A DNA stretch of 64,000 bases from Treponema primitia ZAS-2 (lineage in GTDB: Bacteria > Spirochaetota > Spirochaetia > Treponematales > Breznakiellaceae). Positions 1-64,000 of the stretch are shown in pieces; the stretch's first letter is position 1; each line of letters begins with the position of its first letter. The stretch lies in NCBI RefSeq assembly GCF_000214375.1, contig NC_015578.1:1860001-1924000 (forward strand), written 5' to 3'. The position numbers and the translations under genes were made by a program. Below the pieces are notes generated by a model. That model did not search any database and was not told the origin of the DNA. It saw only the letters and a list, made by a program, of their open reading frames with translations.

Positions 1-1028
1 GCGATGGCCGGGGATTCCCGCATATCATCGGTGTTGGGCTTAAAGGCCAGGCCCAATATGGCGATGGTTTTCCCTTTCAGGGAACCGCTTCCGCCCAGGC
101 CGGTTTCAATCTTATCAACCATGCGGAGTTTCTGCCGTTCATTAGCCGCTATGGTGGTTTCTACCAAAGAGAGGGGTTCTCCGTAATCCCGGCCTATCCT
201 GGCCAGGGCCTGGGTGTCTTTGGGGAAACAAGAGCCACCGTAGCCGGGTCCGGGGTGGAGAAATTTTCCACCTATACGGCCGTCCCGGCCTACTGCCTTG
301 GCCACGTCCTGCACATTCGCCCCGGCCTTTTCGCAGAGGTTGGCTATCTCGTTAATAAAAGTAATTTTTAGGGCTAGAAAAGCGTTGGAGGCGTATTTGA
401 TCATCTCAGCCGATTCAAGGTTGGTTTCAATACAGGGGGTTTCATTCAGGTAGAGGGCGCGATACACCTCTTTCATGACCTTCCGGGCTTTTTCACTGTC
501 ACTGCCTATGACTACCCGGTCAGGGTGGGTAAAGTCCAGGACCGCCGAACCTTCCCGGAGGAATTCGGGGTTGGATACTACATCGAAGGGGATCGCCGAG
601 CCCCGTTTGGCAAGCTCCTCGGCGATCCATTTGGTAACCAGCCGGCCGGTTCCCAGGGGAACGGTACTCTTGTCCACCACCACCGTATAAGATTCCATGG
701 CCCGGCCTATTTCCCGGGCTGCTGCTTCAACATAACTGAGGTCAGCGCTTCCGTCATCCGCCGGCGGGGTGCCCACGGCGATAAAGACTACGTTGTTTTC
801 TTTAACAGCAGCATTAAGATCCGTGGTAAACTTCAGCCGACCATCACGGGTGTTGCGCTCCACCACGGTGTCCAGTCCTGGTTCATAGATGGGGATGATG
901 CCCTTTTTGAGAGATTCTATCTTAGCAGGGTTATTATCCACGCAAGTTACATGGTTACCGAAGTCCGCAAGGCAGGCCCCTGAAACAGAGCCTACATAGC
1001 CGGTGCCGATTACTGCAATATTTACCAT
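1..1028 (-). CDS. ugd: UDP-glucose 6-dehydrogenase, 3' end cut by the window edge
   Basis: Oxidises UDP-glucose to UDP-glucuronate with two NAD+, giving an acidic sugar donor for surface glycans in the cytoplasm. The reading frame opens with ATG at 1028 and is uninterrupted to base 1, giving about 342 residues; the family is usually 430-450, so roughly 100 C-terminal residues lie outside. The N-terminal Rossmann motif AVIGTGYVG, the STVPLGT segment, and the catalytic cysteine in GGSCFPKDT are all visible, followed by the start of the UDP-binding domain (GLAFKPNTDDMRESP). It starts 4 bases after the pntC-aepZ stop codon with no clear ribosome-binding site, so it is probably translationally coupled and is the last visible member of the phosphonate operon. 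A GDP-mannose or UDP-ManNAc dehydrogenase is the alternative, but the motif set fits Ugd best. Confidence 0.93.
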   Translation of the reverse strand, partial: MVNIAVIGTGYVGSVSGACLADFGNHVTCVDNNPAKIESLKKGIIPIYEPGLDTVVERNTRDGRLKFTTDLNAAVKENNVVFIAVGTPPADDGSADLSYVEAAAREIGRAMESYTVVVDKSTVPLGTGRLVTKWIAEELAKRGSAIPFDVVSNPEFLREGSAVLDFTHPDRVVIGSDSEKARKVMKEVYRALYLNETPCIETNLESAEMIKYASNAFLALKITFINEIANLCEKAGANVQDVAKAVGRDGRIGGKFLHPGPGYGGSCFPKDTQALARIGRDYGEPLSLVETTIAANERQKLRMVDKIETGLGGSGSLKGKTIAILGLAFKPNTDDMRESPAI

Positions 1029-1031
1029 TTT

Positions 1032-3981
<2,950 letters not shown>

Positions 3982-3985
3982 AAAC

Positions 3986-5284
3986 TTACTTTGTTCCGGG
4001 AATTAGTTCCAGGATTTCCTTGATGGACATACAGAGGGAATCCGCTTCCAGGGACCGCTCATTTTCCAGGATAACCCTGGCGGTCTTAAGCATTGCAGGG
4101 TAGGAAGAACGGAGCATGTGGTTGGCGTAGATGATGATCTTGGCCCCCCAGGCGACAAGTTCCTTTTCGGTGAATTGGTTATAGGTGGTGGGCACTAAAA
4201 CGATGGGCACATGGCTGTAACCGGAATGAAATTTTTCACAGAACTCTTTAATATCCCCCCCGGACTTTTCTTTGCTGTGGATCATGATACCATCGGCGCC
4301 TGCTTTAACATAGGCTTCGGCCCGCTCCAGGGCATGGGAAACCGGAAACCCTGCAATGAGGCTTTCCAGCCGGGCAATGATCATAAAGTCCCGGGTTACC
4401 TGGGCCCGCTTTCCGGCGCTTATCTTTTCTGAAAACTCCGGGATGGAAGCGAGTTCCTGGTTTACCTCAGTACCGAAGAGGGAATTCTTTTTTAACCCGA
4501 CCTTGTCTTCAATAATTACTGCGGATACTCCATTTCGTTCCAGGGTACGCACGGTAAATACAAAGTGCTCGCTTTTCCCGCCGGTGTCACCGTCATAGAT
4601 GATGGGCTTGGTGGTACATTCCAGAACATTGGTGAGATCCTGGAGACGGGTGGTTAGGTCTACAGCCTCAATGTCGGGCTTTCCCTTGCTAGTAGAATCG
4701 GTGAGGCTTGATGACCACATGCCATCAAAGCTGTGAACCCCGTCATCCTTACCGATTTCCAGGTTTTCGATGATCAACCCCGAAAGGCCCGAGTGGGCTT
4801 CCATGATCCGCACCACAGGCTTTACCTCAATGAGCCGGCGCAAAGCCCTGAGCCTGATGTCCGGTGTAGTGCCGATGGAATGCTGGGCTTCGTTCATGGC
4901 GGTGGAGTTGATCCCCTTGGTGTAAGGTACTTCTATGACCGTGCCGCCCTGTTCCGCCATAAGCGCATACACATCATCCCGGATTTTACTCAAGGGACCA
5001 CTTTTCCAATCATCCCCATGGATGATAAAATCGGGCCGGTATTTTTTAAGGTTCGGCACATAACTCCATTCTTCCTGGGGCGCCACCCGGGCAACACCTT
5101 TTATGTTTTCCACCACCGCTTTCCGTTGATCGTAGGTGAGAAAGGGGATACGTTTGTGGGATGCGATGGCAGAATCAGTGAGGAGTCCCACCATAACTTC
5201 ACCGTATTTTTCAGCTTCCTGAATAATATTGATGATCCCTGGGTGGATGATATCTCCGGTCATTCCTAGATAGACAGTTTTCAT
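3986..5284 (-). CDS. aepX: Phosphoenolpyruvate mutase with an N-terminal cytidylyltransferase-like domain
   Basis: Isomerises PEP to phosphonopyruvate, forming the C-P bond that commits carbon to phosphonates. The mutase is the C-terminal part (about residues 150-432): DGDTGG at 231-236 binds Mg2+, and EDK at 259-261 followed five residues later by NS at 267-268 is the signature that separates true PEP mutases from isocitrate-lyase relatives. Residues 1-130 resemble a small cytidylyltransferase domain, but its HxGH motif reads HPGI (14-17) and its ISST-type motif reads GINST (124-128) without a following basic residue, so this half may be catalytically dead. The start is 9 bases after the preceding outer-membrane gene; the stop is 4 bases before aepY. 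Confidence 0.95.
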   Translation of the reverse strand: MKTVYLGMTGDIIHPGIINIIQEAEKYGEVMVGLLTDSAIASHKRIPFLTYDQRKAVVENIKGVARVAPQEEWSYVPNLKKYRPDFIIHGDDWKSGPLSKIRDDVYALMAEQGGTVIEVPYTKGINSTAMNEAQHSIGTTPDIRLRALRRLIEVKPVVRIMEAHSGLSGLIIENLEIGKDDGVHSFDGMWSSSLTDSTSKGKPDIEAVDLTTRLQDLTNVLECTTKPIIYDGDTGGKSEHFVFTVRTLERNGVSAVIIEDKVGLKKNSLFGTEVNQELASIPEFSEKISAGKRAQVTRDFMIIARLESLIAGFPVSHALERAEAYVKAGADGIMIHSKEKSGGDIKEFCEKFHSGYSHVPIVLVPTTYNQFTEKELVAWGAKIIIYANHMLRSSYPAMLKTARVILENERSLEADSLCMSIKEILELIPGTK

Positions 5285-5293
5285 AGTTACCTT

Positions 5294-6925
5294 TTAGAAG
5301 AAATGGCCTAGGCCAATAAATAATTCCCGGTAGCGGCCTGCAGGCATTTTCCCTGATTGGGCCCATTCCCGCAGATCCCAACCTATGCTGCCCCGCAGAT
5401 AGAGGCTGCGCCAGGGAAGAGAAAAGACGATTACTTCAATACCGGCGGAAGAAATCAATTCGCCGAATTCGATTTTTTCTCCGCTTCGGGTTTCGCCATT
5501 AAACATGGCCATATCAATAAAGGGGGAGAAATGTACTTCAACATCAACGGGCCGGAATCCATGGGTATTGAACCACCGGGAGGGGGTAAAGGTGAGGATA
5601 CGCAGGGGTAATTCCAAATTGAAAGAAAGCATAGAGTTGGCTATCAGCTCATTGTTCCGTATGCCCCGGAGTTTGCTCCCCGCGTTATAATTACGGACAT
5701 CTCCATCATTATCGGAGGGATCAAAATTTTGTGCAAATTCAATGCGGCTGGACACACCGAAAGACTTAGTCAGCGGCAGATGTCCTGTTGCGCTGAAACC
5801 CAGGCCTATGGAACTAAGGGACTGGGTATAGTTGTTAAAGATATAGGAATTACTAATACTGGCGCTCAAGCCTTTGCGAAAATTTCCTATCCAGTTTGTC
5901 TGACCGAAACCCAAACTATGGCTTAGACCCGTGGCGGAACCCACACGATACCTTCCGATATCGCCTCTGGGACGATAGGCAAAACTTTCGGTAACGCTCG
6001 GAGTATAGCTTAATTCTCCAAAATCGCCCACCTCAATTCCTGCGATGGGTATTCTCCAGTAAGCATAGAGTACGCTGGTCATATACCACGTATCTTCAAA
6101 AAATTCTACACTGGTTTCATCCTGTTCCAGATCACTATTTTCTTCATTAAGTATGAAGGACTGATCAAATCCAACAGTAAAGTTGGTTTTTTGCCAGGGC
6201 AGATCCAGGGACAGGCCGGTGACGTTTTTATAATAATTGGGGTCAACTTGGAAATAGTTAAAGGCATTATCAAAATTGAAATTCCAGGTGTATCCTAAAA
6301 ATTGAAAAGGGATATCCGCATCAATATCTAATAAAACTGAATGCTGATCGTCATCATACTTATACCCCAGATTAACAGGTAATGATTCCATGGTACCTAA
6401 GAAGTTATAATCCCGGGCTTTTAGGGTAATAGAAAACCCGTCATTGGAATCAAATTTCGGCTCAGGAAGGACGATGATATTCCATGCGTCCTTTACATGG
6501 ACCAGGATGTCCACAGGAACCATACCGCCTTCCCCGGCATCACCAATAGTGTATTCGATACGACATTCTTCATCTTCCAGCACCCGTTCATTATGCAGGA
6601 GCTGGGTCTTGCGCCGGATCAGGGTTTCCAGGGATTGCTTTCCGGTAACCCTATCCCCTTCTTTCATATCCAGGACATTACGAAGGGCAAAGGGGCGGGT
6701 AATACCGAGTATGTCAAAATCAATGGTCCTGAGGTAATATACAACCGTATCTTCCCCCGCCTCCGGAAGGAAAACCTGATCCGGCTCGGCAAGTTCGGGA
6801 TCTTCCTGTTCCTGAGTCGGCGATTCATCGGTGGAGGCATCCTGGCTGAAAACAAAGACAGGGTTAAGCATCAGACACAATGTACAAAGGACCAAAAAAA
6901 CTAAAGGCACCACTTTTTGTATCAC
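5294..6925 (-). CDS. Outer-membrane beta-barrel protein with a POTRA-like N-terminal region
   Basis: A 543-residue protein with an N-terminal signal peptide (hydrophobic run 5-25, cleavage expected near FVFSQ). An acidic linker precedes a region at about 50-150 whose alternating pattern resembles a POTRA domain (DMKEGDRVTG, then a segment ending VDILVHVKDAW). The remainder is rich in amphipathic beta strands with aromatic girdles and ends in GLGHFF, a C-terminal phenylalanine typical of BAM substrates. It looks like a reduced Omp85/TamA relative, or a barrel unique to treponemes. ATGA couples it to aroB upstream, and aepX follows after 9 bases, so it may handle or display the phosphonate-modified product, but this is guesswork from position. 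Confidence 0.75.
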   Translation of the reverse strand: MIQKVVPLVFLVLCTLCLMLNPVFVFSQDASTDESPTQEQEDPELAEPDQVFLPEAGEDTVVYYLRTIDFDILGITRPFALRNVLDMKEGDRVTGKQSLETLIRRKTQLLHNERVLEDEECRIEYTIGDAGEGGMVPVDILVHVKDAWNIIVLPEPKFDSNDGFSITLKARDYNFLGTMESLPVNLGYKYDDDQHSVLLDIDADIPFQFLGYTWNFNFDNAFNYFQVDPNYYKNVTGLSLDLPWQKTNFTVGFDQSFILNEENSDLEQDETSVEFFEDTWYMTSVLYAYWRIPIAGIEVGDFGELSYTPSVTESFAYRPRGDIGRYRVGSATGLSHSLGFGQTNWIGNFRKGLSASISNSYIFNNYTQSLSSIGLGFSATGHLPLTKSFGVSSRIEFAQNFDPSDNDGDVRNYNAGSKLRGIRNNELIANSMLSFNLELPLRILTFTPSRWFNTHGFRPVDVEVHFSPFIDMAMFNGETRSGEKIEFGELISSAGIEVIVFSLPWRSLYLRGSIGWDLREWAQSGKMPAGRYRELFIGLGHFF

Positions 6926-8055
6926 CCAATTTCTCCGTTAAGTATTCTCTTAAGAAGTCCGGTTTCCATAGAGACAGCCGAAACCAGTTCCGCCCGCTCC
7001 GCAGAGGGAACCACAAAGGTGGGTATTCCCGCTTTCGTTTTTTTATCCCCCCCCAATGCTTTCATAAACAGGGCAGTATCCTTTATTTCCGGATGGGGCG
7101 CCTCAGTTTGGTATCCATAGGCGGTGATTATTTCGCTGATCTCCCGGGCCCGTTCAGGGGGTGTAATGCCTAGGGCGAGCCCTAACTCACAGGAACGGAC
7201 CATACCCCAAGCCACTGCTTCGCCGTGGGAGAGCTTCCCCAGCCCTGCTGCGGATTCAAGTGCATGGCCGAAGGTATGCCCCAGGTTTAGCAGCGCCCGT
7301 TCCGAACCTGACCCATCGAAAGCCGATGTTTCCCTTGGGTCTGCTTCCACGATCCTGCCTTTAACTAACACAGCCTGTTGGATAAGATCCCCCAGAATTG
7401 GGATCACTGCGCCGGACGAGTTAGCCTCGCCAGAAACTCTCTGAAGGAAGGGACCCCGAAAAGCCTTAATCTTTTCCAGGGTTTCCGGGCTGTCGAGGAT
7501 TGCGGTTTTTATAAGTTCAGCCATGCCGGACTTCCATTCAAGGGGGGGCAGGGTGGCAAGGGTATCCAGGGGCAGGTATACATGGGAAGCGGGGAAAAAG
7601 GTTCCCACCAGGTTTTTAATGCCCAATAGGTCGAACCCGGTCTTACCCCCCATGGAGGCATCCACCATTCCCAGGAGGGTAGTGGAGATAAGGCAAAGAT
7701 TTGCGCCCCGCATATAGACCGAGGCGGCAAAGGATGTCAGATCAGTAACAACCCCACCGCCTATGCCGATAAAAAGGCCATCCCGGCCCAAGCCCGCTGC
7801 TTTGGCTGTCTGAATGATACGTTCCACAGAGGCCCACGTTTTGGATGCCTCTCCACTTTCAAGCACGCAAAGGGGCGTATCAGAGCCGGCAAAGCTGATA
7901 GCCATAGCTTCTGTATGAGTATCACATACCAGCAGTACTCCCCTGGGGGAGCCGCCGCTTTCTTCCAGAATGGTTTCAAGGGTAGGGATGGCCCCCCGTA
8001 TATGTACCTGCGATACCGCCTGACCGAAACGGAAGCTGTTATTCTTCTTAAGCAT
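6922..8055 (-). CDS. aroB: 3-dehydroquinate synthase
   Basis: Converts DAHP to 3-dehydroquinate, step two of the shikimate pathway, using catalytic NAD+ and a divalent metal. The 377-residue protein has the usual motifs: GGGVVTDLTSFAASVY (NAD+ binding), STTLLGMVDASMGGKTG (substrate lysine), ELIKTAIL, and the metal-binding histidines of NLGHTFGHALE and LSHGEAVAWGM. Its C-terminus, near KRILNGEIG, overlaps the following outer-membrane gene by 4 bases. No other shikimate gene is nearby; it sits between a winged-helix regulator (11-base gap) and the aep genes. Both routes draw on PEP, but whether that explains the linkage is unknown. Confidence 0.95.
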   Translation of the reverse strand: MLKKNNSFRFGQAVSQVHIRGAIPTLETILEESGGSPRGVLLVCDTHTEAMAISFAGSDTPLCVLESGEASKTWASVERIIQTAKAAGLGRDGLFIGIGGGVVTDLTSFAASVYMRGANLCLISTTLLGMVDASMGGKTGFDLLGIKNLVGTFFPASHVYLPLDTLATLPPLEWKSGMAELIKTAILDSPETLEKIKAFRGPFLQRVSGEANSSGAVIPILGDLIQQAVLVKGRIVEADPRETSAFDGSGSERALLNLGHTFGHALESAAGLGKLSHGEAVAWGMVRSCELGLALGITPPERAREISEIITAYGYQTEAPHPEIKDTALFMKALGGDKKTKAGIPTFVVPSAERAELVSAVSMETGLLKRILNGEIG

Positions 8056-8066
8056 CCTGATGTATC

Positions 8067-8645
8067 CTATACCAACGCCAATGCCGGTTCGGTGGTCTTT
8101 TCAATGACCACGCGGGAAAGAAAAAAGGCGTTTTTCTTCGACGGAGTTTGGGATAAGGGGATGGTTTCCGCATAGACCGCCAGGACATTTTCTTTTAAAA
8201 GGTCTCCAAGGGCATTTTCATCCGCTATTTTAAAAAAACTCAGTCCATGGTGGAGGCAGGCGTGTTCAACAATAAAGTCAAGATCGCTTACCCCGATCAG
8301 GAACACTTTAGCGATATTTCGCCGTTTTGCGCTGAAAATTGTGTCGTCGATCCGTTCTTTATAAAAAACCACGTTATTTATGGTCCTCTTAAAGTACCCA
8401 TAACTGCGGTGGATTATCTCATTCATCCCATCTAGGGTGACCGCGTATTGAATATTCCGGCTATTAAGCTTTTTTGCGGTGATCCACCCTTTACGGGCCA
8501 GGCGTTTGAGGATGGAATTGGTCATTCCCAGGGAGGTTCCGGCGATCAGGGCCAGATCCCGCTGCCTCAGGGGAAGCTGATGTTCCGTGGAGTCATAGAC
8601 TTTTTCCAGAATGATATATTCTGTATCCAGTAGATTGCTGTTCAT
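8067..8645 (-). CDS. Winged-helix (MarR-like) transcriptional regulator
   Basis: A 192-residue protein starting MNSNLLDTEY. Residues 5-85 form a winged helix-turn-helix: RDLALIAGTSLGMTNSILKR gives the recognition region, and KLNSRNIQYAVTLDG the wing. The remaining 110 residues (about 95-170 include KVFLIGVSDLDFIVEH and VLAVYAE) look like a small alpha/beta sensory domain, with no DNA-binding or catalytic signature I recognise. An in-frame ATG at 8705 would add 20 residues; neither start has a convincing ribosome-binding site, and I prefer 8645 because the domain begins there. It heads the aroB/aep transcription unit, and a perfect palindrome at 8771-8789 lies just upstream, consistent with autoregulation. 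The inducer is unknown. Confidence 0.75.
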   Translation of the reverse strand: MNSNLLDTEYIILEKVYDSTEHQLPLRQRDLALIAGTSLGMTNSILKRLARKGWITAKKLNSRNIQYAVTLDGMNEIIHRSYGYFKRTINNVVFYKERIDDTIFSAKRRNIAKVFLIGVSDLDFIVEHACLHHGLSFFKIADENALGDLLKENVLAVYAETIPLSQTPSKKNAFFLSRVVIEKTTEPALALV

Positions 8646-8770
8646 TGGGTTTCTTTTTGGGCAAAACAAAGCCGTTTCCGGATCAAATTTCCGGAAAAAG
8701 GTCATAAAATGAGGTTCGGCACATTCAGTAGGGCATAGACGGCCGAAACACGTTCTATGATACCGTATGT

Positions 8771-8789
8771 TTGTTCAAGTATTGAACAA
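8771..8789. promoter_or_regulatory. Palindromic operator candidate upstream of the winged-helix regulator
   Basis: Perfect 8-bp inverted repeat TTGTTCAA-GTA-TTGAACAA. On the minus strand a plausible -10 (TATCAT, 8757-8762) lies just downstream, so a bound dimer would cover the -35 region of the promoter for the regulator-aroB-aep unit. The rest of 8706-8856 holds no gene. The operator role is inferred from symmetry and position. Confidence 0.5.
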
Positions 8790-8856
8790 TATACCATGGG
8801 GGAAAAGTTATTTCAATAGAACGCAGTATAGAAAGTTGTCAATTTGAAAGCCCTAA

Positions 8857-9696
8857 TTAATCGGAAAGGCTGAATATACAGGATTCAATAAAATTAAAAA
8901 TCTTTTCCCGAAGCATAAATCCCGGTTCCTCAATCGCCGAAAGGTAGGTCCGCCAGAGTTCTGAAAAGTGCTCTGCGTCCCGGCGATCCAGTGGAAGCTG
9001 TTTTCCCGCCAGGATAGTTTCGCTGTTTTTATCCCGGAGCAGTATCTGCCCGGCGAAAACTACCCTTATATCGGTAAGTATATTCTTCTGTATCCGGGCC
9101 AAAAAAACCGCGCTTCCGCCGTCTCCGTCCGCCGTCTCCATATCAGTGAGCTTTTTATAAACTGTATAATGCCACTGTTCCAGGGGTATACGAATCCGGG
9201 TCAGCAGTTCCTGGGGATTTAGCGCCGGAGGCCCGGAAAGGCCGGAAAAACGGGATGCGGAAACCCAGCGTATCTCCTGAGCGGTACGCAGCTCATACCG
9301 GGCGTCCAGGGCCACCAGGGGCGCCGAGGCGTCCTGCCGCCGGGAGGGGTTGCAGATATTGCCCCCAAGGGTAATAAGGTTGCGTATTTGAGGACTGGCA
9401 ATACCCTGGAGGCTCTTGGTAAGCGCTTCAGGGACAATTTTTCCCAAACCGGTGATTTCGCTGAGTTTTACCATGGCCCCGATTTCCAGGTATCGCTCAG
9501 TCCTGGTTATTTTTTGGAGTTCCTCCAGCCGTTCCAGGGAGAGGATGTTCCGGGGAAGGGTGAGAATTTGCTTGCCCTGGTTACGAAGCAAGCCGCCACC
9601 CCCGGCAAAGGGTACGGCATCGGGGAACCGGGTCCAGGCGGAAAAGAGCTCCGGCAGGCTGGCGGGGAAAAAAACCTGATTATGCAGAGCGTCCAT
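8857..9696 (-). CDS. Molybdenum hydroxylase (xanthine dehydrogenase family), FAD-binding subunit
   Basis: Middle-chain subunit that accepts electrons from the [2Fe-2S] subunit onto FAD. Start chosen at MDALHNQ (9696), because GCGGAG lies 5 bases upstream; a longer frame to 9741 has no such site. Length 279 residues is normal for CoxM/XdhB-type proteins. Visible FAD motifs are PFAGGGGLLRNQ near residue 30 and TLGGNICNPSRRQDASAP near residue 110; the C-terminal third is the CO dehydrogenase flavoprotein C-terminal domain. It overlaps the 2Fe-2S gene by 17 bases and is the last gene of the trio. The substrate (xanthine, another purine or an aldehyde) cannot be told from this subunit. Confidence 0.9.
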   Translation of the reverse strand: MDALHNQVFFPASLPELFSAWTRFPDAVPFAGGGGLLRNQGKQILTLPRNILSLERLEELQKITRTERYLEIGAMVKLSEITGLGKIVPEALTKSLQGIASPQIRNLITLGGNICNPSRRQDASAPLVALDARYELRTAQEIRWVSASRFSGLSGPPALNPQELLTRIRIPLEQWHYTVYKKLTDMETADGDGGSAVFLARIQKNILTDIRVVFAGQILLRDKNSETILAGKQLPLDRRDAEHFSELWRTYLSAIEEPGFMLREKIFNFIESCIFSLSD

Positions 9697-10165
9697 ACAA
9701 TCTCCGCTGCCGTATTTCCGCGGTGGCAAATACCCCCGCAATCAGGCTGTCCGGTTCGGTACACCGGCACTTTATACCGCTGAAGGCCTCCAGGATATCC
9801 TCCCTGGTGGGCCGTAGATTTTTATCCAACAGGGTTTCCACTGCCAGTATCTTGCCGGAATCACAGTACCCGCAGTTTTCCACCCCCGCTCGGGAAAACC
9901 CTTCCTGAATATCCTGGTATTCATTGGTTTGGGAAAACCCTTCGATAGTGATGATTTCACTGCCCCGTATTCTAAAGGCGGGGATCATACAGGAGGAAAC
10001 CACCTTACCGTTTAAGATCACCGCACAGGCGCCACAGACTCCGCTTAAACAGCCCGGCTTGGCTCCTAAAAGCTTAAAGTGGTTCCGTAAAATATCCAAA
10101 AGCCGGCGATCCGCTTCGGTTTTTACTACCACATCCTCACCGTTGAGGATAAAACCCAGAGTCAT
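9680..10165 (-). CDS. Molybdenum hydroxylase, [2Fe-2S] subunit
   Basis: Small iron-sulfur subunit (161 residues from MTLGFILNG) passing electrons from the molybdenum centre to FAD. The plant-type ferredoxin domain has cysteines in GCLSGVCGACAV and a fourth in SSCMIP; the second cluster domain has CGYCDSG and KCRCTEP, the paired CxxC/CxC arrangement of the family. Start 10165 is chosen because its ATG overlaps the TGA of the upstream large subunit (ATGA); an in-frame start 13 codons earlier is less likely. Order large-FeS-FAD on one strand with overlaps indicates a single enzyme complex. Confidence 0.93.
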   Translation of the reverse strand: MTLGFILNGEDVVVKTEADRRLLDILRNHFKLLGAKPGCLSGVCGACAVILNGKVVSSCMIPAFRIRGSEIITIEGFSQTNEYQDIQEGFSRAGVENCGYCDSGKILAVETLLDKNLRPTREDILEAFSGIKCRCTEPDSLIAGVFATAEIRQRRLYGRSA

Positions 10166-12252
10166 ACCGGAGTCTCCTGTTTTTTTAGTTTTCCCGCTTC
10201 CCATATATCCCGGGCGGTGAGGGGAATTTTTTCAAAGGGGTGATCTATGGCCTGGGATACCGCCTGGGCATAGGCTGCGGGAATACAACTGAAAGGCAGT
10301 TCTTCTATGCCCTTAGGGGACTTATCATTCCATATAAAATCGATCTGAATAGGAGGAATATCCTTAGGACTGGGTATGTCATAATCATAGATGCTTTGCA
10401 GTGGTATCTGACCGTCTTCATAGGCAAGATGTTCCCGGGAAGCCCAACCCAGAGCCTGAATGGCCGAAAATTTCAGGGAACGCCGGGCCCTGGTTTCGGA
10501 GAGTATCTTGCCGGCGTCCACCCCTATCCAGGCGCCCCGTATCTTGGGAGTATACTCCAGGGGATCAATTTCTACTTCCACCACTGCGGCGGCACAACTC
10601 AGTTGGGAAAGGGCTTGGGCGTCAAAGGTCTTGTTTTCCCAGTTTAAAACCCGTGACGGACGGTAGGATCGCTGCACCGTGATGGGCAGGGGATCCCGGA
10701 AGCGCTGTTTGCGTATATCCTGGCAAGCCTTTTCCACCAGCTTTGTGAGGATCGTACTATTTCTGGAAAGAGTATCCGGTCCGGAATCCGGGGCGATGCC
10801 TGGGGAGGCGCATACAACCCGGACCGAAGCTGTCTCTACAGAAAGGTTTTCCGCAGCGATGTTCCGCCAGATATCGAAATCTTCCCCATTGGAGGGAACC
10901 ATGCTGGTCTTTATTTCCAGGGCGCCATCCTTATCCAGGGTAATTTCCACAGAATAGGCGCCCTTATCACTGCCGCTATATAAAAACCCACTTCCCTGGT
11001 AGGCACAGGCTATACCGATTCCCCGGAAAGTTTCCCTGGGATCTCCCTCCTCTCCTCGGCGGCGGATCCGGAGCAGTTCATAGGAAGCCCATTTGCGGTG
11101 GTAGTCGCTCATGGTTGCCGTGGTATCCAGCAGCGCCTCTATGTGTATGGGGTCCTTTACTGCGGCGCCTATGGCCAGGGACTTCTGGCGGCTTACCGAA
11201 TTATTTTTCCGCCACTCCGCAGGATCCTGGCCCAGGATATCGGCAATTCGCGAACCATGCCGTTCCATGGCGAAGAAGCCCTGGGATAGGCCGAACCCTG
11301 CAAAGGGTCCTTGTGGTGGCACATTGGTTTTAAGCGCAAAGCCTTGAATTTTTATATTTTGATGTTTGTAGCTTCCCAATGAACCCAGACAAATCCGGTC
11401 CAGAATCTCGTCGATGAAGATCCCCTGGGCGCCCATATCCGCCATAACCTGAATGTCTGTGCCCAGAAGGTGGCCTTGAGCATCCAGGGCGGTAGATATA
11501 TGTATCTCCGCACCGTTTCGTTTTGGGGAATACCGGAAATCATCCTCCCGGGTGAGTATGAGGGTAACCGGTTTTTTGGTAATCCAGCTCCCCAAGGCGG
11601 CATGGCAGGCAATCAGGGAAGGGTACCAGAGTTTTCCGTCCAGGGGAATGCCGGTGCAGCCCGGCTCAACCAGGACCTTTTCACTGTCTATGCCTAAAAC
11701 CTGGGATACAGAATTGCGAACATGGTAGGGCCACTGGGTAGCGGTATGGATGAGCATGGCCTCAGGGGAGTATACCGCAATGGCCCCCACAGGCTCGGAA
11801 TACCAGTGTTCCTGGATACCCGTACGGTAGGCGCCGGTAACCACCGAGGCAGCTTCCGAAAAGGCCTTGCCGGGCTCGCCTATAAGGATTTCCCGTTTGG
11901 CGAGGATACGATCTTCCTCCGCAGCGTTAAAGGACAGGGCCGGTAATTCCTTTTCCGCCTCAACCTGGCATTGGGAGGCGTATTCCTCCAGCCTTGCCTC
12001 ATCGGGGCCTACCAGGATGGCCACGGGCTGGCCGAAATAGGATAATTCGTCCTTTGCCAGGACCGGTACAGGATGGTCCACCAGCTCGTTTTTTCCGGGT
12101 ATGTCCTCGGCGCGGATCAAGGTATAGGCATTGGGCAGCCGGGGGCAGCTTATGGATTTTAGCTGTCCCTTGGAAACCGGGGAGCGCAGGGTTACTCCCA
12201 GCAGGGTTCCCCGGATTGAAATGTCTGAAATGAATCCCGGACTATCCTTCAA
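10162..12252 (-). CDS. Molybdenum hydroxylase (xanthine dehydrogenase family), molybdopterin-binding large subunit
   Basis: Catalytic subunit of 696 residues, somewhat shorter than the usual 750-780. The N-terminal a/b hammerhead domain is at about 10-110 (FGQPVAILVG at about 75) and the cofactor-binding domain follows (QWPYHVRNSVSQVLG, TREDDFRYSPKRNGAEIH, GPFAGFGLSQGFFAMERH). KGIEELPFSCIPAAYAQAV near the C-terminus corresponds to the region holding the catalytic glutamate. It starts 19 bases after the DegT aminotransferase stop, so it may be read from the same LoaP-headed operon or from its own promoter. It probably hydroxylates a purine or another N-heterocycle; substrate unassigned. Confidence 0.88.
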   Translation of the reverse strand: MKDSPGFISDISIRGTLLGVTLRSPVSKGQLKSISCPRLPNAYTLIRAEDIPGKNELVDHPVPVLAKDELSYFGQPVAILVGPDEARLEEYASQCQVEAEKELPALSFNAAEEDRILAKREILIGEPGKAFSEAASVVTGAYRTGIQEHWYSEPVGAIAVYSPEAMLIHTATQWPYHVRNSVSQVLGIDSEKVLVEPGCTGIPLDGKLWYPSLIACHAALGSWITKKPVTLILTREDDFRYSPKRNGAEIHISTALDAQGHLLGTDIQVMADMGAQGIFIDEILDRICLGSLGSYKHQNIKIQGFALKTNVPPQGPFAGFGLSQGFFAMERHGSRIADILGQDPAEWRKNNSVSRQKSLAIGAAVKDPIHIEALLDTTATMSDYHRKWASYELLRIRRRGEEGDPRETFRGIGIACAYQGSGFLYSGSDKGAYSVEITLDKDGALEIKTSMVPSNGEDFDIWRNIAAENLSVETASVRVVCASPGIAPDSGPDTLSRNSTILTKLVEKACQDIRKQRFRDPLPITVQRSYRPSRVLNWENKTFDAQALSQLSCAAAVVEVEIDPLEYTPKIRGAWIGVDAGKILSETRARRSLKFSAIQALGWASREHLAYEDGQIPLQSIYDYDIPSPKDIPPIQIDFIWNDKSPKGIEELPFSCIPAAYAQAVSQAIDHPFEKIPLTARDIWEAGKLKKQETPV

Positions 12253-12271
12253 ATTACTGTCCTGTTGCCTG

Positions 12272-13522
12272 TCATTCAGTCACCGCCTTGAGGACGGCTA
12301 TTACCCGCTCAACCTGGGCAGTTTCCATCCCCGGCCAAATGGGGAGGGATATAACCCGCTGAAAACGCTTTAAGGATTCAGGAAAATCACCGGGCATAAG
12401 GTCCTGCCGTTTCCGGTAATAGGGCATGGTATGCAGGGGTATAAAATGAACCGACACCCCGATGCCCCTTTCCTGAAGCTTTTCAATAATAGTATCCCTG
12501 GAAAGGGCAAGGGTTTCAAGGTTTAAGCCCAGGGGGTACAGGTGCCGGGCATCAGCGGTTCCGCTTGGAGGAAGGGCAAAGCGCCCATCTCCGGCAAAGG
12601 CTGCATCGTAGGTGGCGGCAATGTTCCGCCGTTTCTCCAAAAGCGCCCAGGCCCGGCCAAGCTGGACCCGGCCTATGGCCGCCAAGATATCCGGCATATT
12701 GTACTTGAACCCCGGTTCAACCACTTCGTAATACCAGGAGGCCTTCTGCTCCGTATAGCGGTTCCAGACCGTCCGGTCTATGCCGTGAAGGCGCATGATC
12801 CCTATACGATCCGCCAGGGCCTTGTCCCGAACCGCTACCATGCCCCCTTCGCCGGTGGTGATGGTTTTTGTGGCATAGAAAGAAAAGACCCCGATGTCCG
12901 CCAAATCCCCGGCAAAACCCGCATCTGTCCGGGAGGGGAAGGCGTGGGCCGCGTCCTCAATCACCTTGACCTGGTAGCGCTGGGCTATGCCCATGATGGC
13001 CTTCATGTCGCAGGGGAGGCCGCCGTAATGGACGGGAATCAGCGCCCTGGGCTTTCCCCGGGGGCCGAAGCCATCCCCCTTGCCGTTGCGGGCCGGGTAA
13101 GCCGGGCGGCCTTGGAACAGCCGTTCCAGGGTACTTTCCAGGGCAAGGGGATCCATCAGGGGGGAGCCGGGGGCAATATCGACAAAAACTGGCTCGGCCC
13201 CCAGGTAGCGGACCACTTCGGCGGTGGAGGTAAAGGTGTAGGAAGGGACCAGCACCGTGTCACCGGGACCAACGCCGCAGGCTTCCAGGGCCAAGTGGAG
13301 TCCGGAGGTTGCGGAGTTTACCGCTAAGCAGTTAAGCGGTGAAAGCGGTTCGGCGGCCCCTATTTCGGGGCTTCCGGTTTCAAGGAAAGCTGCAAATTCT
13401 TTTTCAAAGGCCAATGCCTCCTGCCCGGTGGTAAGCCACCCGGAGCGGAGTACCCTCAGGACTGCCTCCTCCTCTTCCCTCCCCACAAAGGGGCGGGCAA
13501 AGGGGATGTCCTCAGTATCCAT
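12272..13522 (-). CDS. DegT/DnrJ/EryC1/StrS-family sugar aminotransferase
   Basis: PLP enzyme that transaminates a nucleotide-linked keto-sugar, typically the product of a 4,6-dehydratase such as the one encoded immediately upstream. Lys219 in SFYATKTITTGEGG is the Schiff-base residue; ED at 189-190 followed by AAHAFPS contacts the cofactor; FVPSYTFT-like VPSYTFTST at 92-100 is the usual substrate loop. Residues 135-160 form a charged, glycine-rich insertion not typical of the family. The 416-residue length is at the upper end (360-400 is usual) because of it. The start at 13522 has AGGGGAAAG upstream and overlaps the dehydratase gene by 11 bases. Exact sugar product unknown. Confidence 0.9.
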   Translation of the reverse strand: MDTEDIPFARPFVGREEEEAVLRVLRSGWLTTGQEALAFEKEFAAFLETGSPEIGAAEPLSPLNCLAVNSATSGLHLALEACGVGPGDTVLVPSYTFTSTAEVVRYLGAEPVFVDIAPGSPLMDPLALESTLERLFQGRPAYPARNGKGDGFGPRGKPRALIPVHYGGLPCDMKAIMGIAQRYQVKVIEDAAHAFPSRTDAGFAGDLADIGVFSFYATKTITTGEGGMVAVRDKALADRIGIMRLHGIDRTVWNRYTEQKASWYYEVVEPGFKYNMPDILAAIGRVQLGRAWALLEKRRNIAATYDAAFAGDGRFALPPSGTADARHLYPLGLNLETLALSRDTIIEKLQERGIGVSVHFIPLHTMPYYRKRQDLMPGDFPESLKRFQRVISLPIWPGMETAQVERVIAVLKAVTE

Positions 13523-15050
13523 ACACTTTCCCCTGGGGCGCCAGGGCGCGGGCAGGCATGAGGCTGGGGATGACTTCTTCTAGCACATCCCTAAGCAGCA
13601 CGGCGTCCCGGTAGTGAGTGGGCTGTTCCGGATCAAAGTGAACGATGGGCCTGAGTTTTTCCAGAAGTTCCTCTGCGGGAATCTCGTCTGCCAGAGCCGG
13701 GCTTGGAAATGCCGGGTCCGGGTTAACGGGCTGTTTCCGCTCCACCCGGAGAATCCGCTTGAATTCGGTATCCACCGGGATTTCATCCCGTCCCCAAAGA
13801 TCCTCGTCCAGCCGTTCCCCGGGCCGCAGTCCGATATATTCGATCTTGATGTCCTCTTCAGGCTCAAAGCCGTAGAAGCGGATCATCTGTTCAGCCATAT
13901 CCCGGATACGCACGGGCTCCCCCATGTCCAGAAGGTAGAGTTTGCCGTTTTCACCCACCCCGCCGGCTTTGAGTACCAGGGAGCAGGCTTCGGGGATGGT
14001 CATAAAGTAGCGGCGCATCTCCGGGTGGGTAATGGTTACCGGGCCGCCCTTTTCGATTTGTTTCTGGAACAGGGGCATGATGGAGCCCCGGGAACCCAGG
14101 ACATTCCCGAACCGCACCACCATGTAGTTAAGCCCCGCTTTTTTTGCCGCATCCAGCACCAGGCGTTCGCAAAGGTACTTGGAGGCGCCGTAAACTGAGA
14201 CGGGGTTCACCGCCTTATCGGTGGTGATCAGGACAAAGCGTTTTACCCCGTTGCTCCGGGCGGCGCTGATCAGGTTATCGGTGCCGAAGAAGTTGTTTTC
14301 TATGACCGCCACAGGGTTTTCTTCCATCATGGGCACGTGCTTGTAGGCCGCTGCATGGAAGATCACATCCGCTTTCAGCCGGGCCAGGAGGAAATGCATA
14401 TAGTCCCGGTCCTTGAGGTCCCCGATGATAGGGATCAGGGTGGTTTTTTCGCCCACCCCCTCTTCCTGGAGGAGCCGCAGTTCCCGGTCTATCTGGTAGA
14501 TAGAATTTTCACCATGCCCCAGAAGGTAGAGCCGGGATACACCGCCTGAGAGGAGTTGCCGGCAAAGTTCGCTGCCTATGGAGCCCCCGGCGCCGGTGAC
14601 CAATACCCGCTTTCCCCGGAGGTATGCCAGGCTCTGCCTGATGTTTACCGCCACGGGGGTACGGCCCAGGAGGTCCTGGGGATCGATTGAGCGGGTCTGG
14701 ATAAGCCGGGCATCCCCTTCGATGCTCTGGGACATCCCGGGAAGTATCCTGATCCGCTCAAAGCCCGCCCGTTTCAGTATGCCGTAGATTTCTTTTATGT
14801 ATTCCCGGGAAGCCCCGGGCATGGCGATGATGGCTTCATCCGCGGGGTTCATCCGCAGGAGCCGGGCCACATCCTTGATAGGCCCCAAGACCGGGATGCC
14901 GTCGATTTTACGGCCCATGACTTCGGGATCGTCATCCAGAAAGGCGACGAGTTCCCCGAAGATTGCCTTGGTTTTAATTTCATTTGCTAGGGCCTGCCCT
15001 GCAAACCCCGCCCCGATAATATACAAACGTCCCGACTTTTTTGTTGCCAT
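13512..15050 (-). CDS. Soluble CapD/WbpM-like nucleotide-sugar 4,6-dehydratase or epimerase
   Basis: Residues 1-125 are a CoA-binding-like Rossmann domain (YIIGAGFAGQALANEI), and residues 145-420 a short-chain dehydrogenase domain with NAD(P) motif GAGGSIGS at 153-160. The active-site strip reads TDKA (277-280) then Tyr287 and Lys291 in VYGASK. Long WbpM/PglF enzymes, as I recall them, have a methionine in place of that tyrosine, while PseB-type enzymes keep the tyrosine. The four N-terminal membrane helices of WbpM are absent, so it is a soluble 512-residue form. Likely product: a UDP-4-keto-6-deoxy-hexosamine for the adjacent aminotransferase. It begins 20 bases after the LoaP-like gene, without a visible Shine-Dalgarno sequence. 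Confidence 0.88.
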   Translation of the reverse strand: MATKKSGRLYIIGAGFAGQALANEIKTKAIFGELVAFLDDDPEVMGRKIDGIPVLGPIKDVARLLRMNPADEAIIAMPGASREYIKEIYGILKRAGFERIRILPGMSQSIEGDARLIQTRSIDPQDLLGRTPVAVNIRQSLAYLRGKRVLVTGAGGSIGSELCRQLLSGGVSRLYLLGHGENSIYQIDRELRLLQEEGVGEKTTLIPIIGDLKDRDYMHFLLARLKADVIFHAAAYKHVPMMEENPVAVIENNFFGTDNLISAARSNGVKRFVLITTDKAVNPVSVYGASKYLCERLVLDAAKKAGLNYMVVRFGNVLGSRGSIMPLFQKQIEKGGPVTITHPEMRRYFMTIPEACSLVLKAGGVGENGKLYLLDMGEPVRIRDMAEQMIRFYGFEPEEDIKIEYIGLRPGERLDEDLWGRDEIPVDTEFKRILRVERKQPVNPDPAFPSPALADEIPAEELLEKLRPIVHFDPEQPTHYRDAVLLRDVLEEVIPSLMPARALAPQGKVYGY

Positions 15051-15070
15051 AATTTTTTTTGATTAGCCAG

Positions 15071-15613
15071 CTATCTCCCCCGGTGACCGCCCTCTAAGAC
15101 CCCTATGACCTCAAAGGCCAGATCAATGGAGAAGGTATCATCATACAAATCCAGCTTAATCTTTGCCCTCCCTTTTCTCTTATCGACCTTTATTATCTTC
15201 CCCTCAAGCCCCATTAAGGGCCCTTCGCTCACCACGATACGGGCATTCTCATCAAAGTAGACCTTTGATTTTCCTGCCACAGGCCCGACTTTTTTGATAA
15301 AATGAAGAACCATTTCCAGGTCCTTATCCTGGAGGGCGCAGATATTTTGATTGGATTTCAGGAACCGGTAAAACCCATCGGTACTGCGGAAGGCCCATTG
15401 GTAATCATGGAGATCCTCTTCCCCCTCTAACTCAATAAAAATATACCCCGGAAATATCCCCAGACTGGTATGGACTATAACGCCCCTCCGGCGTATGTCG
15501 ATTTCCCGTTTGGGAAAATAGACTTTTATGGTGATCTCCGGATGCAAGGCCTGAAAAAGTCTGATATACTTTTCTTCACCCCTGGTTTTTACCTGAACTG
15601 CAAAGTACTTCAT
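15071..15613 (-). CDS. loaP: LoaP-like specialised NusG paralogue (transcription antiterminator)
   Basis: A 180-residue NusG-family protein that should ride on RNA polymerase and suppress termination across the glycan operon that follows. The NGN domain spans about 1-105 (MKYFAVQVKTRGEEKY, FPGYIFIEL), and a KOW domain at about 125-175 contains GPLMGLEGKIIKVDKRKGR, a pattern more like LoaP than housekeeping NusG. Start 15613 is preferred because the NGN fold begins there; an ATG at 15664 in frame would add 17 residues. It is the first gene of the minus-strand block, 20 bases before the CapD-like gene, as is common for UpxY/LoaP regulators of long polysaccharide operons. No leader hairpin target was identified. 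Confidence 0.82.
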   Translation of the reverse strand: MKYFAVQVKTRGEEKYIRLFQALHPEITIKVYFPKREIDIRRRGVIVHTSLGIFPGYIFIELEGEEDLHDYQWAFRSTDGFYRFLKSNQNICALQDKDLEMVLHFIKKVGPVAGKSKVYFDENARIVVSEGPLMGLEGKIIKVDKRKGRAKIKLDLYDDTFSIDLAFEVIGVLEGGHRGR

Positions 15614-15712
15614 CGCATTAATGCTAGCATAACTTTTATAATTTAACCAGAGGTCGCCTTGCATTGCTTTAGATTGGGGCCAATTATGCCGATAGGTTAC
15701 CAGGGGGAATCC
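15614..15712 (+). promoter_or_regulatory. Divergent promoter region with a consensus -10
   Basis: About 100 bases between loaP (leftward) and the secreted-protein gene (rightward). A perfect TATAAT at 15637-15642 faces right; no good -35 is seen 16-18 bases before it. A 10-bp palindrome, GCATTAATGC (15615-15624), lies next to the loaP start codon. Confidence 0.45.
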
Positions 15713-16216
15713 ATGTTTTTAAAAAACCTTGGGATAAGCGTGTTTTTTGGGCTTGTCCTTGCCGTTTCCGTCCAGGGAGCGACCGTTTCTTTCATGGTAA
15801 TTGAAACGGGCCTGAGGGAGGAAACACCGGTAATTGAGTCTTCCAGGATATGGGAAGACGCGCTGCTGGATGTGTTCTTTGATACCGGCCATATAGTTAG
15901 CAATTCCCCCATCATCCGGGTACCGGAAAAACCCCAAACCGGGCTTCCCGATGCCGCCAAGGTATCCCTGGATGAAGCCCTTGAAGGGGGGGCGGATTTC
16001 TTTGTGGTGGCTGTTCTAGATTATCAGAATCCTCCTGCATCAGCTCAGGAAATTCCCAAACCCCGCAGCATTTCTTTGCGGCTTTTCAAGACCGCGCCGT
16101 ATCAATTTATATTTTCCCAGGAGTATACCGGGGAGCAACGTATTACCATGAAGGACGAAATGACCAACGCTATGGGCGCCGCCCGGATCATTGTGTCCCA
16201 TTTGAAAGATAAATGA
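15713..16216 (+). CDS. Conserved secreted protein of unknown function
   Basis: A 167-residue protein starting MFLKNLGISVFF, preceded by CAGGGGGAAT as ribosome-binding site; upstream in-frame starts lack one. An N-terminal signal peptide (hydrophobic 5-20, cleavage near VQGA) sends it to the periplasm. The remainder (about 25-167) has an alpha/beta pattern with no motif I recognise. It overlaps the next gene region by its stop codon and is probably co-transcribed with the SPOR-domain protein, suggesting an envelope role. Confidence 0.7.
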   Translation: MFLKNLGISVFFGLVLAVSVQGATVSFMVIETGLREETPVIESSRIWEDALLDVFFDTGHIVSNSPIIRVPEKPQTGLPDAAKVSLDEALEGGADFFVVAVLDYQNPPASAQEIPKPRSISLRLFKTAPYQFIFSQEYTGEQRITMKDEMTNAMGAARIIVSHLKDK

Positions 16217-16230
16217 AGGATAGGAACAAT

Positions 16231-17463
16231 ATGAAGAGATTTTATATCGCCCTATGCGCTTTTGCCATAACCCTGTTTATTACCGGCGCATCTGTGTGGG
16301 AAGGGTCAGCCACCGTGTCCACCACCGGTGAACTTCCCGACGGGGCATATTATGTGGCTACCAATTCCTTTCCCCGTAATACGGTGGTGGATGTAACCAA
16401 TCTGGAAAACGGCAGGACCATCCGGGTTATTGTAGCCGCAGGCCTGGATTCCCCGGGGCTATTGGCCATGCTTTCCCGAAACGCCGCTATCGCTATCGGC
16501 ATACAAACCAGGGCGGTAGGCCGTATCCGCATGACCCAGCCTTCGGACCCTGTGGCATATTCCCGGTTTACCGAAGGCCAGGAGGCAGGGGCGCCCAACA
16601 CCCCTGCGGTGGTTAGCGCCCCAACCCGAGCTGCTACCGCCTCGGATCTGGTATCCACAGACTCGGCGGATAATTTCTATGTGAATGTTATAAATAAGCC
16701 GGAACCCTATAATCCTCCGCCGATAGCATATCCCAATGACGGCTCGGTCCTTACGGAACCCGTGCCGAACTGGGCTCCGGATGGCTCCGAACCTAGGCCG
16801 ATCATTGCAGAAGTTCCATCACCGGCGGCGCCTCCCGCGCCCCGCTCTGAGCCGCCGGTGATGGCTGTCCCTATTCCGGAACCCTCTTCGCCCCAGCAAA
16901 CCCTGGTACCAGTGCCGCAACCGATATCCCCCCCATCGGTGATTACCCTGGTCCCGGCGGACCCCCGGCCCCCGGAAGGCGCCTGGGCCTTACCCCCTGC
17001 ATCGGAAATAGCCCCTGCTCAAATAACGCCCCAGCCTAGTGCTAGGTCCGCAAGAAGCGGGGACGATAATCCCCTGGATCCCCGTTATTTTATTGGACCC
17101 ATCTACCCTCTGCCAACGCCTTCCCCGACAAGCAGGGCTCCGGTGAACCAAACCCCAGTGGTCCAGGCTGTTCCTGAAAAACCGCCTTTGCCAAATGGGT
17201 CCATATTTTCGGTACCGATCATCAACCAGATGCAGCGGGACAAGTACTATATACAGGTTGGCGCCTTTACCCAGCCAGACGCACTGCAATACGCGGTTTC
17301 CCGGATTGACCGCCGAAACTACCCCCTTCTGGTGCAGCCCTATGGCGCCCTGGACAACCTGGTATACCGGCTCCTGGTGGGGCCCCTCAATTATGGCGAA
17401 AGTGGCGCGGTGCTGCAGCGTTTAAAGAGCAGCGGCTATCCCGACGCCTTTGTCCGGAACTAA
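16231..17463 (+). CDS. SPOR-domain periplasmic protein with an RlpA-like N-terminal region
   Basis: A 410-residue exported protein. The signal peptide is at 1-25. Residues 30-110 resemble the double-psi beta-barrel of RlpA lytic transglycosylases (GAYYVATNSFPRNTVVDVTN, and later NAAIAIGIQTRAVGRIRM), though the catalytic Asp/His pair is not evident. A long proline- and serine-rich linker (about 115-330) leads to a C-terminal SPOR domain (KYYIQVGAFTQPDALQYAV to the end) that binds denuded septal peptidoglycan. Start 16231 has GGATAGGAAC upstream; ATG 16213 overlaps the previous stop and is the alternative. Likely role: cell-wall remodelling at division sites. Confidence 0.82.
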   Translation: MKRFYIALCAFAITLFITGASVWEGSATVSTTGELPDGAYYVATNSFPRNTVVDVTNLENGRTIRVIVAAGLDSPGLLAMLSRNAAIAIGIQTRAVGRIRMTQPSDPVAYSRFTEGQEAGAPNTPAVVSAPTRAATASDLVSTDSADNFYVNVINKPEPYNPPPIAYPNDGSVLTEPVPNWAPDGSEPRPIIAEVPSPAAPPAPRSEPPVMAVPIPEPSSPQQTLVPVPQPISPPSVITLVPADPRPPEGAWALPPASEIAPAQITPQPSARSARSGDDNPLDPRYFIGPIYPLPTPSPTSRAPVNQTPVVQAVPEKPPLPNGSIFSVPIINQMQRDKYYIQVGAFTQPDALQYAVSRIDRRNYPLLVQPYGALDNLVYRLLVGPLNYGESGAVLQRLKSSGYPDAFVRN

Positions 17464-17480
17464 GCGGCAGAACTGCAAAA

Positions 17481-17514
17481 AAGAGCCCTGGTAAGTTCAT
17501 TTACCAGGGCTCTT
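17481..17514. terminator. Bidirectional intrinsic terminator between the SPOR gene and secA
   Basis: Perfect 14-bp stem (17481-17494 with 17501-17514) around a 6-base loop. On the minus strand the stem is followed by a run of T (complement of 17477-17482), making a good terminator for secA; on the plus strand it follows the SPOR gene stop by 18 bases but the downstream tract is only moderately T-rich. Confidence 0.85.
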
Positions 17515-17577
17515 ATAAATTATCATACATATTAAAGTAATTTCTCAAGTATAGGTATTCTAGTTGTTGTTCGGAAC

Positions 17578-20358
17578 TTAACGCCCATGACAGAACTTGT
17601 ACTTTTTTCCACTCCCGCAGGGGCAGGGGTCGTTGCGGCCCACCTTGGGCACCGAGCGGATCACCGTAACCGCCTCGGGTTCAGACCGGGATGAAGGCCC
17701 CTTGGGGCGCCCTGCCTGGCCGCTGCCCCCGGCATCGGATGCCGCCATGTTGTTGGCAAAGGCCCCGATGCTGCCATGGCTGGCGGACTGCACCGTAGCC
17801 ATGGTCCGCTGTTCAGGCTCCCGGTTTCCGGCAGCTCTGATCCGCACCAGGTGTACCCGGGATGCTATCTCTTCGCGGATCGTATCTATCATGGCATCAA
17901 AGATCTGGAACCCTTCGATTTTGTACTCCGTCAAAGGATTCTTCTGGGCATAGCCCCGGAGGTACACCGCTTCCCGCAGGCCTTCCATATTTTCCAGGTG
18001 GTCAAGCCATTTTCCATCGATTGACTGGAGGTACTGACCCCGGATGAAATGGTTGATCCCCGCTTCCCCCACCAAGGCTATTTTATCGGCAATGTCCTTC
18101 TCCAGATCCCCGATGATCCCCTTCCGCAACGCTTCAGGGGTCCAGGATTCCTTGTCCTCGGGATCCACATGGATAAGGTAGCCGAATTTTTCCTTGAGGC
18201 TTGCTGTCAGTTCCTTTACCGCCTCCCCCTGGTCTCCCCGCTGGGCCGCGCGGTACCGGTCCAGTGCGGCGTCCACCATGTCGGCAGTGGATTCGTTGAC
18301 CCTGGCCTTGAGATCCTCATCCCTGAGTATGGCATCCCTCTGGTCGTAGATATACTTCCGCTGCTGATTCAGCACATCATCATAGTCCAGGAGGTGCTTG
18401 CGGATTTCAAAGTTCCGCTCCTCCACCTTTTTCTGGGCCTTCTCAATACTCTTATTAAGCCAGGGGTGGTAAATGGGTTCCCCCGGCTCCATGCCCATCT
18501 TGGACATGAGGTTCTTGATATTGTCCCCGCCGAAGAGGCGCATCAGGTCATCGTCCATGGAAATGAAGAACTTCGACCGCCCCGGGTCGCCCTGGCGGCC
18601 CGAACGGCCCCGGAGCTGGTTGTCGATACGCCGGCTTTCGTGGCGTTCGGTGCCGATTACATAGAGGCCGCCCTGGGACTTCACCTCCACATAGTCCTTC
18701 TTCCAGTTTTCGTATTCCTCTTGGTAACAGGCAGCATACCGTTCCGGCGATGCATCGGTCCCGGCTTTTTTCCGGGCCCGGTGTTCCGGGCTGCCCCCCA
18801 GCTTGATGTCCGTGCCCCGGCCCGCCATGTTGGTGGCGATGGTCACCGCACCCCGGGCGCCCGCCTCGGCGATGATCGCCGCTTCCCGGGCGTGGTTCTT
18901 GGCGTTCAGCACCTCGTGGCGCACCCCCCGGCGGGTGAGCAGAGTGGAGAGCTGCTCCGACTTTTCGATGGACACGGTCCCCACCAGCATGGGCTGGCCC
19001 CGTTTGTGGGCGGCGGCAATTTCATCCCCCAGGGCGTTGAATTTTTCCTTTTCGTTGAGGTAGACCACATCGTCTTCGTCATTCCGGCTCACCGGCAGAT
19101 TGGTGGGGATTACCACCACATCAAGGTTGTAGATCTTGGCAAATTCCACGGCCTCGGTGTCTGCGGTACCGGTCATACCGGATATTTTTTCATACAACCT
19201 AAAGTAGTTTTGGAAGGTGATGGTGGCCAGAGTCCGGTTCCGCTGGGCAATCTTGATCCGCTCCTTGGCCTCAATAGCCTGGTGGAGCCCGTCGGAATAG
19301 CGGCGGCCGTAGAGTATGCGCCCGGTAAACTCATCCACAATCTGGACCAGCCCATCCTGCACCACGTAGTCCACGTCGATATGGAACAATTTGTGGGCCC
19401 GCAAGGCCTGGGTAAAGTAGTGGAGGTACTCAAAGTTTTCTTCGTCAACGATGGCGCCCTTGATCAGGTTCCGCTTCTGGAGCAGTTCCTCGATCTTGGC
19501 CATACCGTTGTTGGAAAAGGAAACGTTTTTGTTTTTTTCGTTGAGCTTGTAATCCCCGACCACTTCTTCGCCCTGGGTCTCGTCAGGGTATTCGCCGTCG
19601 GCCTTCTTTTTAACTTCCTCCAGGGTGCCCAGGAGCTTGTCCACCTCAGCGTACTTGAAGGTATCATCCTCGGCGGCGCCGGAGATGATCAGGGGGGTTC
19701 GGGCCTCGTCGATGAGGATGGAGTCGATTTCGTCCACCACGCAGAAGCAGTGCCCCCGCTGGACCCGGCCTTCCAGGTCCCAGCGCATATTGTCCCGGAG
19801 GTAGTCAAAGCCGAATTCGTTGTTGGTCCCGTAGGTGATGTCGCAGGCATAGTTTTCCTTGCGCCGTGCATTGTCCATGTCCGAAAGGATGGTTCCCACG
19901 GTGACTCCCAGGTAAGAGAACACCGGCCGCATCCAGTCCGCGTCCCGGCTTGCCAGGTAATCGTTCACGGTCACCACGTGGACCCCCTTGCCGCTCAGGG
20001 CATTGAGGTAGGTGGCGGCCACGCTCATCAGGGTCTTGCCTTCACCGGTCTTCATTTCCACGATCTTCCCCAGGTGGAGCACGATGGACCCCAGGACCTG
20101 CACATCGTAGGGCCGCTCCCCCAGGTTCCGCCGCGCAGCCTCCCGCGCCAGGGCAAAAGCCTCCGGGAGCAGGGCGTCCAGGGTTTCCCCCTTGGCATAG
20201 CGTTCCTTGAACAGGGCGGTCAGTTTGGGGAACTCCTCTGCGGGTAATGCCGCAGCCCAGGCTTCTTTCTCATTAACCGAATGCAATATGGGCAACAGGG
20301 CCTTCAAATCCCGCTCGTGCTGGGAGCCGAACAGGGCTTTTACGATTTTTTCAAACAT
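17578..20358 (-). CDS. secA: Preprotein translocase ATPase SecA
   Basis: Motor of the Sec translocon: binds preproteins and drives them through SecYEG by ATP hydrolysis. The 926-residue protein starts [11 protein letters not shown] (20358); a TTG 12 codons upstream is possible but unlikely. Visible elements are Walker A in [11 protein letters not shown], Walker B-like [16 protein letters not shown], the [15 protein letters not shown] helicase region, [14 protein letters not shown] and the [13 protein letters not shown] arginine-finger motif. The C-terminal zinc-binding SEC-C motif ([16 protein letters not shown]) is complete, suggesting SecB-like or ribosome contacts. An intrinsic terminator follows at 17481-17514. 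It is transcribed divergently from the lipoprotein gene at 20479. Confidence 0.98.
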
Positions 20359-20478
20359 GATTTTAATGTACCGCTTGCGGGGCTTTGTTGGCAAGGGGAA
20401 GTAACCACGGACTACGAGAGGTACGCCAAACCCTCGCCTTCCTTGACAAGCGCCCCCCCCTGGACTAAGGTTTTACCC

Positions 20479-21681
20479 ATGAAACTGCTTCCCCTGCTTA
20501 TGTGCATCCCCCTGCTGCTGTTCAGCGCCTGTGCCCCCGGTGGCATCGCTTCGGTTGCCCGGGAGGACCTCTTTTCCCTGGACATCGGGCGGCTGGAGGA
20601 CCAGATCGACCTCTACAACCTGGAGGGGGGCCGGAGCAACCGCAAAACTTCTCTGGCCATGCGGGACGGCCTGTTCTACATTGCCGATGGCAATGGGGGG
20701 AAGGTGGTCCACTACACGTCCTACGGGGACCTCCTGTTCATGATTTACAATGACGAAACCAACCCGCCGCCCCTAACCCTCAGGACTGGGGTGGAAACCA
20801 GCGGTGTGGTAACCCGGTGGGCCTTTTCTTATCCCCTGCGGGAGCCCGGGGCCATTGCGGTGGATTCCCGGAAGCACATCTATGTGGAGGACCGGCTGCC
20901 CTATGAGCGGCACAGTTATGATGCGGAAAACCGGACTATCCAGGATAGTCTGGTCCTCCATTTCGATTCCGACGGCTGTTTTGTCGAATACCTGGGCCGG
21001 GAGGGCCTGGGGGGCTCCCCCTTTCCCAAGATTGAGCGGATTAGCGCCTCCCTGGCGGATGAATTTGCCGTGGTTTGCCGGCTGCCTACGGGCTGGAACA
21101 TCTACTGGTTTGACCTGGAGGGGACGCTCCTGTACTTTATCCCCTTGAAAAATGAACAGATTCCCATTCCACCGGACCGGCTGCCGGTGTTTCCTTCTAT
21201 AGATACCATTGCCGTATCCCCGGACAGCCGGAAGCTTTTTATCAAAATCGACTATTATCGGGAGACCTTTGACGAATCCACCAAGACCAAGCTGGGGACT
21301 GAGCCGGACAGCTCGGTGATTTGGATTATGAACGTGGAGGATGGTTCCTACCAGGGGACCATTGAGGTTCCGTTCTACGAATCCACGGTGACCGAAAACA
21401 ACCGGCGTATTACAGACCGGCTGCTCTATTCCCTCCTGGGGGTGGTGAAAAACGACCGGGCGTTCCTCATGATTCCTGTGGAGGACGGGTATTCTATCAT
21501 GATTCTTTCCACGGACCCCCACGAGCAGCGCCGGGGCTTTATCCAGGTGAAGAGCGAAGAGCTTCAGTTCAACGCTTTTTCCATCTCCGCCGAGGGTATC
21601 CTGTCGGCGTTGCTGGCCACGGACTTCCAAGCCAAGCTGGTCTGGTGGCGGACGGACAAATTCCTGGAGGAGGGGGGATGA
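20479..21681 (+). CDS. Lipoprotein, probably with a beta-propeller fold
   Basis: A 400-residue protein starting MKLLPLLMCIPLLLFSAC; LLFSAC is a good spirochaetal lipobox, so lipidation at Cys18 is expected. The mature part has repeating segments of the type GLFYIADGNGGKVVHY, GAIAVDSRKHIYVEDR, and IDTIAVSPDSRKLFIK, spaced 40-60 residues apart, like NHL or YncE beta-propeller blades. No catalytic motif is visible. AAGG lies 8 bases before the ATG. It is followed after 24 bases by a membrane-anchored partner of unknown function, and the pair is divergent from secA. Surface versus periplasmic location cannot be decided. Confidence 0.8.
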   Translation: MKLLPLLMCIPLLLFSACAPGGIASVAREDLFSLDIGRLEDQIDLYNLEGGRSNRKTSLAMRDGLFYIADGNGGKVVHYTSYGDLLFMIYNDETNPPPLTLRTGVETSGVVTRWAFSYPLREPGAIAVDSRKHIYVEDRLPYERHSYDAENRTIQDSLVLHFDSDGCFVEYLGREGLGGSPFPKIERISASLADEFAVVCRLPTGWNIYWFDLEGTLLYFIPLKNEQIPIPPDRLPVFPSIDTIAVSPDSRKLFIKIDYYRETFDESTKTKLGTEPDSSVIWIMNVEDGSYQGTIEVPFYESTVTENNRRITDRLLYSLLGVVKNDRAFLMIPVEDGYSIMILSTDPHEQRRGFIQVKSEELQFNAFSISAEGILSALLATDFQAKLVWWRTDKFLEEGG

Positions 21682-21705
21682 GAGCGGGGATGAGGAGGGG
21701 TTGGT

Positions 21706-22284
21706 ATGGATGAGGATACGCCGAAACAGGGGCAGGAGCCGGGAGCGGGGGATGACCAGGAGCTTGTATTTTATTACAACCGGGAGCGGCGGCTGGAGAA
21801 GGCTTCTGCGGCGGTGCGAGCCCTGAATGAGCCGGGGCCGCCGGTGAAGGGGGGGCTTATCCGTTCCCTTACCTCCACAAAGCCCCATGCTTTTCTCTTT
21901 ATTTCCATACTCCTCATCATGGCCATGCTCATGGTTTTCTCAGCTCTGAACAAGCCCCAGGAGCTTCTTACCCTGGAGGACAATGAGTTGCAGTTCGGCG
22001 CCGGGCATTTAGGGGACGAACCCTATATGGCGGTGCGGAAACGCATTGCCAAGGACGGAAACCCCTATACCGGAGAGGTATATATCGGCGTAAGCCCGGT
22101 GATAAAGGGTGCTTCTAAGCTGGAAGCGGCGGATATACCGGTATTCACCCATCGTATCTTCTTTACCCTGGAACAGGAGGAGGAATACCGGTTTGCCCTG
22201 CCCTTTGACGCCGCCGCGTATGTGCTGCTCATCCAGGTGGGGGATCACCGGGCAAGTACCCGGGTAAAGTCATTATCAAACTGA
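21706..22284 (+). CDS. Single-pass membrane protein of unknown function
   Basis: A 192-residue protein with an N-terminal charged cytoplasmic segment (1-60), one membrane helix at about 62-82 (AFLFISILLIMAMLMVFSAL), and a periplasmic beta-rich domain. No family recognised. It is probably in an operon with the preceding lipoprotein (24-base gap, GGAGGGG-type purine runs just upstream of the ATG). The topology suggests it may link the propeller lipoprotein to the inner membrane. Confidence 0.65.
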   Translation: MDEDTPKQGQEPGAGDDQELVFYYNRERRLEKASAAVRALNEPGPPVKGGLIRSLTSTKPHAFLFISILLIMAMLMVFSALNKPQELLTLEDNELQFGAGHLGDEPYMAVRKRIAKDGNPYTGEVYIGVSPVIKGASKLEAADIPVFTHRIFFTLEQEEEYRFALPFDAAAYVLLIQVGDHRASTRVKSLSN

Positions 22285-22299
22285 CCCAAATATACCGGA

Positions 22300-22415
22300 G
22301 GGGGCAGGGATGCCTCCCGGAGGCTAACCTGTAGAGTCTGCCGGAGCAGCCCCGCTGCGCGGGTCTGCTCCGGCAGGGAATTCCAGAGACGCCTCCGGAA
22401 GGCATCCCCGCCCCC
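22300..22415. repeat. Large nested inverted repeat in an intergenic region
   Basis: The 293-base gap 22285-22577 holds a long potential hairpin. An outer stem of 25 bp (22300-22324 with 22391-22415) has two mismatches, and an inner perfect 12-bp stem (22338-22349 with 22365-22376) encloses a further 5-bp stem (22351-22355 with 22359-22363). It is GC-rich and lacks a T-tract, so it is not a classical terminator. It could be a species-specific intergenic repeat or a structured RNA. Confidence 0.7.
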
Positions 22416-22528
22416 TTCGGCGCCTGGTTAATCGGATAATGATTTTCCCTTGTGGGGGATGGCCTTTGCTGGTAAGAATCGGAGGCTTAACACGGTTGAC
22501 GGGTTAAGTTAAGAATAACTGGCTTTCC

Positions 22529-22557
22529 TTGACCGAAAGGCGTAATTAGGTTACATT
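22529..22557 (+). promoter_or_regulatory. Sigma-70 promoter candidate for the membrane protein/Nudix pair
   Basis: TTGACC (22529-22534), a 17-base spacer, then TACATT (22552-22557), 20 bases before the ATG at 22578. The untranslated leader would contain the GCGGGGAACGG ribosome-binding site. Confidence 0.5.
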
Positions 22558-22577
22558 AGTGATATGCGGGGAACGGT

Positions 22578-22988
22578 ATGATTCAGTTTTATTTTTTATC
22601 CATCATTCTTAATGCCCTGACCGGATATACGCTTATCACGGATACCGGGGAGGATGACGCGGTCATTGAAAGCGGTTTTCGCTGGTCCCTCCATAATGAA
22701 ACCTGCCGCCTGATCCTGGGGATACTGACCATCCTCATGGGCCTTCTGAAGATTCTCTCTGTAGTCCAGGGGGATGTAGCTGTCATTGGGGACCTCCTTC
22801 CTGCCCTGGCAGGATTCCTTGCCGGTTTTGTGCTGGCCTTTGAATACTACCGTAACCGATCCACCCTGGAGCCGGAACACACCGAAAAGATCGAACACCT
22901 TCTGATACGCAATAAAAAATGGATAGGCTTTATCGCTCTTACTGCGGCGGCCCTGCATTTCCTCTTCCCCTCGGTACTCCTCCTTTAG
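22578..22988 (+). CDS. Small integral membrane protein of unknown function
   Basis: A 136-residue protein with four hydrophobic segments (about 1-16, 44-62, 70-88 and 113-135) and a charged loop between helices three and four. The N-terminus MIQFYFLSIILN could act as an uncleaved signal anchor. No family motif is recognised. It starts after GGGGAACGGT and is followed after 9 bases by a Nudix hydrolase, probably in the same transcript. Confidence 0.7.
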   Translation: MIQFYFLSIILNALTGYTLITDTGEDDAVIESGFRWSLHNETCRLILGILTILMGLLKILSVVQGDVAVIGDLLPALAGFLAGFVLAFEYYRNRSTLEPEHTEKIEHLLIRNKKWIGFIALTAAALHFLFPSVLLL

Positions 22989-22997
22989 GACCCTGGT

Positions 22998-23387
22998 TTG
23001 CGTAGGTCCGTGGCGGGAATCGCCTGTGAACAGGGGCTTTTTTTTATAGCCCAACGGCTAAGTGGCGGGGACATGGGGGATAAGTGGGAATTCCCCGGAG
23101 GGAAGGTAGAGGAGGGGGAGTCCGATGCGGAGGCCCTTATACGGGAATACGATGAAGAATTCGGGGCGCCGGTTACCGTGGGGCCCCTGTTGGGGACCGC
23201 AGACTTTGAACACCACGGCATTGCCCGCCAGGTTAACGCTTACCGGATATATTTGACCCATACTGATTTCAGGCTCACCGAGCATACCCAATGGAAATGG
23301 GCCTCCCTGGAGGAAATTGAAACCCTGGACTTTGTGGATTCGGATCGCAAGCTGGTTCCGGATTTAAGAAAGGCGGAGCTTAGTTAG
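22998..23387 (+). CDS. Nudix hydrolase, MutT-like (8-oxo-dGTP diphosphatase candidate)
   Basis: A 129-residue Nudix protein. The complete Nudix box Gx5Ex7REx2EExG is visible from GGKVEEGESDAEALIREYDEEFG at about residues 34-56, giving the metal-binding glutamates. Size and the short N-terminal strand fit MutT/CTP pyrophosphatase types that sanitise oxidised nucleotides. The start is uncertain: TTG at 22998 keeps the first strand RRSVAGIA and has AGGA upstream; GTG at 23010 is the alternative. Its 3' end overlaps the convergent omptin-like gene by 8 bases. Confidence 0.85.
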   Translation: MRRSVAGIACEQGLFFIAQRLSGGDMGDKWEFPGGKVEEGESDAEALIREYDEEFGAPVTVGPLLGTADFEHHGIARQVNAYRIYLTHTDFRLTEHTQWKWASLEEIETLDFVDSDRKLVPDLRKAELS

Positions 23388-24417
23388 AACCCACCCGAAC
23401 CTTTTGCAAAGGAAGCGCAACTTTCAGGATAAGGGCCAGGTCAAAGGCTGAATAGGCCGCGCCGGCGGAATTTTCATATACCGTCGCAGGAGTATTTCTA
23501 CCGGAGACGGTTTCTGTTGTATCCCCCCGGGAGCCGCTAATATAACGCCAGGAGCTATGCAGCAATAGTGAAATGATAGGGGTAGGGGAAAAACGAAAAT
23601 CCAGAGATGGTTCAATATACAAGCCCCCCGGCATGGTATCAACATACTGGGTATATTCTTTACCAGAACGGATATTAAGATAATGATTATCCATATCAAA
23701 GGCAATGATTAAGGGGCTGATAAAAAAGTTAAAATCAAGACCCATGAGGGGGTGAAAAGGCCAGGAAAGTCCAAGGCCGGGTGAAAAAATAAGCCAATTC
23801 TGATCATAGCTGATCATAATCCCCTGACCGGGGATTTTTTCCCAGTCCTCAGCTTTATATCTTCTGTAACCATCCCTGGCTATCCAGGAGAAACGCATAA
23901 AAGAAAAAGAAAATAGGGCTTTAATCACCACCGCCTGGGCAACAGGAATGGTAAGACCTCCGGAAAAATCCGCCAATACTGCACCCTGGATATAGGCGTC
24001 ACTGGAAGAAAAATTAGTAAAAAGCGGATCATCATGGCTTGCGGGATACAGAGGATCGTCCCAGTCCCGGTCCTCCATGACTCCGCTTTGCAGGGGCAGG
24101 CCGAACTTTACCGACAGATCCACCTCCGCCCCAAGACCGTCCAGGGGGTGGGTACGGGAAAGCTCCAGGGCGGTTCCAACATACACCATGGGTTTTAAAT
24201 CCCAGAGCAATTTGCTTAAATAGGCATCATCATCATCATCCTGATAGACAATCTCTTCAGCCTGTCCCAGGAGAACTCCGATCCCGGTTGCCAGGGAAAA
24301 GGTATAGGGGGTTTTGCCGATGGAAAAACTGGCCGTATTCTGGGCAAATAAATATGTGGGAAATGTACTGATGAAACAGATGCTGACGAAAAAGGCAAAA
24401 CCGTATATACTTCTCAC
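23380..24417 (-). CDS. Omptin-family outer-membrane protease
   Basis: A 345-residue exported beta-barrel protein with a signal peptide ending near LFAQ (25-26). It aligns by eye along its length with OmpT/Pla. VMEDRDWDD gives Asp116 and Asp118 for OmpT Asp83 and Asp85; AFDMDNHYL gives Asp243 and His245 for Asp210 and His212; GQAEEIVY gives Glu55 for the substrate-pocket Glu27. All catalytic residues are therefore kept. Omptins cut next to basic residues on the outer-membrane surface and in enterobacteria require LPS; treponemes lack typical LPS, so the cofactor would differ. The GTG start at 24417 lies 3 bases from the divergent ATG at 24421, with a possible promoter (TTGACC at 24448-24453) inside that neighbour. 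Confidence 0.87.
   Translation of the reverse strand: MRSIYGFAFFVSICFISTFPTYLFAQNTASFSIGKTPYTFSLATGIGVLLGQAEEIVYQDDDDDAYLSKLLWDLKPMVYVGTALELSRTHPLDGLGAEVDLSVKFGLPLQSGVMEDRDWDDPLYPASHDDPLFTNFSSSDAYIQGAVLADFSGGLTIPVAQAVVIKALFSFSFMRFSWIARDGYRRYKAEDWEKIPGQGIMISYDQNWLIFSPGLGLSWPFHPLMGLDFNFFISPLIIAFDMDNHYLNIRSGKEYTQYVDTMPGGLYIEPSLDFRFSPTPIISLLLHSSWRYISGSRGDTTETVSGRNTPATVYENSAGAAYSAFDLALILKVALPLQKVRVGSN
24383..24411 (+). promoter_or_regulatory. Promoter candidate for a leaderless lipoprotein transcript
   Basis: CTGACG (24383-24388), a 17-base spacer, and TATACT (24406-24411), only 9 bases before the ATG at 24421. Transcription would start at or within a few bases of the start codon, and no Shine-Dalgarno sequence is present. 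The promoter lies inside the divergent omptin gene. Confidence 0.5.
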
Positions 24418-24420
24418 ACC

Positions 24421-24810
24421 ATGAGAGTAGGTTTATCCCGATATTTTGGTCAAGTAGCGCTTATTACTATGGCCCTTCTATTGTATGGATGTAAGCGGGG
24501 CCCCGAAGAAATACCGATGATTCCCCCCTCAACTCCTCCGCTCTCCCGTTCCGTTATCGGCTATGGGGTGATAAGCAGTTCCTATACTCATGTGCAAAAT
24601 GAGCCCGCCCCTGAATCGGTGTCCCTGGGCTACCTCCGCCGGGGATCGGTGGCGGAAATAGTGGAACGGCGTATCATCACCAGAGGGGGGTCAGGCGAAG
24701 CCTGGATTCGAGTGAACGGCCCTTACCGGGGTTGGATTAAAGAGGAGGGCGTCCAAATCTACGATAATGAAGCCCAGGCGCAGACCGCCTCGGAATCCCT
24801 GAGTCAATAA
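24421..24810 (+). CDS. Small lipoprotein with an SH3-like domain
   Basis: A 129-residue protein with lipobox LLLYGC, so Cys24 should be lipidated. The mature part, about 45-115, has the short-strand pattern of a bacterial SH3 domain (YLRRGSVAEIVERR, EAWIRVNGPYRGWIKEEGVQIYD), which usually binds peptidoglycan or peptides. The ATG has no ribosome-binding site, and its predicted -10 box is 9 bases upstream, so the mRNA may be leaderless. It is divergent from the omptin gene with only 3 bases between the start codons. Confidence 0.75.
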   Translation: MRVGLSRYFGQVALITMALLLYGCKRGPEEIPMIPPSTPPLSRSVIGYGVISSSYTHVQNEPAPESVSLGYLRRGSVAEIVERRIITRGGSGEAWIRVNGPYRGWIKEEGVQIYDNEAQAQTASESLSQ

Positions 24811-24920
24811 TCCATTACGCGGAGTAATGAGTCAAATTCATAAATAATTTCAATTTTTTTTAATTCCTTTAAAGCGTTTTTTCTTTTCCTTCCCCTAAAG
24901 GGGGTATATGGGGAGGTCTT

Positions 24921-26639
24921 ATGAGAAAACCATTGTTCATTGCCATTATCAGTCTTTTTATGTTCACCCTGATCTTTGGATCCTGTGAAAATCCGGAAAA
25001 TTCCACTGTCCAGGGAAAAGGGCTGGAACAAAATAATCAGGCCTATCAAAATTCCGGGGAAGAAAAAGCTAATCCTGACAGGGAAAAAAGTGATCCTAAG
25101 GGAGAAAATTCCGATCCCAATGAGGAAAACGCCGACCCCGATGAAGAAAGCGCTGACTCCGGCGGGGAAAATACCGGCCCAGGTAAAGGAAATGCCGATT
25201 CCGGCGACGAAAACACCGGGACCGACGGAAAAAATTCTGGAGAAAAGCAGGAAGAAGCTGTTCAGGAGCCGGGACTTCCGGGAAAACTCTTTATTACCGT
25301 TTCCCCCGAGGAATTTACCCACTACACCCTCAGCTTTCTTCACCAGTCAGGGGATACGACGGATGATTTGAAGCTACCGCCGGAAAACGAAGGGCTTATG
25401 CTTGATCTCGCCGCCGGATTGTGGACTATTACCGCAGTTGCTTATGTAAACCCGGGAACCGGCGATCCTATCCCGGCTGCCCAAGGGCTTGTCCAGGTCC
25501 AGGTTATACCGGAAAAGATCGTGGAAGTTTCCATCACCTTGGATAAAATGCTGGGCGGGGAGGGTAGCCGGGGAACCCTGTCTTATTCGGTGGAATTTCC
25601 CCAGGATTTGGTCAGGTCCGCCTTACTGACCCTATTCGCCCGGGATGAGGACGGGGTATTCCGGCCATGTTTCATCACGGATCTTCTGGAGAGCGCCGCC
25701 GGCAATGTCAGCGAAGGGGCCATCGTCTTAAATCCCGGCTATTATCGCTTGGACCTTACCATGAATGCCCTCTATCACCGGGTAACTAAAACGGAGTATA
25801 TATCCATTTATCCTTATGGAGAAACCAGGACGACGGACTTTTATTTTGATCCGGCGGATTTTCCTCCAGTAACTGAAATAACAGATACCGTTGCTCTGAC
25901 GGCCTATCTTAAGAAACAGTCGGGGGTCACCGAAACAAACCCCTGTTTAATCCGCGTAGGGAATGTGGATTTATCAATTTCCGCCAATTCAGCTTCCGTT
26001 AAAGCTCTGTATAGCAGCCTTAGCCAGTATACTGCATTGGATTTGCGGGACTGTAGCGGGGCAAGCCTTATTAATTCTACAGCCAAAACAACCCCTACTA
26101 AAGTGAATATGGTCGCCCTTATTCTACCTGTTGGTCTGCGTACCCTAAGCGCCAACGTATTCTCCGATTGCCCTTCTTTGGTTTTAGCGGACTTGCCTGG
26201 AGTTACTACTATCAATAATGCCGCCTTCAGTGGTTGTGGTAAACTTGAATCGGTAAATATGCCGGAAGTGACGGCAATAAAAAATGATTTCACCTCCACG
26301 AATGGAGCTTTTCAAGGATGTAAAATCTTAAAATCGGTTTATCTACCGAAGGCGCTCAAATTAGAGCGGGACACCTTCAGATCATGCAAAGCCCTTTCGG
26401 TGGTGTACCTGCCCCAGGTAAATACCCTTGCAGAAGGAGCCTTTGAAGACTGTTCGGCATTAGACTGTCTTATCCTGGGGGAAACTCCCCCAAAGTTGGG
26501 AAAGGAAGTCTTCAAAGATTCTAACCCAAGAACTATCTACGTACCACAGTCAGCAATAGATACGTATAAAACCACCACCCAACAGGGATGGACCCCTGGT
26601 TTGAAGGAAAAAGTAAGGGCCTTGCCCGAAAAAATTTAA
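24921..26639 (+). CDS. Surface lipoprotein with an acidic repeat stalk and BspA-type leucine-rich repeats
   Basis: A 572-residue protein with lipobox LIFGSC (Cys22). Residues 30-115 form a low-complexity stalk of 8-9-residue units such as GENSDPNEENADPDEES, rich in Asp, Glu, Asn and Gly. A central beta-rich region (about 120-330) resembles carbohydrate-binding or Ig-like domains. The C-terminal 390-560 holds BspA/TpLRR-type repeats with CxxLxxVxLP spacing (DCPSLVLADLPGVTTI, GCGKLESVNMPEVTAI, GCKILKSVYLPKALKL, SCKALSVVYLPQVNTL, DCSALDCLILGE). Such proteins in oral treponemes mediate adhesion; here the ligand is unknown. GGGGAGG lies 5 bases before the ATG. Confidence 0.88.
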   Translation: MRKPLFIAIISLFMFTLIFGSCENPENSTVQGKGLEQNNQAYQNSGEEKANPDREKSDPKGENSDPNEENADPDEESADSGGENTGPGKGNADSGDENTGTDGKNSGEKQEEAVQEPGLPGKLFITVSPEEFTHYTLSFLHQSGDTTDDLKLPPENEGLMLDLAAGLWTITAVAYVNPGTGDPIPAAQGLVQVQVIPEKIVEVSITLDKMLGGEGSRGTLSYSVEFPQDLVRSALLTLFARDEDGVFRPCFITDLLESAAGNVSEGAIVLNPGYYRLDLTMNALYHRVTKTEYISIYPYGETRTTDFYFDPADFPPVTEITDTVALTAYLKKQSGVTETNPCLIRVGNVDLSISANSASVKALYSSLSQYTALDLRDCSGASLINSTAKTTPTKVNMVALILPVGLRTLSANVFSDCPSLVLADLPGVTTINNAAFSGCGKLESVNMPEVTAIKNDFTSTNGAFQGCKILKSVYLPKALKLERDTFRSCKALSVVYLPQVNTLAEGAFEDCSALDCLILGETPPKLGKEVFKDSNPRTIYVPQSAIDTYKTTTQQGWTPGLKEKVRALPEKI

Positions 26640-26724
26640 CGAAACCTCTGTGGGCTTGCTATATTTTTTTTACGGATTAAAGTAAACTGAATGTCAGCAT
26701 CGCATAGTAGGGGAGGGAGAGAAG

Positions 26725-28125
26725 ATGGCAAAGAATGAACCGGAAAAAACCAGGGGAAATCCCCTGGCTTCAACAGAAGAAAAAGAAAAGGCTCTGGAAG
26801 CGGCACGGCTCCAGATAGAAAAACAATTTGGCTCAGGCTCTCTGATGAAGCTTGGAGACCATACAAGCGCCGCAGGCATAGAGGTGATCCCCTCAGGTTC
26901 CATACTCCTGGACGAAGCTTTGGGGATTGGCGGCTTCCCCCGGGGACGGATCATCGAGATCTACGGCCCTGAATCTTCGGGAAAGACCACCCTGGCCCTG
27001 CATGTGGTGGCGGAAGCCCAAAAAATGGGCGGGATAGCGGCCTTTGTGGACGCCGAACACGCCTTGGACCCGGTGTACGCCAAAAACCTTGGGGTAAATA
27101 CCGATAATCTGTGGATTTCCCAGCCCGACACAGGGGAACAGGCCCTGGAAATAACTGAAAGCCTGGTCCGTTCCGGCGCGGTGGACGTAATCGTGGTGGA
27201 CTCCGTGGCCGCCCTGACCCCCCAGGCGGAAATTGAGGGGGACATGGGGGATGCCCACATGGGACTTCAAGCCCGGCTCATGAGCCAGGCTTTGCGGAAA
27301 CTCACCGCCACCATTGGAAAATCGCGGACCATCCTGATCTTCATCAACCAGATCCGCATGAAGATCGGTGTCATGTTCGGCAACCCCGAAACCACCACCG
27401 GGGGCAATGCCCTGAAATTCTACGCCTCGGTACGCCTGGATGTACGTAAGTTTGAGACCATCGAAGGGAGCGGCGACGAGGATGCCCTGGGTAACCGTGT
27501 CCGGGTTAAGGTGGTGAAAAATAAGGTAGCCCCGCCCTTTAGAAAGGCGGAATTAGAAATAATCTTTGGCAAGGGTATTTCCGCCATTGCCAGCCTCCTG
27601 GACGCCGCGGTTAAATACGATATCATCGAAAAAAAAGGCGCCTGGTTTTCCTATGGTGAAGAAAAAGTCGGCCAGGGCCGGGAAAATGCGAAAAAGTACC
27701 TGGAAGAAAACCCTGTCTTCGCTGTTGAGGTGGAGCAGAAGTTACGGAAAATCATGTTCCCCGGCCGGGATTTTTCCCAGATGGCCAAAATCGTTCCCCC
27801 AGCCGCGGAAGCCGCCCCCGCATCGGGCCTTGCGGCTGCGGCTTCCGCCGTCCAGGCCGGGGCTACCCAAGCTAAGCCCCCGGCGGGCATTACCCTGGGA
27901 ACGCCTCTTGAGACAGCGGCTTCCGGTAACGGTGGGGGAAACTCTCCGGCGTCCGGCAGCCCCGTAGCATCTGGTCAGGGAAATGCTGGGGCAGCGAAAT
28001 CGGCTGCGCCCGCGCAGTCTGCTCCAGCCGTACCGGCTCGGGGGCGGGGAAGGCCGCCGCTTAACAAAGCTGCCGGGGAAACCATTTCTATAGGTAAACC
28101 TTCCAAAGAGGATGACCTTTTCTGA
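26725..28125 (+). CDS. recA: Recombinase RecA with a long C-terminal extension
   Basis: Strand-exchange ATPase of homologous recombination. The core (1-359) is standard, with Walker A GPESSGKT at 81-88, the hinge [11 protein letters not shown], loops L1 and L2 ([30 protein letters not shown]) and [11 protein letters not shown]. Unlike the usual 345-360 residue protein, it carries a roughly 107-residue Ala/Pro/Gly/Ser-rich tail ending in [11 protein letters not shown] (438-448), an AT-hook-like motif, and an acidic end, KEDDLF. Upstream GGGAGGGAGAG is a strong ribosome-binding site; no LexA-type box was found in 26640-26724. Confidence 0.98.
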
Positions 28126-28138
28126 GAAAGGAAAAGCT

Positions 28139-29362
28139 ATGGATACCGGTTCTACTTGCAACGCAGTTCCCCGCGCAGAAATCAAGGGACAGATAAAAGA
28201 GGCGGTGCGGAAGTATTGGGATGAAGCAAAAGCCCTGAGCGATGAGCTCTGGGCTCATCCCGAGCTTTCCGGAAAGGAATTTGAATCCAGCAAAAAGATC
28301 GCCGCCTTGCTTAAAAAGCACGGCTTTGAGGTGGAATACCCCTACCTGGGGGATCCCACAAGTTTTCGGGGCATCCTTGATAACGGCGAAGGGCCTGGGA
28401 TCGCCATCATGGTAGAATACGACGCCCTGCCCGACATAGGCCACGGCTGCGGCCATAACCTGCACGGCGCCCTCTCTGTCCTTGCCGCCCTGGCAATCAC
28501 CGAACTGCGTTCCCGGTTTCAGGGAAAAATCTACGTGATCGGCACCCCCAACGAGGAAGTTGACGGCGCCAAGGCCCGGATGGCCGATCAGGGTGTCTTT
28601 GACGGTATGGCCCTGGCCATGATGATGCACAGTTCCTACGGCGGCTTTAGCCAGGCAAACATGGACGCCCTGAGCCTCCGTTTTTATGACATGGACTTTA
28701 AGGGCCATGCCGCCCATGCCGTGGCAGCTCCCTGGGAGGGCAGGTCCGCCCTGGCAGCCGCCCGGAAATTTTTCGATCTGGTGGATGCCCGGCGGGAGTG
28801 TTTTACCCCGGACATCCACGTCAATGCGGTTATTCTGGATGGCGGCACGGTTCCGAATATCATCCCCGCCAAAGCTTCCATCCGCTGCGAATTCCGCACC
28901 GATTCCATGGCAAAGCTGAAAGTTCTGGACGAGACGATTCTGAAATGCGCCAAAGCCGCCGCCATGGCCCTAGACTGTGAAGTTTTCTGGAAGGCTGGCC
29001 CCTGGGATTTTGCCGATATGGTCCGGGTGAAACCCCTAGAGGAGGAAATGGAGCGGATACTTCTCGATCTGGGGGAAAAAATGGAACCCGTATCGGCGCC
29101 TGTGGGATCCACCGATGTGGGCAATGTCAGTTACCGCTGCCCTTCCATCCAGCCCCTTATCTCGATAACCCGCGAACAGTACTCCCTGCATACCCCGGAA
29201 TTTGCCGCTGAAACCATCAAGGCTCCGGCCCATGAAGCCATGGCCCGGGGTGCGGAAGCCCTGGTTGCCCTGGGGCTGAGGGTACTTAATGACGGCGATT
29301 TCCGGCGCTGCCTTCAGGAGGATTTTACCCGGGCCAGGGATCGTAAACTGGGTGCGCGGTAA
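28139..29362 (+). CDS. M20-family amidohydrolase (AbgB-like)
   Basis: A 407-residue zinc-dependent amidohydrolase starting MDTGSTCNAV (AAAGGAAAAGC upstream); an ATG at 28112 overlapping recA is unlikely. Metal ligands are visible in GHGCGHNLHG, GTPNEEVDGA and the late HTPEF. AAHAVAAPWEGRSALAA marks the dimerisation lid domain. The pattern resembles AbgB-type p-aminobenzoyl-glutamate hydrolase or related aminoacylases more than carboxypeptidase G2. It probably shares a transcript with recA by read-through (13-base gap), without evident functional link. Substrate unknown. Confidence 0.85.
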   Translation: MDTGSTCNAVPRAEIKGQIKEAVRKYWDEAKALSDELWAHPELSGKEFESSKKIAALLKKHGFEVEYPYLGDPTSFRGILDNGEGPGIAIMVEYDALPDIGHGCGHNLHGALSVLAALAITELRSRFQGKIYVIGTPNEEVDGAKARMADQGVFDGMALAMMMHSSYGGFSQANMDALSLRFYDMDFKGHAAHAVAAPWEGRSALAAARKFFDLVDARRECFTPDIHVNAVILDGGTVPNIIPAKASIRCEFRTDSMAKLKVLDETILKCAKAAAMALDCEVFWKAGPWDFADMVRVKPLEEEMERILLDLGEKMEPVSAPVGSTDVGNVSYRCPSIQPLISITREQYSLHTPEFAAETIKAPAHEAMARGAEALVALGLRVLNDGDFRRCLQEDFTRARDRKLGAR

Positions 29363-29411
29363 ATTTCGTTTTTTTTCATGCCGCATTTGATCAAGGATCG
29401 GCGCGGGTCTC

Positions 29412-29440
29412 TTTACTACCCCGGCAGGGGCGGGTATAAT
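29412..29440 (+). promoter_or_regulatory. Promoter candidate for a leaderless scpA transcript
   Basis: TTTACT (29412-29417), a 17-base spacer and a perfect TATAAT (29435-29440), 9 bases before the scpA ATG at 29450. No ribosome-binding site lies between them, so the transcript is predicted to begin at the start codon. The rest of 29363-29449 holds nothing recognisable. Confidence 0.6.
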
Positions 29441-29449
29441 TAAGCCTAG

Positions 29450-30253
29450 ATGGATACCAATAACGGCGCCGTTCATAAGTTCAGGTTAAAGGAATTTGAA
29501 GGTCCCCTGGATCTTCTCCTTTTTTTAATCAAAAAAAACGAAGTCAATCTGTATGACATCCCCATAGCCCAGATTACCGAACAGTATCTGGAATACCTCC
29601 ATTTTGCCAATACCCTGGATCTTGAGGACCTCACCGAATTTCACGCCATGGCGGCAAGTCTGCTGTACATCAAGTCCCGTATGCTCCTCCCGGTGGAATT
29701 GGACCTGGATGATGATGCGGATGATCCCCGACAGGAACTGGTGGACAAGCTGATTGAGTACCAGAAATTCAAGAAGCTCTCAGAATTGATGGAAGAAAAG
29801 GAAAAGGAAGCCGAATGGGTCATGGAACGGAAAAAGCTCCAGCGGGCCCTGCCCTTTGTAGAGGATGAACTCTGGGAAAAGGTGGACATCTGGGCGCTGG
29901 TCAAGACCTTTTCTTCCCTCATGTCCAATGTCCCCAGTGAACGGATCATCGATCTCTATGAAGAAGTATCGATCAATGAAAAGACAACCCTGATAACCGA
30001 ATTCCTGGAACAGAAAGGAGAGTGCAACTTTACCGATCTGATAGTCCGGAACGGTTCTATGATGGATATAGTCTGCGCCTTTCTGGCAATGCTGGAAGCG
30101 GTCAAATTCAGGATGATCACAGTGTACCAGAACCGTATGTTCGGGGATATTTTAATCCGCCCCGGCCCCTCTTTCGGCGCTGCCGGGGGAGCCGAAACTG
30201 AGAACGACGCCTCCGGTGAAGCTGATGCCGCGGGTAATGGAGTTTCGCCCTGA
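29450..30253 (+). CDS. scpA: Segregation and condensation protein A
   Basis: Kleisin subunit of the SMC-ScpAB condensin that compacts and segregates the chromosome. The 267-residue protein has the N-terminal SMC-neck-binding helices (FEGPLDLLLFLIKKNEVNLYDIPIAQITEQYLEY), the central ScpB-binding acidic linker (LDDDADDPRQELVDKLIEYQKFK) and the C-terminal winged helix that binds the SMC cap. An extra 25-residue Gly/Glu/Ala tail closes it. Its stop overlaps scpB by one base (TGATG), so the two subunits are translationally coupled. No Shine-Dalgarno precedes its ATG. Confidence 0.95.
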   Translation: MDTNNGAVHKFRLKEFEGPLDLLLFLIKKNEVNLYDIPIAQITEQYLEYLHFANTLDLEDLTEFHAMAASLLYIKSRMLLPVELDLDDDADDPRQELVDKLIEYQKFKKLSELMEEKEKEAEWVMERKKLQRALPFVEDELWEKVDIWALVKTFSSLMSNVPSERIIDLYEEVSINEKTTLITEFLEQKGECNFTDLIVRNGSMMDIVCAFLAMLEAVKFRMITVYQNRMFGDILIRPGPSFGAAGGAETENDASGEADAAGNGVSP

Positions 30254-30798
30254 TGGAAGCGCAAGCAGAAAAAGAAACAGCCCTGATTGAAGCAATACTC
30301 TACCTTGAAGCGGATCCCCTGGATGAAGCCGGTCTGGTCCGCATTTCCGGCCTCTCCAAAGAACTGGTCCAGACAGCCTTGGAAGCCCTGGGGGAACGCT
30401 ATGCCCGGGAAGATTCCGGGGTGGAGCTTTCCCGCATCGGCGGGGGCGTCATGATCTCCCCCAAACGGGAATACTGGGATAATCTGAAAGAACGGTACGG
30501 CAAAAAAAACGAATCCAAACTTTCCAAGGCCGCCTTGGAAACCCTTTCTATTATTGCCTATTCTCAGCCCATCACCCGCAGTGAAATCGAAGCCATCCGT
30601 GGTGTTTCCGCGGATAACATGATCCGTCTCCTCCTGGAAAAGGAACTTATCCGCGAAATGGGCAAAAAAGATATACCCGGAAAGCCCACCCAATACGGTA
30701 CCACCAGGGAATTCCTCAAGTTTTTCCGCTTGGAAAGTATAGCGGATCTACCCAAATTAAATGAAAGTGAGACCGATCGGTTTGAACTTAACGGATAA
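30253..30798 (+). CDS. scpB: Segregation and condensation protein B
   Basis: Winged-helix partner of ScpA (181 residues, normal length). Two tandem winged helices are visible: one in the first 80 residues (LIEAILYLEADPLDEAGLVRISG) and one at about 90-165, with LSKAALETLSIIAYSQPITRSEIEAIRGV and KPTQYGTTREFLKFF as family hallmarks. The start is coupled to the scpA stop. The 3' end overlaps the next gene by 38 bases. Confidence 0.95.
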   Translation: MEAQAEKETALIEAILYLEADPLDEAGLVRISGLSKELVQTALEALGERYAREDSGVELSRIGGGVMISPKREYWDNLKERYGKKNESKLSKAALETLSIIAYSQPITRSEIEAIRGVSADNMIRLLLEKELIREMGKKDIPGKPTQYGTTREFLKFFRLESIADLPKLNESETDRFELNG

Positions 30799-31624
30799 GG
30801 TTGCCCCCCCGGCTCCCGCCGCCCCGCCGCCCTCCGGCGCTACGGCCTCAAGTGTGGAGTTTCAACCAAAGCTTGAAACTCCTAAAGGACCGACGCCTCC
30901 GGCGGCGGTCCTCCGGCTCCAGGTCTACCTCGCCCACGCCGGAGTAGCCTCCCGCCGGGCCTGTGAGGGGCTCATCAGCGCCGGCCGGGTAAGCGTGAAC
31001 GGCCAGATGGTCACCCAAATGGGTGTCAAGGTTTCGCCCGCCGATGACATACGCCTGGACGGGGTTCCCCTGCAAATGGAAACCCGGTTCCGCTATTTGG
31101 CTCTTCATAAGCCCATCATGTATATTTGCAGCGCCTTTGACCCCCAGGGCCGCCCCCTGGCAAAGGACCTGCTTCCCTTGCCCCAGGAACGGCTGTACAA
31201 TGTGGGCCGCCTGGATTACCGTTCCTCGGGACTTATCATCTTTACCAATGATGGAGACTTCGCCGCAAAAATCAGCCACCCCTCGGCGGAAATTGAGAAG
31301 GAATACCTGGTAGAAGCTACCGGCCCCATCCCGGATCTTATGGTTGAGGAATTTAAACGGGGCCTTGAGGTGGAAGGGGTTTTTTATAAGGCAGCGGAAA
31401 TTGAGCGGCAGGGCAGAAAGGCTATTCGGGTGGTCCTTATCGAAGGCAAAAACCGGGAAATACGCCGGGTTTTTACCCATTTCCACCTGCATCCGGCCAA
31501 ACTCCACCGGATACGTATAGGCCCGGTACTTTTGACCAACCTTAAAGCAGGTGAATCCCGGCCCCTTACGGAGCAGGAAATACAGATATTAACCGGAGGA
31601 GCCCATAGTGATAATAGCCATTGA
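30761..31624 (+). CDS. rluB: RluB/RsuA-family rRNA pseudouridine synthase
   Basis: Isomerises a uridine in rRNA to pseudouridine; by comparison with the scpB-linked gene in many bacteria it is probably the 23S enzyme RluB. The 287-residue protein has a 45-residue Pro/Ala-rich N-terminal extension, an S4 RNA-binding domain (about 50-110, RLQVYLAHAGVASRRACEGLI) and the catalytic domain with Asp in GRLDYRSSGLIIFTNDGD and the late KNREIRRVFTHF motif. The ATG at 30761 overlaps scpB by 38 bases without a clear ribosome-binding site, so the true start could be slightly further in. RsuA or RluE cannot be ruled out. Confidence 0.87.
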   Translation: MKVRPIGLNLTDKVAPPAPAAPPPSGATASSVEFQPKLETPKGPTPPAAVLRLQVYLAHAGVASRRACEGLISAGRVSVNGQMVTQMGVKVSPADDIRLDGVPLQMETRFRYLALHKPIMYICSAFDPQGRPLAKDLLPLPQERLYNVGRLDYRSSGLIIFTNDGDFAAKISHPSAEIEKEYLVEATGPIPDLMVEEFKRGLEVEGVFYKAAEIERQGRKAIRVVLIEGKNREIRRVFTHFHLHPAKLHRIRIGPVLLTNLKAGESRPLTEQEIQILTGGAHSDNSH

Positions 31625-34004
31625 CGGACCCGCAGGATCGGGAAAAAGTACCATCGCCAAGCTGCTGGCCGAAGGGCTGAAATATACCTATGTAAATTCC
31701 GGGAACCTCTACCGGGCTATTACCCTGGGGTGCCTGCGGAACCACATTGACCCCCTGGATCAGACCGCCGCCCTGGCATACGCGGAGTCTGCGGACATCG
31801 AATACAGGGACGGGGACGTGTATCTGGCAGGGGAAAATGTGGTTTCCCTGCTCCACACCGACGAAATCGACCAATTTACCGCCCCCCTTTCGGCGAATGT
31901 ACCCATACGCCACGTGGTAAACAGGCTCATACGGAAAATCGCCGGAAAACTCGATGTGGTGGTGGAAGGCCGGGATATGACCACCGTGGTCTTTCCCAAG
32001 GCGGAACATCGGTTTTACCTGGACGCCACACCGGAAGCTCGGGCAAAACGGCGCCTTGACCAGGGGGTATCAAAGCTCAGTTTTGAGGAGATACTTAAAA
32101 CCATCCAGGAACGGGACGAAATCGACAAAAATAAAACCGAAGGGAGCCTTAAAATCGGTCCGGGAGTGCTTGTTTTCGATACATCGGTCTTGACCATAAG
32201 CCAAGTTTATGAGAGATTGATAGAAGAAATACAGAGGAAGGGATCAACCATGGGTCAGATGGAAGTGGAATCGGACACTAGTCCGATAGATGAATCGAAC
32301 GGAATCACATCCGCAAATACCGGCGATGATATCCAGACGCAGTTACAGGAAAAATATCTAAAAAGCCTCGAACAGCTCGAAGAAGGGCAATTGGTAGATG
32401 GGCATGTCATTCAGGTTACCCCTGATCAGGTGTTTGTCGACGTAGGCTACAAATCCGAAGGAAAGATCCCTATTGCGGAATTCACCGAAATTCCCCAGGT
32501 TGGGGATACGGTGTCGGTTATTCTCGTTGCCAAGGAGAATAAGCACGGGGAAGTGATTGTTTCCAAACAGAAAGCGGATGTAAAGCTGTTTTGGAAGAAT
32601 TTACGTCAGGGTTTCCAGGACCACACCATGGTAGAAGGGACCATCGAAAAGCTCGTCAAGGGCGGCTACGATGTGGACCTTGGCGCCGGAGTGCGGGCCT
32701 TCCTACCCATCAGCCAATCCGACGCCCAAAAGGTAGACAAACCGGAAAAACTTCTGGGCCTTAAGACCAATTTCTATGTGGAACGGCTCTACTCAGATGG
32801 CAAGGTTAATATAGTAGTAAACCGTCGCAAATGGCTTGAAGAAGAGATTGAGCAAAAGCGGAAAGATTTCTTTGAAAAAACCCAGATCGGGGACGATATT
32901 ACCGGGGAGGTAAAGAGTTTTACCTCCTTCGGGGCCTTTATCGACCTGGGAGGATTCGACGGTCTCCTCCATATCAATGATATGAGTTGGGGCCATGTAA
33001 CCCGTCCCAAGGATTTTGTTAAAAAAGGCCAGGAGATACGTCTCAAGGTAATCCGTATTGATCCCCAGGAAAAGCGGATCAACCTTTCTTTAAAGCATTT
33101 TACCGATGATCCCTGGGTTCACTTTGAAGATAAGTATCATGTCAACGACGTCATCAAGGGAAAAGTAACCAAACTGACCGATTTTGGCGCCTTTGTGGAG
33201 CTTGAGGAAGGTATTGAAGGGCTGGTGCATATTTCAGAATTCTCCTGGGTGAAAAAAATACAGAAACCCGAAGAACTTCTTTCCATCGGTGATGAAACCG
33301 AATGTATGATCCTGGGTTACGATCTCCAAGCGGGTAGGGTGTCTCTGGGACTTAAGCAAGTCACCGCCAACCCCTGGACCGGTATTGAGGAGCGTTATCC
33401 TTTGGGTACCAGGCTTACCCGGAAGGTAGCCAAGATCACCAATGCCGGCGCCTTTATTGAACTTGAAGATGGTATTGACGGCTTCCTCCACGGGGATGAT
33501 ATTTCCTGGACCAAGAAGGTCAAACATCCGGGCAGTGAATTTGCGGCGGGACAGGAAATTGAAGTCATGGTCATCAGCATTGATCCGGAAAATAAAAACA
33601 TCCGGCTTGGTATCAAGCAGCTTTCCGAAGATCCCTGGCAGAGCTTTGCCTCAGCCTATAAGCCCGGCTCCCTGGTTGAGGGGGAGGTTTCTTCGGTCAC
33701 TGATTTTGGTATCTTTGTGCGGATACCCGGAGGCATTGAAGGGCTGATCCATAAGTCCAACCTGCCGGAAAACCGGGAAGACAACCCGGATGAACTTCTT
33801 AAGAAATACCAGATAGGGGACAAGATAAAAGCAGTGGTTCTGGAATTGCAGCCGGATAAACAGAAAGTAGCCTTCTCCATTAAGGATTATCAGAAGAAGG
33901 TTCAGCGGGATGAAATATCCCAGTATATGGCGGCTGAAGAATCCGATGGTTCTACCTTTACCCTTGGAGATTTTTTAAAGTCAAAAAATACCCCTGAGGG
34001 GTAG
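31608..34004 (+). CDS. cmk-rpsA: Fusion of cytidylate kinase and 30S ribosomal protein S1
   Basis: A 798-residue fusion. Residues 1-214 are cytidylate kinase, which phosphorylates CMP and dCMP: P-loop GPAGSGKST at 7-15, and VVEGRDMTTVVFP as the NMP-binding segment. Residues 215-798 are ribosomal protein S1, with six S1 repeats of about 80-85 residues; repeats 3-6 are the best conserved (for example TSFGAFIDLGGFDGLLHI, TDFGAFVELEEGIEGLVHI). The GTG start at 31608 follows GGAGGA. The same fusion is known in Treponema (recalled). An internal ATG at 32250 with its own strong ribosome-binding site could yield free S1. It overlaps the pseudouridine synthase gene by 17 bases. Confidence 0.96.
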   Translation: MIIAIDGPAGSGKSTIAKLLAEGLKYTYVNSGNLYRAITLGCLRNHIDPLDQTAALAYAESADIEYRDGDVYLAGENVVSLLHTDEIDQFTAPLSANVPIRHVVNRLIRKIAGKLDVVVEGRDMTTVVFPKAEHRFYLDATPEARAKRRLDQGVSKLSFEEILKTIQERDEIDKNKTEGSLKIGPGVLVFDTSVLTISQVYERLIEEIQRKGSTMGQMEVESDTSPIDESNGITSANTGDDIQTQLQEKYLKSLEQLEEGQLVDGHVIQVTPDQVFVDVGYKSEGKIPIAEFTEIPQVGDTVSVILVAKENKHGEVIVSKQKADVKLFWKNLRQGFQDHTMVEGTIEKLVKGGYDVDLGAGVRAFLPISQSDAQKVDKPEKLLGLKTNFYVERLYSDGKVNIVVNRRKWLEEEIEQKRKDFFEKTQIGDDITGEVKSFTSFGAFIDLGGFDGLLHINDMSWGHVTRPKDFVKKGQEIRLKVIRIDPQEKRINLSLKHFTDDPWVHFEDKYHVNDVIKGKVTKLTDFGAFVELEEGIEGLVHISEFSWVKKIQKPEELLSIGDETECMILGYDLQAGRVSLGLKQVTANPWTGIEERYPLGTRLTRKVAKITNAGAFIELEDGIDGFLHGDDISWTKKVKHPGSEFAAGQEIEVMVISIDPENKNIRLGIKQLSEDPWQSFASAYKPGSLVEGEVSSVTDFGIFVRIPGGIEGLIHKSNLPENREDNPDELLKKYQIGDKIKAVVLELQPDKQKVAFSIKDYQKKVQRDEISQYMAAEESDGSTFTLGDFLKSKNTPEG
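32234..32252 (+). promoter_or_regulatory. Internal ribosome-binding site and start codon for separate S1
   Basis: GAGGAAGGGA (32234-32243) lies 6 bases before an in-frame ATG (32250-32252) exactly at the Cmk/S1 domain boundary. The product would be a 584-residue S1 starting MGQMEVESD, the normal size of free S1. It is stronger than most ribosome-binding sites in the window. Confidence 0.7.
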
Positions 34005-34010
34005 ACCGCT

Positions 34011-34025
34011 CGAACCAAAGGTTCG
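34011..34025 (+). promoter_or_regulatory. Small hairpin covering the ribosome-binding site of the sigma-54 activator
   Basis: CGAACC-AAA-GGTTCG, a 6-bp stem whose loop and 3' arm contain the only AAAGG upstream of the ATG at 34030. It begins 7 bases after the cmk-rpsA stop, so ribosomes finishing S1 could open it. A second palindrome, ACCCC-TGA-GGGGT, spans the S1 stop at 33990-34002. Confidence 0.4.
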
Positions 34026-34029
34026 CTTT

Positions 34030-35544
34030 ATGCTGTCAGCCATTGATGTTCAAAAGTTTAATACCCTCATTGAGATTAATACTCTTATTAACTCAAATTT
34101 TTCGGACATCCGTTCTCTGTTGACCAGAATTCTTGAATCTGCGACACGCCTCTGTGAAGGGGAGGCGTCGAGCCTCCTCATGGTAAACCGGGAAAAGCAG
34201 GAACTTTATTTTGAGATAGCCCTGGGGGTAAAGGGCGCCGAGGTAAAAAAATTCACCGTAAAATTTGGGGAAGGCATAGCCGGATGGGTAGCTGTGAACA
34301 ACAAATCTATCATGGTTAACGATGTGGTTCACGACAAACGGCATCTCAGCATTATTCCTGAACGGATTGGGTATACATCCAAGACCATGCTGGCTGTCCC
34401 CATGCGCGTTAAGGATGAATGTATCGGGGTCATTGAGCTGATTAATAAAAAAGATGACAAATACTTTACCAACGATGATCTTGAGTGGCTGGAAATATTT
34501 GCTAATCAGGCTGCCATAGCCATTCAAAATGCCCGCAGTTTTGAAAAAGCCCGGGTAGAAATACAATCACTGCAGGATCAAATTAAAACCGATCAGGGGT
34601 ATCATACCATGATCGCAAAAAGCCCCATCATCGTTGAGAAGATCGAGATCATAGACCGGATTGCCAAAACTGATTCCTCGGTGTTGATCCTGGGGGAGAG
34701 CGGGGTAGGGAAGGAAATTTTCGCCGAGCAGATACACCTCCGCAGCCCCCGTACCAAGGCGCCCTTTGTGCGGGTTAACTGCGCCGCCCTGCCCGAGGGC
34801 TTACTGGAAAGCGAACTCTTCGGCCATGTCAAAGGGGCCTTTACCGGGGCCATACAGAACAGACGGGGCCGATTTGAACTGGCCGACGGGGGAACTATCT
34901 TCCTGGACGAAATAGGGGATCTTCCCCTGGCCCTCCAGGCAAAACTCCTCCGGGTGATACAGCAGAAGACCTTTGAAAAAATCGGCTCTGATATTTCGGT
35001 AACCGTAAATGTCCGCATCCTGGCGGCCACCAACAAAGATATTGAAGCCATGGTGGACCGGGGGGAATTCCGCAGCGATCTGTACTACCGGCTGAATGTA
35101 CTGCCCATTTACATCCCGCCCCTCAGGCAGCGCACTGAGGATATTCCGGAACTGGCAGAATTTTTCCTCAAGAAATTTATCCGGGAAACAAAAAAACAAT
35201 TTACCGGATTTTCCAATGAGGCCATGGAGGCCATGTTGTCCTATTCCTGGCCGGGAAATATTCGTGAACTGGAAAACTGCATAGAGCGGGCCTGCGTAAT
35301 CGGAAAAAATTCCTGGATACGCAAGGAAGACCTTTTTCTTAAACTCGGCAATGAGGCCGGCGCCGATGAGGGGGACCGGAACCTGAAAATAGCGATCAAC
35401 ATATTTAAAACCCACTTTATCCAAAAGGTCCTGGAGGAAAACAACTGGAACCAGACCGAGGCTGCGAAAGCCCTGGATATACAGAGGACCTATTTGTCCC
35501 GGCTTATAAAAGAGCTTGATATAATGAATCTTAAGGAGAATTGA
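34030..35544 (+). CDS. Sigma-54-dependent transcriptional activator with a GAF sensor domain
   Basis: A 504-residue bacterial enhancer-binding protein. The N-terminal GAF domain (about 15-165, ending YFTNDDLEWLEIFANQAAIAIQNA) senses a small ligand. The AAA+ domain (190-425) has Walker A GESGVGKE, the GAFTGA loop that contacts sigma-54, and GGTIFLDEIGDLP as Walker B. The C-terminal Fis-type helix-turn-helix (NWNQTEAAKALDIQRTYLSRLI) binds DNA. The class resembles NifA/NorR/FhlA-like regulators without a receiver domain. It is followed after 2 bases by a TPR membrane protein and preceded by cmk-rpsA; its target genes are not obvious here, since no clear -24/-12 promoter was seen. Confidence 0.93.
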   Translation: MLSAIDVQKFNTLIEINTLINSNFSDIRSLLTRILESATRLCEGEASSLLMVNREKQELYFEIALGVKGAEVKKFTVKFGEGIAGWVAVNNKSIMVNDVVHDKRHLSIIPERIGYTSKTMLAVPMRVKDECIGVIELINKKDDKYFTNDDLEWLEIFANQAAIAIQNARSFEKARVEIQSLQDQIKTDQGYHTMIAKSPIIVEKIEIIDRIAKTDSSVLILGESGVGKEIFAEQIHLRSPRTKAPFVRVNCAALPEGLLESELFGHVKGAFTGAIQNRRGRFELADGGTIFLDEIGDLPLALQAKLLRVIQQKTFEKIGSDISVTVNVRILAATNKDIEAMVDRGEFRSDLYYRLNVLPIYIPPLRQRTEDIPELAEFFLKKFIRETKKQFTGFSNEAMEAMLSYSWPGNIRELENCIERACVIGKNSWIRKEDLFLKLGNEAGADEGDRNLKIAINIFKTHFIQKVLEENNWNQTEAAKALDIQRTYLSRLIKELDIMNLKEN

Positions 35545-35546
35545 AC

Positions 35547-36236
35547 ATGGCCACTACTGAAGAAAGAAAAGAAAAACTCAGTTTCGGAGACGCCCTGGCG
35601 GATTTTATTCAGAATAACCGCAAAGCCCTCATTTGTATACTTGCTGCTGCCATAGTCATAGTGCTTGGCAGCATTGCCGGTTTTAGTATCAGGGATTCCC
35701 TCCGGGGAAAGGCTATCAGCCAGGTTGAGGATCTCAGTCAGCGTTACGATGTCCTGGTTATAGATATTAATAACCCTTCCAAAGAAGCAGACGTGGAAGC
35801 CCTGCTGGATGAACTTACAAGCTTTGCAGGAAAACACTCCGGGTACCCAGGCGCCCGGGCCTATTATCTCATTGCCTCTATCTATACTGAAAAGAAGGAT
35901 TGGGTACAGGCTGAGGAAGCCTGGTCAAAATCCGCTAAGGTGGGAAAAAAAATCTATCTAGCCCCGGTGGCCCTGTATAACGCTGCAGTTGCTGCGGAAG
36001 AGCAGGGGAACCTGAGCCGGGCTATCAGCCTCTATCTGGAAAGCGCCGCCTTTGACGCTGATTTCCCCGATGCCCCCCGGGCTCAATTCGCGGTCGGGCG
36101 TCTCTATGAAACCCAGGGAGATATTCCGGCAGCTCTGGAAGCCTACAGGGTTATCCCTGAAAAATGGGAAGCCGCATCAACCTGGATCAACCTGGCACAG
36201 AGCCGGATCATATTCCTGGAAGGTAACAATTCCTGA
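35547..36236 (+). CDS. Membrane-anchored TPR protein
   Basis: A 229-residue protein starting MATTEERKEK after AAGGAG, in preference to a TTG two codons upstream. One membrane helix at about 27-48 (LICILAAAIVIVLGSIAGFS) anchors a periplasmic domain of at least three TPR units (YPGARAYYLIASIYTEKKDW, LAPVALYNAAVAAEEQGN, DAPRAQFAVGRLYETQGD). The architecture resembles YfgM/BamD-like scaffold proteins that assist envelope protein traffic. Likely operon with the following lipoprotein (2-base gap). Confidence 0.78.
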   Translation: MATTEERKEKLSFGDALADFIQNNRKALICILAAAIVIVLGSIAGFSIRDSLRGKAISQVEDLSQRYDVLVIDINNPSKEADVEALLDELTSFAGKHSGYPGARAYYLIASIYTEKKDWVQAEEAWSKSAKVGKKIYLAPVALYNAAVAAEEQGNLSRAISLYLESAAFDADFPDAPRAQFAVGRLYETQGDIPAALEAYRVIPEKWEAASTWINLAQSRIIFLEGNNS

Positions 36237-36238
36237 AA

Positions 36239-37030
36239 GTGAAAAAGTTACGCTTTCCTTCTCTTTTTATATTATTAACTCTGACGGCCCTTGGTTCCTG
36301 CGGAATAGAGGATTATAAATACCTTGATCCTGTTGAACCGGGAAATATTGTCAGAATCCTGAATACACAGGCCTTTATTTATCTTCCCCGCCAGGAAGAA
36401 TATTATTTTAAAAATTTTGTTATCTATTATCGTATCTATATCAGCGGGAGCCTGTTAACCGGTTCAATCTCTCCGGATGACAGCAATACTTTAAACAGTA
36501 TTAATGCTTCTCTTTACAGTGATTATAGAAGTATACTTCCCTATACCAACTCGAATAATTCTGTGGTGCCCACTAATATGGACTACATTTTTGCGAACCG
36601 CCGTTATTTTACCCTGCAACTGGAAGATATATCCATTGATAGCTTTTTAGAGCATACAAGCGGGGGTTATATAACCCTTGATTTTAACCAGAGTACAAGC
36701 CCGTGGCCGGCGCTTTTTATGGGCGACACCCGTAGCAATTCCAGCCTTACCCCGCATCCGCTGTATCGCCATTCTGACGCCGATTCACGCCCGTCCAATC
36801 CAAACAACCGGTACCTCACAAACAATTCTGATTTAAATAATTCTGATAATATTAAGGAAGACGCCAGTAGACAAAACTGGGACGTGGCAAGAAATACCCA
36901 GCAAATTCCCGGCGAAGCCTATACTTATGTTTCCATGTATATCATGTCCTACGGAATCGAAGATAATTTTTCCTCCATATTCAGCATCCCCACCTTTATT
37001 GGAATTTTCCGCCTGCCAAATGAAATGTAA
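36239..37030 (+). CDS. Lipoprotein of unknown function
   Basis: A 263-residue lipoprotein starting with GTG; lipobox LTALGSC places the lipidated cysteine at about residue 21. The mature part is rich in Asn, Ser, Tyr and Asp and beta-prone, with an Asn/Asp-rich stretch near 190-210 (NNRYLTNNSDLNNSDN). It is more AT-rich than the genes before it. No family recognised. It forms the end of an apparent three-gene unit with the sigma-54 activator and the TPR protein. The 37031-37220 gap carries the metN promoter and nothing else that I can see. Confidence 0.7.
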   Translation: MKKLRFPSLFILLTLTALGSCGIEDYKYLDPVEPGNIVRILNTQAFIYLPRQEEYYFKNFVIYYRIYISGSLLTGSISPDDSNTLNSINASLYSDYRSILPYTNSNNSVVPTNMDYIFANRRYFTLQLEDISIDSFLEHTSGGYITLDFNQSTSPWPALFMGDTRSNSSLTPHPLYRHSDADSRPSNPNNRYLTNNSDLNNSDNIKEDASRQNWDVARNTQQIPGEAYTYVSMYIMSYGIEDNFSSIFSIPTFIGIFRLPNEM

Positions 37031-37148
37031 AAGAGGAAACTGGAAAAACAAACCTCCAAAAGCATGGGTTTTTGGATATATATTACTAGCTATAATGTAT
37101 ATTCTGTCTACCATTATCAATTTTGTTTCAGGCAGTCTTGTTGACCCA

Positions 37149-37176
37149 TTGACTATTTATCAAATATGCCTATAGT
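37149..37176 (+). promoter_or_regulatory. Promoter candidate for metNIQ
   Basis: TTGACT (37149-37154), a 16-base spacer and TATAGT (37171-37176), about 45 bases before the metN start. The leader is too short for an S-box riboswitch, and no MetJ-type repeats are evident. Confidence 0.5.
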
Positions 37177-37220
37177 ATTTCTAGGTATTATAAGATTTAA
37201 TTCCCAAAAGAGAATATATA

Positions 37221-38291
37221 TTGATAGAATTGAATAATATCGTAAAAACCTTTAAGACCCATGGGATGCCCGCTGTCGAAGCCCTCAAAGGCGTTTCGCT
37301 AAAAGTTGATAGGTCGGATATTTTTGGCGTGGTTGGCTTTAGCGGCGCAGGAAAAAGTACCCTAATACGCTGCATCAACCTGCTTGAAAGACCCGATTCC
37401 GGAACCGTTATTGTAAACGGCCAGGAACTGAGCAGCCTCACTGAAAATGAACTTGAACGGCATCGGCAAAAAATTGGTATGATATTTCAGCATTTTAATC
37501 TATTCCGTTCAAAAACAGTTTATAATAATATTGCACTTCCCCTGGAGTATCAAAAAAAATCCGAAAACGAAATCAAGAGAAAGGTAAACGAACTGCTCAA
37601 CATGGTGGGGCTTGAGGATAAGAAGCACACCTACCCTTCCGAATTAAGTGGAGGGCAGAAGCAGCGGGTAGCTATCGCCCGGGCACTGGCAAACGATCCC
37701 CAGATTCTTTTGAGCGATGAAGCGACCAGCGCCCTGGACCCGCAAATGACGGAGTCTATTCTTGAACTGTTGTATCAACTTAACAAAAAACTCGCCCTTA
37801 CTATTGTGGTAATAACCCATGAGATGCTGGTTATAAAAGAAATCTGCAATAAAGTTGCGGTTATGGAAAACGGTCACATTGTTGAAACCGGAGAGCTGTA
37901 TGACATATTTTCAAATCCCCAAACGAAAATCACAAGGGATTTTACAGCGGGCTTTTTAAAGCTGGATGGTCTTCAAAAACTGCTTAAGCAGTTAAATTTT
38001 CATAATGTAATCGGCAGAGATGGTCAATTGTATCATTTCATCTTTACCGGCGCCAGGGCCAATGAACCATTCATTTCTCGGATTGTAAAATCCTTTGATG
38101 TCGAGGCCAGTATTATTTACGGATGTACTGAAGTAATTCAGGGGAAACCCCTGGGTAGTCTTTTCGTAATTCTCAGGGGAGATGATTCTGCATTGAAAAA
38201 ATCAACAGATTATCTTGCGTCCAATGGCGTGTCTGTCAAAAAAATCCTGGATGGAAACAGCGAAATCCCGATAAATGGGGAGGCAGTATGA
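37221..38291 (+). CDS. metN: Methionine ABC transporter ATP-binding protein
   Basis: ATPase subunit of the D/L-methionine importer. The 356-residue protein has Walker A GFSGAGKST, the Q-loop FQHFNLF, signature LSGGQKQRVAIARAL, and Walker B ILLSDEATSALDP. A C-terminal NIL domain (about 265-345) senses intracellular methionine and causes trans-inhibition of the transporter. The only plausible start is TTG at 37221, with a weak AAAAGAG upstream. metI overlaps its stop by 4 bases. Confidence 0.93.
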   Translation: MIELNNIVKTFKTHGMPAVEALKGVSLKVDRSDIFGVVGFSGAGKSTLIRCINLLERPDSGTVIVNGQELSSLTENELERHRQKIGMIFQHFNLFRSKTVYNNIALPLEYQKKSENEIKRKVNELLNMVGLEDKKHTYPSELSGGQKQRVAIARALANDPQILLSDEATSALDPQMTESILELLYQLNKKLALTIVVITHEMLVIKEICNKVAVMENGHIVETGELYDIFSNPQTKITRDFTAGFLKLDGLQKLLKQLNFHNVIGRDGQLYHFIFTGARANEPFISRIVKSFDVEASIIYGCTEVIQGKPLGSLFVILRGDDSALKKSTDYLASNGVSVKKILDGNSEIPINGEAV

Positions 38292-38968
38292 AAGATATTT
38301 TGATAAAGATTATGCCGAATGTATACGAGCTGTATAAAAGCGTTTTTAATTCTATTTGGGAAACCTTTATTATGGTACTTATATCAGGGGCCTTTGGTAT
38401 TGTGATTGGTACTCTGCTGGGAATAATCCTGGTGGTAAGCAGTGAAGGAAATTTATACGCTAATAAAATCCTGAACGGTGTGCTGGGCAGGATAATTAAT
38501 GCCGTCCGTTCAATTCCTTTTATTATAATAATAGCCCTTCTGGTTTCATTTACCAGGTGGATTGTCGGAACATCCATTGGCATACGCGGTGCAATAGTCC
38601 CGATGATAGTCGGCATAATTCCCTTTGTTTCACGGATTACAGAGCAGGCACTCTTGGAAGTTGATAACGGCGTTATTGAAGCAGCGCGATCCATGGGGCT
38701 TTCCCGTTTTTTTATTGTCAGACGCGTATTACTCCCTGAAGCACTGCCGGGTCTTGTACGTTCCATTATCACCAGTTTTATCAGCCTTATTGGCCTTTCG
38801 GCAATGGCCGGGACTGTGGGTGGCGGGGGTATAGGCGCTTTCGCTATACGTTACGGGTACCAGCGGTATATGCACGATATTACACTGCTGATGGTTATAA
38901 TACTTCTCCTGATCGTGAATTTTGTTCAGGGTTTTGGAAATAAATTTGCAAAAAAGGTAAGTCATTAA
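38288..38968 (+). CDS. metI: Methionine ABC transporter permease
   Basis: Five-helix integral-membrane channel subunit (226 residues). The EAA coupling motif that contacts MetN is visible in EAARSMGLSRFFIVRRVLLPEALP at about 135-160. Hydrophobic segments lie near 20-45, 60-85, 95-110, 160-185 and 200-220. ATGA overlap with metN and a 16-base gap to metQ indicate one operon. Confidence 0.93.
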   Translation: MKDILIKIMPNVYELYKSVFNSIWETFIMVLISGAFGIVIGTLLGIILVVSSEGNLYANKILNGVLGRIINAVRSIPFIIIIALLVSFTRWIVGTSIGIRGAIVPMIVGIIPFVSRITEQALLEVDNGVIEAARSMGLSRFFIVRRVLLPEALPGLVRSIITSFISLIGLSAMAGTVGGGGIGAFAIRYGYQRYMHDITLLMVIILLLIVNFVQGFGNKFAKKVSH

Positions 38969-38984
38969 AGGAAAAGGAGTTTTT

Positions 38985-39845
38985 ATGAAAAATACAATGA
39001 AAAAAATCATTTCTGTGGTGTTTGCAGCAATGATTGCGGTTTCTCCGGTTATTGCCGGCGGAAAATCAGATACCGGCGACGGAGTAACCGTCGTTAAGGT
39101 CGGAGTAACCTCGGATGATCCCCGGCTCTGGGACGCCGTACAAGCGGAACTTGATGCCCAGGGTAAGAAGGTTAAAATACAAACTATCTTTTTTGACGGC
39201 GGTGGAACAATAAACCAGTCAACCGCTGATGGGGAGCTTGATTTAAACGCCTTCCAGCATTATGCATTTTATAACCTGAATGCGAATGAACTAAAACTTA
39301 CAGATCAGCTGACCCCTGTTGTCGAGACCTTGATCGTCCCCTTAAGTCTCTTTTCCAATAAGACAAAAAACTACCGCACACCGGCGGATCTGCCCACCGG
39401 GGCAAGTATCGTTATTCCCGATGATCCAACAAATCAGGGGCGGGCCCTTAACCTGTTGGAAAGTGCGGGGCTTATCACAGTGAGGCCTGAAGTCGGCTTA
39501 AACGGCCAGCTTAAGGATATTGTCACGAATCCCAAAAATTTAAAATTCATTGAAATTTACGGTGCCCAAATTCCCCGGGCCCTGCCCGATGCGGATGCCG
39601 GTGTAATCAATGCGGGCATTGCGGTTGATGCCGGATTTGATCTGAATGCAGACCCGATCTTCAAACTTAATTTTACTCCCGACAATCCCTCCTTAAAACC
39701 CTTTTTCAATATTCTTGTAGTAAAAACCAAGGATAAGGACGCCCAATGGGTCAAGGACATCAGGGAAGCCTATTATACCAAACGAGTTGCTGATGTGATC
39801 GGCGTGATCTATAAAAACGCTGCTATCCCGGTTTTTAAGTACTGA
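38985..39845 (+). CDS. metQ: Methionine-binding protein (NlpA/MetQ family) lacking the lipidation cysteine
   Basis: Substrate-binding subunit that delivers methionine to MetNI. The family fold is clear from VKVGVTSDDPRLWDAVQAEL at the N-terminus, DGELDLNAFQHYAFYN, VIPDDPTNQGRALNLLESAGLI, and GVINAGIAVDAG. MetQ is normally a lipoprotein, but here the signal region ends SPVIAGGKSD: the position expected for the lipobox cysteine is glycine. It should therefore be a soluble periplasmic protein cleaved by signal peptidase I. AAAAGGAG precedes the ATG. Confidence 0.92.
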   Translation: MKNTMKKIISVVFAAMIAVSPVIAGGKSDTGDGVTVVKVGVTSDDPRLWDAVQAELDAQGKKVKIQTIFFDGGGTINQSTADGELDLNAFQHYAFYNLNANELKLTDQLTPVVETLIVPLSLFSNKTKNYRTPADLPTGASIVIPDDPTNQGRALNLLESAGLITVRPEVGLNGQLKDIVTNPKNLKFIEIYGAQIPRALPDADAGVINAGIAVDAGFDLNADPIFKLNFTPDNPSLKPFFNILVVKTKDKDAQWVKDIREAYYTKRVADVIGVIYKNAAIPVFKY

Positions 39846-39857
39846 TACAAAAAAACG

Positions 39858-41012
39858 ATGTTTGATTTCTATAAGGAAGCTTTGGGTCTTGAAGCCGAAG
39901 CTTCCTTACTACGCAGACACTTGCATGAAAATCCTGAAGTTAGTTTTTGTGAATACAAGACTTGTGCTTTTATTCGTGAAAAACTTACCGGGATAGGTAT
40001 ACCCTTTGAGAGCGCCGGAGATACGGGAACAATCGCCGTTATTAACAAAGGAAAAAGCGGTCCTGTCCTGGCGCTCCGGGCCGATATTGATGCCCTTGAA
40101 ATAAACGAAAAAACCGACATCCTATTTAAGTCAAAAAATCCGGGGGTGATGCACGCCTGCGGGCACGATGCTCATACCGCAGCATTACTCTGTGCAGCGA
40201 AGATGCTGTATCACCACAGTAATGAGATTCCGGGGACCGTAAAACTTATCTTTCAGCCCGCAGAAGAAACCGGCTTTGGCGCCCTCAAGACCATTGAAAC
40301 AGGCTTGCTGCACGATGTGGATGCATTTTTTGGGATTCATGTTAACCCGGATTTCCCTGTGGGCAAAATAGGTGTCAAATCAGGTGGTGTAATGGCGGGA
40401 TCGAATTCGCTGATCATCAATATTAAAGGAAAAAGCGGACACGGGGGCTACCCAAACAGGACTGTTGATGCCATTGCGGCAGGATCCGAACTTGTTGAAG
40501 CCCTGCAGCACATTGTATCCCGCGAGATTGGGCCGACAGAACAGGCAGTAATTTCGGTCTGCCAATTTCATGCGGGAACACGGGATAATATCATCGCGGG
40601 AGAAGCACAGCTTTCCGGTACGGTTCGTGTGACCAACGAAGAGATGCGATCCTATGTTGCAGATGCAATACGGCGAATCGCCGGCGGGATCGCCCTGGCC
40701 CATCGTGTTGAAGCTGAAGTAATTTGTGATCCCGTCACCCTGGTCATGTATAATGCGCCGGAATTATATGGTGCCGCCCTGAAAGCGGCGCAATGGGTTA
40801 TTAAAGATTCTCCTGAGGACTTCACGCCCCAGATGGGTACCGAAGATTTCAGCCGTTATTCGCAGCTGGCCCCTGTCTTTTTTGCATTTGTCGGTTCAGG
40901 GGGCGGTTTTCCTCTTCATAGTGATCATTTTTATCTGGATGAAGGGGCAGTATCCGTAGCGGCTGCACTACACACCGCCTTTGTGTACAGTTATTTTGAA
41001 CAAAAAAAGTAA
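39858..41012 (+). CDS. M20D amidohydrolase (N-acyl-amino-acid or hippurate hydrolase type)
   Basis: A 384-residue metal-dependent amidohydrolase. Metal ligands include HACGHDAHTA (about 99-108), QPAEETGFG, and the late HSDHFY; LRADIDALEINE is the conserved M20D strand; SGHGGYPNRTVDAIAAG marks the lid domain. The start follows metQ by 12 bases in the same operon, suggesting it releases methionine or another amino acid from an N-acylated form imported or recycled by MetNIQ. That substrate link is inferred from position only. Confidence 0.87.
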   Translation: MFDFYKEALGLEAEASLLRRHLHENPEVSFCEYKTCAFIREKLTGIGIPFESAGDTGTIAVINKGKSGPVLALRADIDALEINEKTDILFKSKNPGVMHACGHDAHTAALLCAAKMLYHHSNEIPGTVKLIFQPAEETGFGALKTIETGLLHDVDAFFGIHVNPDFPVGKIGVKSGGVMAGSNSLIINIKGKSGHGGYPNRTVDAIAAGSELVEALQHIVSREIGPTEQAVISVCQFHAGTRDNIIAGEAQLSGTVRVTNEEMRSYVADAIRRIAGGIALAHRVEAEVICDPVTLVMYNAPELYGAALKAAQWVIKDSPEDFTPQMGTEDFSRYSQLAPVFFAFVGSGGGFPLHSDHFYLDEGAVSVAAALHTAFVYSYFEQKK

Positions 41013-41016
41013 GCAT

Positions 41017-43467
41017 TTATAAAATCTTAGGATACAGCTCCCGAAATATTTTAAAATAGGACTCCCCGGAATTCGGAGTATCCTCAGGCCCGGGCTTTTT
41101 GGCAAGAACCTGGGTCCGCTTGAGGCCATAACCGGGCCCGGTAGAATTTTCCATCCGGGACTGCCGGTAGCTTTTTTCTTGGGCGGCGGAGATTAGGGTA
41201 TCCGCGGCTTGCAACGAATTTCCCCGCGTACTGCCTTCAGGCATGGCATAGGCGAAACCCCAGAGCAGGGACGAGAGGGAATATTTTTTGGTCCCCCGGG
41301 GGATATGATAGTTCTCACAGTCCCCAATTTCAAAACCCTCGGGTAGGTTTTGATTCATCAGCTCCCGGAACTCGGAGGCCGCAAAAAAGTCTTCTGTTTC
41401 AATGGCCGCAATCTCTGCATCAGCATAAACCCCCAAGGACAGGGGGGCTACAATTTCCAGTTTTGGTAAGGGGTTAAAACCACCGGTATACTGGACCGGT
41501 ATGCCCGCACGCATCATGGCCATGGAAAACACCTCGATAATGGTTAGATGGCCATGGAATATAGCACTTCCCTTCTTGGAAAAGGAAAATATGATGCGCC
41601 ATGAAGGCAAGTCGGAAGAAGGTTTTATCGGTGGCTCCTGGATTTCCAGCTTTTCCGGAAGCTCTTCTTCTCGAGAAGCATCAAGTAATTTATCATCATG
41701 TATTATATTTTCGACTAATTTACAATCCTTATCACAAATTCCACAGAAATGCTTACAATTTTCTATACATGGTAAAGTAATTTCTCCTTTACCTGATTTT
41801 TCCTTTTCTTTTTTTAGGTAGCCAGGTAAGACTGCAGAATCTATCATGCTCCAGGGCAAGGGATCGCTTTCTTTTTGGGGGCTGCGCTTTTCCAGGACCT
41901 CCCGCCAGACATCCTTTTTTATATATTCCTGCCAGGCATCAAGCCGGCAGCCCCTTTGCCAGGCTTCCTCAATAAGAAAGGCAGTTTCCCTATCTCCCCT
42001 GCTGATCACCCCTTCAAGGGTGGCCACAAAGGGGTCTGAAATGCTCACCTTGTGGCCCCTGGTTTTCAAGCGGCTGCGGATATGGGCAAGTTTTTTCGCC
42101 GCACTGTCCTCGTCTATCTGGACGGCTCTCTCATAAGGAGTATGGGGTTTAGGCACAAATACGCCAACGTTGATATTAAAGTGCATCCCGGTCCGCTGGC
42201 CTAAATCCAGGATAAAGTTGGTAATTTCTTCTTCCTCGGTCCGATCAAGGGTATCCAGGGGAAGACCTATCATAAAATAAAACTTTGCCTTCCGCCAGCC
42301 GCTTTTTCTGGCGGTCCTGAGGATCGCGTCCACATCATCCCGGGAAACAGTTTTATTGATCCCCGCCTGCCAGGATTCGGCGGGTGTTTCCACCGCAAAG
42401 GTAAGGCCGCTTTTACGGACTTCGGATATTTTTCCCAGCAAGGGCAGAGAAAAGGTGGAGACCTTAAGGCTGGGGAGCTGAAAAGAAATATGCCGGTCCC
42501 CGAAGCGCCGGTTAAGGGAATCCACCAACCCTTCAATATGCCGGTAATCACCGCTGGAAAGGGACGAAAGGCTGATTTCCCGGTAGCCCCCCTGGCTGAC
42601 AAAAGCTTCCGCTTCTTCAAGAACCTGGTCGGCGCTTTTCTGTCGCATGGGGCGGTACCAAAAACCTGCATGGCAGAACCGGCACCCGTTGGGGCAACCC
42701 CGCATTATTTCTACCGCCCCGTGGTGCTGGACCGGCTTCATGCTGGGTACGGGAAACACCGGCGCCCGGGCAGGGCGGGATGCAAAGCCCGTATCTATGG
42801 CCCGTACCGCCCTGCCCTTTCCCGCTGCTTGCAACGTAGTTTCCCGCGACGCCCAGACTGATGGGTGATCCAGCAGCCGCTCCAGAAGTTTCCCTCTCCC
42901 CGCGCCCGCCTGTTTCATATCCCGCAGTTCCGCTGCCAGATCAAAGAATCCCGCCTCGGCCTCCCCTATCCAGAATGCCTCGATAAAGGGCTCGTAAGGC
43001 AGGGGGTTTGAAACACAGGGCCCACCCATGATAACTATGGGGTCACCCTCCCCCCGTTCAGTTTTTCTGAGAGGTATAAATCCACGGTCCAACATGGTCA
43101 GGACTCCGGTTATCCCCAGTTCATAGCCCAGGGTAAACATCAGTAAATCTAAATCCCCCAAGGCTATTCCCGTATCAAGACCATAAAGGGGTATGTTCCG
43201 GGCGCGGATAAGCTCTTCAAAATCCGGCGCCGGGGCAAAGGCCCGGTCGCAGGAAATACCGGTAATATCGTTAAGTCTGTTATAGAGTATCCTGAATGCC
43301 TGGTTCGACATCCCTATCTCGTAGAGATCCGGAAAGGCAATAAGGGTTTGAAGCAAAGCATCCCGTTTAGCCAGGGAGCCATACTCCCCGCCGGTATACC
43401 GTGCGGGTTTTTCGACGGTTAATAATAATTCCCCCGGAAATTTCAGGGGATCAATATAAACCGCCAT
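41017..43467 (-). CDS. Two-part radical SAM protein (B12-binding-type radical SAM plus DUF2344 domain)
   Basis: An 816-residue protein. Residues 1-250 form a cobalamin-binding-like region and 250-550 a radical SAM barrel, with the [4Fe-4S] cysteines Cys258, Cys262 and Cys265 in GCPNGCRFCHAG. Near residue 570 a short linker holds five cysteines (CIENCKHFCGICDKDC), possibly an extra Fe-S cluster. Residues 600-780 match the DUF2344 'radical SAM-linked' domain (RIIFSFSKKGSAIFHGHL, GGFNPLPKLEIVAPLSLGVYA). The two halves are separate genes in some bacteria. Function unknown; the family often sits beside rod-shape or ribosome genes. It is the last gene of the mre operon, one base after rodA. Confidence 0.88.
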   Translation of the reverse strand: MAVYIDPLKFPGELLLTVEKPARYTGGEYGSLAKRDALLQTLIAFPDLYEIGMSNQAFRILYNRLNDITGISCDRAFAPAPDFEELIRARNIPLYGLDTGIALGDLDLLMFTLGYELGITGVLTMLDRGFIPLRKTERGEGDPIVIMGGPCVSNPLPYEPFIEAFWIGEAEAGFFDLAAELRDMKQAGAGRGKLLERLLDHPSVWASRETTLQAAGKGRAVRAIDTGFASRPARAPVFPVPSMKPVQHHGAVEIMRGCPNGCRFCHAGFWYRPMRQKSADQVLEEAEAFVSQGGYREISLSSLSSGDYRHIEGLVDSLNRRFGDRHISFQLPSLKVSTFSLPLLGKISEVRKSGLTFAVETPAESWQAGINKTVSRDDVDAILRTARKSGWRKAKFYFMIGLPLDTLDRTEEEEITNFILDLGQRTGMHFNINVGVFVPKPHTPYERAVQIDEDSAAKKLAHIRSRLKTRGHKVSISDPFVATLEGVISRGDRETAFLIEEAWQRGCRLDAWQEYIKKDVWREVLEKRSPQKESDPLPWSMIDSAVLPGYLKKEKEKSGKGEITLPCIENCKHFCGICDKDCKLVENIIHDDKLLDASREEELPEKLEIQEPPIKPSSDLPSWRIIFSFSKKGSAIFHGHLTIIEVFSMAMMRAGIPVQYTGGFNPLPKLEIVAPLSLGVYADAEIAAIETEDFFAASEFRELMNQNLPEGFEIGDCENYHIPRGTKKYSLSSLLWGFAYAMPEGSTRGNSLQAADTLISAAQEKSYRQSRMENSTGPGYGLKRTQVLAKKPGPEDTPNSGESYFKIFRELYPKIL

Positions 43468-43468
43468 G

Positions 43469-44779
43469 TTAGTGCTGGAACCTTCGGGTATAAATACTTA
43501 GGGCTAAACCAATCCCCACCATGGCGGATGTCAGGGCTGATCCCCCGTAAGACATAAACAGCAGGGGTATGCCGGTTATGGGCATGATCCCCATGGTCAT
43601 ACCAACGTTAATCAGGAAGTGGAAAATATACATGGCTGATAGTCCTGCGGCAATATAGGCGCCGAAGGGATCCGAAGTGGTTTTCATGATCCGTATAAGC
43701 CTGAGGCAGATTATCAGGAAAAGGGTAAACACCAATATCCCCCCCAGTAGTCCCCATTCTTCCGTAAAAATAGAAAAGATAAAGTCCGTGCTCTGTTGAG
43801 GTAAAAACCGGTAATGGCTCTGGGTGCCTTGGAGGTAACCCTTGCCCATGAGTCCCCCTGATCCGATTGCAGTAATGGATTGGATAATATTCCATCCCGA
43901 TCCCCGGGGATCAACATTTGGATCCAGGAATACTATAAGCCGCATGATCTGATAATCTTTCAGTACCTTGTGGGAAGCGAAAGATGCCCCCAAGGATATG
44001 ATAACTATAGCAGTAAAATATACTATCCAGTAAAAGTAACGTTTCTTATACCGCATATACCCAAAAAGCGCAATAGCAGCAATAATACCCAAGACCATGA
44101 CTGTAATTGTAACAAACCTGCTGTTGGAAAGTATCATCATTGATGGCATGGCATTCCTGAGTATATAGCTCTGCCAGAGAGGTAATACCATAAAAAGTGC
44201 GGTCATAATTATCCCGATGAGCAGAAATAGTACGTACCGCAGGGAAATGCCGGCCACAAAAGTCATTACCAGCAGTATGGGGATAAATACAAGGGATGTG
44301 CCAAAATCAGGCTGGATGAGTATCACTGCCATGGGCACAAAAACAATAATACAGGAAAGCATAAAACGAATAAAACTGTTTCTGCTTCTTTTGGATCCAT
44401 CCAGGTACCGGGCCAGGAAAAGGATGGTAGTTATCTTGGCAAATTCCGAAGGCTGTATCCCGAAGGATCCGATCCCTATCCAGGCTCGGGCTCCGTTTAC
44501 AAGCCGGCCAAATAAACAGGTATACACCAGAAGCACAATAGTTCCGATGTAGAAGTAGATTGAAATATCATATAAACGCCGGTAATCAAGCATGGCGATA
44601 ATCAGGGCTACGATAAGTCCTACCACAGCCCATATTATCTGCCGCATATATTCGTTTGAAACAAGAACCCCCGTATCGGTTACCCCGGATGAATAGATAA
44701 AAAGTATCCCAAAAATCGACAGTATTATTGCGGCAAAGATAAGGGAAAAATCTATTTCCAGAAAATCTTGTAGTTTCAT
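43469..44779 (-). CDS. rodA: Rod-shape peptidoglycan glycosyltransferase RodA
   Basis: SEDS-family glycosyltransferase that polymerises lipid II along the cell cylinder with PBP2. Start MKLQDFLEIDF (44779) is set by its ATGA overlap with mrdA; a longer frame to 44905 would run into that gene. The 436-residue protein has about ten membrane helices and the SEDS motifs NGARAWIGIGSFGIQPSEFAKI, LIQPDFGTSLVF and late FIFSIFTEEWGLLGG with the catalytic-loop region. Together with mreBCD and mrdA it forms the elongasome. Confidence 0.96.
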   Translation of the reverse strand: MKLQDFLEIDFSLIFAAIILSIFGILFIYSSGVTDTGVLVSNEYMRQIIWAVVGLIVALIIAMLDYRRLYDISIYFYIGTIVLLVYTCLFGRLVNGARAWIGIGSFGIQPSEFAKITTILFLARYLDGSKRSRNSFIRFMLSCIIVFVPMAVILIQPDFGTSLVFIPILLVMTFVAGISLRYVLFLLIGIIMTALFMVLPLWQSYILRNAMPSMMILSNSRFVTITVMVLGIIAAIALFGYMRYKKRYFYWIVYFTAIVIISLGASFASHKVLKDYQIMRLIVFLDPNVDPRGSGWNIIQSITAIGSGGLMGKGYLQGTQSHYRFLPQQSTDFIFSIFTEEWGLLGGILVFTLFLIICLRLIRIMKTTSDPFGAYIAAGLSAMYIFHFLINVGMTMGIMPITGIPLLFMSYGGSALTSAMVGIGLALSIYTRRFQH

Positions 44780-46653
44780 TCCCGGCGCCCCTGTATGGGC
44801 ATCATATACTGGAGTCCCAGTGCGGTAACCGCTTCTTCGTAGGATTGACCGGCAAAGATGCCCTGGAAGATAATTGCCGAGGCATAGGGGGCCCACCATT
44901 CCCATTTGTTTACCGCCTCAACAATGATGGAAACCACGATTTGTTCATCCGGGTTATCGGTCTTAAAGGGGGCATAGGCGGCGAACCAGGAATGCCAGCG
45001 GTCCTGAAGCCCTACTTCCCCGGTACCGGTTTTCCCGGCTATTTCCACGGAACGGATATTCAAGGGGAACTGAGCGGTTCCCTCGCTGATTACGCCCCGC
45101 ATATTGTTACGGACAGTTTCAAAAACATCATGGTCAATATCACTCTCATGGAGTACCTTGGGGCCGACGGTTTTTTCCAGCGCCCCGGTCAGGGGATCCC
45201 GAATTTCCCTGAGCAGGTGGGGCTGATAGATGACCCCGTCGTTTACCACCATGGAAACCATGTTGGCCATCTGTATGGGGGTAACCAGGGTATAACCCTG
45301 GCCTATGGACATATTCATGGTGTCCCCGCCCAGCCAGCGTTCATGGAAACGGCGATCCTTCCACTGGGGGCTGGGGACAAAGCCGGCTATTTCACCGGGC
45401 AGGTCTATGCCGGTCACTTCGCCAAATCCGTATTCCCTGGAATAGGAGTTGATCCGTTCAACCCCCAGATGATCCCTGCCCACTACCCAGAAATAAATAT
45501 CGCAGGACTGGGCCATAGCCTGCTGCAGGTTAAGCCGTCCGTGGCCGGGTCTGCGGATATGGCAGCGCCAGAGACGGTCGCCGTAGGTGATTTCCCCGGG
45601 ACAGTCCACGGTCTGATCCCGGGGAAAGGCGTTTTCCGCCAAAACCCCGGTGGTCATAATGACCTTAAAGGTTGAGGCTGGGGGATAATTGGACTGGATA
45701 GCCCGGTTTATAAAAGGTTTGTTAGGATCGTTGAGCAGGGCTTGGTATTCGTTGCTCATATCATTACTATTAAATATATTGGGATCATACCAGGGGTAGG
45801 ATACCATGGCGAGAATCTCCCCGTTACTGGGACGCATGACCACCACCGCCCCCATTCGTTCCCCCAGGGCTTTTTCCGCCAGAGTCTGGATGGAGCTGTC
45901 AATGGTAAGGATCAGATTTTTCCCCATTGACGGGGGCTCCCTGAGATTATTGGTATCCCCTACCCTTCTCCCCCGGACATCCACGGTCCTGGTTTCCCAT
46001 CCTTCCTTTCCCCGGAGTATTTCGTCGTATTGCCGCTCAATTCCTGCTTTACCGATCACATCCCCATTCTGATAACCCCGGTTATACAGCATGGTTAGTT
46101 CATCTTTGGTAATATTTCCCACATACCCGATAATATGGGACAGGCTCCCGATATCAACATAATTGCGCATCGGTTTTGACTGCCAGGAAACCCCCGGAAG
46201 GGAGTCCAGGTTCTCCGCCAGGGCGGCAATGGTGGAAAAAGGAACATTGGACGCTATCTCAATGGGTTGATAAAGATAGTAATACTGCGTGGGTATTCGT
46301 TCTTCAATCTGCTGCCGGGGTATCTTTGCAATCTCCGCAACCCGCCCTATCAGGGCAGGTATTTCCCCCTGGGGAACTTCCGCAGGAATAATGCTCACCG
46401 CAAATGAATCGGCATTGAGCACCATGGGCTGGTTAAAATTGCGGTCATATATTTCTCCCCGCTGTGCAGGGATTACCGCAGTCCGCCTGGCGATATCCTG
46501 CGCCCTGGATCGGTATAGTTCACCACTGAGAATTTGCATCCCGAAAAGCCGGGAAGTGTAGGCGATGAAGATGAGTATAAATAGTACCTGAAGAATTTTA
46601 ATCCGCCGTTCCGGCTTTTCATCTTCCGGTCCCGGGGTATACTGTAAAGGCAT
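44776..46653 (-). CDS. mrdA: Penicillin-binding protein 2 (peptidoglycan transpeptidase)
   Basis: Class B transpeptidase of the elongasome (625 residues from MPLQYTPGPE). The ATG at 46653 follows GGAGGAACC and shares a base with the mreD stop. One N-terminal membrane helix (about 19-40), a dimerisation domain (about 60-230), and the transpeptidase domain follow. Active-site motifs are SxxK in PPASTFKVIM, SxN in the SCD-containing segment AQSCDIYFW, and KTGTGEVG. The target of beta-lactams; partner of RodA immediately downstream. Confidence 0.95.
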   Translation of the reverse strand: MPLQYTPGPEDEKPERRIKILQVLFILIFIAYTSRLFGMQILSGELYRSRAQDIARRTAVIPAQRGEIYDRNFNQPMVLNADSFAVSIIPAEVPQGEIPALIGRVAEIAKIPRQQIEERIPTQYYYLYQPIEIASNVPFSTIAALAENLDSLPGVSWQSKPMRNYVDIGSLSHIIGYVGNITKDELTMLYNRGYQNGDVIGKAGIERQYDEILRGKEGWETRTVDVRGRRVGDTNNLREPPSMGKNLILTIDSSIQTLAEKALGERMGAVVVMRPSNGEILAMVSYPWYDPNIFNSNDMSNEYQALLNDPNKPFINRAIQSNYPPASTFKVIMTTGVLAENAFPRDQTVDCPGEITYGDRLWRCHIRRPGHGRLNLQQAMAQSCDIYFWVVGRDHLGVERINSYSREYGFGEVTGIDLPGEIAGFVPSPQWKDRRFHERWLGGDTMNMSIGQGYTLVTPIQMANMVSMVVNDGVIYQPHLLREIRDPLTGALEKTVGPKVLHESDIDHDVFETVRNNMRGVISEGTAQFPLNIRSVEIAGKTGTGEVGLQDRWHSWFAAYAPFKTDNPDEQIVVSIIVEAVNKWEWWAPYASAIIFQGIFAGQSYEEAVTALGLQYMMPIQGRRE

Positions 46654-47156
46654 CAGAGGTTCCTCCCTTCCACAAGTAGGGATTTGAATAATTTTAGCAG
46701 GGCGAATAAAAAGGGCGCCAGCAGGGTATTTAAAGTAAATTCCACCCATAAGGTCGGGCTTAATGCGATATAGGTGGGTACTGCAGAGGCAAACAGGATA
46801 TGCAGTATCCAAAAAGACAGGGCTTTAACTAGGGTGGATGCCCCGCAGAGGGCCATGGGCAGCAGGAGGGTATCCAAAAAGAAGGAACCTTTCATGAGCC
46901 CGGCTGATGCGCCAATAATGGTGCGCACAAAGGTATTAAGCCCCAAAGGGGCTGCGGAAAGAAAATCCAGGAGGAGGCCGGAAAAAAAACCCGTAAGCTG
47001 GCCGGTCATGGTACCGTTATTATAAGCACTGAACACCAAAATCCCCAGGGCAAGATCCGGAACCGCATGATATACCGCCAGCCGGGAAAGCAGGGTTGAC
47101 TGTAAAATTGCGGCGATAAGGGCAAAAATTGTTGCCCAGATAACATTCTTACCCAT
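46653..47156 (-). CDS. mreD: Rod-shape-determining protein MreD
   Basis: Small inner-membrane scaffold (167 residues, about five or six hydrophobic helices) of the elongasome. Start MGKNVIWATIF (47156) overlaps the mreC stop by 8 bases. DLALGILVFSAYNNGTMTGQLTGFFSGLLLDFLS carries the usual MreD pattern with the G-x-x-x-G-l-l-D motif. Sequence conservation is low in this family; gene order makes the call secure. Confidence 0.92.
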   Translation of the reverse strand: MGKNVIWATIFALIAAILQSTLLSRLAVYHAVPDLALGILVFSAYNNGTMTGQLTGFFSGLLLDFLSAAPLGLNTFVRTIIGASAGLMKGSFFLDTLLLPMALCGASTLVKALSFWILHILFASAVPTYIALSPTLWVEFTLNTLLAPFLFALLKLFKSLLVEGRNL

Positions 47157-48039
47157 CCAGGCCCTCCCTTTCTTTTTCTTCAGGGTTTGTTTCAACATCA
47201 ATGACGAATACATATTCAAGCCGGGAAAAATCAATAGAGGGTTCCATTTCTACAGACATGGATGTTTCGTATTCCTGATACAGGATAGTACTGACCCTGC
47301 CGATGGTAATGCCCGGAGGGTATACCCCGCCTATGCCACTGGTGACGATCAGATCCCCGTGGTTTATCTCTTCCCGGGCCCGTTTGGGGATGGACCGCAT
47401 CAGGAGGGGCGTCTCAGGGTTCCCCTGGCCTTCTACCAGCCCTTCATAACGGGAATCCGAAAGCCGGGCGGAGGCATAAAAACTCAAATCATAGACCGGC
47501 AATACCAGGCTTTCAAACTGCCCTGCCTGGACCACTTTGCCCACCAGAACTTGTATACCGTTCTGATAAGCTATAAGGGGCATGTTGTTTGCCAGGCCGT
47601 CCCGTTTGCCCTTGTTGATCACCAGGGCGGAAAACAGATTGTCCGGGTCACGGCCTATTATCTGGGCGGGGATATGCCTGAAACGCAGGGTTTCTGCGAA
47701 CCCCAGCTGCTCCCTGAGACGGTTATTTTCCTGCCGTATCTCTGCGGCGGTCCTTTCCATCTGCTCATACCGGGTCATGCGGTCTGTTAACTCAGCGTAT
47801 TCTCGCCTGAGGGTAGCCAATTCTTGAACCGAGAGAACCGTCCGGGATACCAAGGAGGAAATTCCGTAAATACTTCCCCGGATACCGGAAAAGAGGGAAA
47901 GCCCCATATCCCTGAAATCAATAACAAAACTGCGTGTAGAAAAGAGGAGCATAGAAAAGGAGACAAGGCTGAGGGCTATGAAAACATAGGCTTCAACGTT
48001 AAAACGCTTTTTGTGTTTACGGTCTCCGTTAATCGGCAT
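47149..48039 (-). CDS. mreC: Rod-shape-determining protein MreC
   Basis: Bitopic protein that activates PBP2. The 296 residues comprise a short cytoplasmic tail, a membrane helix at about 17-38, a coiled coil at about 75-115 (RREYAELTDRMTRYEQMERTAAEIRQENNRLREQL) and two beta-barrel domains (ARLSDSRYEGLVEGQG, GDLIVTSGIGGVYPPGITIGRV is the family signature). It lies 18 bases after mreB. Confidence 0.95.
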   Translation of the reverse strand: MPINGDRKHKKRFNVEAYVFIALSLVSFSMLLFSTRSFVIDFRDMGLSLFSGIRGSIYGISSLVSRTVLSVQELATLRREYAELTDRMTRYEQMERTAAEIRQENNRLREQLGFAETLRFRHIPAQIIGRDPDNLFSALVINKGKRDGLANNMPLIAYQNGIQVLVGKVVQAGQFESLVLPVYDLSFYASARLSDSRYEGLVEGQGNPETPLLMRSIPKRAREEINHGDLIVTSGIGGVYPPGITIGRVSTILYQEYETSMSVEMEPSIDFSRLEYVFVIDVETNPEEKEREGLDG

Positions 48040-48057
48040 AGGCGGCCTTCGGCCTTA

Positions 48058-49083
48058 TCAGTTTAAATCGTCATAGATGCTGCGGGTATTGTTGAAGCCC
48101 TTGGCATTTTCATAATATTTCCCCGCCCCCAGGGCGACGCAATCCAGGGGATGTTCCGCCAGAATCACCGGGACCCCGGTTTCCTTGGATATGAGCTTGG
48201 GCAGCCCCTTTAAAAGGGAACCGCCCCCGGTCATAACGATGCCCCGTTCCACGATATCCGCAGCCAGTTCCGGCGGAGTATCCCCCAGGGTCCTCTTGAT
48301 TTGATCAACAATCTGGGTAATGGGATCCTTCAAGGCATCCCGGACTTCCACGGAATCAATTTCCAAACGCCTGGGCAGGCCGGTGATGGCATCGGTCCCT
48401 TTAATTTCAACCTTTTCTATCTGTTTATCCGGGGAAGCGTTCCCGATTTGGAGTTTAAGCCGTTCCGCAGTCTGTTCCCCGATGATGAGGTTATGGACAC
48501 TTCGCACATGCTTGATGATTGCTTCGTCAAATTCATCCCCACCCAGGCGTATGGCGTTGGTCACCACCATTCCCCCCAGGGAGATAACCGATACTTCCGT
48601 GGTTCCCCCGCCTATGTCACAGATCATGTGCCCCGCAGGTTCGTTGATGGGAATGTCCGCACCAATTGCCGCGGCCAGGCTTTCTTCGATAACCATGACC
48701 TCCCGGGCGCCGCCCTTGTAGGCGCATTCCTCCACTGCCCGGCGTTCCACTTCGGTGATACAGGAGGGTACGCCGATGACCATCCGGGGTTTTATAAACC
48801 GGTACCGGGGAAGTACTTTGGAAATAAAGTAACGGATCATCTTTTCTGTGGATTCAAGGTCCGCAATAACCCCGTCCCTCAGGGGCCGGAGGGCTATAAT
48901 ATTCCCCGGTGTCCGTGAAAGCATGGCCTTGGCATCCTGCCCTACGGCAATAACCTTTTTGGTCCCCTTTTCTACCGCCACCACCGAAGGTTCGTTGATA
49001 ACGATACCCTTGCCGCGTATATAAATCAGGGTGTTACAAGTCCCTAAATCAATGCCGATATCTGAAGAATTTCTTCCGAACAT
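48058..49083 (-). CDS. mreB: Rod-shape-determining actin homologue MreB
   Basis: Actin-like ATPase (341 residues) that orients cell-wall synthesis in rod and helical cells. The phosphate-1 motif [14 protein letters not shown], connect motif, phosphate-2 [16 protein letters not shown] and adenosine motif [16 protein letters not shown] are all present. AAGGAGTTAGG lies before the ATG. It follows a TPR gene by 9 bases and precedes mreC, the usual order. Confidence 0.98.
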
Positions 49084-49092
49084 CCTAACTCC

Positions 49093-50043
49093 TTATAAAT
49101 TAAGCCGCGAGCGTGCCCGTGCATGGGTTGAATCTATTCTTAAAGCCCGCCGCCATTCGGCTCGGGCCCGGGTGCCGTCTCCCCCGGCAATATATAATTC
49201 GCCCAGTTGAAAGTGGGCTTCCGCATTCTCACCGTCATCTTCTAAAATAGCCATATACTGGGCTTCCGCTTCGTCGGGATTACCGGCCTTAAGCATAATA
49301 TCCCCCAGGAGCAGCCGGGCGGTAATAACCGTATTGGAGTCCCTGGAGATCTCTATACAGCGGACCAGATAGGCTTTTGCCGTTTCCAGCTCTTCCAGGG
49401 CTATATAGGAACGGGCTATGGCCAAAAGCAGGAGATCCGATGGATAATCGCTTTCTCCTTCACCAGGGTCCAAGGCTTGGGAAAAAGCCTCTACGCTGCT
49501 CCGGTAATCCTGTATAGCCGCATAGGACAGTCCCAGATATTCCGGGATATCCCGGGCAGTGTAGGACAATTCCCGGGCCTCTTCCAGAAACTGGATAGCC
49601 AGTTCCGCATATCCCGAACCCTTATAATAATAAGCCTTCCCCAACACATATTGCACCCGTCCGTCATTGACGCCGTTTTTGGTCATAAGGGCTTTCCTTA
49701 AGGACCAGATACATTCATCAATGTAGGTCAGGGTATCAAAACTATTGATCTGGGCAATGGCGAGCTGATAGGACGCAAACCCATGGAGGGTCAAAAGAAA
49801 ATAATCCGTAGGCTTATTTTCCAGCCCTGTCCGGCTTAGTTCAAAGGCCGTATCGTAAGTCCCCTCGTCCCAAAGCCGCAATAGTTCCTTTTTTTCCGTT
49901 CCCAGCCGGCTTCTCCACCCGACAATAACAACCCCCGCTGAACCACAGAGAACAAGCGCCAAAACAATCAGCAGAACCGTATGAATGGTCTGTTTCCGGC
50001 GGGCCTGATGGCCATATTCGGACCGGGGTTTTTCTTTTAACAT
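49093..50043 (-). CDS. Membrane-anchored TPR protein upstream of mreB
   Basis: A 316-residue protein with one membrane helix (about 20-42, IHTVLLIVLALVLCGSAGVV) and at least five TPR repeats filling 60-310, including VQYVLGKAYYYKGSGYAELA, LLAIARSYIALEELETAKAY and AEAHFQLGELYIAGGDGTRARAEWRRAL. It is the first gene of the mre operon and probably scaffolds the elongasome in the periplasm. A promoter candidate ends 8 bases before its ATG, and no ribosome-binding site is seen. Confidence 0.8.
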   Translation of the reverse strand: MLKEKPRSEYGHQARRKQTIHTVLLIVLALVLCGSAGVVIVGWRSRLGTEKKELLRLWDEGTYDTAFELSRTGLENKPTDYFLLTLHGFASYQLAIAQINSFDTLTYIDECIWSLRKALMTKNGVNDGRVQYVLGKAYYYKGSGYAELAIQFLEEARELSYTARDIPEYLGLSYAAIQDYRSSVEAFSQALDPGEGESDYPSDLLLLAIARSYIALEELETAKAYLVRCIEISRDSNTVITARLLLGDIMLKAGNPDEAEAQYMAILEDDGENAEAHFQLGELYIAGGDGTRARAEWRRALRIDSTHARARSRLNL

Positions 50044-50051
50044 CTAACTTG

Positions 50052-50080
50052 ATTTAATACTCTTTATAGTAAAAAGTCAA
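50052..50080 (-). promoter_or_regulatory. Promoter candidate of the mre operon, possibly leaderless
   Basis: On the minus strand TTGACT (50075-50080), a 17-base spacer, then TTAAAT (50052-50057), 8 bases before the ATG at 50043. The -10 is imperfect. A start at the initiation codon would explain the missing Shine-Dalgarno sequence. Confidence 0.45.
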
Positions 50081-50122
50081 TTACAAACAGAGCGCCCTGT
50101 AGGGGATAAATTTTTAAAAAAA

Positions 50123-50731
<609 letters not shown>

Positions 50732-50779
50732 ATAAATACCTCAAAAAACCTTCGGGTTCTCATAAAAAAGAAAACCCTG

Positions 50780-50815
50780 AAAAAAAGTCTGGAGAATCCG
50801 TGTAGCGGATTCTCC
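50780..50815 (-). terminator. Intrinsic terminator of the zinc-ribbon gene
   Basis: On the minus strand a perfect 10-bp stem (50791-50800 with 50806-50815, 5-base loop) is followed by AGAC and seven T. A second hairpin (50819-50829 with 50833-50843) overlaps the zinc-ribbon stop codon just upstream of it. It separates the dnaG-rpoD unit from rnpB. Confidence 0.85.
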
Positions 50816-50838
50816 TTAAATAAAAATCCGAAGGATTT

Positions 50839-51681
50839 TTATTCTTCATAATCAATATTGACCTTTTCTTCCTCTTCATCATCTTCATCGAATTCGTCGT
50901 CATCCATATCATCCAGGTCCGAGAGGCTGCCGGCGTCTTCATTGTCGAAGAATTCCTCCTCACCCTGTTCGGATTCTTCATAGAAGAGTATCCGGGAACA
51001 ATAGGGGCAGAAGACGATTTCCTCCCGCTTACGTACCAGGTTGGCGAACTGGGCGGGCAGTATCATGTGGCAGCCCATACAGACTCCGCCCTTAATGGCT
51101 ACGATACCCCTACCGCCCTTGTTCCGGATGATACGCTCAAATTTAAAGAGTATCTCCGAGTCAAGCCCGTGGTTTATTTCGCCTTCTTCCACCGCCAAAC
51201 GATCAACCTGGGACCTTTTTTCCGCGACCTCAGTCTCAATCCCCGCCCGGCGATCCGCCAGTTCTTTTTCCTGCTGCTCGATCAGGGAGGCGTTCTGCTT
51301 CATCTGCTCGTCCAGATCTGCCAGAACCCGTTCCTCTCGCTGAAGCTCCTTGCGGAACTGCTGTTCTTTTTCAGTAGAATCCCGAATTTCCTTGTCCAGG
51401 GCTTCATATTCCCGCTGGGTACTGATGGAATCCATATTCTTCTCAGCTTTTTCCCGGTCGCTTTCCGCTATAGCCAGAGAATTCCTGAAATCCCCTTCAG
51501 AAAGTTTTGCCTTTTCAAATTCCTGGTTCTTTTCGATAAAAGATTTCTTAAGCCGGGACAGCAGCTCTTCCTGGGTGGTCAGCAGCTTAGGTATCTCCTG
51601 AATATCCTTTTCCAGGGTGAATTTCTCCGACAGGATATCCTGCAAAGACCGCAGCTTCTCAAAAACATCTTCCATTACCAT
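50839..51681 (-). CDS. Coiled-coil protein with a C4 zinc ribbon and acidic tail
   Basis: A 280-residue cytoplasmic protein. Residues 10-170 form long coiled coils (for example EKQQFRKELQREERVLADLDEQM-like heptads), residues 195-235 carry a C4 zinc ribbon (CMGCHMILPAQF then FCPYCSRILF), and the last 40 residues are nearly all Asp/Glu. This is the zf-RING_7/CdsZ-type family found in many phyla; proposed roles include chaperone or adaptor functions and nucleic-acid binding, none established here. It ends the rpoD operon, followed by a strong terminator. Confidence 0.87.
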   Translation of the reverse strand: MVMEDVFEKLRSLQDILSEKFTLEKDIQEIPKLLTTQEELLSRLKKSFIEKNQEFEKAKLSEGDFRNSLAIAESDREKAEKNMDSISTQREYEALDKEIRDSTEKEQQFRKELQREERVLADLDEQMKQNASLIEQQEKELADRRAGIETEVAEKRSQVDRLAVEEGEINHGLDSEILFKFERIIRNKGGRGIVAIKGGVCMGCHMILPAQFANLVRKREEIVFCPYCSRILFYEESEQGEEEFFDNEDAGSLSDLDDMDDDEFDEDDEEEEKVNIDYEE

Positions 51682-51746
51682 GTATAATCCCCTTCATTAG
51701 TATACAATTTAATACTTGTTAAAGTAGTTTCTTCCCTTTCCTTTGT

Positions 51747-51804
51747 GGAGAAATGAGCAAAGCTCATTTCTCCAAGAGAGTTTTACCCTACGGGTAAAAC
51801 TCTC
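51747..51804. repeat. Two adjacent perfect hairpins at the rpoD 3' end
   Basis: Hairpin 1 is a 12-bp stem (51747-51758 with 51762-51773, AAA loop); hairpin 2 a 13-bp stem (51776-51788 with 51792-51804, TAC loop) that includes the rpoD stop codon. Neither is followed by a T-tract on the minus strand, so simple intrinsic termination is unlikely; mRNA 3'-end protection or processing is more plausible. Confidence 0.8.
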
Positions 51805-53572
51805 AATGATCCAAATAATCCTTCAGTTTCCGGCTCCGCCTGGGATGCCGGAGCCGCCGCAGGGCCTTAGCTTCTATCTGGCGTATTCGTTCCCGGGTGA
51901 CATTAAAGTAGAGTCCTACCTCTTCCAGGGTGAGTGAATAGCCATCGTCCAAACCGAAACGCATTTTTAGGACTTCCTGTTCCCGGGTCGGCAGAGTAGA
52001 AAGTACCCCGGAAAGCTGTTCCTGGAGCAGGGTAAAAGCGGTCTGGTTCGCAGGGTTTTCCACATCCTTGTCTTCAATGAAATCCCCAAGAAGCGAATCC
52101 TCTTCTTCTCCGATGGGGGTTTCCAGGCTGATGGGTTCCCGGGCAACGTTCTTAACTGATTTTACCCGCAGGGCGGTCCAGCCCAGGCGTTCGGCGATTT
52201 CTTCGTCCGAAGGCTCCCGGCCCAGAACCTGCATGAGCTGCCGGGATTCCCGGACCACCTTGTTGATCTGTTCGATCATATGTACCGGTACCCGGATGGT
52301 CCGGGCCTGGTCGGAGATGGACCGGGTAATGGCCTGGCGTATCCACCAGGTGGCGTAGGTAGAGAATTTATAACCCTTGCGATACTCAAATTTCTCCACC
52401 GCTTTAATAAGCCCTATGTTCCCTTCTTGGACCAGATCAAAGAAATGGAGGCCCCGATTAGTGTACTTTTTGGCAATGGAAACCACCAGCCGCAGGTTTG
52501 CCTTGATGAGCCGGTCCTTGGCGTTTTTCATCATCACCCTGCCGCGGTTTATCTCCTTGGCCATCAGGTTGATGTTCTCGATGGACTCTTCGAATTCCGA
52601 CTCCATCTGGCGGAGTTTTTTCTCCGTTACCTGGATGTGGCGAATCAGTTCCTTGATCTCATCGGAGCTCAGGCCCAGGCCGGATTCCAGCCGTTCCCGC
52701 TCTTCTTTTATGGTGAGCCCCCGGCCCAGGGCACGCAGTTCCTTGAGGGAACCAACCCGGAGCCGCTTTTCTATACGTTCCTGCTCTTTTTTATAGCGTT
52801 TTATCTTTTTGGAAGCCTGAACAAACTTATCCGAGAAACCGGCTATTTCTTCAGGGTGTATCTCCGCAGATTCGATTACCTCCAGGATTTTTGCCCGAAT
52901 CCCACTAAGATCCTTATCATCATAGATATCGCCCCCACGGGTGATGATCCGCCGCTTAATTTCGATGTAATTTTTCAGGTCCCCCCCGATAATTCTGAGG
53001 GTTTCCTTGTAAAACTGGTTGAGCCGGCGGCGCTCGGTGAGGTATTCGGTGGCTTCTTTTTTGGTTAAGCTCAGTTCCCGGGGATCCTTCTTGGAAAAAG
53101 CCCGCTGGGCTATATGGTAAAATTCTGGGATGATCATCCCGGATTTTCTGATGACCCCTTTGATGATGTTTTCCCCGTTTTCCATCTGCTTGGACAGTTC
53201 CACTTCCTGTTCAGCGATAAGGAGGTTTTCCTTGCCGATTTCCCGGAGGTACAGCCGGATAGGATCATCCACAGAGGATTCTTTTTCGTTGTATACCAGG
53301 CGTTTCTTTTCCACTTCCTGGGTTTTCCGGGTCTCAGACTCCGCTTCATCCTCACTAAGGATCTCTTCGTCCACGAGCTGGACATTATTTGCATCCAGGA
53401 GAATGAGAACCTGTTCAATTTTTTCGGAATTTACGATATCTTCCGGTAAAAAATCGGAAAGTTCATCATAGGAAAGGGTTTTCTTTTCCTTCGCGTACTC
53501 AATTAACTTTACAACAGCAGGATCAAGCGCCATTTCCGGCGTAGCCTTATCGGGCGTGCGTAATTCTGTCAT
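51803..53572 (-). CDS. rpoD: Primary sigma factor (sigma-70)
   Basis: Housekeeping sigma factor (589 residues). Region 1.1 lies at the N-terminus ([21 protein letters not shown]), region 1.2 contains [16 protein letters not shown], followed by a non-conserved insert, region 2 ([39 protein letters not shown] and [10 protein letters not shown]), region 3, and region 4.2 helix-turn-helix ([31 protein letters not shown]). Region 2.4 and 4.2 sequences predict standard TATAAT and TTGACA recognition, consistent with the promoter boxes seen in this window. ATGA couples it to dnaG. Confidence 0.98.
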
Positions 53573-55473
53573 TCCTTAGCTTCCTTAAGTCGGCGTAATT
53601 CGGCATCAAGATGCACTTTTTCCACGAGCAGATCCTCAACAAGGGTATCCCCGCGCCCTTGGACGCTTGAGACACCTTCCCGGGTCTTCTCATTTTCCGC
53701 GATCCGCAGCTCTGTTACAATTTTGGCCAGCCTGCGCTCCAGCCTTTTAACCTTTACCTTCCTAATTCCATCATTTACCAGTTTACCCGGATCTTCCACA
53801 GAAAATGCCCGGGAAGCCCCCTGCTGAATAACAAAATTTCGTAATGCCCCATTTTGTATACGGGCCAGGAGATCCTCCGTTCCGGGCATATCGTTCCTGA
53901 ACCATTCCTCCAGGGCAATAAAAAACTCCCGGGCGGCGGGATCTTCAAAATCTTCAATAGTAAGGGCTGAACGTAAAGTACTATACAAGTCACGGTTTAC
54001 CGAAACTGCGGTGAGCAAAAAAAGCTCATCATTCAAACTCAGCAGCCGAATCGCCGTTTCACCGGCTTCCCGGGTTTCCATCCTTGGCCTATTCTGGCCG
54101 GAAACAAGCTGCCCCAGATCAAAACGACGAAAATCCGCTGCAATTGCTTGGCGTTCAACTCCAATGGCATCTGCTATTTCCCCAATAAAAGAATCCCTGG
54201 AAACTTCCGAATCCATGGTTTTCAAATAGGGAAAAAGGAAAGCCGCTGCCTTGGACTTCCCCAGGGAATCGGAAAGATCAAAACGAGACTTACCTCTTTT
54301 TATAAGGTATTCAAAATCAGTTATAAAACATTTTACACTTTTTTGCAACGCCTCTGCACCATATTTTTTCAAAATATCTGCCGGATCTTTAAGGCCTTTT
54401 GGAGGCGCCGCTTCTGAGTCTGAGGAAGCTTCCGGGGTTCCGGCGGGCAAGCTCCCACTATCCATGGTAACCACAAAGCTTTCCAGGCCGTTTTTCCGGC
54501 AGGTCATGATGGCCTTAAGGGCCGCTTCCTGCCCCGCATTGTCGGTATCGAAGATAAGGTAGACCCGTTCAGCCCAGCGGCGGAGGAGTTTGGCCTGATC
54601 TTCGGTGAATGCGGTCCCCAAGGGGGCCACGGCATTGGTAATCCCCGCCTGATGCAGGGCGATCACATCCATATAGCCTTCGGCGATATAGGCTTCTTTG
54701 GTTTTTCGTATTGCCGGCAGGGCTAAATCAATGGCATAGAAGGTTTCCCGTTTCTTATAGGACTCGGATTCCCCGGAATTGAGGTATTTAGGCTCCCCAT
54801 CCGAGAGGATACGTCCCCCAAAAGCCACGGTTTTTCCCCGGCGGTCAGCGATAGGAAACATGAGCCGGTCCGAAAAGAAGGCACTGCGGATGTTTTTTTT
54901 TGAAAACAAGCCGGAAGAAGCAAGGAACTCTGCGGAATATCCTTTAGAGGATAAAAATTTATACAGCCAGGAACGGTCCGCCGGGGCATATCCCAAGCGA
55001 AAGCAGTCTATCATATCGGTATTGATTCCCCTGGATATAATATACTGCTTTGCCCCTTGGCCTTCAGGTTTTTTTAACAAAAAATGGTTAAAACTCACCG
55101 CCACCCGGCGGTACAGCTCGGCCAACTCCTCAAGCCGGGCGGCTTTTCCATCATCCTTTTGCACAGACCCTGAATTCTCATAGACAATCTCAATGCCCAT
55201 ACGCCGGGCTAGGGTTTCAATAGCCTCAGGGAAGGAAAGTTTATCCATTTCCATCATGAAGTTGATTACTCCGCCCCCGGCTGCGCATCCAAAGCAGTAA
55301 TAGGTTTTCCGGTCCTGGTCCACGGTGAAGGAAGGGGTTTTCTCATTGTGAAAGGGGCAGAGCCCCCAGTAGCGCCCTCCCCGCTTCTCCAGCCGCACAT
55401 AATCTCCCACAACAGCCACTGCATCCAGCTTATCGTTAACTTCCCGGATGGTTGACTCGGCAATGTAGGGCAT
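53569..55473 (-). CDS. dnaG: DNA primase
   Basis: Synthesises RNA primers for replication. The 634-residue protein has the N-terminal zinc finger (Cys39, His42, Cys60, Cys63), the RNA polymerase core with the TOPRIM domain ([15 protein letters not shown], then [13 protein letters not shown]), and a C-terminal DnaB-interaction region from about 450. It forms the usual mltG-dnaG-rpoD run with one-base (TGATG) and four-base overlaps; rpsU, often first in this operon, is absent. Confidence 0.97.
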
Positions 55474-56573
55474 CAGCGTTTCCTGGCCTTTACGTAGAGC
55501 ACCCCCGCCCGGATATGATCATCTAATGTTTCGGAAAAGTAATGCCGTCCCTCATCGGGATTTACCAGCCTGAAGTAGAGGTAGCTGCTGGCCTGGGGAT
55601 GGAAGGCGGCGTCCAGGGCTACCGCACCGGGAGCGGAGATAGGTCCCGGGGGAAGGCCGGGGTGTATGTAGGTATTGTAGGGATCCCGGATCTCTATATC
55701 CCGGTCAAAGAGCCGTTCCGGGTGGGGACGGCCCTGGATTTCGGTAATCACGTATTCTACGGTGGCGCAGGACTGGAGGGCCATACCGATGCGCAGGCGG
55801 TTGTCGAACACCCCGGCCATTAAAGGGGCCTCTTCATCCACCCGGTATTCCCGCTCCACAATGGAGGCCAGGATCACCAGCTTGTTCAGTTCCGTCGGGG
55901 ATAATGCCGGGGCATCGTTCTGGATTTCCGCCAGGCGTTTGAAGAAGGTATCCGCCATGGTTTTAACCACCTGGTCGGCAGGATAGCCCTCGGGGAACAG
56001 GTAGGTGTCCGGGTAGAGGTAACCCTCCATGGTGGCCCCGGGTATCCGGTAGCTTTCCAGGGTTGCCGTATCAGAAGCGGCGGCCAGGAACTCCTCCTCC
56101 CTGCATATACCAGCTTCGGCCAAAATTTGGGCAGTTTTTATCAGGGTAACCCCTTCGGGGATGGTAACCCTGATAAGCAGTTGTTTGCCCGAAACCAGGA
56201 GGGAGCGGATTTCAATCTGGCTGGCCGGCAGGGAAAGGATATATATCCCCGCCTTGAGGTATTCCTTATCAAGACGGGAAAGGATCTCCCAGAAGTACCG
56301 GTTTTTTATAATCCCCGTTTGTTCCAGCCGCTGCCCCACGGAACGAACACTTTCGCCGGGACGAAGCTCCAGACGCAGGGCGCCATTTTCATCGAGCCTT
56401 AGGGCGGGATCATCACCGGTAATTTTTGGGGGAACTCCGGGAGGAGCGTTTAGGTAAATAAAGACACCCGCTATGATGGCAACCAGGACAATAGCGGTAC
56501 CCAGCAAGGTACAGATAACCGTAATGAAAGAACGGGATCCCCTCCCCTTGCCTTCTTTTTTTTTCGCAACCAT
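55473..56573 (-). CDS. mltG: Endolytic murein transglycosylase MltG
   Basis: Cleaves nascent glycan strands in the periplasm and so limits their length. The 366-residue protein has an N-terminal membrane anchor (about 17-40), a LysM-like domain, and the YceG domain with the catalytic glutamate in LASIVEREYR, followed by MAGVFDNRLRIGMALQS and NTYIHPGLPPGPISAPG. It is preceded by an MBL hydrolase gene (2-base gap) and shares one base with dnaG. Confidence 0.95.
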   Translation of the reverse strand: MVAKKKEGKGRGSRSFITVICTLLGTAIVLVAIIAGVFIYLNAPPGVPPKITGDDPALRLDENGALRLELRPGESVRSVGQRLEQTGIIKNRYFWEILSRLDKEYLKAGIYILSLPASQIEIRSLLVSGKQLLIRVTIPEGVTLIKTAQILAEAGICREEEFLAAASDTATLESYRIPGATMEGYLYPDTYLFPEGYPADQVVKTMADTFFKRLAEIQNDAPALSPTELNKLVILASIVEREYRVDEEAPLMAGVFDNRLRIGMALQSCATVEYVITEIQGRPHPERLFDRDIEIRDPYNTYIHPGLPPGPISAPGAVALDAAFHPQASSYLYFRLVNPDEGRHYFSETLDDHIRAGVLYVKARKR

Positions 56574-56575
56574 GC

Positions 56576-57517
56576 CTACAGTATTATCTCCATACCTTCC
56601 ATGGCAAGGGAAATTTTGATCCCCTTAATATTCATCCGTTCTGTATACCAGCGGGCAGACTGGAGTATATTGAAAAGTTTTCGATCATCATAGGTGGGGT
56701 CATGATGAAAGAGGACCAGATGCTTAATGCCCCAGTTTGCGGCGAAATCAACCCCCATACTGAAGGCACTGTGACCCCAGTTATACTTCTGTATTGCCTC
56801 CCCCAGGGTATATTGGGAATCCAGGACAATCATATCAGCATTTTCAAAAAAGGCAGCATTTTGTTCATTTTTTATGAAATCCGCCGGGGAAAGTTCTGTA
56901 TCCGTAGCATAGATAAACCGGTGTTTTCCATCGTTCACCAGAAAGGAATAGGAATTTCCGGGATGGTTGTTCTTGAAATACGAAATGGCCATATCCCCTA
57001 GTTCTATAGGGCCTTCCAAAAGATGAAAATCCTTTCGGGAACCCATAGCCTGCATGTGTACCGGGAAATAAGGGGAACTCATCTGCACATTAAGGGCATT
57101 TTCCAGATTATTCATGGGCGAATAGAAATCCAAAGATACAGCCGGATCATAGGCAGGCCCAAAAAAGGGCAAACCCTGGAGGTGATCCCAGTGCAGGTGA
57201 GACAACAAAATATCGTAATGGAGCGGTTTGGGCTGTTCCCCTGCCACGGCATTACCCAGTTCCCGAAGCCCGGAACCACAGTCAAAAACCAAGCGGTTCC
57301 GGGTATCACCCGCTGTTAGGGACACACAGGGGGTATTCCCACCCACGGTTCCAAAAAGCCAGGGTGGAAGCTCTGCCAAAAAACGCTCCCGACTTTCGGG
57401 GCTGGCGATATCCTCCGGGCTGATCCGTTCCATTATGGCGGAAATTTTGCTTTTTATCTGAGAAGGCAGCTGGGGGGCAGGAAGAGAGCCGCGGACACCC
57501 CAAAATTGAATGCGCAT
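56576..57517 (-). CDS. MBL-fold metallo-hydrolase
   Basis: A 313-residue metallo-beta-lactamase-fold protein. Metal ligands are visible in LLSHLHWDHLQGLPFF, the later IYATDTELSP aspartate and LVLFHHDPTYDD. The opening MRIQFWGVRGSLPAP is typical of the RNase Z-like/PhnP-like or cyclic-nucleotide phosphodiesterase-type subgroup. Substrate unknown. Its ATG shares a base with the preceding YkgJ-type gene stop and it precedes mltG by 2 bases. Confidence 0.85.
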   Translation of the reverse strand: MRIQFWGVRGSLPAPQLPSQIKSKISAIMERISPEDIASPESRERFLAELPPWLFGTVGGNTPCVSLTAGDTRNRLVFDCGSGLRELGNAVAGEQPKPLHYDILLSHLHWDHLQGLPFFGPAYDPAVSLDFYSPMNNLENALNVQMSSPYFPVHMQAMGSRKDFHLLEGPIELGDMAISYFKNNHPGNSYSFLVNDGKHRFIYATDTELSPADFIKNEQNAAFFENADMIVLDSQYTLGEAIQKYNWGHSAFSMGVDFAANWGIKHLVLFHHDPTYDDRKLFNILQSARWYTERMNIKGIKISLAMEGMEIIL

Positions 57518-57984
57518 TATATTTCCCCCGGTTTTTTCACAGCAATCCTTTCTATAACCGGCTCTGCTCGCTGCTGAGCCAGGAACAATTCAATCTCCCC
57601 CCGGGTATGCAAAGCGCCTTTTCCCATACCCGGGCAGCTCATGGACTTCCAGTATTTGGCGGATTCCAGCATAGAAGGCCAAAAAGGGAAGGTTCTGCAT
57701 TGCAGGGGACGGGATTCATATACAGAGCACCCTCTGTCCCAAAAAATGCAATCATAGTTGGCCTTCTCCTTCAAGGAAAGCTGCTCTGTCCCGTCAAAAC
57801 CAGGCACCCATCGACAATAGGTTTCTACAAACTCAGTATATTTCATTTTTAAGGCGGAAACCAGAATTTCCGTATCTTTTTTCCGTAAAAACACAAAACC
57901 CGGGTCAATCCTGCAACATTCAGAACAACGGGTGCAAGAAAAAAGAAGCCCATTAGCGTAAAACGGCTTAGAAACAGCAGGCAT
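57517..57984 (-). CDS. YkgJ-family cysteine-cluster protein
   Basis: A 155-residue protein with the CxxCxxCC motif (CTRCSECCR, residues 17-25) and further cysteines at YDCIFWDRGC, LQCRTFPFW and MSCPGMG; these probably bind zinc or an Fe-S cluster. Members of this UPF0153-type family are of uncertain function. It is the first gene of the mltG-dnaG-rpoD unit. Confidence 0.87.
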   Translation of the reverse strand: MPAVSKPFYANGLLFSCTRCSECCRIDPGFVFLRKKDTEILVSALKMKYTEFVETYCRWVPGFDGTEQLSLKEKANYDCIFWDRGCSVYESRPLQCRTFPFWPSMLESAKYWKSMSCPGMGKGALHTRGEIELFLAQQRAEPVIERIAVKKPGEI

Positions 57985-58011
57985 GGCTTAGAATATCAAA
58001 AAAGCGATGTA

Positions 58012-58156
58012 TTGACAAGGTCACGTCCCTGTACTGGGGCAGTGACCGAGGCAGGGGGCAATTCCCCTACCCTTACATTTTAAAGGTAATAATGTAAGCT
58101 ATTGCATTGTTTTTTTTTCTCCAATCCATATAATAATTTGATGAAGAGGTATATGC
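58012..58156 (+). promoter_or_regulatory. Leader and promoter region of the DUF1538/PII pair
   Basis: A promoter candidate, TTGTTT (58107-58112), 16-base spacer, TATAAT (58129-58134), precedes the GTG at 58157, whose ribosome-binding site is AGAGG (58145-58149). Upstream lie several inverted repeats: GGTCAC...GTGACC (58019-58024 with 58042-58047), a GGGG...CCCC pair beyond it, and TTACATT...AATGTAA (58073-58079 with 58091-58097). The last overlaps the expected upstream edge of the promoter and could be an operator. Confidence 0.45.
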
Positions 58157-59716
58157 GTGAATAAGATTTTACAGGAAAAAATCAAAGAAGCGTTTTCTTC
58201 AGTGCTTCCCATTACTGCGATTGTGCTTATTGCGAGCATAATCCTCGTTCCCATGTCCGCGGGGATCATCGTGATGTTCCTGGTGGGGGCGGCCCTGCTC
58301 ATCATAGGCATGGGCTTCTTTACCCTGGGGGCGGACATGGCCATGATGCCCATGGGGGAAGGCATAGGCGCCCAGCTCACCAAGGGGCAGAGCGTGTTTA
58401 TGGCGGTAGGGGTCAGTTTCCTCATGGGCCTTATTATAACCATTGCGGAGCCTGATCTGATGGTATTGGCCCTCCAGCTTGCGGAATCCCTCAACCCCTG
58501 GGTGCTGATCATTACCGTAGGTTTAGGGGTAGGGCTCTTCCTTTCAATTGCGGTACTGCGTATCCTTTTTGGTATTCCCCTGCGATTTTTGCTCCTGTTC
58601 CTCTATATTGTTACCTTTGGCCTGGCGTTTTATATGCAAAGCGCCGGGGATGGGGCTTTTATCCCGGTTTCCTTTGACGCCGGGGGGGTTACCACCGGGC
58701 CTATCACAGTGCCCTTCATGCTGGCCATGTGTCTGGGCGTGGCGTCCCTGCGGGGCGATAAAAGCTCCAAGGACGACAGCTTCGGCTTTGTGGCCCTGTG
58801 CAGCGTGGGCCCGATCATTTCGGTGATGGTCCTGGGGGTGGTCAACCATATCACCAAGGTTACCCCCCAGATACCCAGCGATGAATCAATCGCCCTGATC
58901 GACAAATACACGGACCGGGATGTGGTGGTGCAGTTTGTCGAGCATTTCCCGGAGACCATACAAGAAGTCGCCATGGCTTTAGGCGCGATTTTGGTGTTCT
59001 TCGTTGTTTTCCAGCTCATCACCCGACGCTACAAAAAACACCAGCTTGCCAGGATCGTGATAGGCTTTTTGTATACCTTCATCGGCCTGGTGGTGTTCCT
59101 TACGGGGGTGAACGTAGGCTTTATTCCGGTAGGGAGCCTCTTCGGAAGCAAGCTCGGTCAGTCGGAACTCAAGTGGATACTAGTGCCCCTGAGTATGCTC
59201 ATCGGATACTTCATCGTAGCTGCGGAACCGGCGGTGCACGTGCTCAACAAGCAGGTTGAAGAGGTATCCCAGGGGGCGGTCACCCAAAAAACAATGAATA
59301 CCGGGTTGTCGGTGGGTATGGCCCTGGCCCTGGGTATTACTATGATAAGGATACTGCTCGGTATTCCCATTATGTATATACTGGTACCGGGTTATGGATT
59401 CGCCCTGATCCTCACCTTTTTTGTGCCGAAAATTTTTACCGGTATTGCTTTTGACTCCGGGGGCGTGTGTTCGGGCCCCATGACTTCGACCTTCCTCCTG
59501 CCCTTCGCTATCGGGGCCTGCGCGGGTTCCGGCGGGGATACCATGCGGGACGCCTTCGGCATTGTGGCCATGGTGGCCATGACACCCTTGGTGGTGATCC
59601 AGATTTTGGGGCTTGTCTACGGCATAAAAATGGCGGCAAAAGCAAAAGGCCTGGGCGGAGTTACCGCAGGCGCAGGGGAAGTCATCCTCTTCGAGGAGGA
59701 ATACACTTATGGCTAA
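58157..59716 (+). CDS. DUF1538 membrane protein, tandemly duplicated (UmpA-UmpB-like fusion)
   Basis: A 519-residue integral membrane protein with about a dozen helices in two homologous halves offset by about 259 residues. Paired motifs are FDAGGVTTGP (173-182) and FDSGGVCSGP (432-441); AEPD (97-100) and AEPA (356-359); RILFGIPLRF and RILLGIPIMY. The halves correspond to the separate UmpA and UmpB proteins of other bacteria; I recall a Halomonas UmpAB pair reported as a Na+(Li+,K+)/H+ antiporter, which would make this a monomeric fused antiporter, but transport here is inference. GTG start after AGAGG. The stop overlaps the downstream PII-like gene by 8 bases, so the two proteins are co-translated. 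Confidence 0.85.
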   Translation: MNKILQEKIKEAFSSVLPITAIVLIASIILVPMSAGIIVMFLVGAALLIIGMGFFTLGADMAMMPMGEGIGAQLTKGQSVFMAVGVSFLMGLIITIAEPDLMVLALQLAESLNPWVLIITVGLGVGLFLSIAVLRILFGIPLRFLLLFLYIVTFGLAFYMQSAGDGAFIPVSFDAGGVTTGPITVPFMLAMCLGVASLRGDKSSKDDSFGFVALCSVGPIISVMVLGVVNHITKVTPQIPSDESIALIDKYTDRDVVVQFVEHFPETIQEVAMALGAILVFFVVFQLITRRYKKHQLARIVIGFLYTFIGLVVFLTGVNVGFIPVGSLFGSKLGQSELKWILVPLSMLIGYFIVAAEPAVHVLNKQVEEVSQGAVTQKTMNTGLSVGMALALGITMIRILLGIPIMYILVPGYGFALILTFFVPKIFTGIAFDSGGVCSGPMTSTFLLPFAIGACAGSGGDTMRDAFGIVAMVAMTPLVVIQILGLVYGIKMAAKAKGLGGVTAGAGEVILFEEEYTYG

Positions 59717-60482
59717 TACAGAAACAAACCCGAAGAATTCGAATTTACAGACCGGCGGAAACATCCTCAGGCTGAAATTGATCTTTTTGATTGTTGACTG
59801 GGACAAGGCCCGGGCCGTTTCAGATGTGATTGAAGAGGGATCATGTCCGCTGGTATTTCTCACTAAGGGGCAAGGGACCGCTCAGTCCGATATTCTTGAC
59901 CTCCTGGGTTTAGGAGCAACCGATAAGGCCGTACTTCTTTGTGTGGCAGAAGCTTTGGAAACGCCGACCCTCATAAAAACTGTTCGTCATGCCATGGGCA
60001 GCAAAAGTGCAGGCGCGGGCATCGCTTTTACAGTGCCTCTATCGGGCATTAATGCTCCCTTAATGAAAGTGTTTCTGGAAGCGGAAACAGATGCAGAAAA
60101 CGAGAAAACGCAAATAGCAAAGGAGAATCCAAAAATGGCAGATAACGATACTACGGTCTCAGGACCCATTGCGATAAAGAATGAGCTTATCCTTTCGATC
60201 CTGAACAACGGTTTCAGCGATGAGTTTATGGTCGCGGCCCGCAAAGCCGGAGCCCGGGGGGGTACTGTTCTCAGTGCTCGGGGGCTTTCCCAACAGATAG
60301 TGAAAAAATTCCTGGGGATTTCTGTGCAGGAAGAAAAGGAAATTATTATTATCCTGGCGGATAAAGATAAAAAGCTGCCTATTATGCAAGCCGTGAGTAA
60401 TGCCTTCGGCATCTCTTCCAAGGCCGGGGGGGTCATCTTCTCCCTGCCAGTGGATCAGGTGATGAGCCTGAACGAGATTTAG
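59709..60482 (+). CDS. Tandem PII-like regulatory protein
   Basis: A 257-residue cytoplasmic protein made of two GlnB-like ferredoxin-fold domains joined by a charged linker (about 120-150). Domain 1 (20-115) contains RLKLIFLIVDWDKARAVSDVI and the late GIAFTVPLSGI; domain 2 (155-250) contains NELILSILNNGFSDEFMVAA and GGVIFSLPVDQV. The T-loop region is short (GQGTAQSDILDLL; RGLSQQIVKKFL), and the uridylylation-type tyrosine of classical GlnB is not seen. A strong GAGGAGG lies before the ATG. As the partner of the DUF1538 protein it probably gates transport in response to a nucleotide, as GlnK does for AmtB; the ligand is unknown. Confidence 0.83.
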   Translation: MANTETNPKNSNLQTGGNILRLKLIFLIVDWDKARAVSDVIEEGSCPLVFLTKGQGTAQSDILDLLGLGATDKAVLLCVAEALETPTLIKTVRHAMGSKSAGAGIAFTVPLSGINAPLMKVFLEAETDAENEKTQIAKENPKMADNDTTVSGPIAIKNELILSILNNGFSDEFMVAARKAGARGGTVLSARGLSQQIVKKFLGISVQEEKEIIIILADKDKKLPIMQAVSNAFGISSKAGGVIFSLPVDQVMSLNEI

Positions 60483-60501
60483 CGAACTGTTGATTCCGTC
60501 C

Positions 60502-60589
60502 GAGGGGTACATACCCTCTGCAACCTTTCGGTTGCGAGCCTTGGGGCGGTTAAATGAGGCAGCGCTTACGATGTGTGTATGTACCCCTC
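60502..60589. repeat. Long inverted repeat with an internal hairpin
   Basis: A perfect 13-bp inverted repeat (60502-60514 with 60577-60589) flanks 62 bases that include GCAACC-TTTC-GGTTGC (60520-60535). It could be a structured RNA, or the end of a small mobile or REP element. No protein is encoded. Confidence 0.65.
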
Positions 60590-60613
60590 ATACAATAAAA
60601 TTCCGCTCGGAAC

Positions 60614-60646
60614 GAAGATACCCCGCTGTTTGCGGCGGGGTTCTTC
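60614..60646. repeat. REP-like palindrome
   Basis: GAAGATACCCCGC...GCGGGGTTCTTC, a stem with one bulge around a short loop, resembling REP elements mobilised by RAYT/Y1 transposases. Spurious peptides from this kind of element (RRKQRGI-type) are common in databases. It lies at the border where base composition changes from balanced to AT-rich. Confidence 0.6.
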
Positions 60647-60727
60647 ATTAAAAAAAATTGAATGTTCAAAAACAGGAAGAATTCTTTGTAAGACTATGCT
60701 ATCTTTAGTATTGGAAGGTGAAACGGC

Positions 60728-61378
60728 ATGTTCTTTCAATATGGCAAAGCTGAAATTGAGTATCTGAAAAACAGAGATAAAATACTCGGTAATGCCATTG
60801 AAAAAATTGGGCATATAGAAAGAGCTGTTGATACTGATCTGTTTTCATCAATTATACACCATATCATTGGTCAGCAAATATCGACATCAGCACAAAGGAC
60901 GATATGGGAAAGAATGGCTGATAAACTGGGGATAATTACCTATGATACTATTTGCAGCCTGAATATTGAAGAAATACAACGGTTTGGAATGACCTTTAAA
61001 AAAGCGGAATGCATTAAGAGTTTTTCCTGTAAAGTTAAAAACGGGGAATTTGACATAAACACTATTAAGGATAAACCGGACAGTGAAATAATTGATGAAT
61101 TGTCCGATTTAAAGGGCATTGGCCAATGGACGGCAGAAATGATAATGATTTTTTGCCTGCAACGGCAGGATATTTTTAGTTATAGCGATCTTGCAATTCA
61201 AAGAGGATTACGGATATTATATCATCACAGGAGCATAAACAAAAAACTGTTTGAAAAATATAGGCGCAGGTACAGTCCCTATGGTACGGTTGCAAGCCTG
61301 TATCTCTGGGTAATTTCGGCAGGCAAAATTGAAGGGATGAAAGATTATGCCCCTAAAAAAACAAAGGTGGTAAAATGA
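60728..61378 (+). CDS. alkA: DNA-3-methyladenine glycosylase II
   Basis: Base-excision glycosylase removing 3-methyladenine and related alkylated bases. The 216-residue protein carries the HhH-GPD fold: FSSIIHHIIGQQISTSAQRTIW, hairpin LKGIGQWTAEMIMIF (128-142) and catalytic Asp154 in YSDLAIQRG. It lacks the N-terminal TATA-like domain of E. coli AlkA. GGAAGG precedes the ATG. Clearly more AT-rich than its neighbours upstream. Overlaps adaA by 4 bases. Confidence 0.93.
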   Translation: MFFQYGKAEIEYLKNRDKILGNAIEKIGHIERAVDTDLFSSIIHHIIGQQISTSAQRTIWERMADKLGIITYDTICSLNIEEIQRFGMTFKKAECIKSFSCKVKNGEFDINTIKDKPDSEIIDELSDLKGIGQWTAEMIMIFCLQRQDIFSYSDLAIQRGLRILYHHRSINKKLFEKYRRRYSPYGTVASLYLWVISAGKIEGMKDYAPKKTKVVK

Positions 61379-61941
61379 CCGATAACGAAAGATGGAAAGC
61401 GGTATTGGAAAATGATACACACTATGACGGCATTTTCTTTTACGGCGTAAAAACGACAAAAATATTTTGCAAGCCCTCATGCATATCAAAAGTCCCTCTT
61501 GGAAAAAACGTGGCGTATTTTGCTACGGTAAAACAGGCTGAACAGGCAGGATACCGCCCCTGCAAACGCTGCCGCCCGGATCTTCTTGAGTATCATCCAA
61601 TAAAAGAAATAGCTGAAAAAATAAAGGTATTACTGGACAGTTATTTTAACCGGGAAAAAGAGCTTTCCAAAGAAATTGGAAAAATTGGCGTAAGCTATCA
61701 TCGCATGATAGATATATTTAAGGAATATTATGGCATTACCCCAAAAAAATATTATGACAATTTAAGAATAGAGGAAGCAAAAAAACTATTAGTAACAACC
61801 AATAATACAATTATAGATATTTCCTACAATATTGGATTTGCAAGTTTGTCAACATTTTATACTGCATTCAAAAAAGCTGCAAATTTATCGCCCGCAAAAT
61901 ATAGAAAGGAGCAGAATAATGGAATACATTCAGAAGCTTAA
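61375..61941 (+). CDS. adaA: Ada-like methylphosphotriester methyltransferase and AraC-type regulator
   Basis: Transfers methyl groups from DNA phosphotriesters to its own cysteine and so becomes an activator of the adaptive response. The 188-residue protein has the Ada zinc module (Cys32, Cys36, Cys63, Cys66; Cys32 corresponds to E. coli Cys38) and a C-terminal AraC helix-turn-helix pair (NTIIDISYNIGFASLSTFYTAFKKAANLSPAKYRK). The O6-methylguanine domain is encoded separately downstream, the AdaA/AdaB split seen in Bacillus. Overlaps both neighbours. Confidence 0.92.
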   Translation: MTDNERWKAVLENDTHYDGIFFYGVKTTKIFCKPSCISKVPLGKNVAYFATVKQAEQAGYRPCKRCRPDLLEYHPIKEIAEKIKVLLDSYFNREKELSKEIGKIGVSYHRMIDIFKEYYGITPKKYYDNLRIEEAKKLLVTTNNTIIDISYNIGFASLSTFYTAFKKAANLSPAKYRKEQNNGIHSEA

Positions 61942-62434
61942 TTCCCCTGTGGGAATACTTACCCTGGCAAGTGACGGGCAAAGTATTTCCGGCCTCTGGA
62001 TAGAGGGACAAAAATATTTTGCCCGTTCCCTTGAAAAAGAGACCTGCGAAAAACACTTGCCGGTTTTTGGGGAGGCAAAAAAATGGCTGGATATTTATTT
62101 TTCAGGCAAAGAGCCTGATTTTATGCCGCCCCTGCTGCCAAAAGGTACCATGTTTCAAAAATCAATATGGAATATTTTGTGTACTATTTCTTATGGGAAC
62201 ACCAGTACCTATGGAGAACTTGCCAAGAAGTTTGAATCCCTCAACAATGGCAAAAGGACTGCTGCACGGGCAGTCGGGAGCGCCGTAGGCCGCAACCCTA
62301 TTTCTATTTTAATACCATGCCATCGGATACTTGGCAAAGACGGGGGGCTCACTGGGTATGCGGGGGGTGTGGATATCAAAGAAAAACTTTTACAGTTGGA
62401 AGATGTTGACCAAGGAGTTAAAAGCCATGGGTAA
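61919..62434 (+). CDS. ogt: O6-methylguanine-DNA methyltransferase
   Basis: Suicide repair protein (171 residues from MEYIQKLNSP) with active-site Cys134 in IPCHRIL and the preceding AVGRNPISILIPCHR motif; the N-terminal ribonuclease-like domain precedes it. Start 61919 is supported by AAGGAG 8 bases upstream; it overlaps adaA by 23 bases. With alkA and adaA it makes a compact alkylation-damage operon. Confidence 0.95.
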   Translation: MEYIQKLNSPVGILTLASDGQSISGLWIEGQKYFARSLEKETCEKHLPVFGEAKKWLDIYFSGKEPDFMPPLLPKGTMFQKSIWNILCTISYGNTSTYGELAKKFESLNNGKRTAARAVGSAVGRNPISILIPCHRILGKDGGLTGYAGGVDIKEKLLQLEDVDQGVKSHG

Positions 62435-63326
62435 ATTCGGGCTGATTTTTTTAGTAGCGGTAATTTTTTCAGGCGGCTGTTCAGCCAGGGGCGGTGCGCC
62501 GGGTGGGGAATTTGCTTATGCTAAAAGTAGTGTGCAGGCGGCGGATCAAAGGGAAGCTTCGCTGGCTGATTCCGGTGAAAGCGGCGCCGGGACAGGAAAC
62601 GTTCCGGAACGGCAAAAGCTGGTAAAGCGGGCGGATATCCGCCTCAGAGTTGAGGATCCTGCGGCGACAGATGCGGTAATCACCGCGGTAATGGAAAAAT
62701 ACGGCGCCTATGCCTCTTCAACCAATATCAACGAAAATTTCCGGGACTACACAATCCGCCTTCCCTCGGCATCCTACGATTCGCTGCTTGCGGAGATGAG
62801 CGGCCTGGGAAGGCTGCTCCACCGTTCTGAAAACGCAGAAGATGTTACCCTCCGTTATTATGACCTTGAGGGAAGGCTGGCGACGAAACGGGAACTGCTT
62901 AAAACGTTTCAGAGTTATCTGGGAAAGGCGAAAGACATTGAGGAGATACTCTCCGTGGAGTCCCGGATTGCGGAACTACAGGATGAAATTGATGGAACCG
63001 GAAAGGAACTCCGCTACCTGGCGAACCTGGTGGATTTTGCTACCCTGGAACTTAGCATAACCGGTCCGGTGAGTAATTCCTATTCCGCCCCCGGCCTGGG
63101 GGAACGTTTTCTTGCACTCTTTAGCGGCTTTAGTGAATTTGCCTCCACCGTCCTGGTGGTTCTCATGGGGATTGTGATCTACGGTATCCCCTCTATCCTG
63201 ATCCTCACCCTGCTTTTCTGGATCCTCTTTGGAAGAATAGGGCTGTTAAAAAAACTTCTGCTTGCGGCATCGGGCAGAAGCGGATCGGCAAAACGGAACA
63301 GCGGCGAGAGCGCGGCAAGGGAATAG
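62427..63326 (+). CDS. DUF4349-family lipoprotein
   Basis: A 299-residue lipoprotein starting MGKFGLIFLVAV, lipobox FSGGC (Cys17-18). Start 62427 is chosen because AAGGAG lies 9 bases upstream; longer frames overlap ogt. The mature part has the DUF4349 pattern: KRADIRLRVEDPAATDAVITA, a coiled coil at about 135-185 (TKRELLKTFQSYLGKAKDIEEILSVESRIAELQ), and one C-terminal membrane helix (about 240-275). Function unknown; overlap with the repair operon by 8 bases is probably coincidental. GC content returns to balanced here. Confidence 0.82.
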   Translation: MGKFGLIFLVAVIFSGGCSARGGAPGGEFAYAKSSVQAADQREASLADSGESGAGTGNVPERQKLVKRADIRLRVEDPAATDAVITAVMEKYGAYASSTNINENFRDYTIRLPSASYDSLLAEMSGLGRLLHRSENAEDVTLRYYDLEGRLATKRELLKTFQSYLGKAKDIEEILSVESRIAELQDEIDGTGKELRYLANLVDFATLELSITGPVSNSYSAPGLGERFLALFSGFSEFASTVLVVLMGIVIYGIPSILILTLLFWILFGRIGLLKKLLLAASGRSGSAKRNSGESAARE

Positions 63327-63382
63327 GATGTTAAGAAGACTGAACTCCGTACCTTCCGGCAATAATACTGCGGGTTGAAAAA

Positions 63383-64000
63383 TTAACTCAAATTGCTTAG
63401 AGCAAAGCCATCCCGCCCGGCTTCTTTTGCCCGGTAGAGAGCCTCATCGGATTTGCTAAATAATTCCTGGTAGACTTGTCCATCCTGCGGAGTAAAGGAT
63501 ATTCCGATACTTGCGGTGATACCCTTCTCGCCTCCTGGCGGAATAATTTTCAGCCATTCATCGCGAATCTGCCGCGCCTTTTGTTCTGCCATGGCGACAG
63601 AACCGATGCTTTTGCAGAAGACCGCAAATTCATCGCCCCCCAATCTGCCGACAATATCCGACTCACGCACCACTCTGCGCAGAGCGCGTGCGCATTCCGA
63701 CAAAACCATGTCTCCTGCGGCATGGCCGTAATTATCATTGACCGCTTTAAAATAATCCACATCAATCATCAAAAAGGCATTAATCTGATCCGTATCCTGC
63801 CGGAGGCGCAGGATAGCGCTTACCTGCTGCTCGAAAGCGCCTCTGTTACAAAGCGAAGTCAACACATCCGTTTCTGATTTGATGGTAACAATGTTCAAGC
63901 TGGTGATGTACTCGTCAATCTTCCGCACCATGGATTTCAAGGATTCGGCAAGGCTTTGCATCTCATCCCCGGTATTGATATCCATAGATAGAATATCGGA
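63383..64000 (-). CDS. HAMP-GGDEF diguanylate cyclase, N-terminus cut by the window edge
   Basis: Makes cyclic di-GMP from two GTP. The frame is open through base 64000, so the visible 205 residues are the C-terminal part. Residues before about 30 (DINTGDEMQSLAESLKSMV) are the end of a HAMP linker, so a membrane-bound sensor lies outside the window. The catalytic loop is RLGGDEFAVF, with the metal ligands in LMIDVDYFKAVNDNYGHAAGDMVL. No RxxD inhibitory site is obvious just before GGDEF. It converges with the DUF4349 gene; the 63327-63382 gap holds no clear terminator. Confidence 0.93.
   Translation of the reverse strand, partial: SDILSMDINTGDEMQSLAESLKSMVRKIDEYITSLNIVTIKSETDVLTSLCNRGAFEQQVSAILRLRQDTDQINAFLMIDVDYFKAVNDNYGHAAGDMVLSECARALRRVVRESDIVGRLGGDEFAVFCKSIGSVAMAEQKARQIRDEWLKIIPPGGEKGITASIGISFTPQDGQVYQELFSKSDEALYRAKEAGRDGFALSNLS

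Follow-up and report, generated by a model that had tools for sequence, protein, structure and literature searches.

A fused DUF1538 membrane protein paired with a double PII protein in Treponema primitia: a candidate regulated transporter with a probable internal start in the PII gene

The window analyzed here is a stretch of 64,000 nucleotides from the genome of Treponema primitia ZAS-2. Toward its end, a gene for a membrane protein with two DUF1538 domains is followed by a gene for a protein with two PII-like domains. The features of this locus, numbered by position in the window, are as follows.

58157..59716, plus strand: fused tandem DUF1538 membrane protein, GTG start, 519 aa, PF07556 in two stretches
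58187..58837, plus strand: first DUF1538 half, residues 11-227 (match range of the NCBIfam UmpB model)
58673..58702, plus strand: motif FDAGGVTTGP, residues 173-182, D174 invariant (sequence and alignment conservation)
58988..59617, plus strand: second DUF1538 half, residues 278-487 (Pfam match range)
59450..59479, plus strand: motif FDSGGVCSGP, residues 432-441, D433 invariant (sequence and conservation)
59693..59699, plus strand: Shine-Dalgarno (SD) sequence GAGGAGG of the PII gene, inside the coding end of the DUF1538 gene (anti-SD duplex -11.8 kcal/mol)
59709..59716, plus strand: 8-nt overlap of the DUF1538 and PII genes (ORF coordinates)
59709..60482, plus strand: double PII protein, full-length product N-C, 257 aa (Pfam P-II in the C half; predicted model)
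59772..60071, plus strand: N-terminal PII domain, residues 22-121 (VIA-align Z 11.5 to 4c3k; hhalign of N against C)
60120..60125, plus strand: putative internal SD AAGGAG in the linker between the PII domains (sequence; -8.7 kcal/mol; class-wide excess)
60135..60482, plus strand: predicted short product, free C-terminal PII, 115 aa, internal ATG at Met143 (in-frame ATG 9 nt past the SD core)
60180..60467, plus strand: C-terminal PII domain, residues 158-253 (PF00543; secondary structure of the model)
60620..60641, plus strand: terminator-like hairpin, probable end of the two-gene operon (consensus scan only; such sites are no commoner here than chance allows)

The first ORF matches PF07556 with an E-value of 1.2e-131 and 436.8 bits against a gathering score of 22.6, and the match consists of two copies. 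An earlier note on this DNA had described two DUF1538 halves with matched motifs. Both PF07556 copies and the quoted FD.GG and AEP motifs were confirmed, the AEP motif lying at residues 97-99 and 356-358. In the alignment of 46 DUF1538 proteins, E98, D174, E357, and D433 are invariant, and the acidic motifs are unchanged from Spirochaetes to Clostridia. The predicted helices have breaks near these invariant E/D motifs, as ion sites might show.

UmpAB, the DUF1538 pair of Halomonas zhaodongensis, is a Na+(Li+,K+)/H+ antiporter for which both subunits are required (PMC5484666). It shares the DUF1538 family and the two homologous halves with the window protein, which resembles UmpB-UmpA in one chain: the UmpB model matches residues 11-227 and the UmpA model residues 276-487. 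Both matches miss the UmpA and UmpB equivalog cut-offs (NF041627 and NF041628), with 146.4 and 144.9 bits against 490 and 500; these are single-subunit models, while the window protein has both halves in one chain. Unlike the UmpAB subunits, the window halves are fused in 519 aa and lie beside a double PII gene, and PII is unmentioned in the Halomonas paper (PMC5484666). The UmpAB clone that was active in E. coli carried no PII gene, so PII is dispensable for transport as such.

Homology to UmpAB makes antiport the most likely function of the fused DUF1538 protein. The regulated ion antiporter favored in the earlier note remains the leading hypothesis through UmpAB (PMC5484666), although the fused form falls below the equivalog cut-offs. 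It is unlikely that the protein carries some other solute, such as another ion or a metabolite, as a transporter or a channel still controlled by PII. Such a function would be compatible with UmpA/UmpB matches far under the cut-off, with a predicted DUF1538 model that has no significant match in the PDB (Foldseek, best E-value 0.04), and with the Halomonas pair being the only assayed DUF1538 pair found in the literature search. The invariance of the acidic motifs from Spirochaetes to Clostridia argues instead for the antiporter, as does a model of bacterial growth pH that reports DUF1538 as one of its key Pfam features (PMC13255231). One double PII gene also lies next to a gene of PF03553, an unrelated family of Na+/H+ antiporters, a position that may be incidental.

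The second protein matches PF00543 in its C half (residues 170-253) with 29.7 bits, above the cut-off of 25, while P-II was undetected by Pfam in the N half. The profiles of the two halves are homologous over their whole length (hhalign, probability 99.5%, E-value 1e-22). The predicted model, built from an alignment of 73 sequences, has a mean pLDDT of 84.7 and contains two successive ferredoxin-like units. Its N half superposes on the PII structure 4c3k with a Z score of 11.5 and 1.8 A over 91 residues, and also on E. coli GlnK 2gnk (Z 11.2) and SbtB 6n4a (Z 10.8). The order of structural elements in the C half of the model is the same as in the N half. A phmmer search of the PDB with the double PII alone found nothing. 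Judged by these profile and fold searches, both halves are PII-like, as the earlier note had read them: the C half by Pfam, and the N half by profile homology and fold.

The canonical contacts for ATP and 2-oxoglutarate (T-loop base, B-loop Lys, and C-loop Arg-x-Arg) are absent in the C domain as judged by alignment only; FGRGKQKG and TGKYGDGRIF...TIRT of the PDB PII 9p1x face non-matching residues in the profile alignment. The window protein also lacks the T-loop tyrosine for uridylylation, since residues 57-71 and 192-208 include no Tyr. All 73 aligned sequences share Gly184-Gly185-Thr186, so a ligand of some sort may still bind. At about 15 and 17 residues in the model, the two T-loop segments are short, and they have conserved residues, features that fit contact with a conserved partner.

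The first 8 nt of the PII reading frame are also the last 8 nt of the DUF1538 reading frame, in agreement with the shared 8 bases reported earlier. The PII protein is probably made by translation coupled to that of the DUF1538 gene. No Rfam element was found around the pair at the curated cut-off; there is one sub-threshold match, PhotoRC-I. At ten other loci, Rfam gave three matches (T-box, lysine riboswitch, and tRNA), all away from the pair. Downstream, at 60728-62434, an alkylation-repair trio of consecutive, separate, overlapping genes encodes an HhH-GPD glycosylase, Ada (zinc and AraC-type HTH), and an O6-methylguanine-DNA methyltransferase.

The DUF1538 alignment was scanned against 84,980 species genomes and yielded at least 586 confirmed relatives, of which the best 80 were used. 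These best 80 loci are mostly from Spirochaetota and Bacillota, including Treponema and other Spirochaetes, many Clostridia, an Enterococcus, and a Synergistaceae. A PII gene lies directly downstream on the same strand at 76 of them. It is one two-domain ORF at 72 loci and two adjacent ORFs at four (L073, L076, L086, and L096). Among the four loci where PII is not adjacent, two are near a contig edge (L057 and L059), and in the other two genomes the pair is unlinked, with the double PII encoded elsewhere (L051 and L054).

DUF1538 exceeds the cut-off in 26 of 149 Spirochaetota genomes. The PII profile likewise matches 26 of the 149, namely 25 with DUF1538 plus G057. In the remaining DUF1538 genome, G194, PII domains were found beside DUF1538 on inspection (L159). 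Counted in this way, PII is present in 26/26 Spirochaetota genomes with DUF1538 vs. 1/123 without it. The fused DUF1538 and double PII genes occur on Clostridial plasmids, too. The arrangement recurs in dozens of distant genomes and is thus not due to chance. A search for such neighbors in other genomes had been proposed in the earlier note, and it found linkage nearly everywhere that DUF1538 was found. The gene pairing is conserved, and RefSeq-derived labels already exist for both products (P-II family nitrogen regulator and DUF1538 domain-containing protein).

Several loci differ from this pattern. In G057, which has no DUF1538, the double PII gene follows a PNP_UDP_1 (nucleosidase-type) gene and luxS, with a slight overlap with luxS (L160:4453-6372). 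In a relative, G028, the double PII gene lies directly before an NhaC-type Na+/H+ antiporter gene of PF03553 (both at L156:7058-9368; L003), and the DUF1538 gene is on another contig (L157). NhaC was considered as a second partner of PII and rejected: no such gene was seen in the similar neighborhood of L167, so its position beside the double PII may be incidental. On a Clostridiales contig, a stop codon lies within the DUF1538 match range (L069:6001-7524).

The genome of T. primitia ZAS-2 contains a second DUF1538 and double-PII pair (G000:C1:41683-43966; L158:3684-5967). Two further loci, whose gene names were read by eye, are an amtB-PII locus (L148), distinct from these pairs, and one where a nifH-like gene is followed by two adjacent PII genes (L149). 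With these loci present, the window pair is unlikely to duplicate what they do.

The linker between the two PII domains of the window protein, AAAGGAGAATCCAAAAATGG, contains an SD core, a 9-nt spacer, and an in-frame ATG (60120-60137). The anti-SD duplex energy is -8.7 kcal/mol at this internal start, -11.8 at the PII gene's own start, and -7.1 at the DUF1538 start. In a first count, an SD match of at least 5 nt was present at 59 of 206 linker ATGs vs. 13 of 694 ATGs inside the domains. Clustering at 70% identity left 90 non-redundant genes, whose linkers were recoded with synonymous codons weighted by their own locus. An SD match of at least 5 nt was found in 42 of the 90 genes, while recoding expects 14.8 +/- 2.9 (maximum 22 in 200 runs). 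When ATG, GTG, and TTG were accepted with an energy cut-off of -7.5, the count was 70 of 90, against an expected 30.9 +/- 4.0 (maximum 40 in 100 runs). By the same energy criterion, a strong start was seen in 41 of 363 windows inside the PII domains. The abundance of Glu, Lys, and Gly in the linkers makes for a high recoding baseline; the evidence is therefore the excess over this baseline, not the raw count, and the excess was seen at all three energy cut-offs reported. As a control, the DUF1538 genes of these operons were examined in the linker that joins their two halves, and 8 of 84 have a strong start there.

The position of these starts is also constrained. ATGs located 2-11 nt past the SD core are in frame in 45 cases and out of frame in 3, and the spacing between SD and ATG peaks at 8-9 nt. 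The internal start lies a median of 8 residues ahead of the matched C domain. The internal ATG is swapped only for GTG or TTG while the SD stays; TTG is used in several Lachnospiraceae (L095 and L130: AGGAGGAATCAACCTTG). At the four split loci, the separate C gene opens at the equivalent place with its own SD. In the linker of the second pair in the T. primitia genome, the best internal start is a GTG with a weaker SD (-6.4 kcal/mol). Triple-PII genes have few such signals. The comparison with recoded linkers indicates that the nucleotide sequence of the linker is selected to keep an SD and an in-frame start. This excess and the low control suggest that the gene probably yields both the full-length N-C chain and a free C domain, and synthesis of the free C-terminal PII from the internal start is considered highly probable.

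SD-like sequences can arise for reasons besides initiation, such as a translational pause for domain folding, and the split forms indicate that a two-gene state exists, of which the linker SD could be a remnant after a recent fusion. The baseline of 30.9 in 90 would also be in line with these explanations. Nevertheless, a pause or a remnant is quite improbable. The 45 to 3 preference for the reading frame, the spacing peak, the restriction of ATG replacements to GTG and TTG, and the scarcity of the signal in the comparable DUF1538 linker all argue for a start site. The tree of 83 DUF1538 proteins, which mainly represent the best 80 of at least 586 loci, shows Treponema-type sequences nested among Clostridia. 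The split-PII loci form one small Clostridial group, while the fused forms fill the rest of the tree, over deep branches. Recent fusion as the only source of the linker SD is thus unlikely.

PII proteins are trimers, and it is in this form that they act on transporters such as AmtB and SbtA (PMC8352866 for SbtA-SbtB). A two-domain chain alone cannot fill three places, while one N-C chain and one free C domain can, and a mixed ring is proposed on this basis. The earlier note had suggested a pseudo-hexamer or a match to the pseudo-twofold membrane protein. The internal start and the one-, two-, and three-domain relatives were not known to it, and a ring of N-C plus free C is the simpler candidate. 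This composition is a tentative proposal, with somewhat less than an even chance of being correct. The main alternative is that only the full-length product matters, the short product being minor or absent, and that two linked trimers (N3 and C3), stacked or lying side by side, are built from three N-C chains. Each domain retains the complete fold of the trimeric PII proteins, and at the -7.5 cut-off no strong internal start is seen in about one fifth of the non-redundant genes. This arrangement is unlikely, as the linker nucleotides are under selection for an SD and in-frame start, and the split-gene forms imply that free C domains exist. The mixed ring itself faces the difficulty that, in profile scoring, the domains of the triple protein do not sort clearly as N, C, and C.

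The number of PII domains tracks the architecture of the transporter in the sequences compared. A split DUF1538 pair is accompanied by one PII domain, a fused protein of ~500 aa by two, and a fused protein of ~700 aa by about three. The single-PII class consists of two records only, both from Alphaproteobacterial plasmids (Methylocystis rosea and Chelativorans sp.), each with a pair of separate DUF1538 genes and a single-domain PII gene. The latter is annotated as P-II family nitrogen regulator, and the C-type profile gives it the higher score. At the other end, larger DUF1538 proteins (mostly 630-740 aa) pair with a downstream protein of ~370-440 aa. The profile accepts one to three PII domains in this downstream protein, and its length fits three. 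These large DUF1538 and multi-PII operons are located as follows.

L162:1812-7297
L163:2368-7906
L155:3634-9905

They adjoin or diverge from a second DUF1538 and PII operon on the same contig, and G011 and G006 have both systems side by side (L162 and L163). A literal N+C+C composition of the triple protein was rejected: domain 3 is C-like and domains 1 and 2 are mixed in N/C profile scoring. Because of this mixture, the triple protein cannot be used as proof of the ring composition.

NifI1 and NifI2 are, like the two domains here, different PII proteins encoded in tandem, and their target is nitrogenase. They have separate genes and canonical motifs, whereas the window pair is encoded by one gene beside a transporter. 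AmtB-GlnK shares the order of a membrane transporter gene with a PII gene directly after it, but the transporter is unrelated and the PII is canonical and single-domain. Compared with GlnK, the window PII is double, has shorter T-loops without the tyrosine, and has non-canonical ligand residues. In SbtA-SbtB, a PII-like protein of the non-nitrogen type acts on a Na+-linked transporter, and the N-domain model fits SbtB. SbtB is a single-domain homotrimer on the trimeric transporter SbtA (PMC8352866), while the window chain has two domains and probably an extra free C, and the transporter families are unrelated by sequence. The full-length chain of Spa33 combines with its internally started C domain in a 1:2 ratio (PMC4832279). 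As in Spa33/SpaO (SctQ), one gene here would provide a fused and a free subunit; fold and function are unrelated, and the precedent concerns the assembly principle only.

Taken as a whole, the DUF1538-PII pair is moderately favored to be a regulated transport unit composed of an Ump-like antiporter and a PII-type regulator with two products and mixed rings. The fused DUF1538 protein would be a one-chain form of the UmpA-UmpB Na+(Li+,K+)/H+ antiporter, and the second gene would supply a cytoplasmic PII-type regulator, probably through coupled translation. Its two products would be the N-C chain and the C domain alone, made from the internal SD and ATG. PII-type rings would then assemble, in the simplest case from one N-C chain and one free C, that is, three domains, and dock on the cytoplasmic face of the antiporter via the short conserved T-loops. 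A small ligand would cause the ring to turn transport up or down. We infer antiport by the fused protein, physical contact, the make-up of the ring, the ligand, and the direction of control from the comparisons above. The equivalog scores, the lack of a fold match in the PDB, the non-canonical ligand residues, the two unlinked pairs, and the double PII of G057 without DUF1538 stand against this explanation.

The window pair appears to be a variant of PII-controlled transport. A literature search on DUF1538 with PII, tandem PII, and PII with antiporters, with subscription journals mostly outside its coverage, found no description of the arrangement and no paper on a double or triple PII or on the internal start.

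PII proteins are best known as nitrogen sensors. The branch described here is divergent and widespread, and is linked to a family of cation/proton antiporters; no described regulator or solved relative of this family was found. It is conceivable, though somewhat doubtful, that these systems represent a multi-phylum class of antiporters with their own PII ring, whose three places are filled lineage by lineage by three single copies, by N-C with an internally started C, or by one three-domain chain. Being asymmetric, a mixed ring would correspond to a transporter whose two halves are unlike. The series of domain numbers (one, two plus a free one, and three), together with the internal start, bears on the assembly of PII rings and on the purpose of an asymmetric one.
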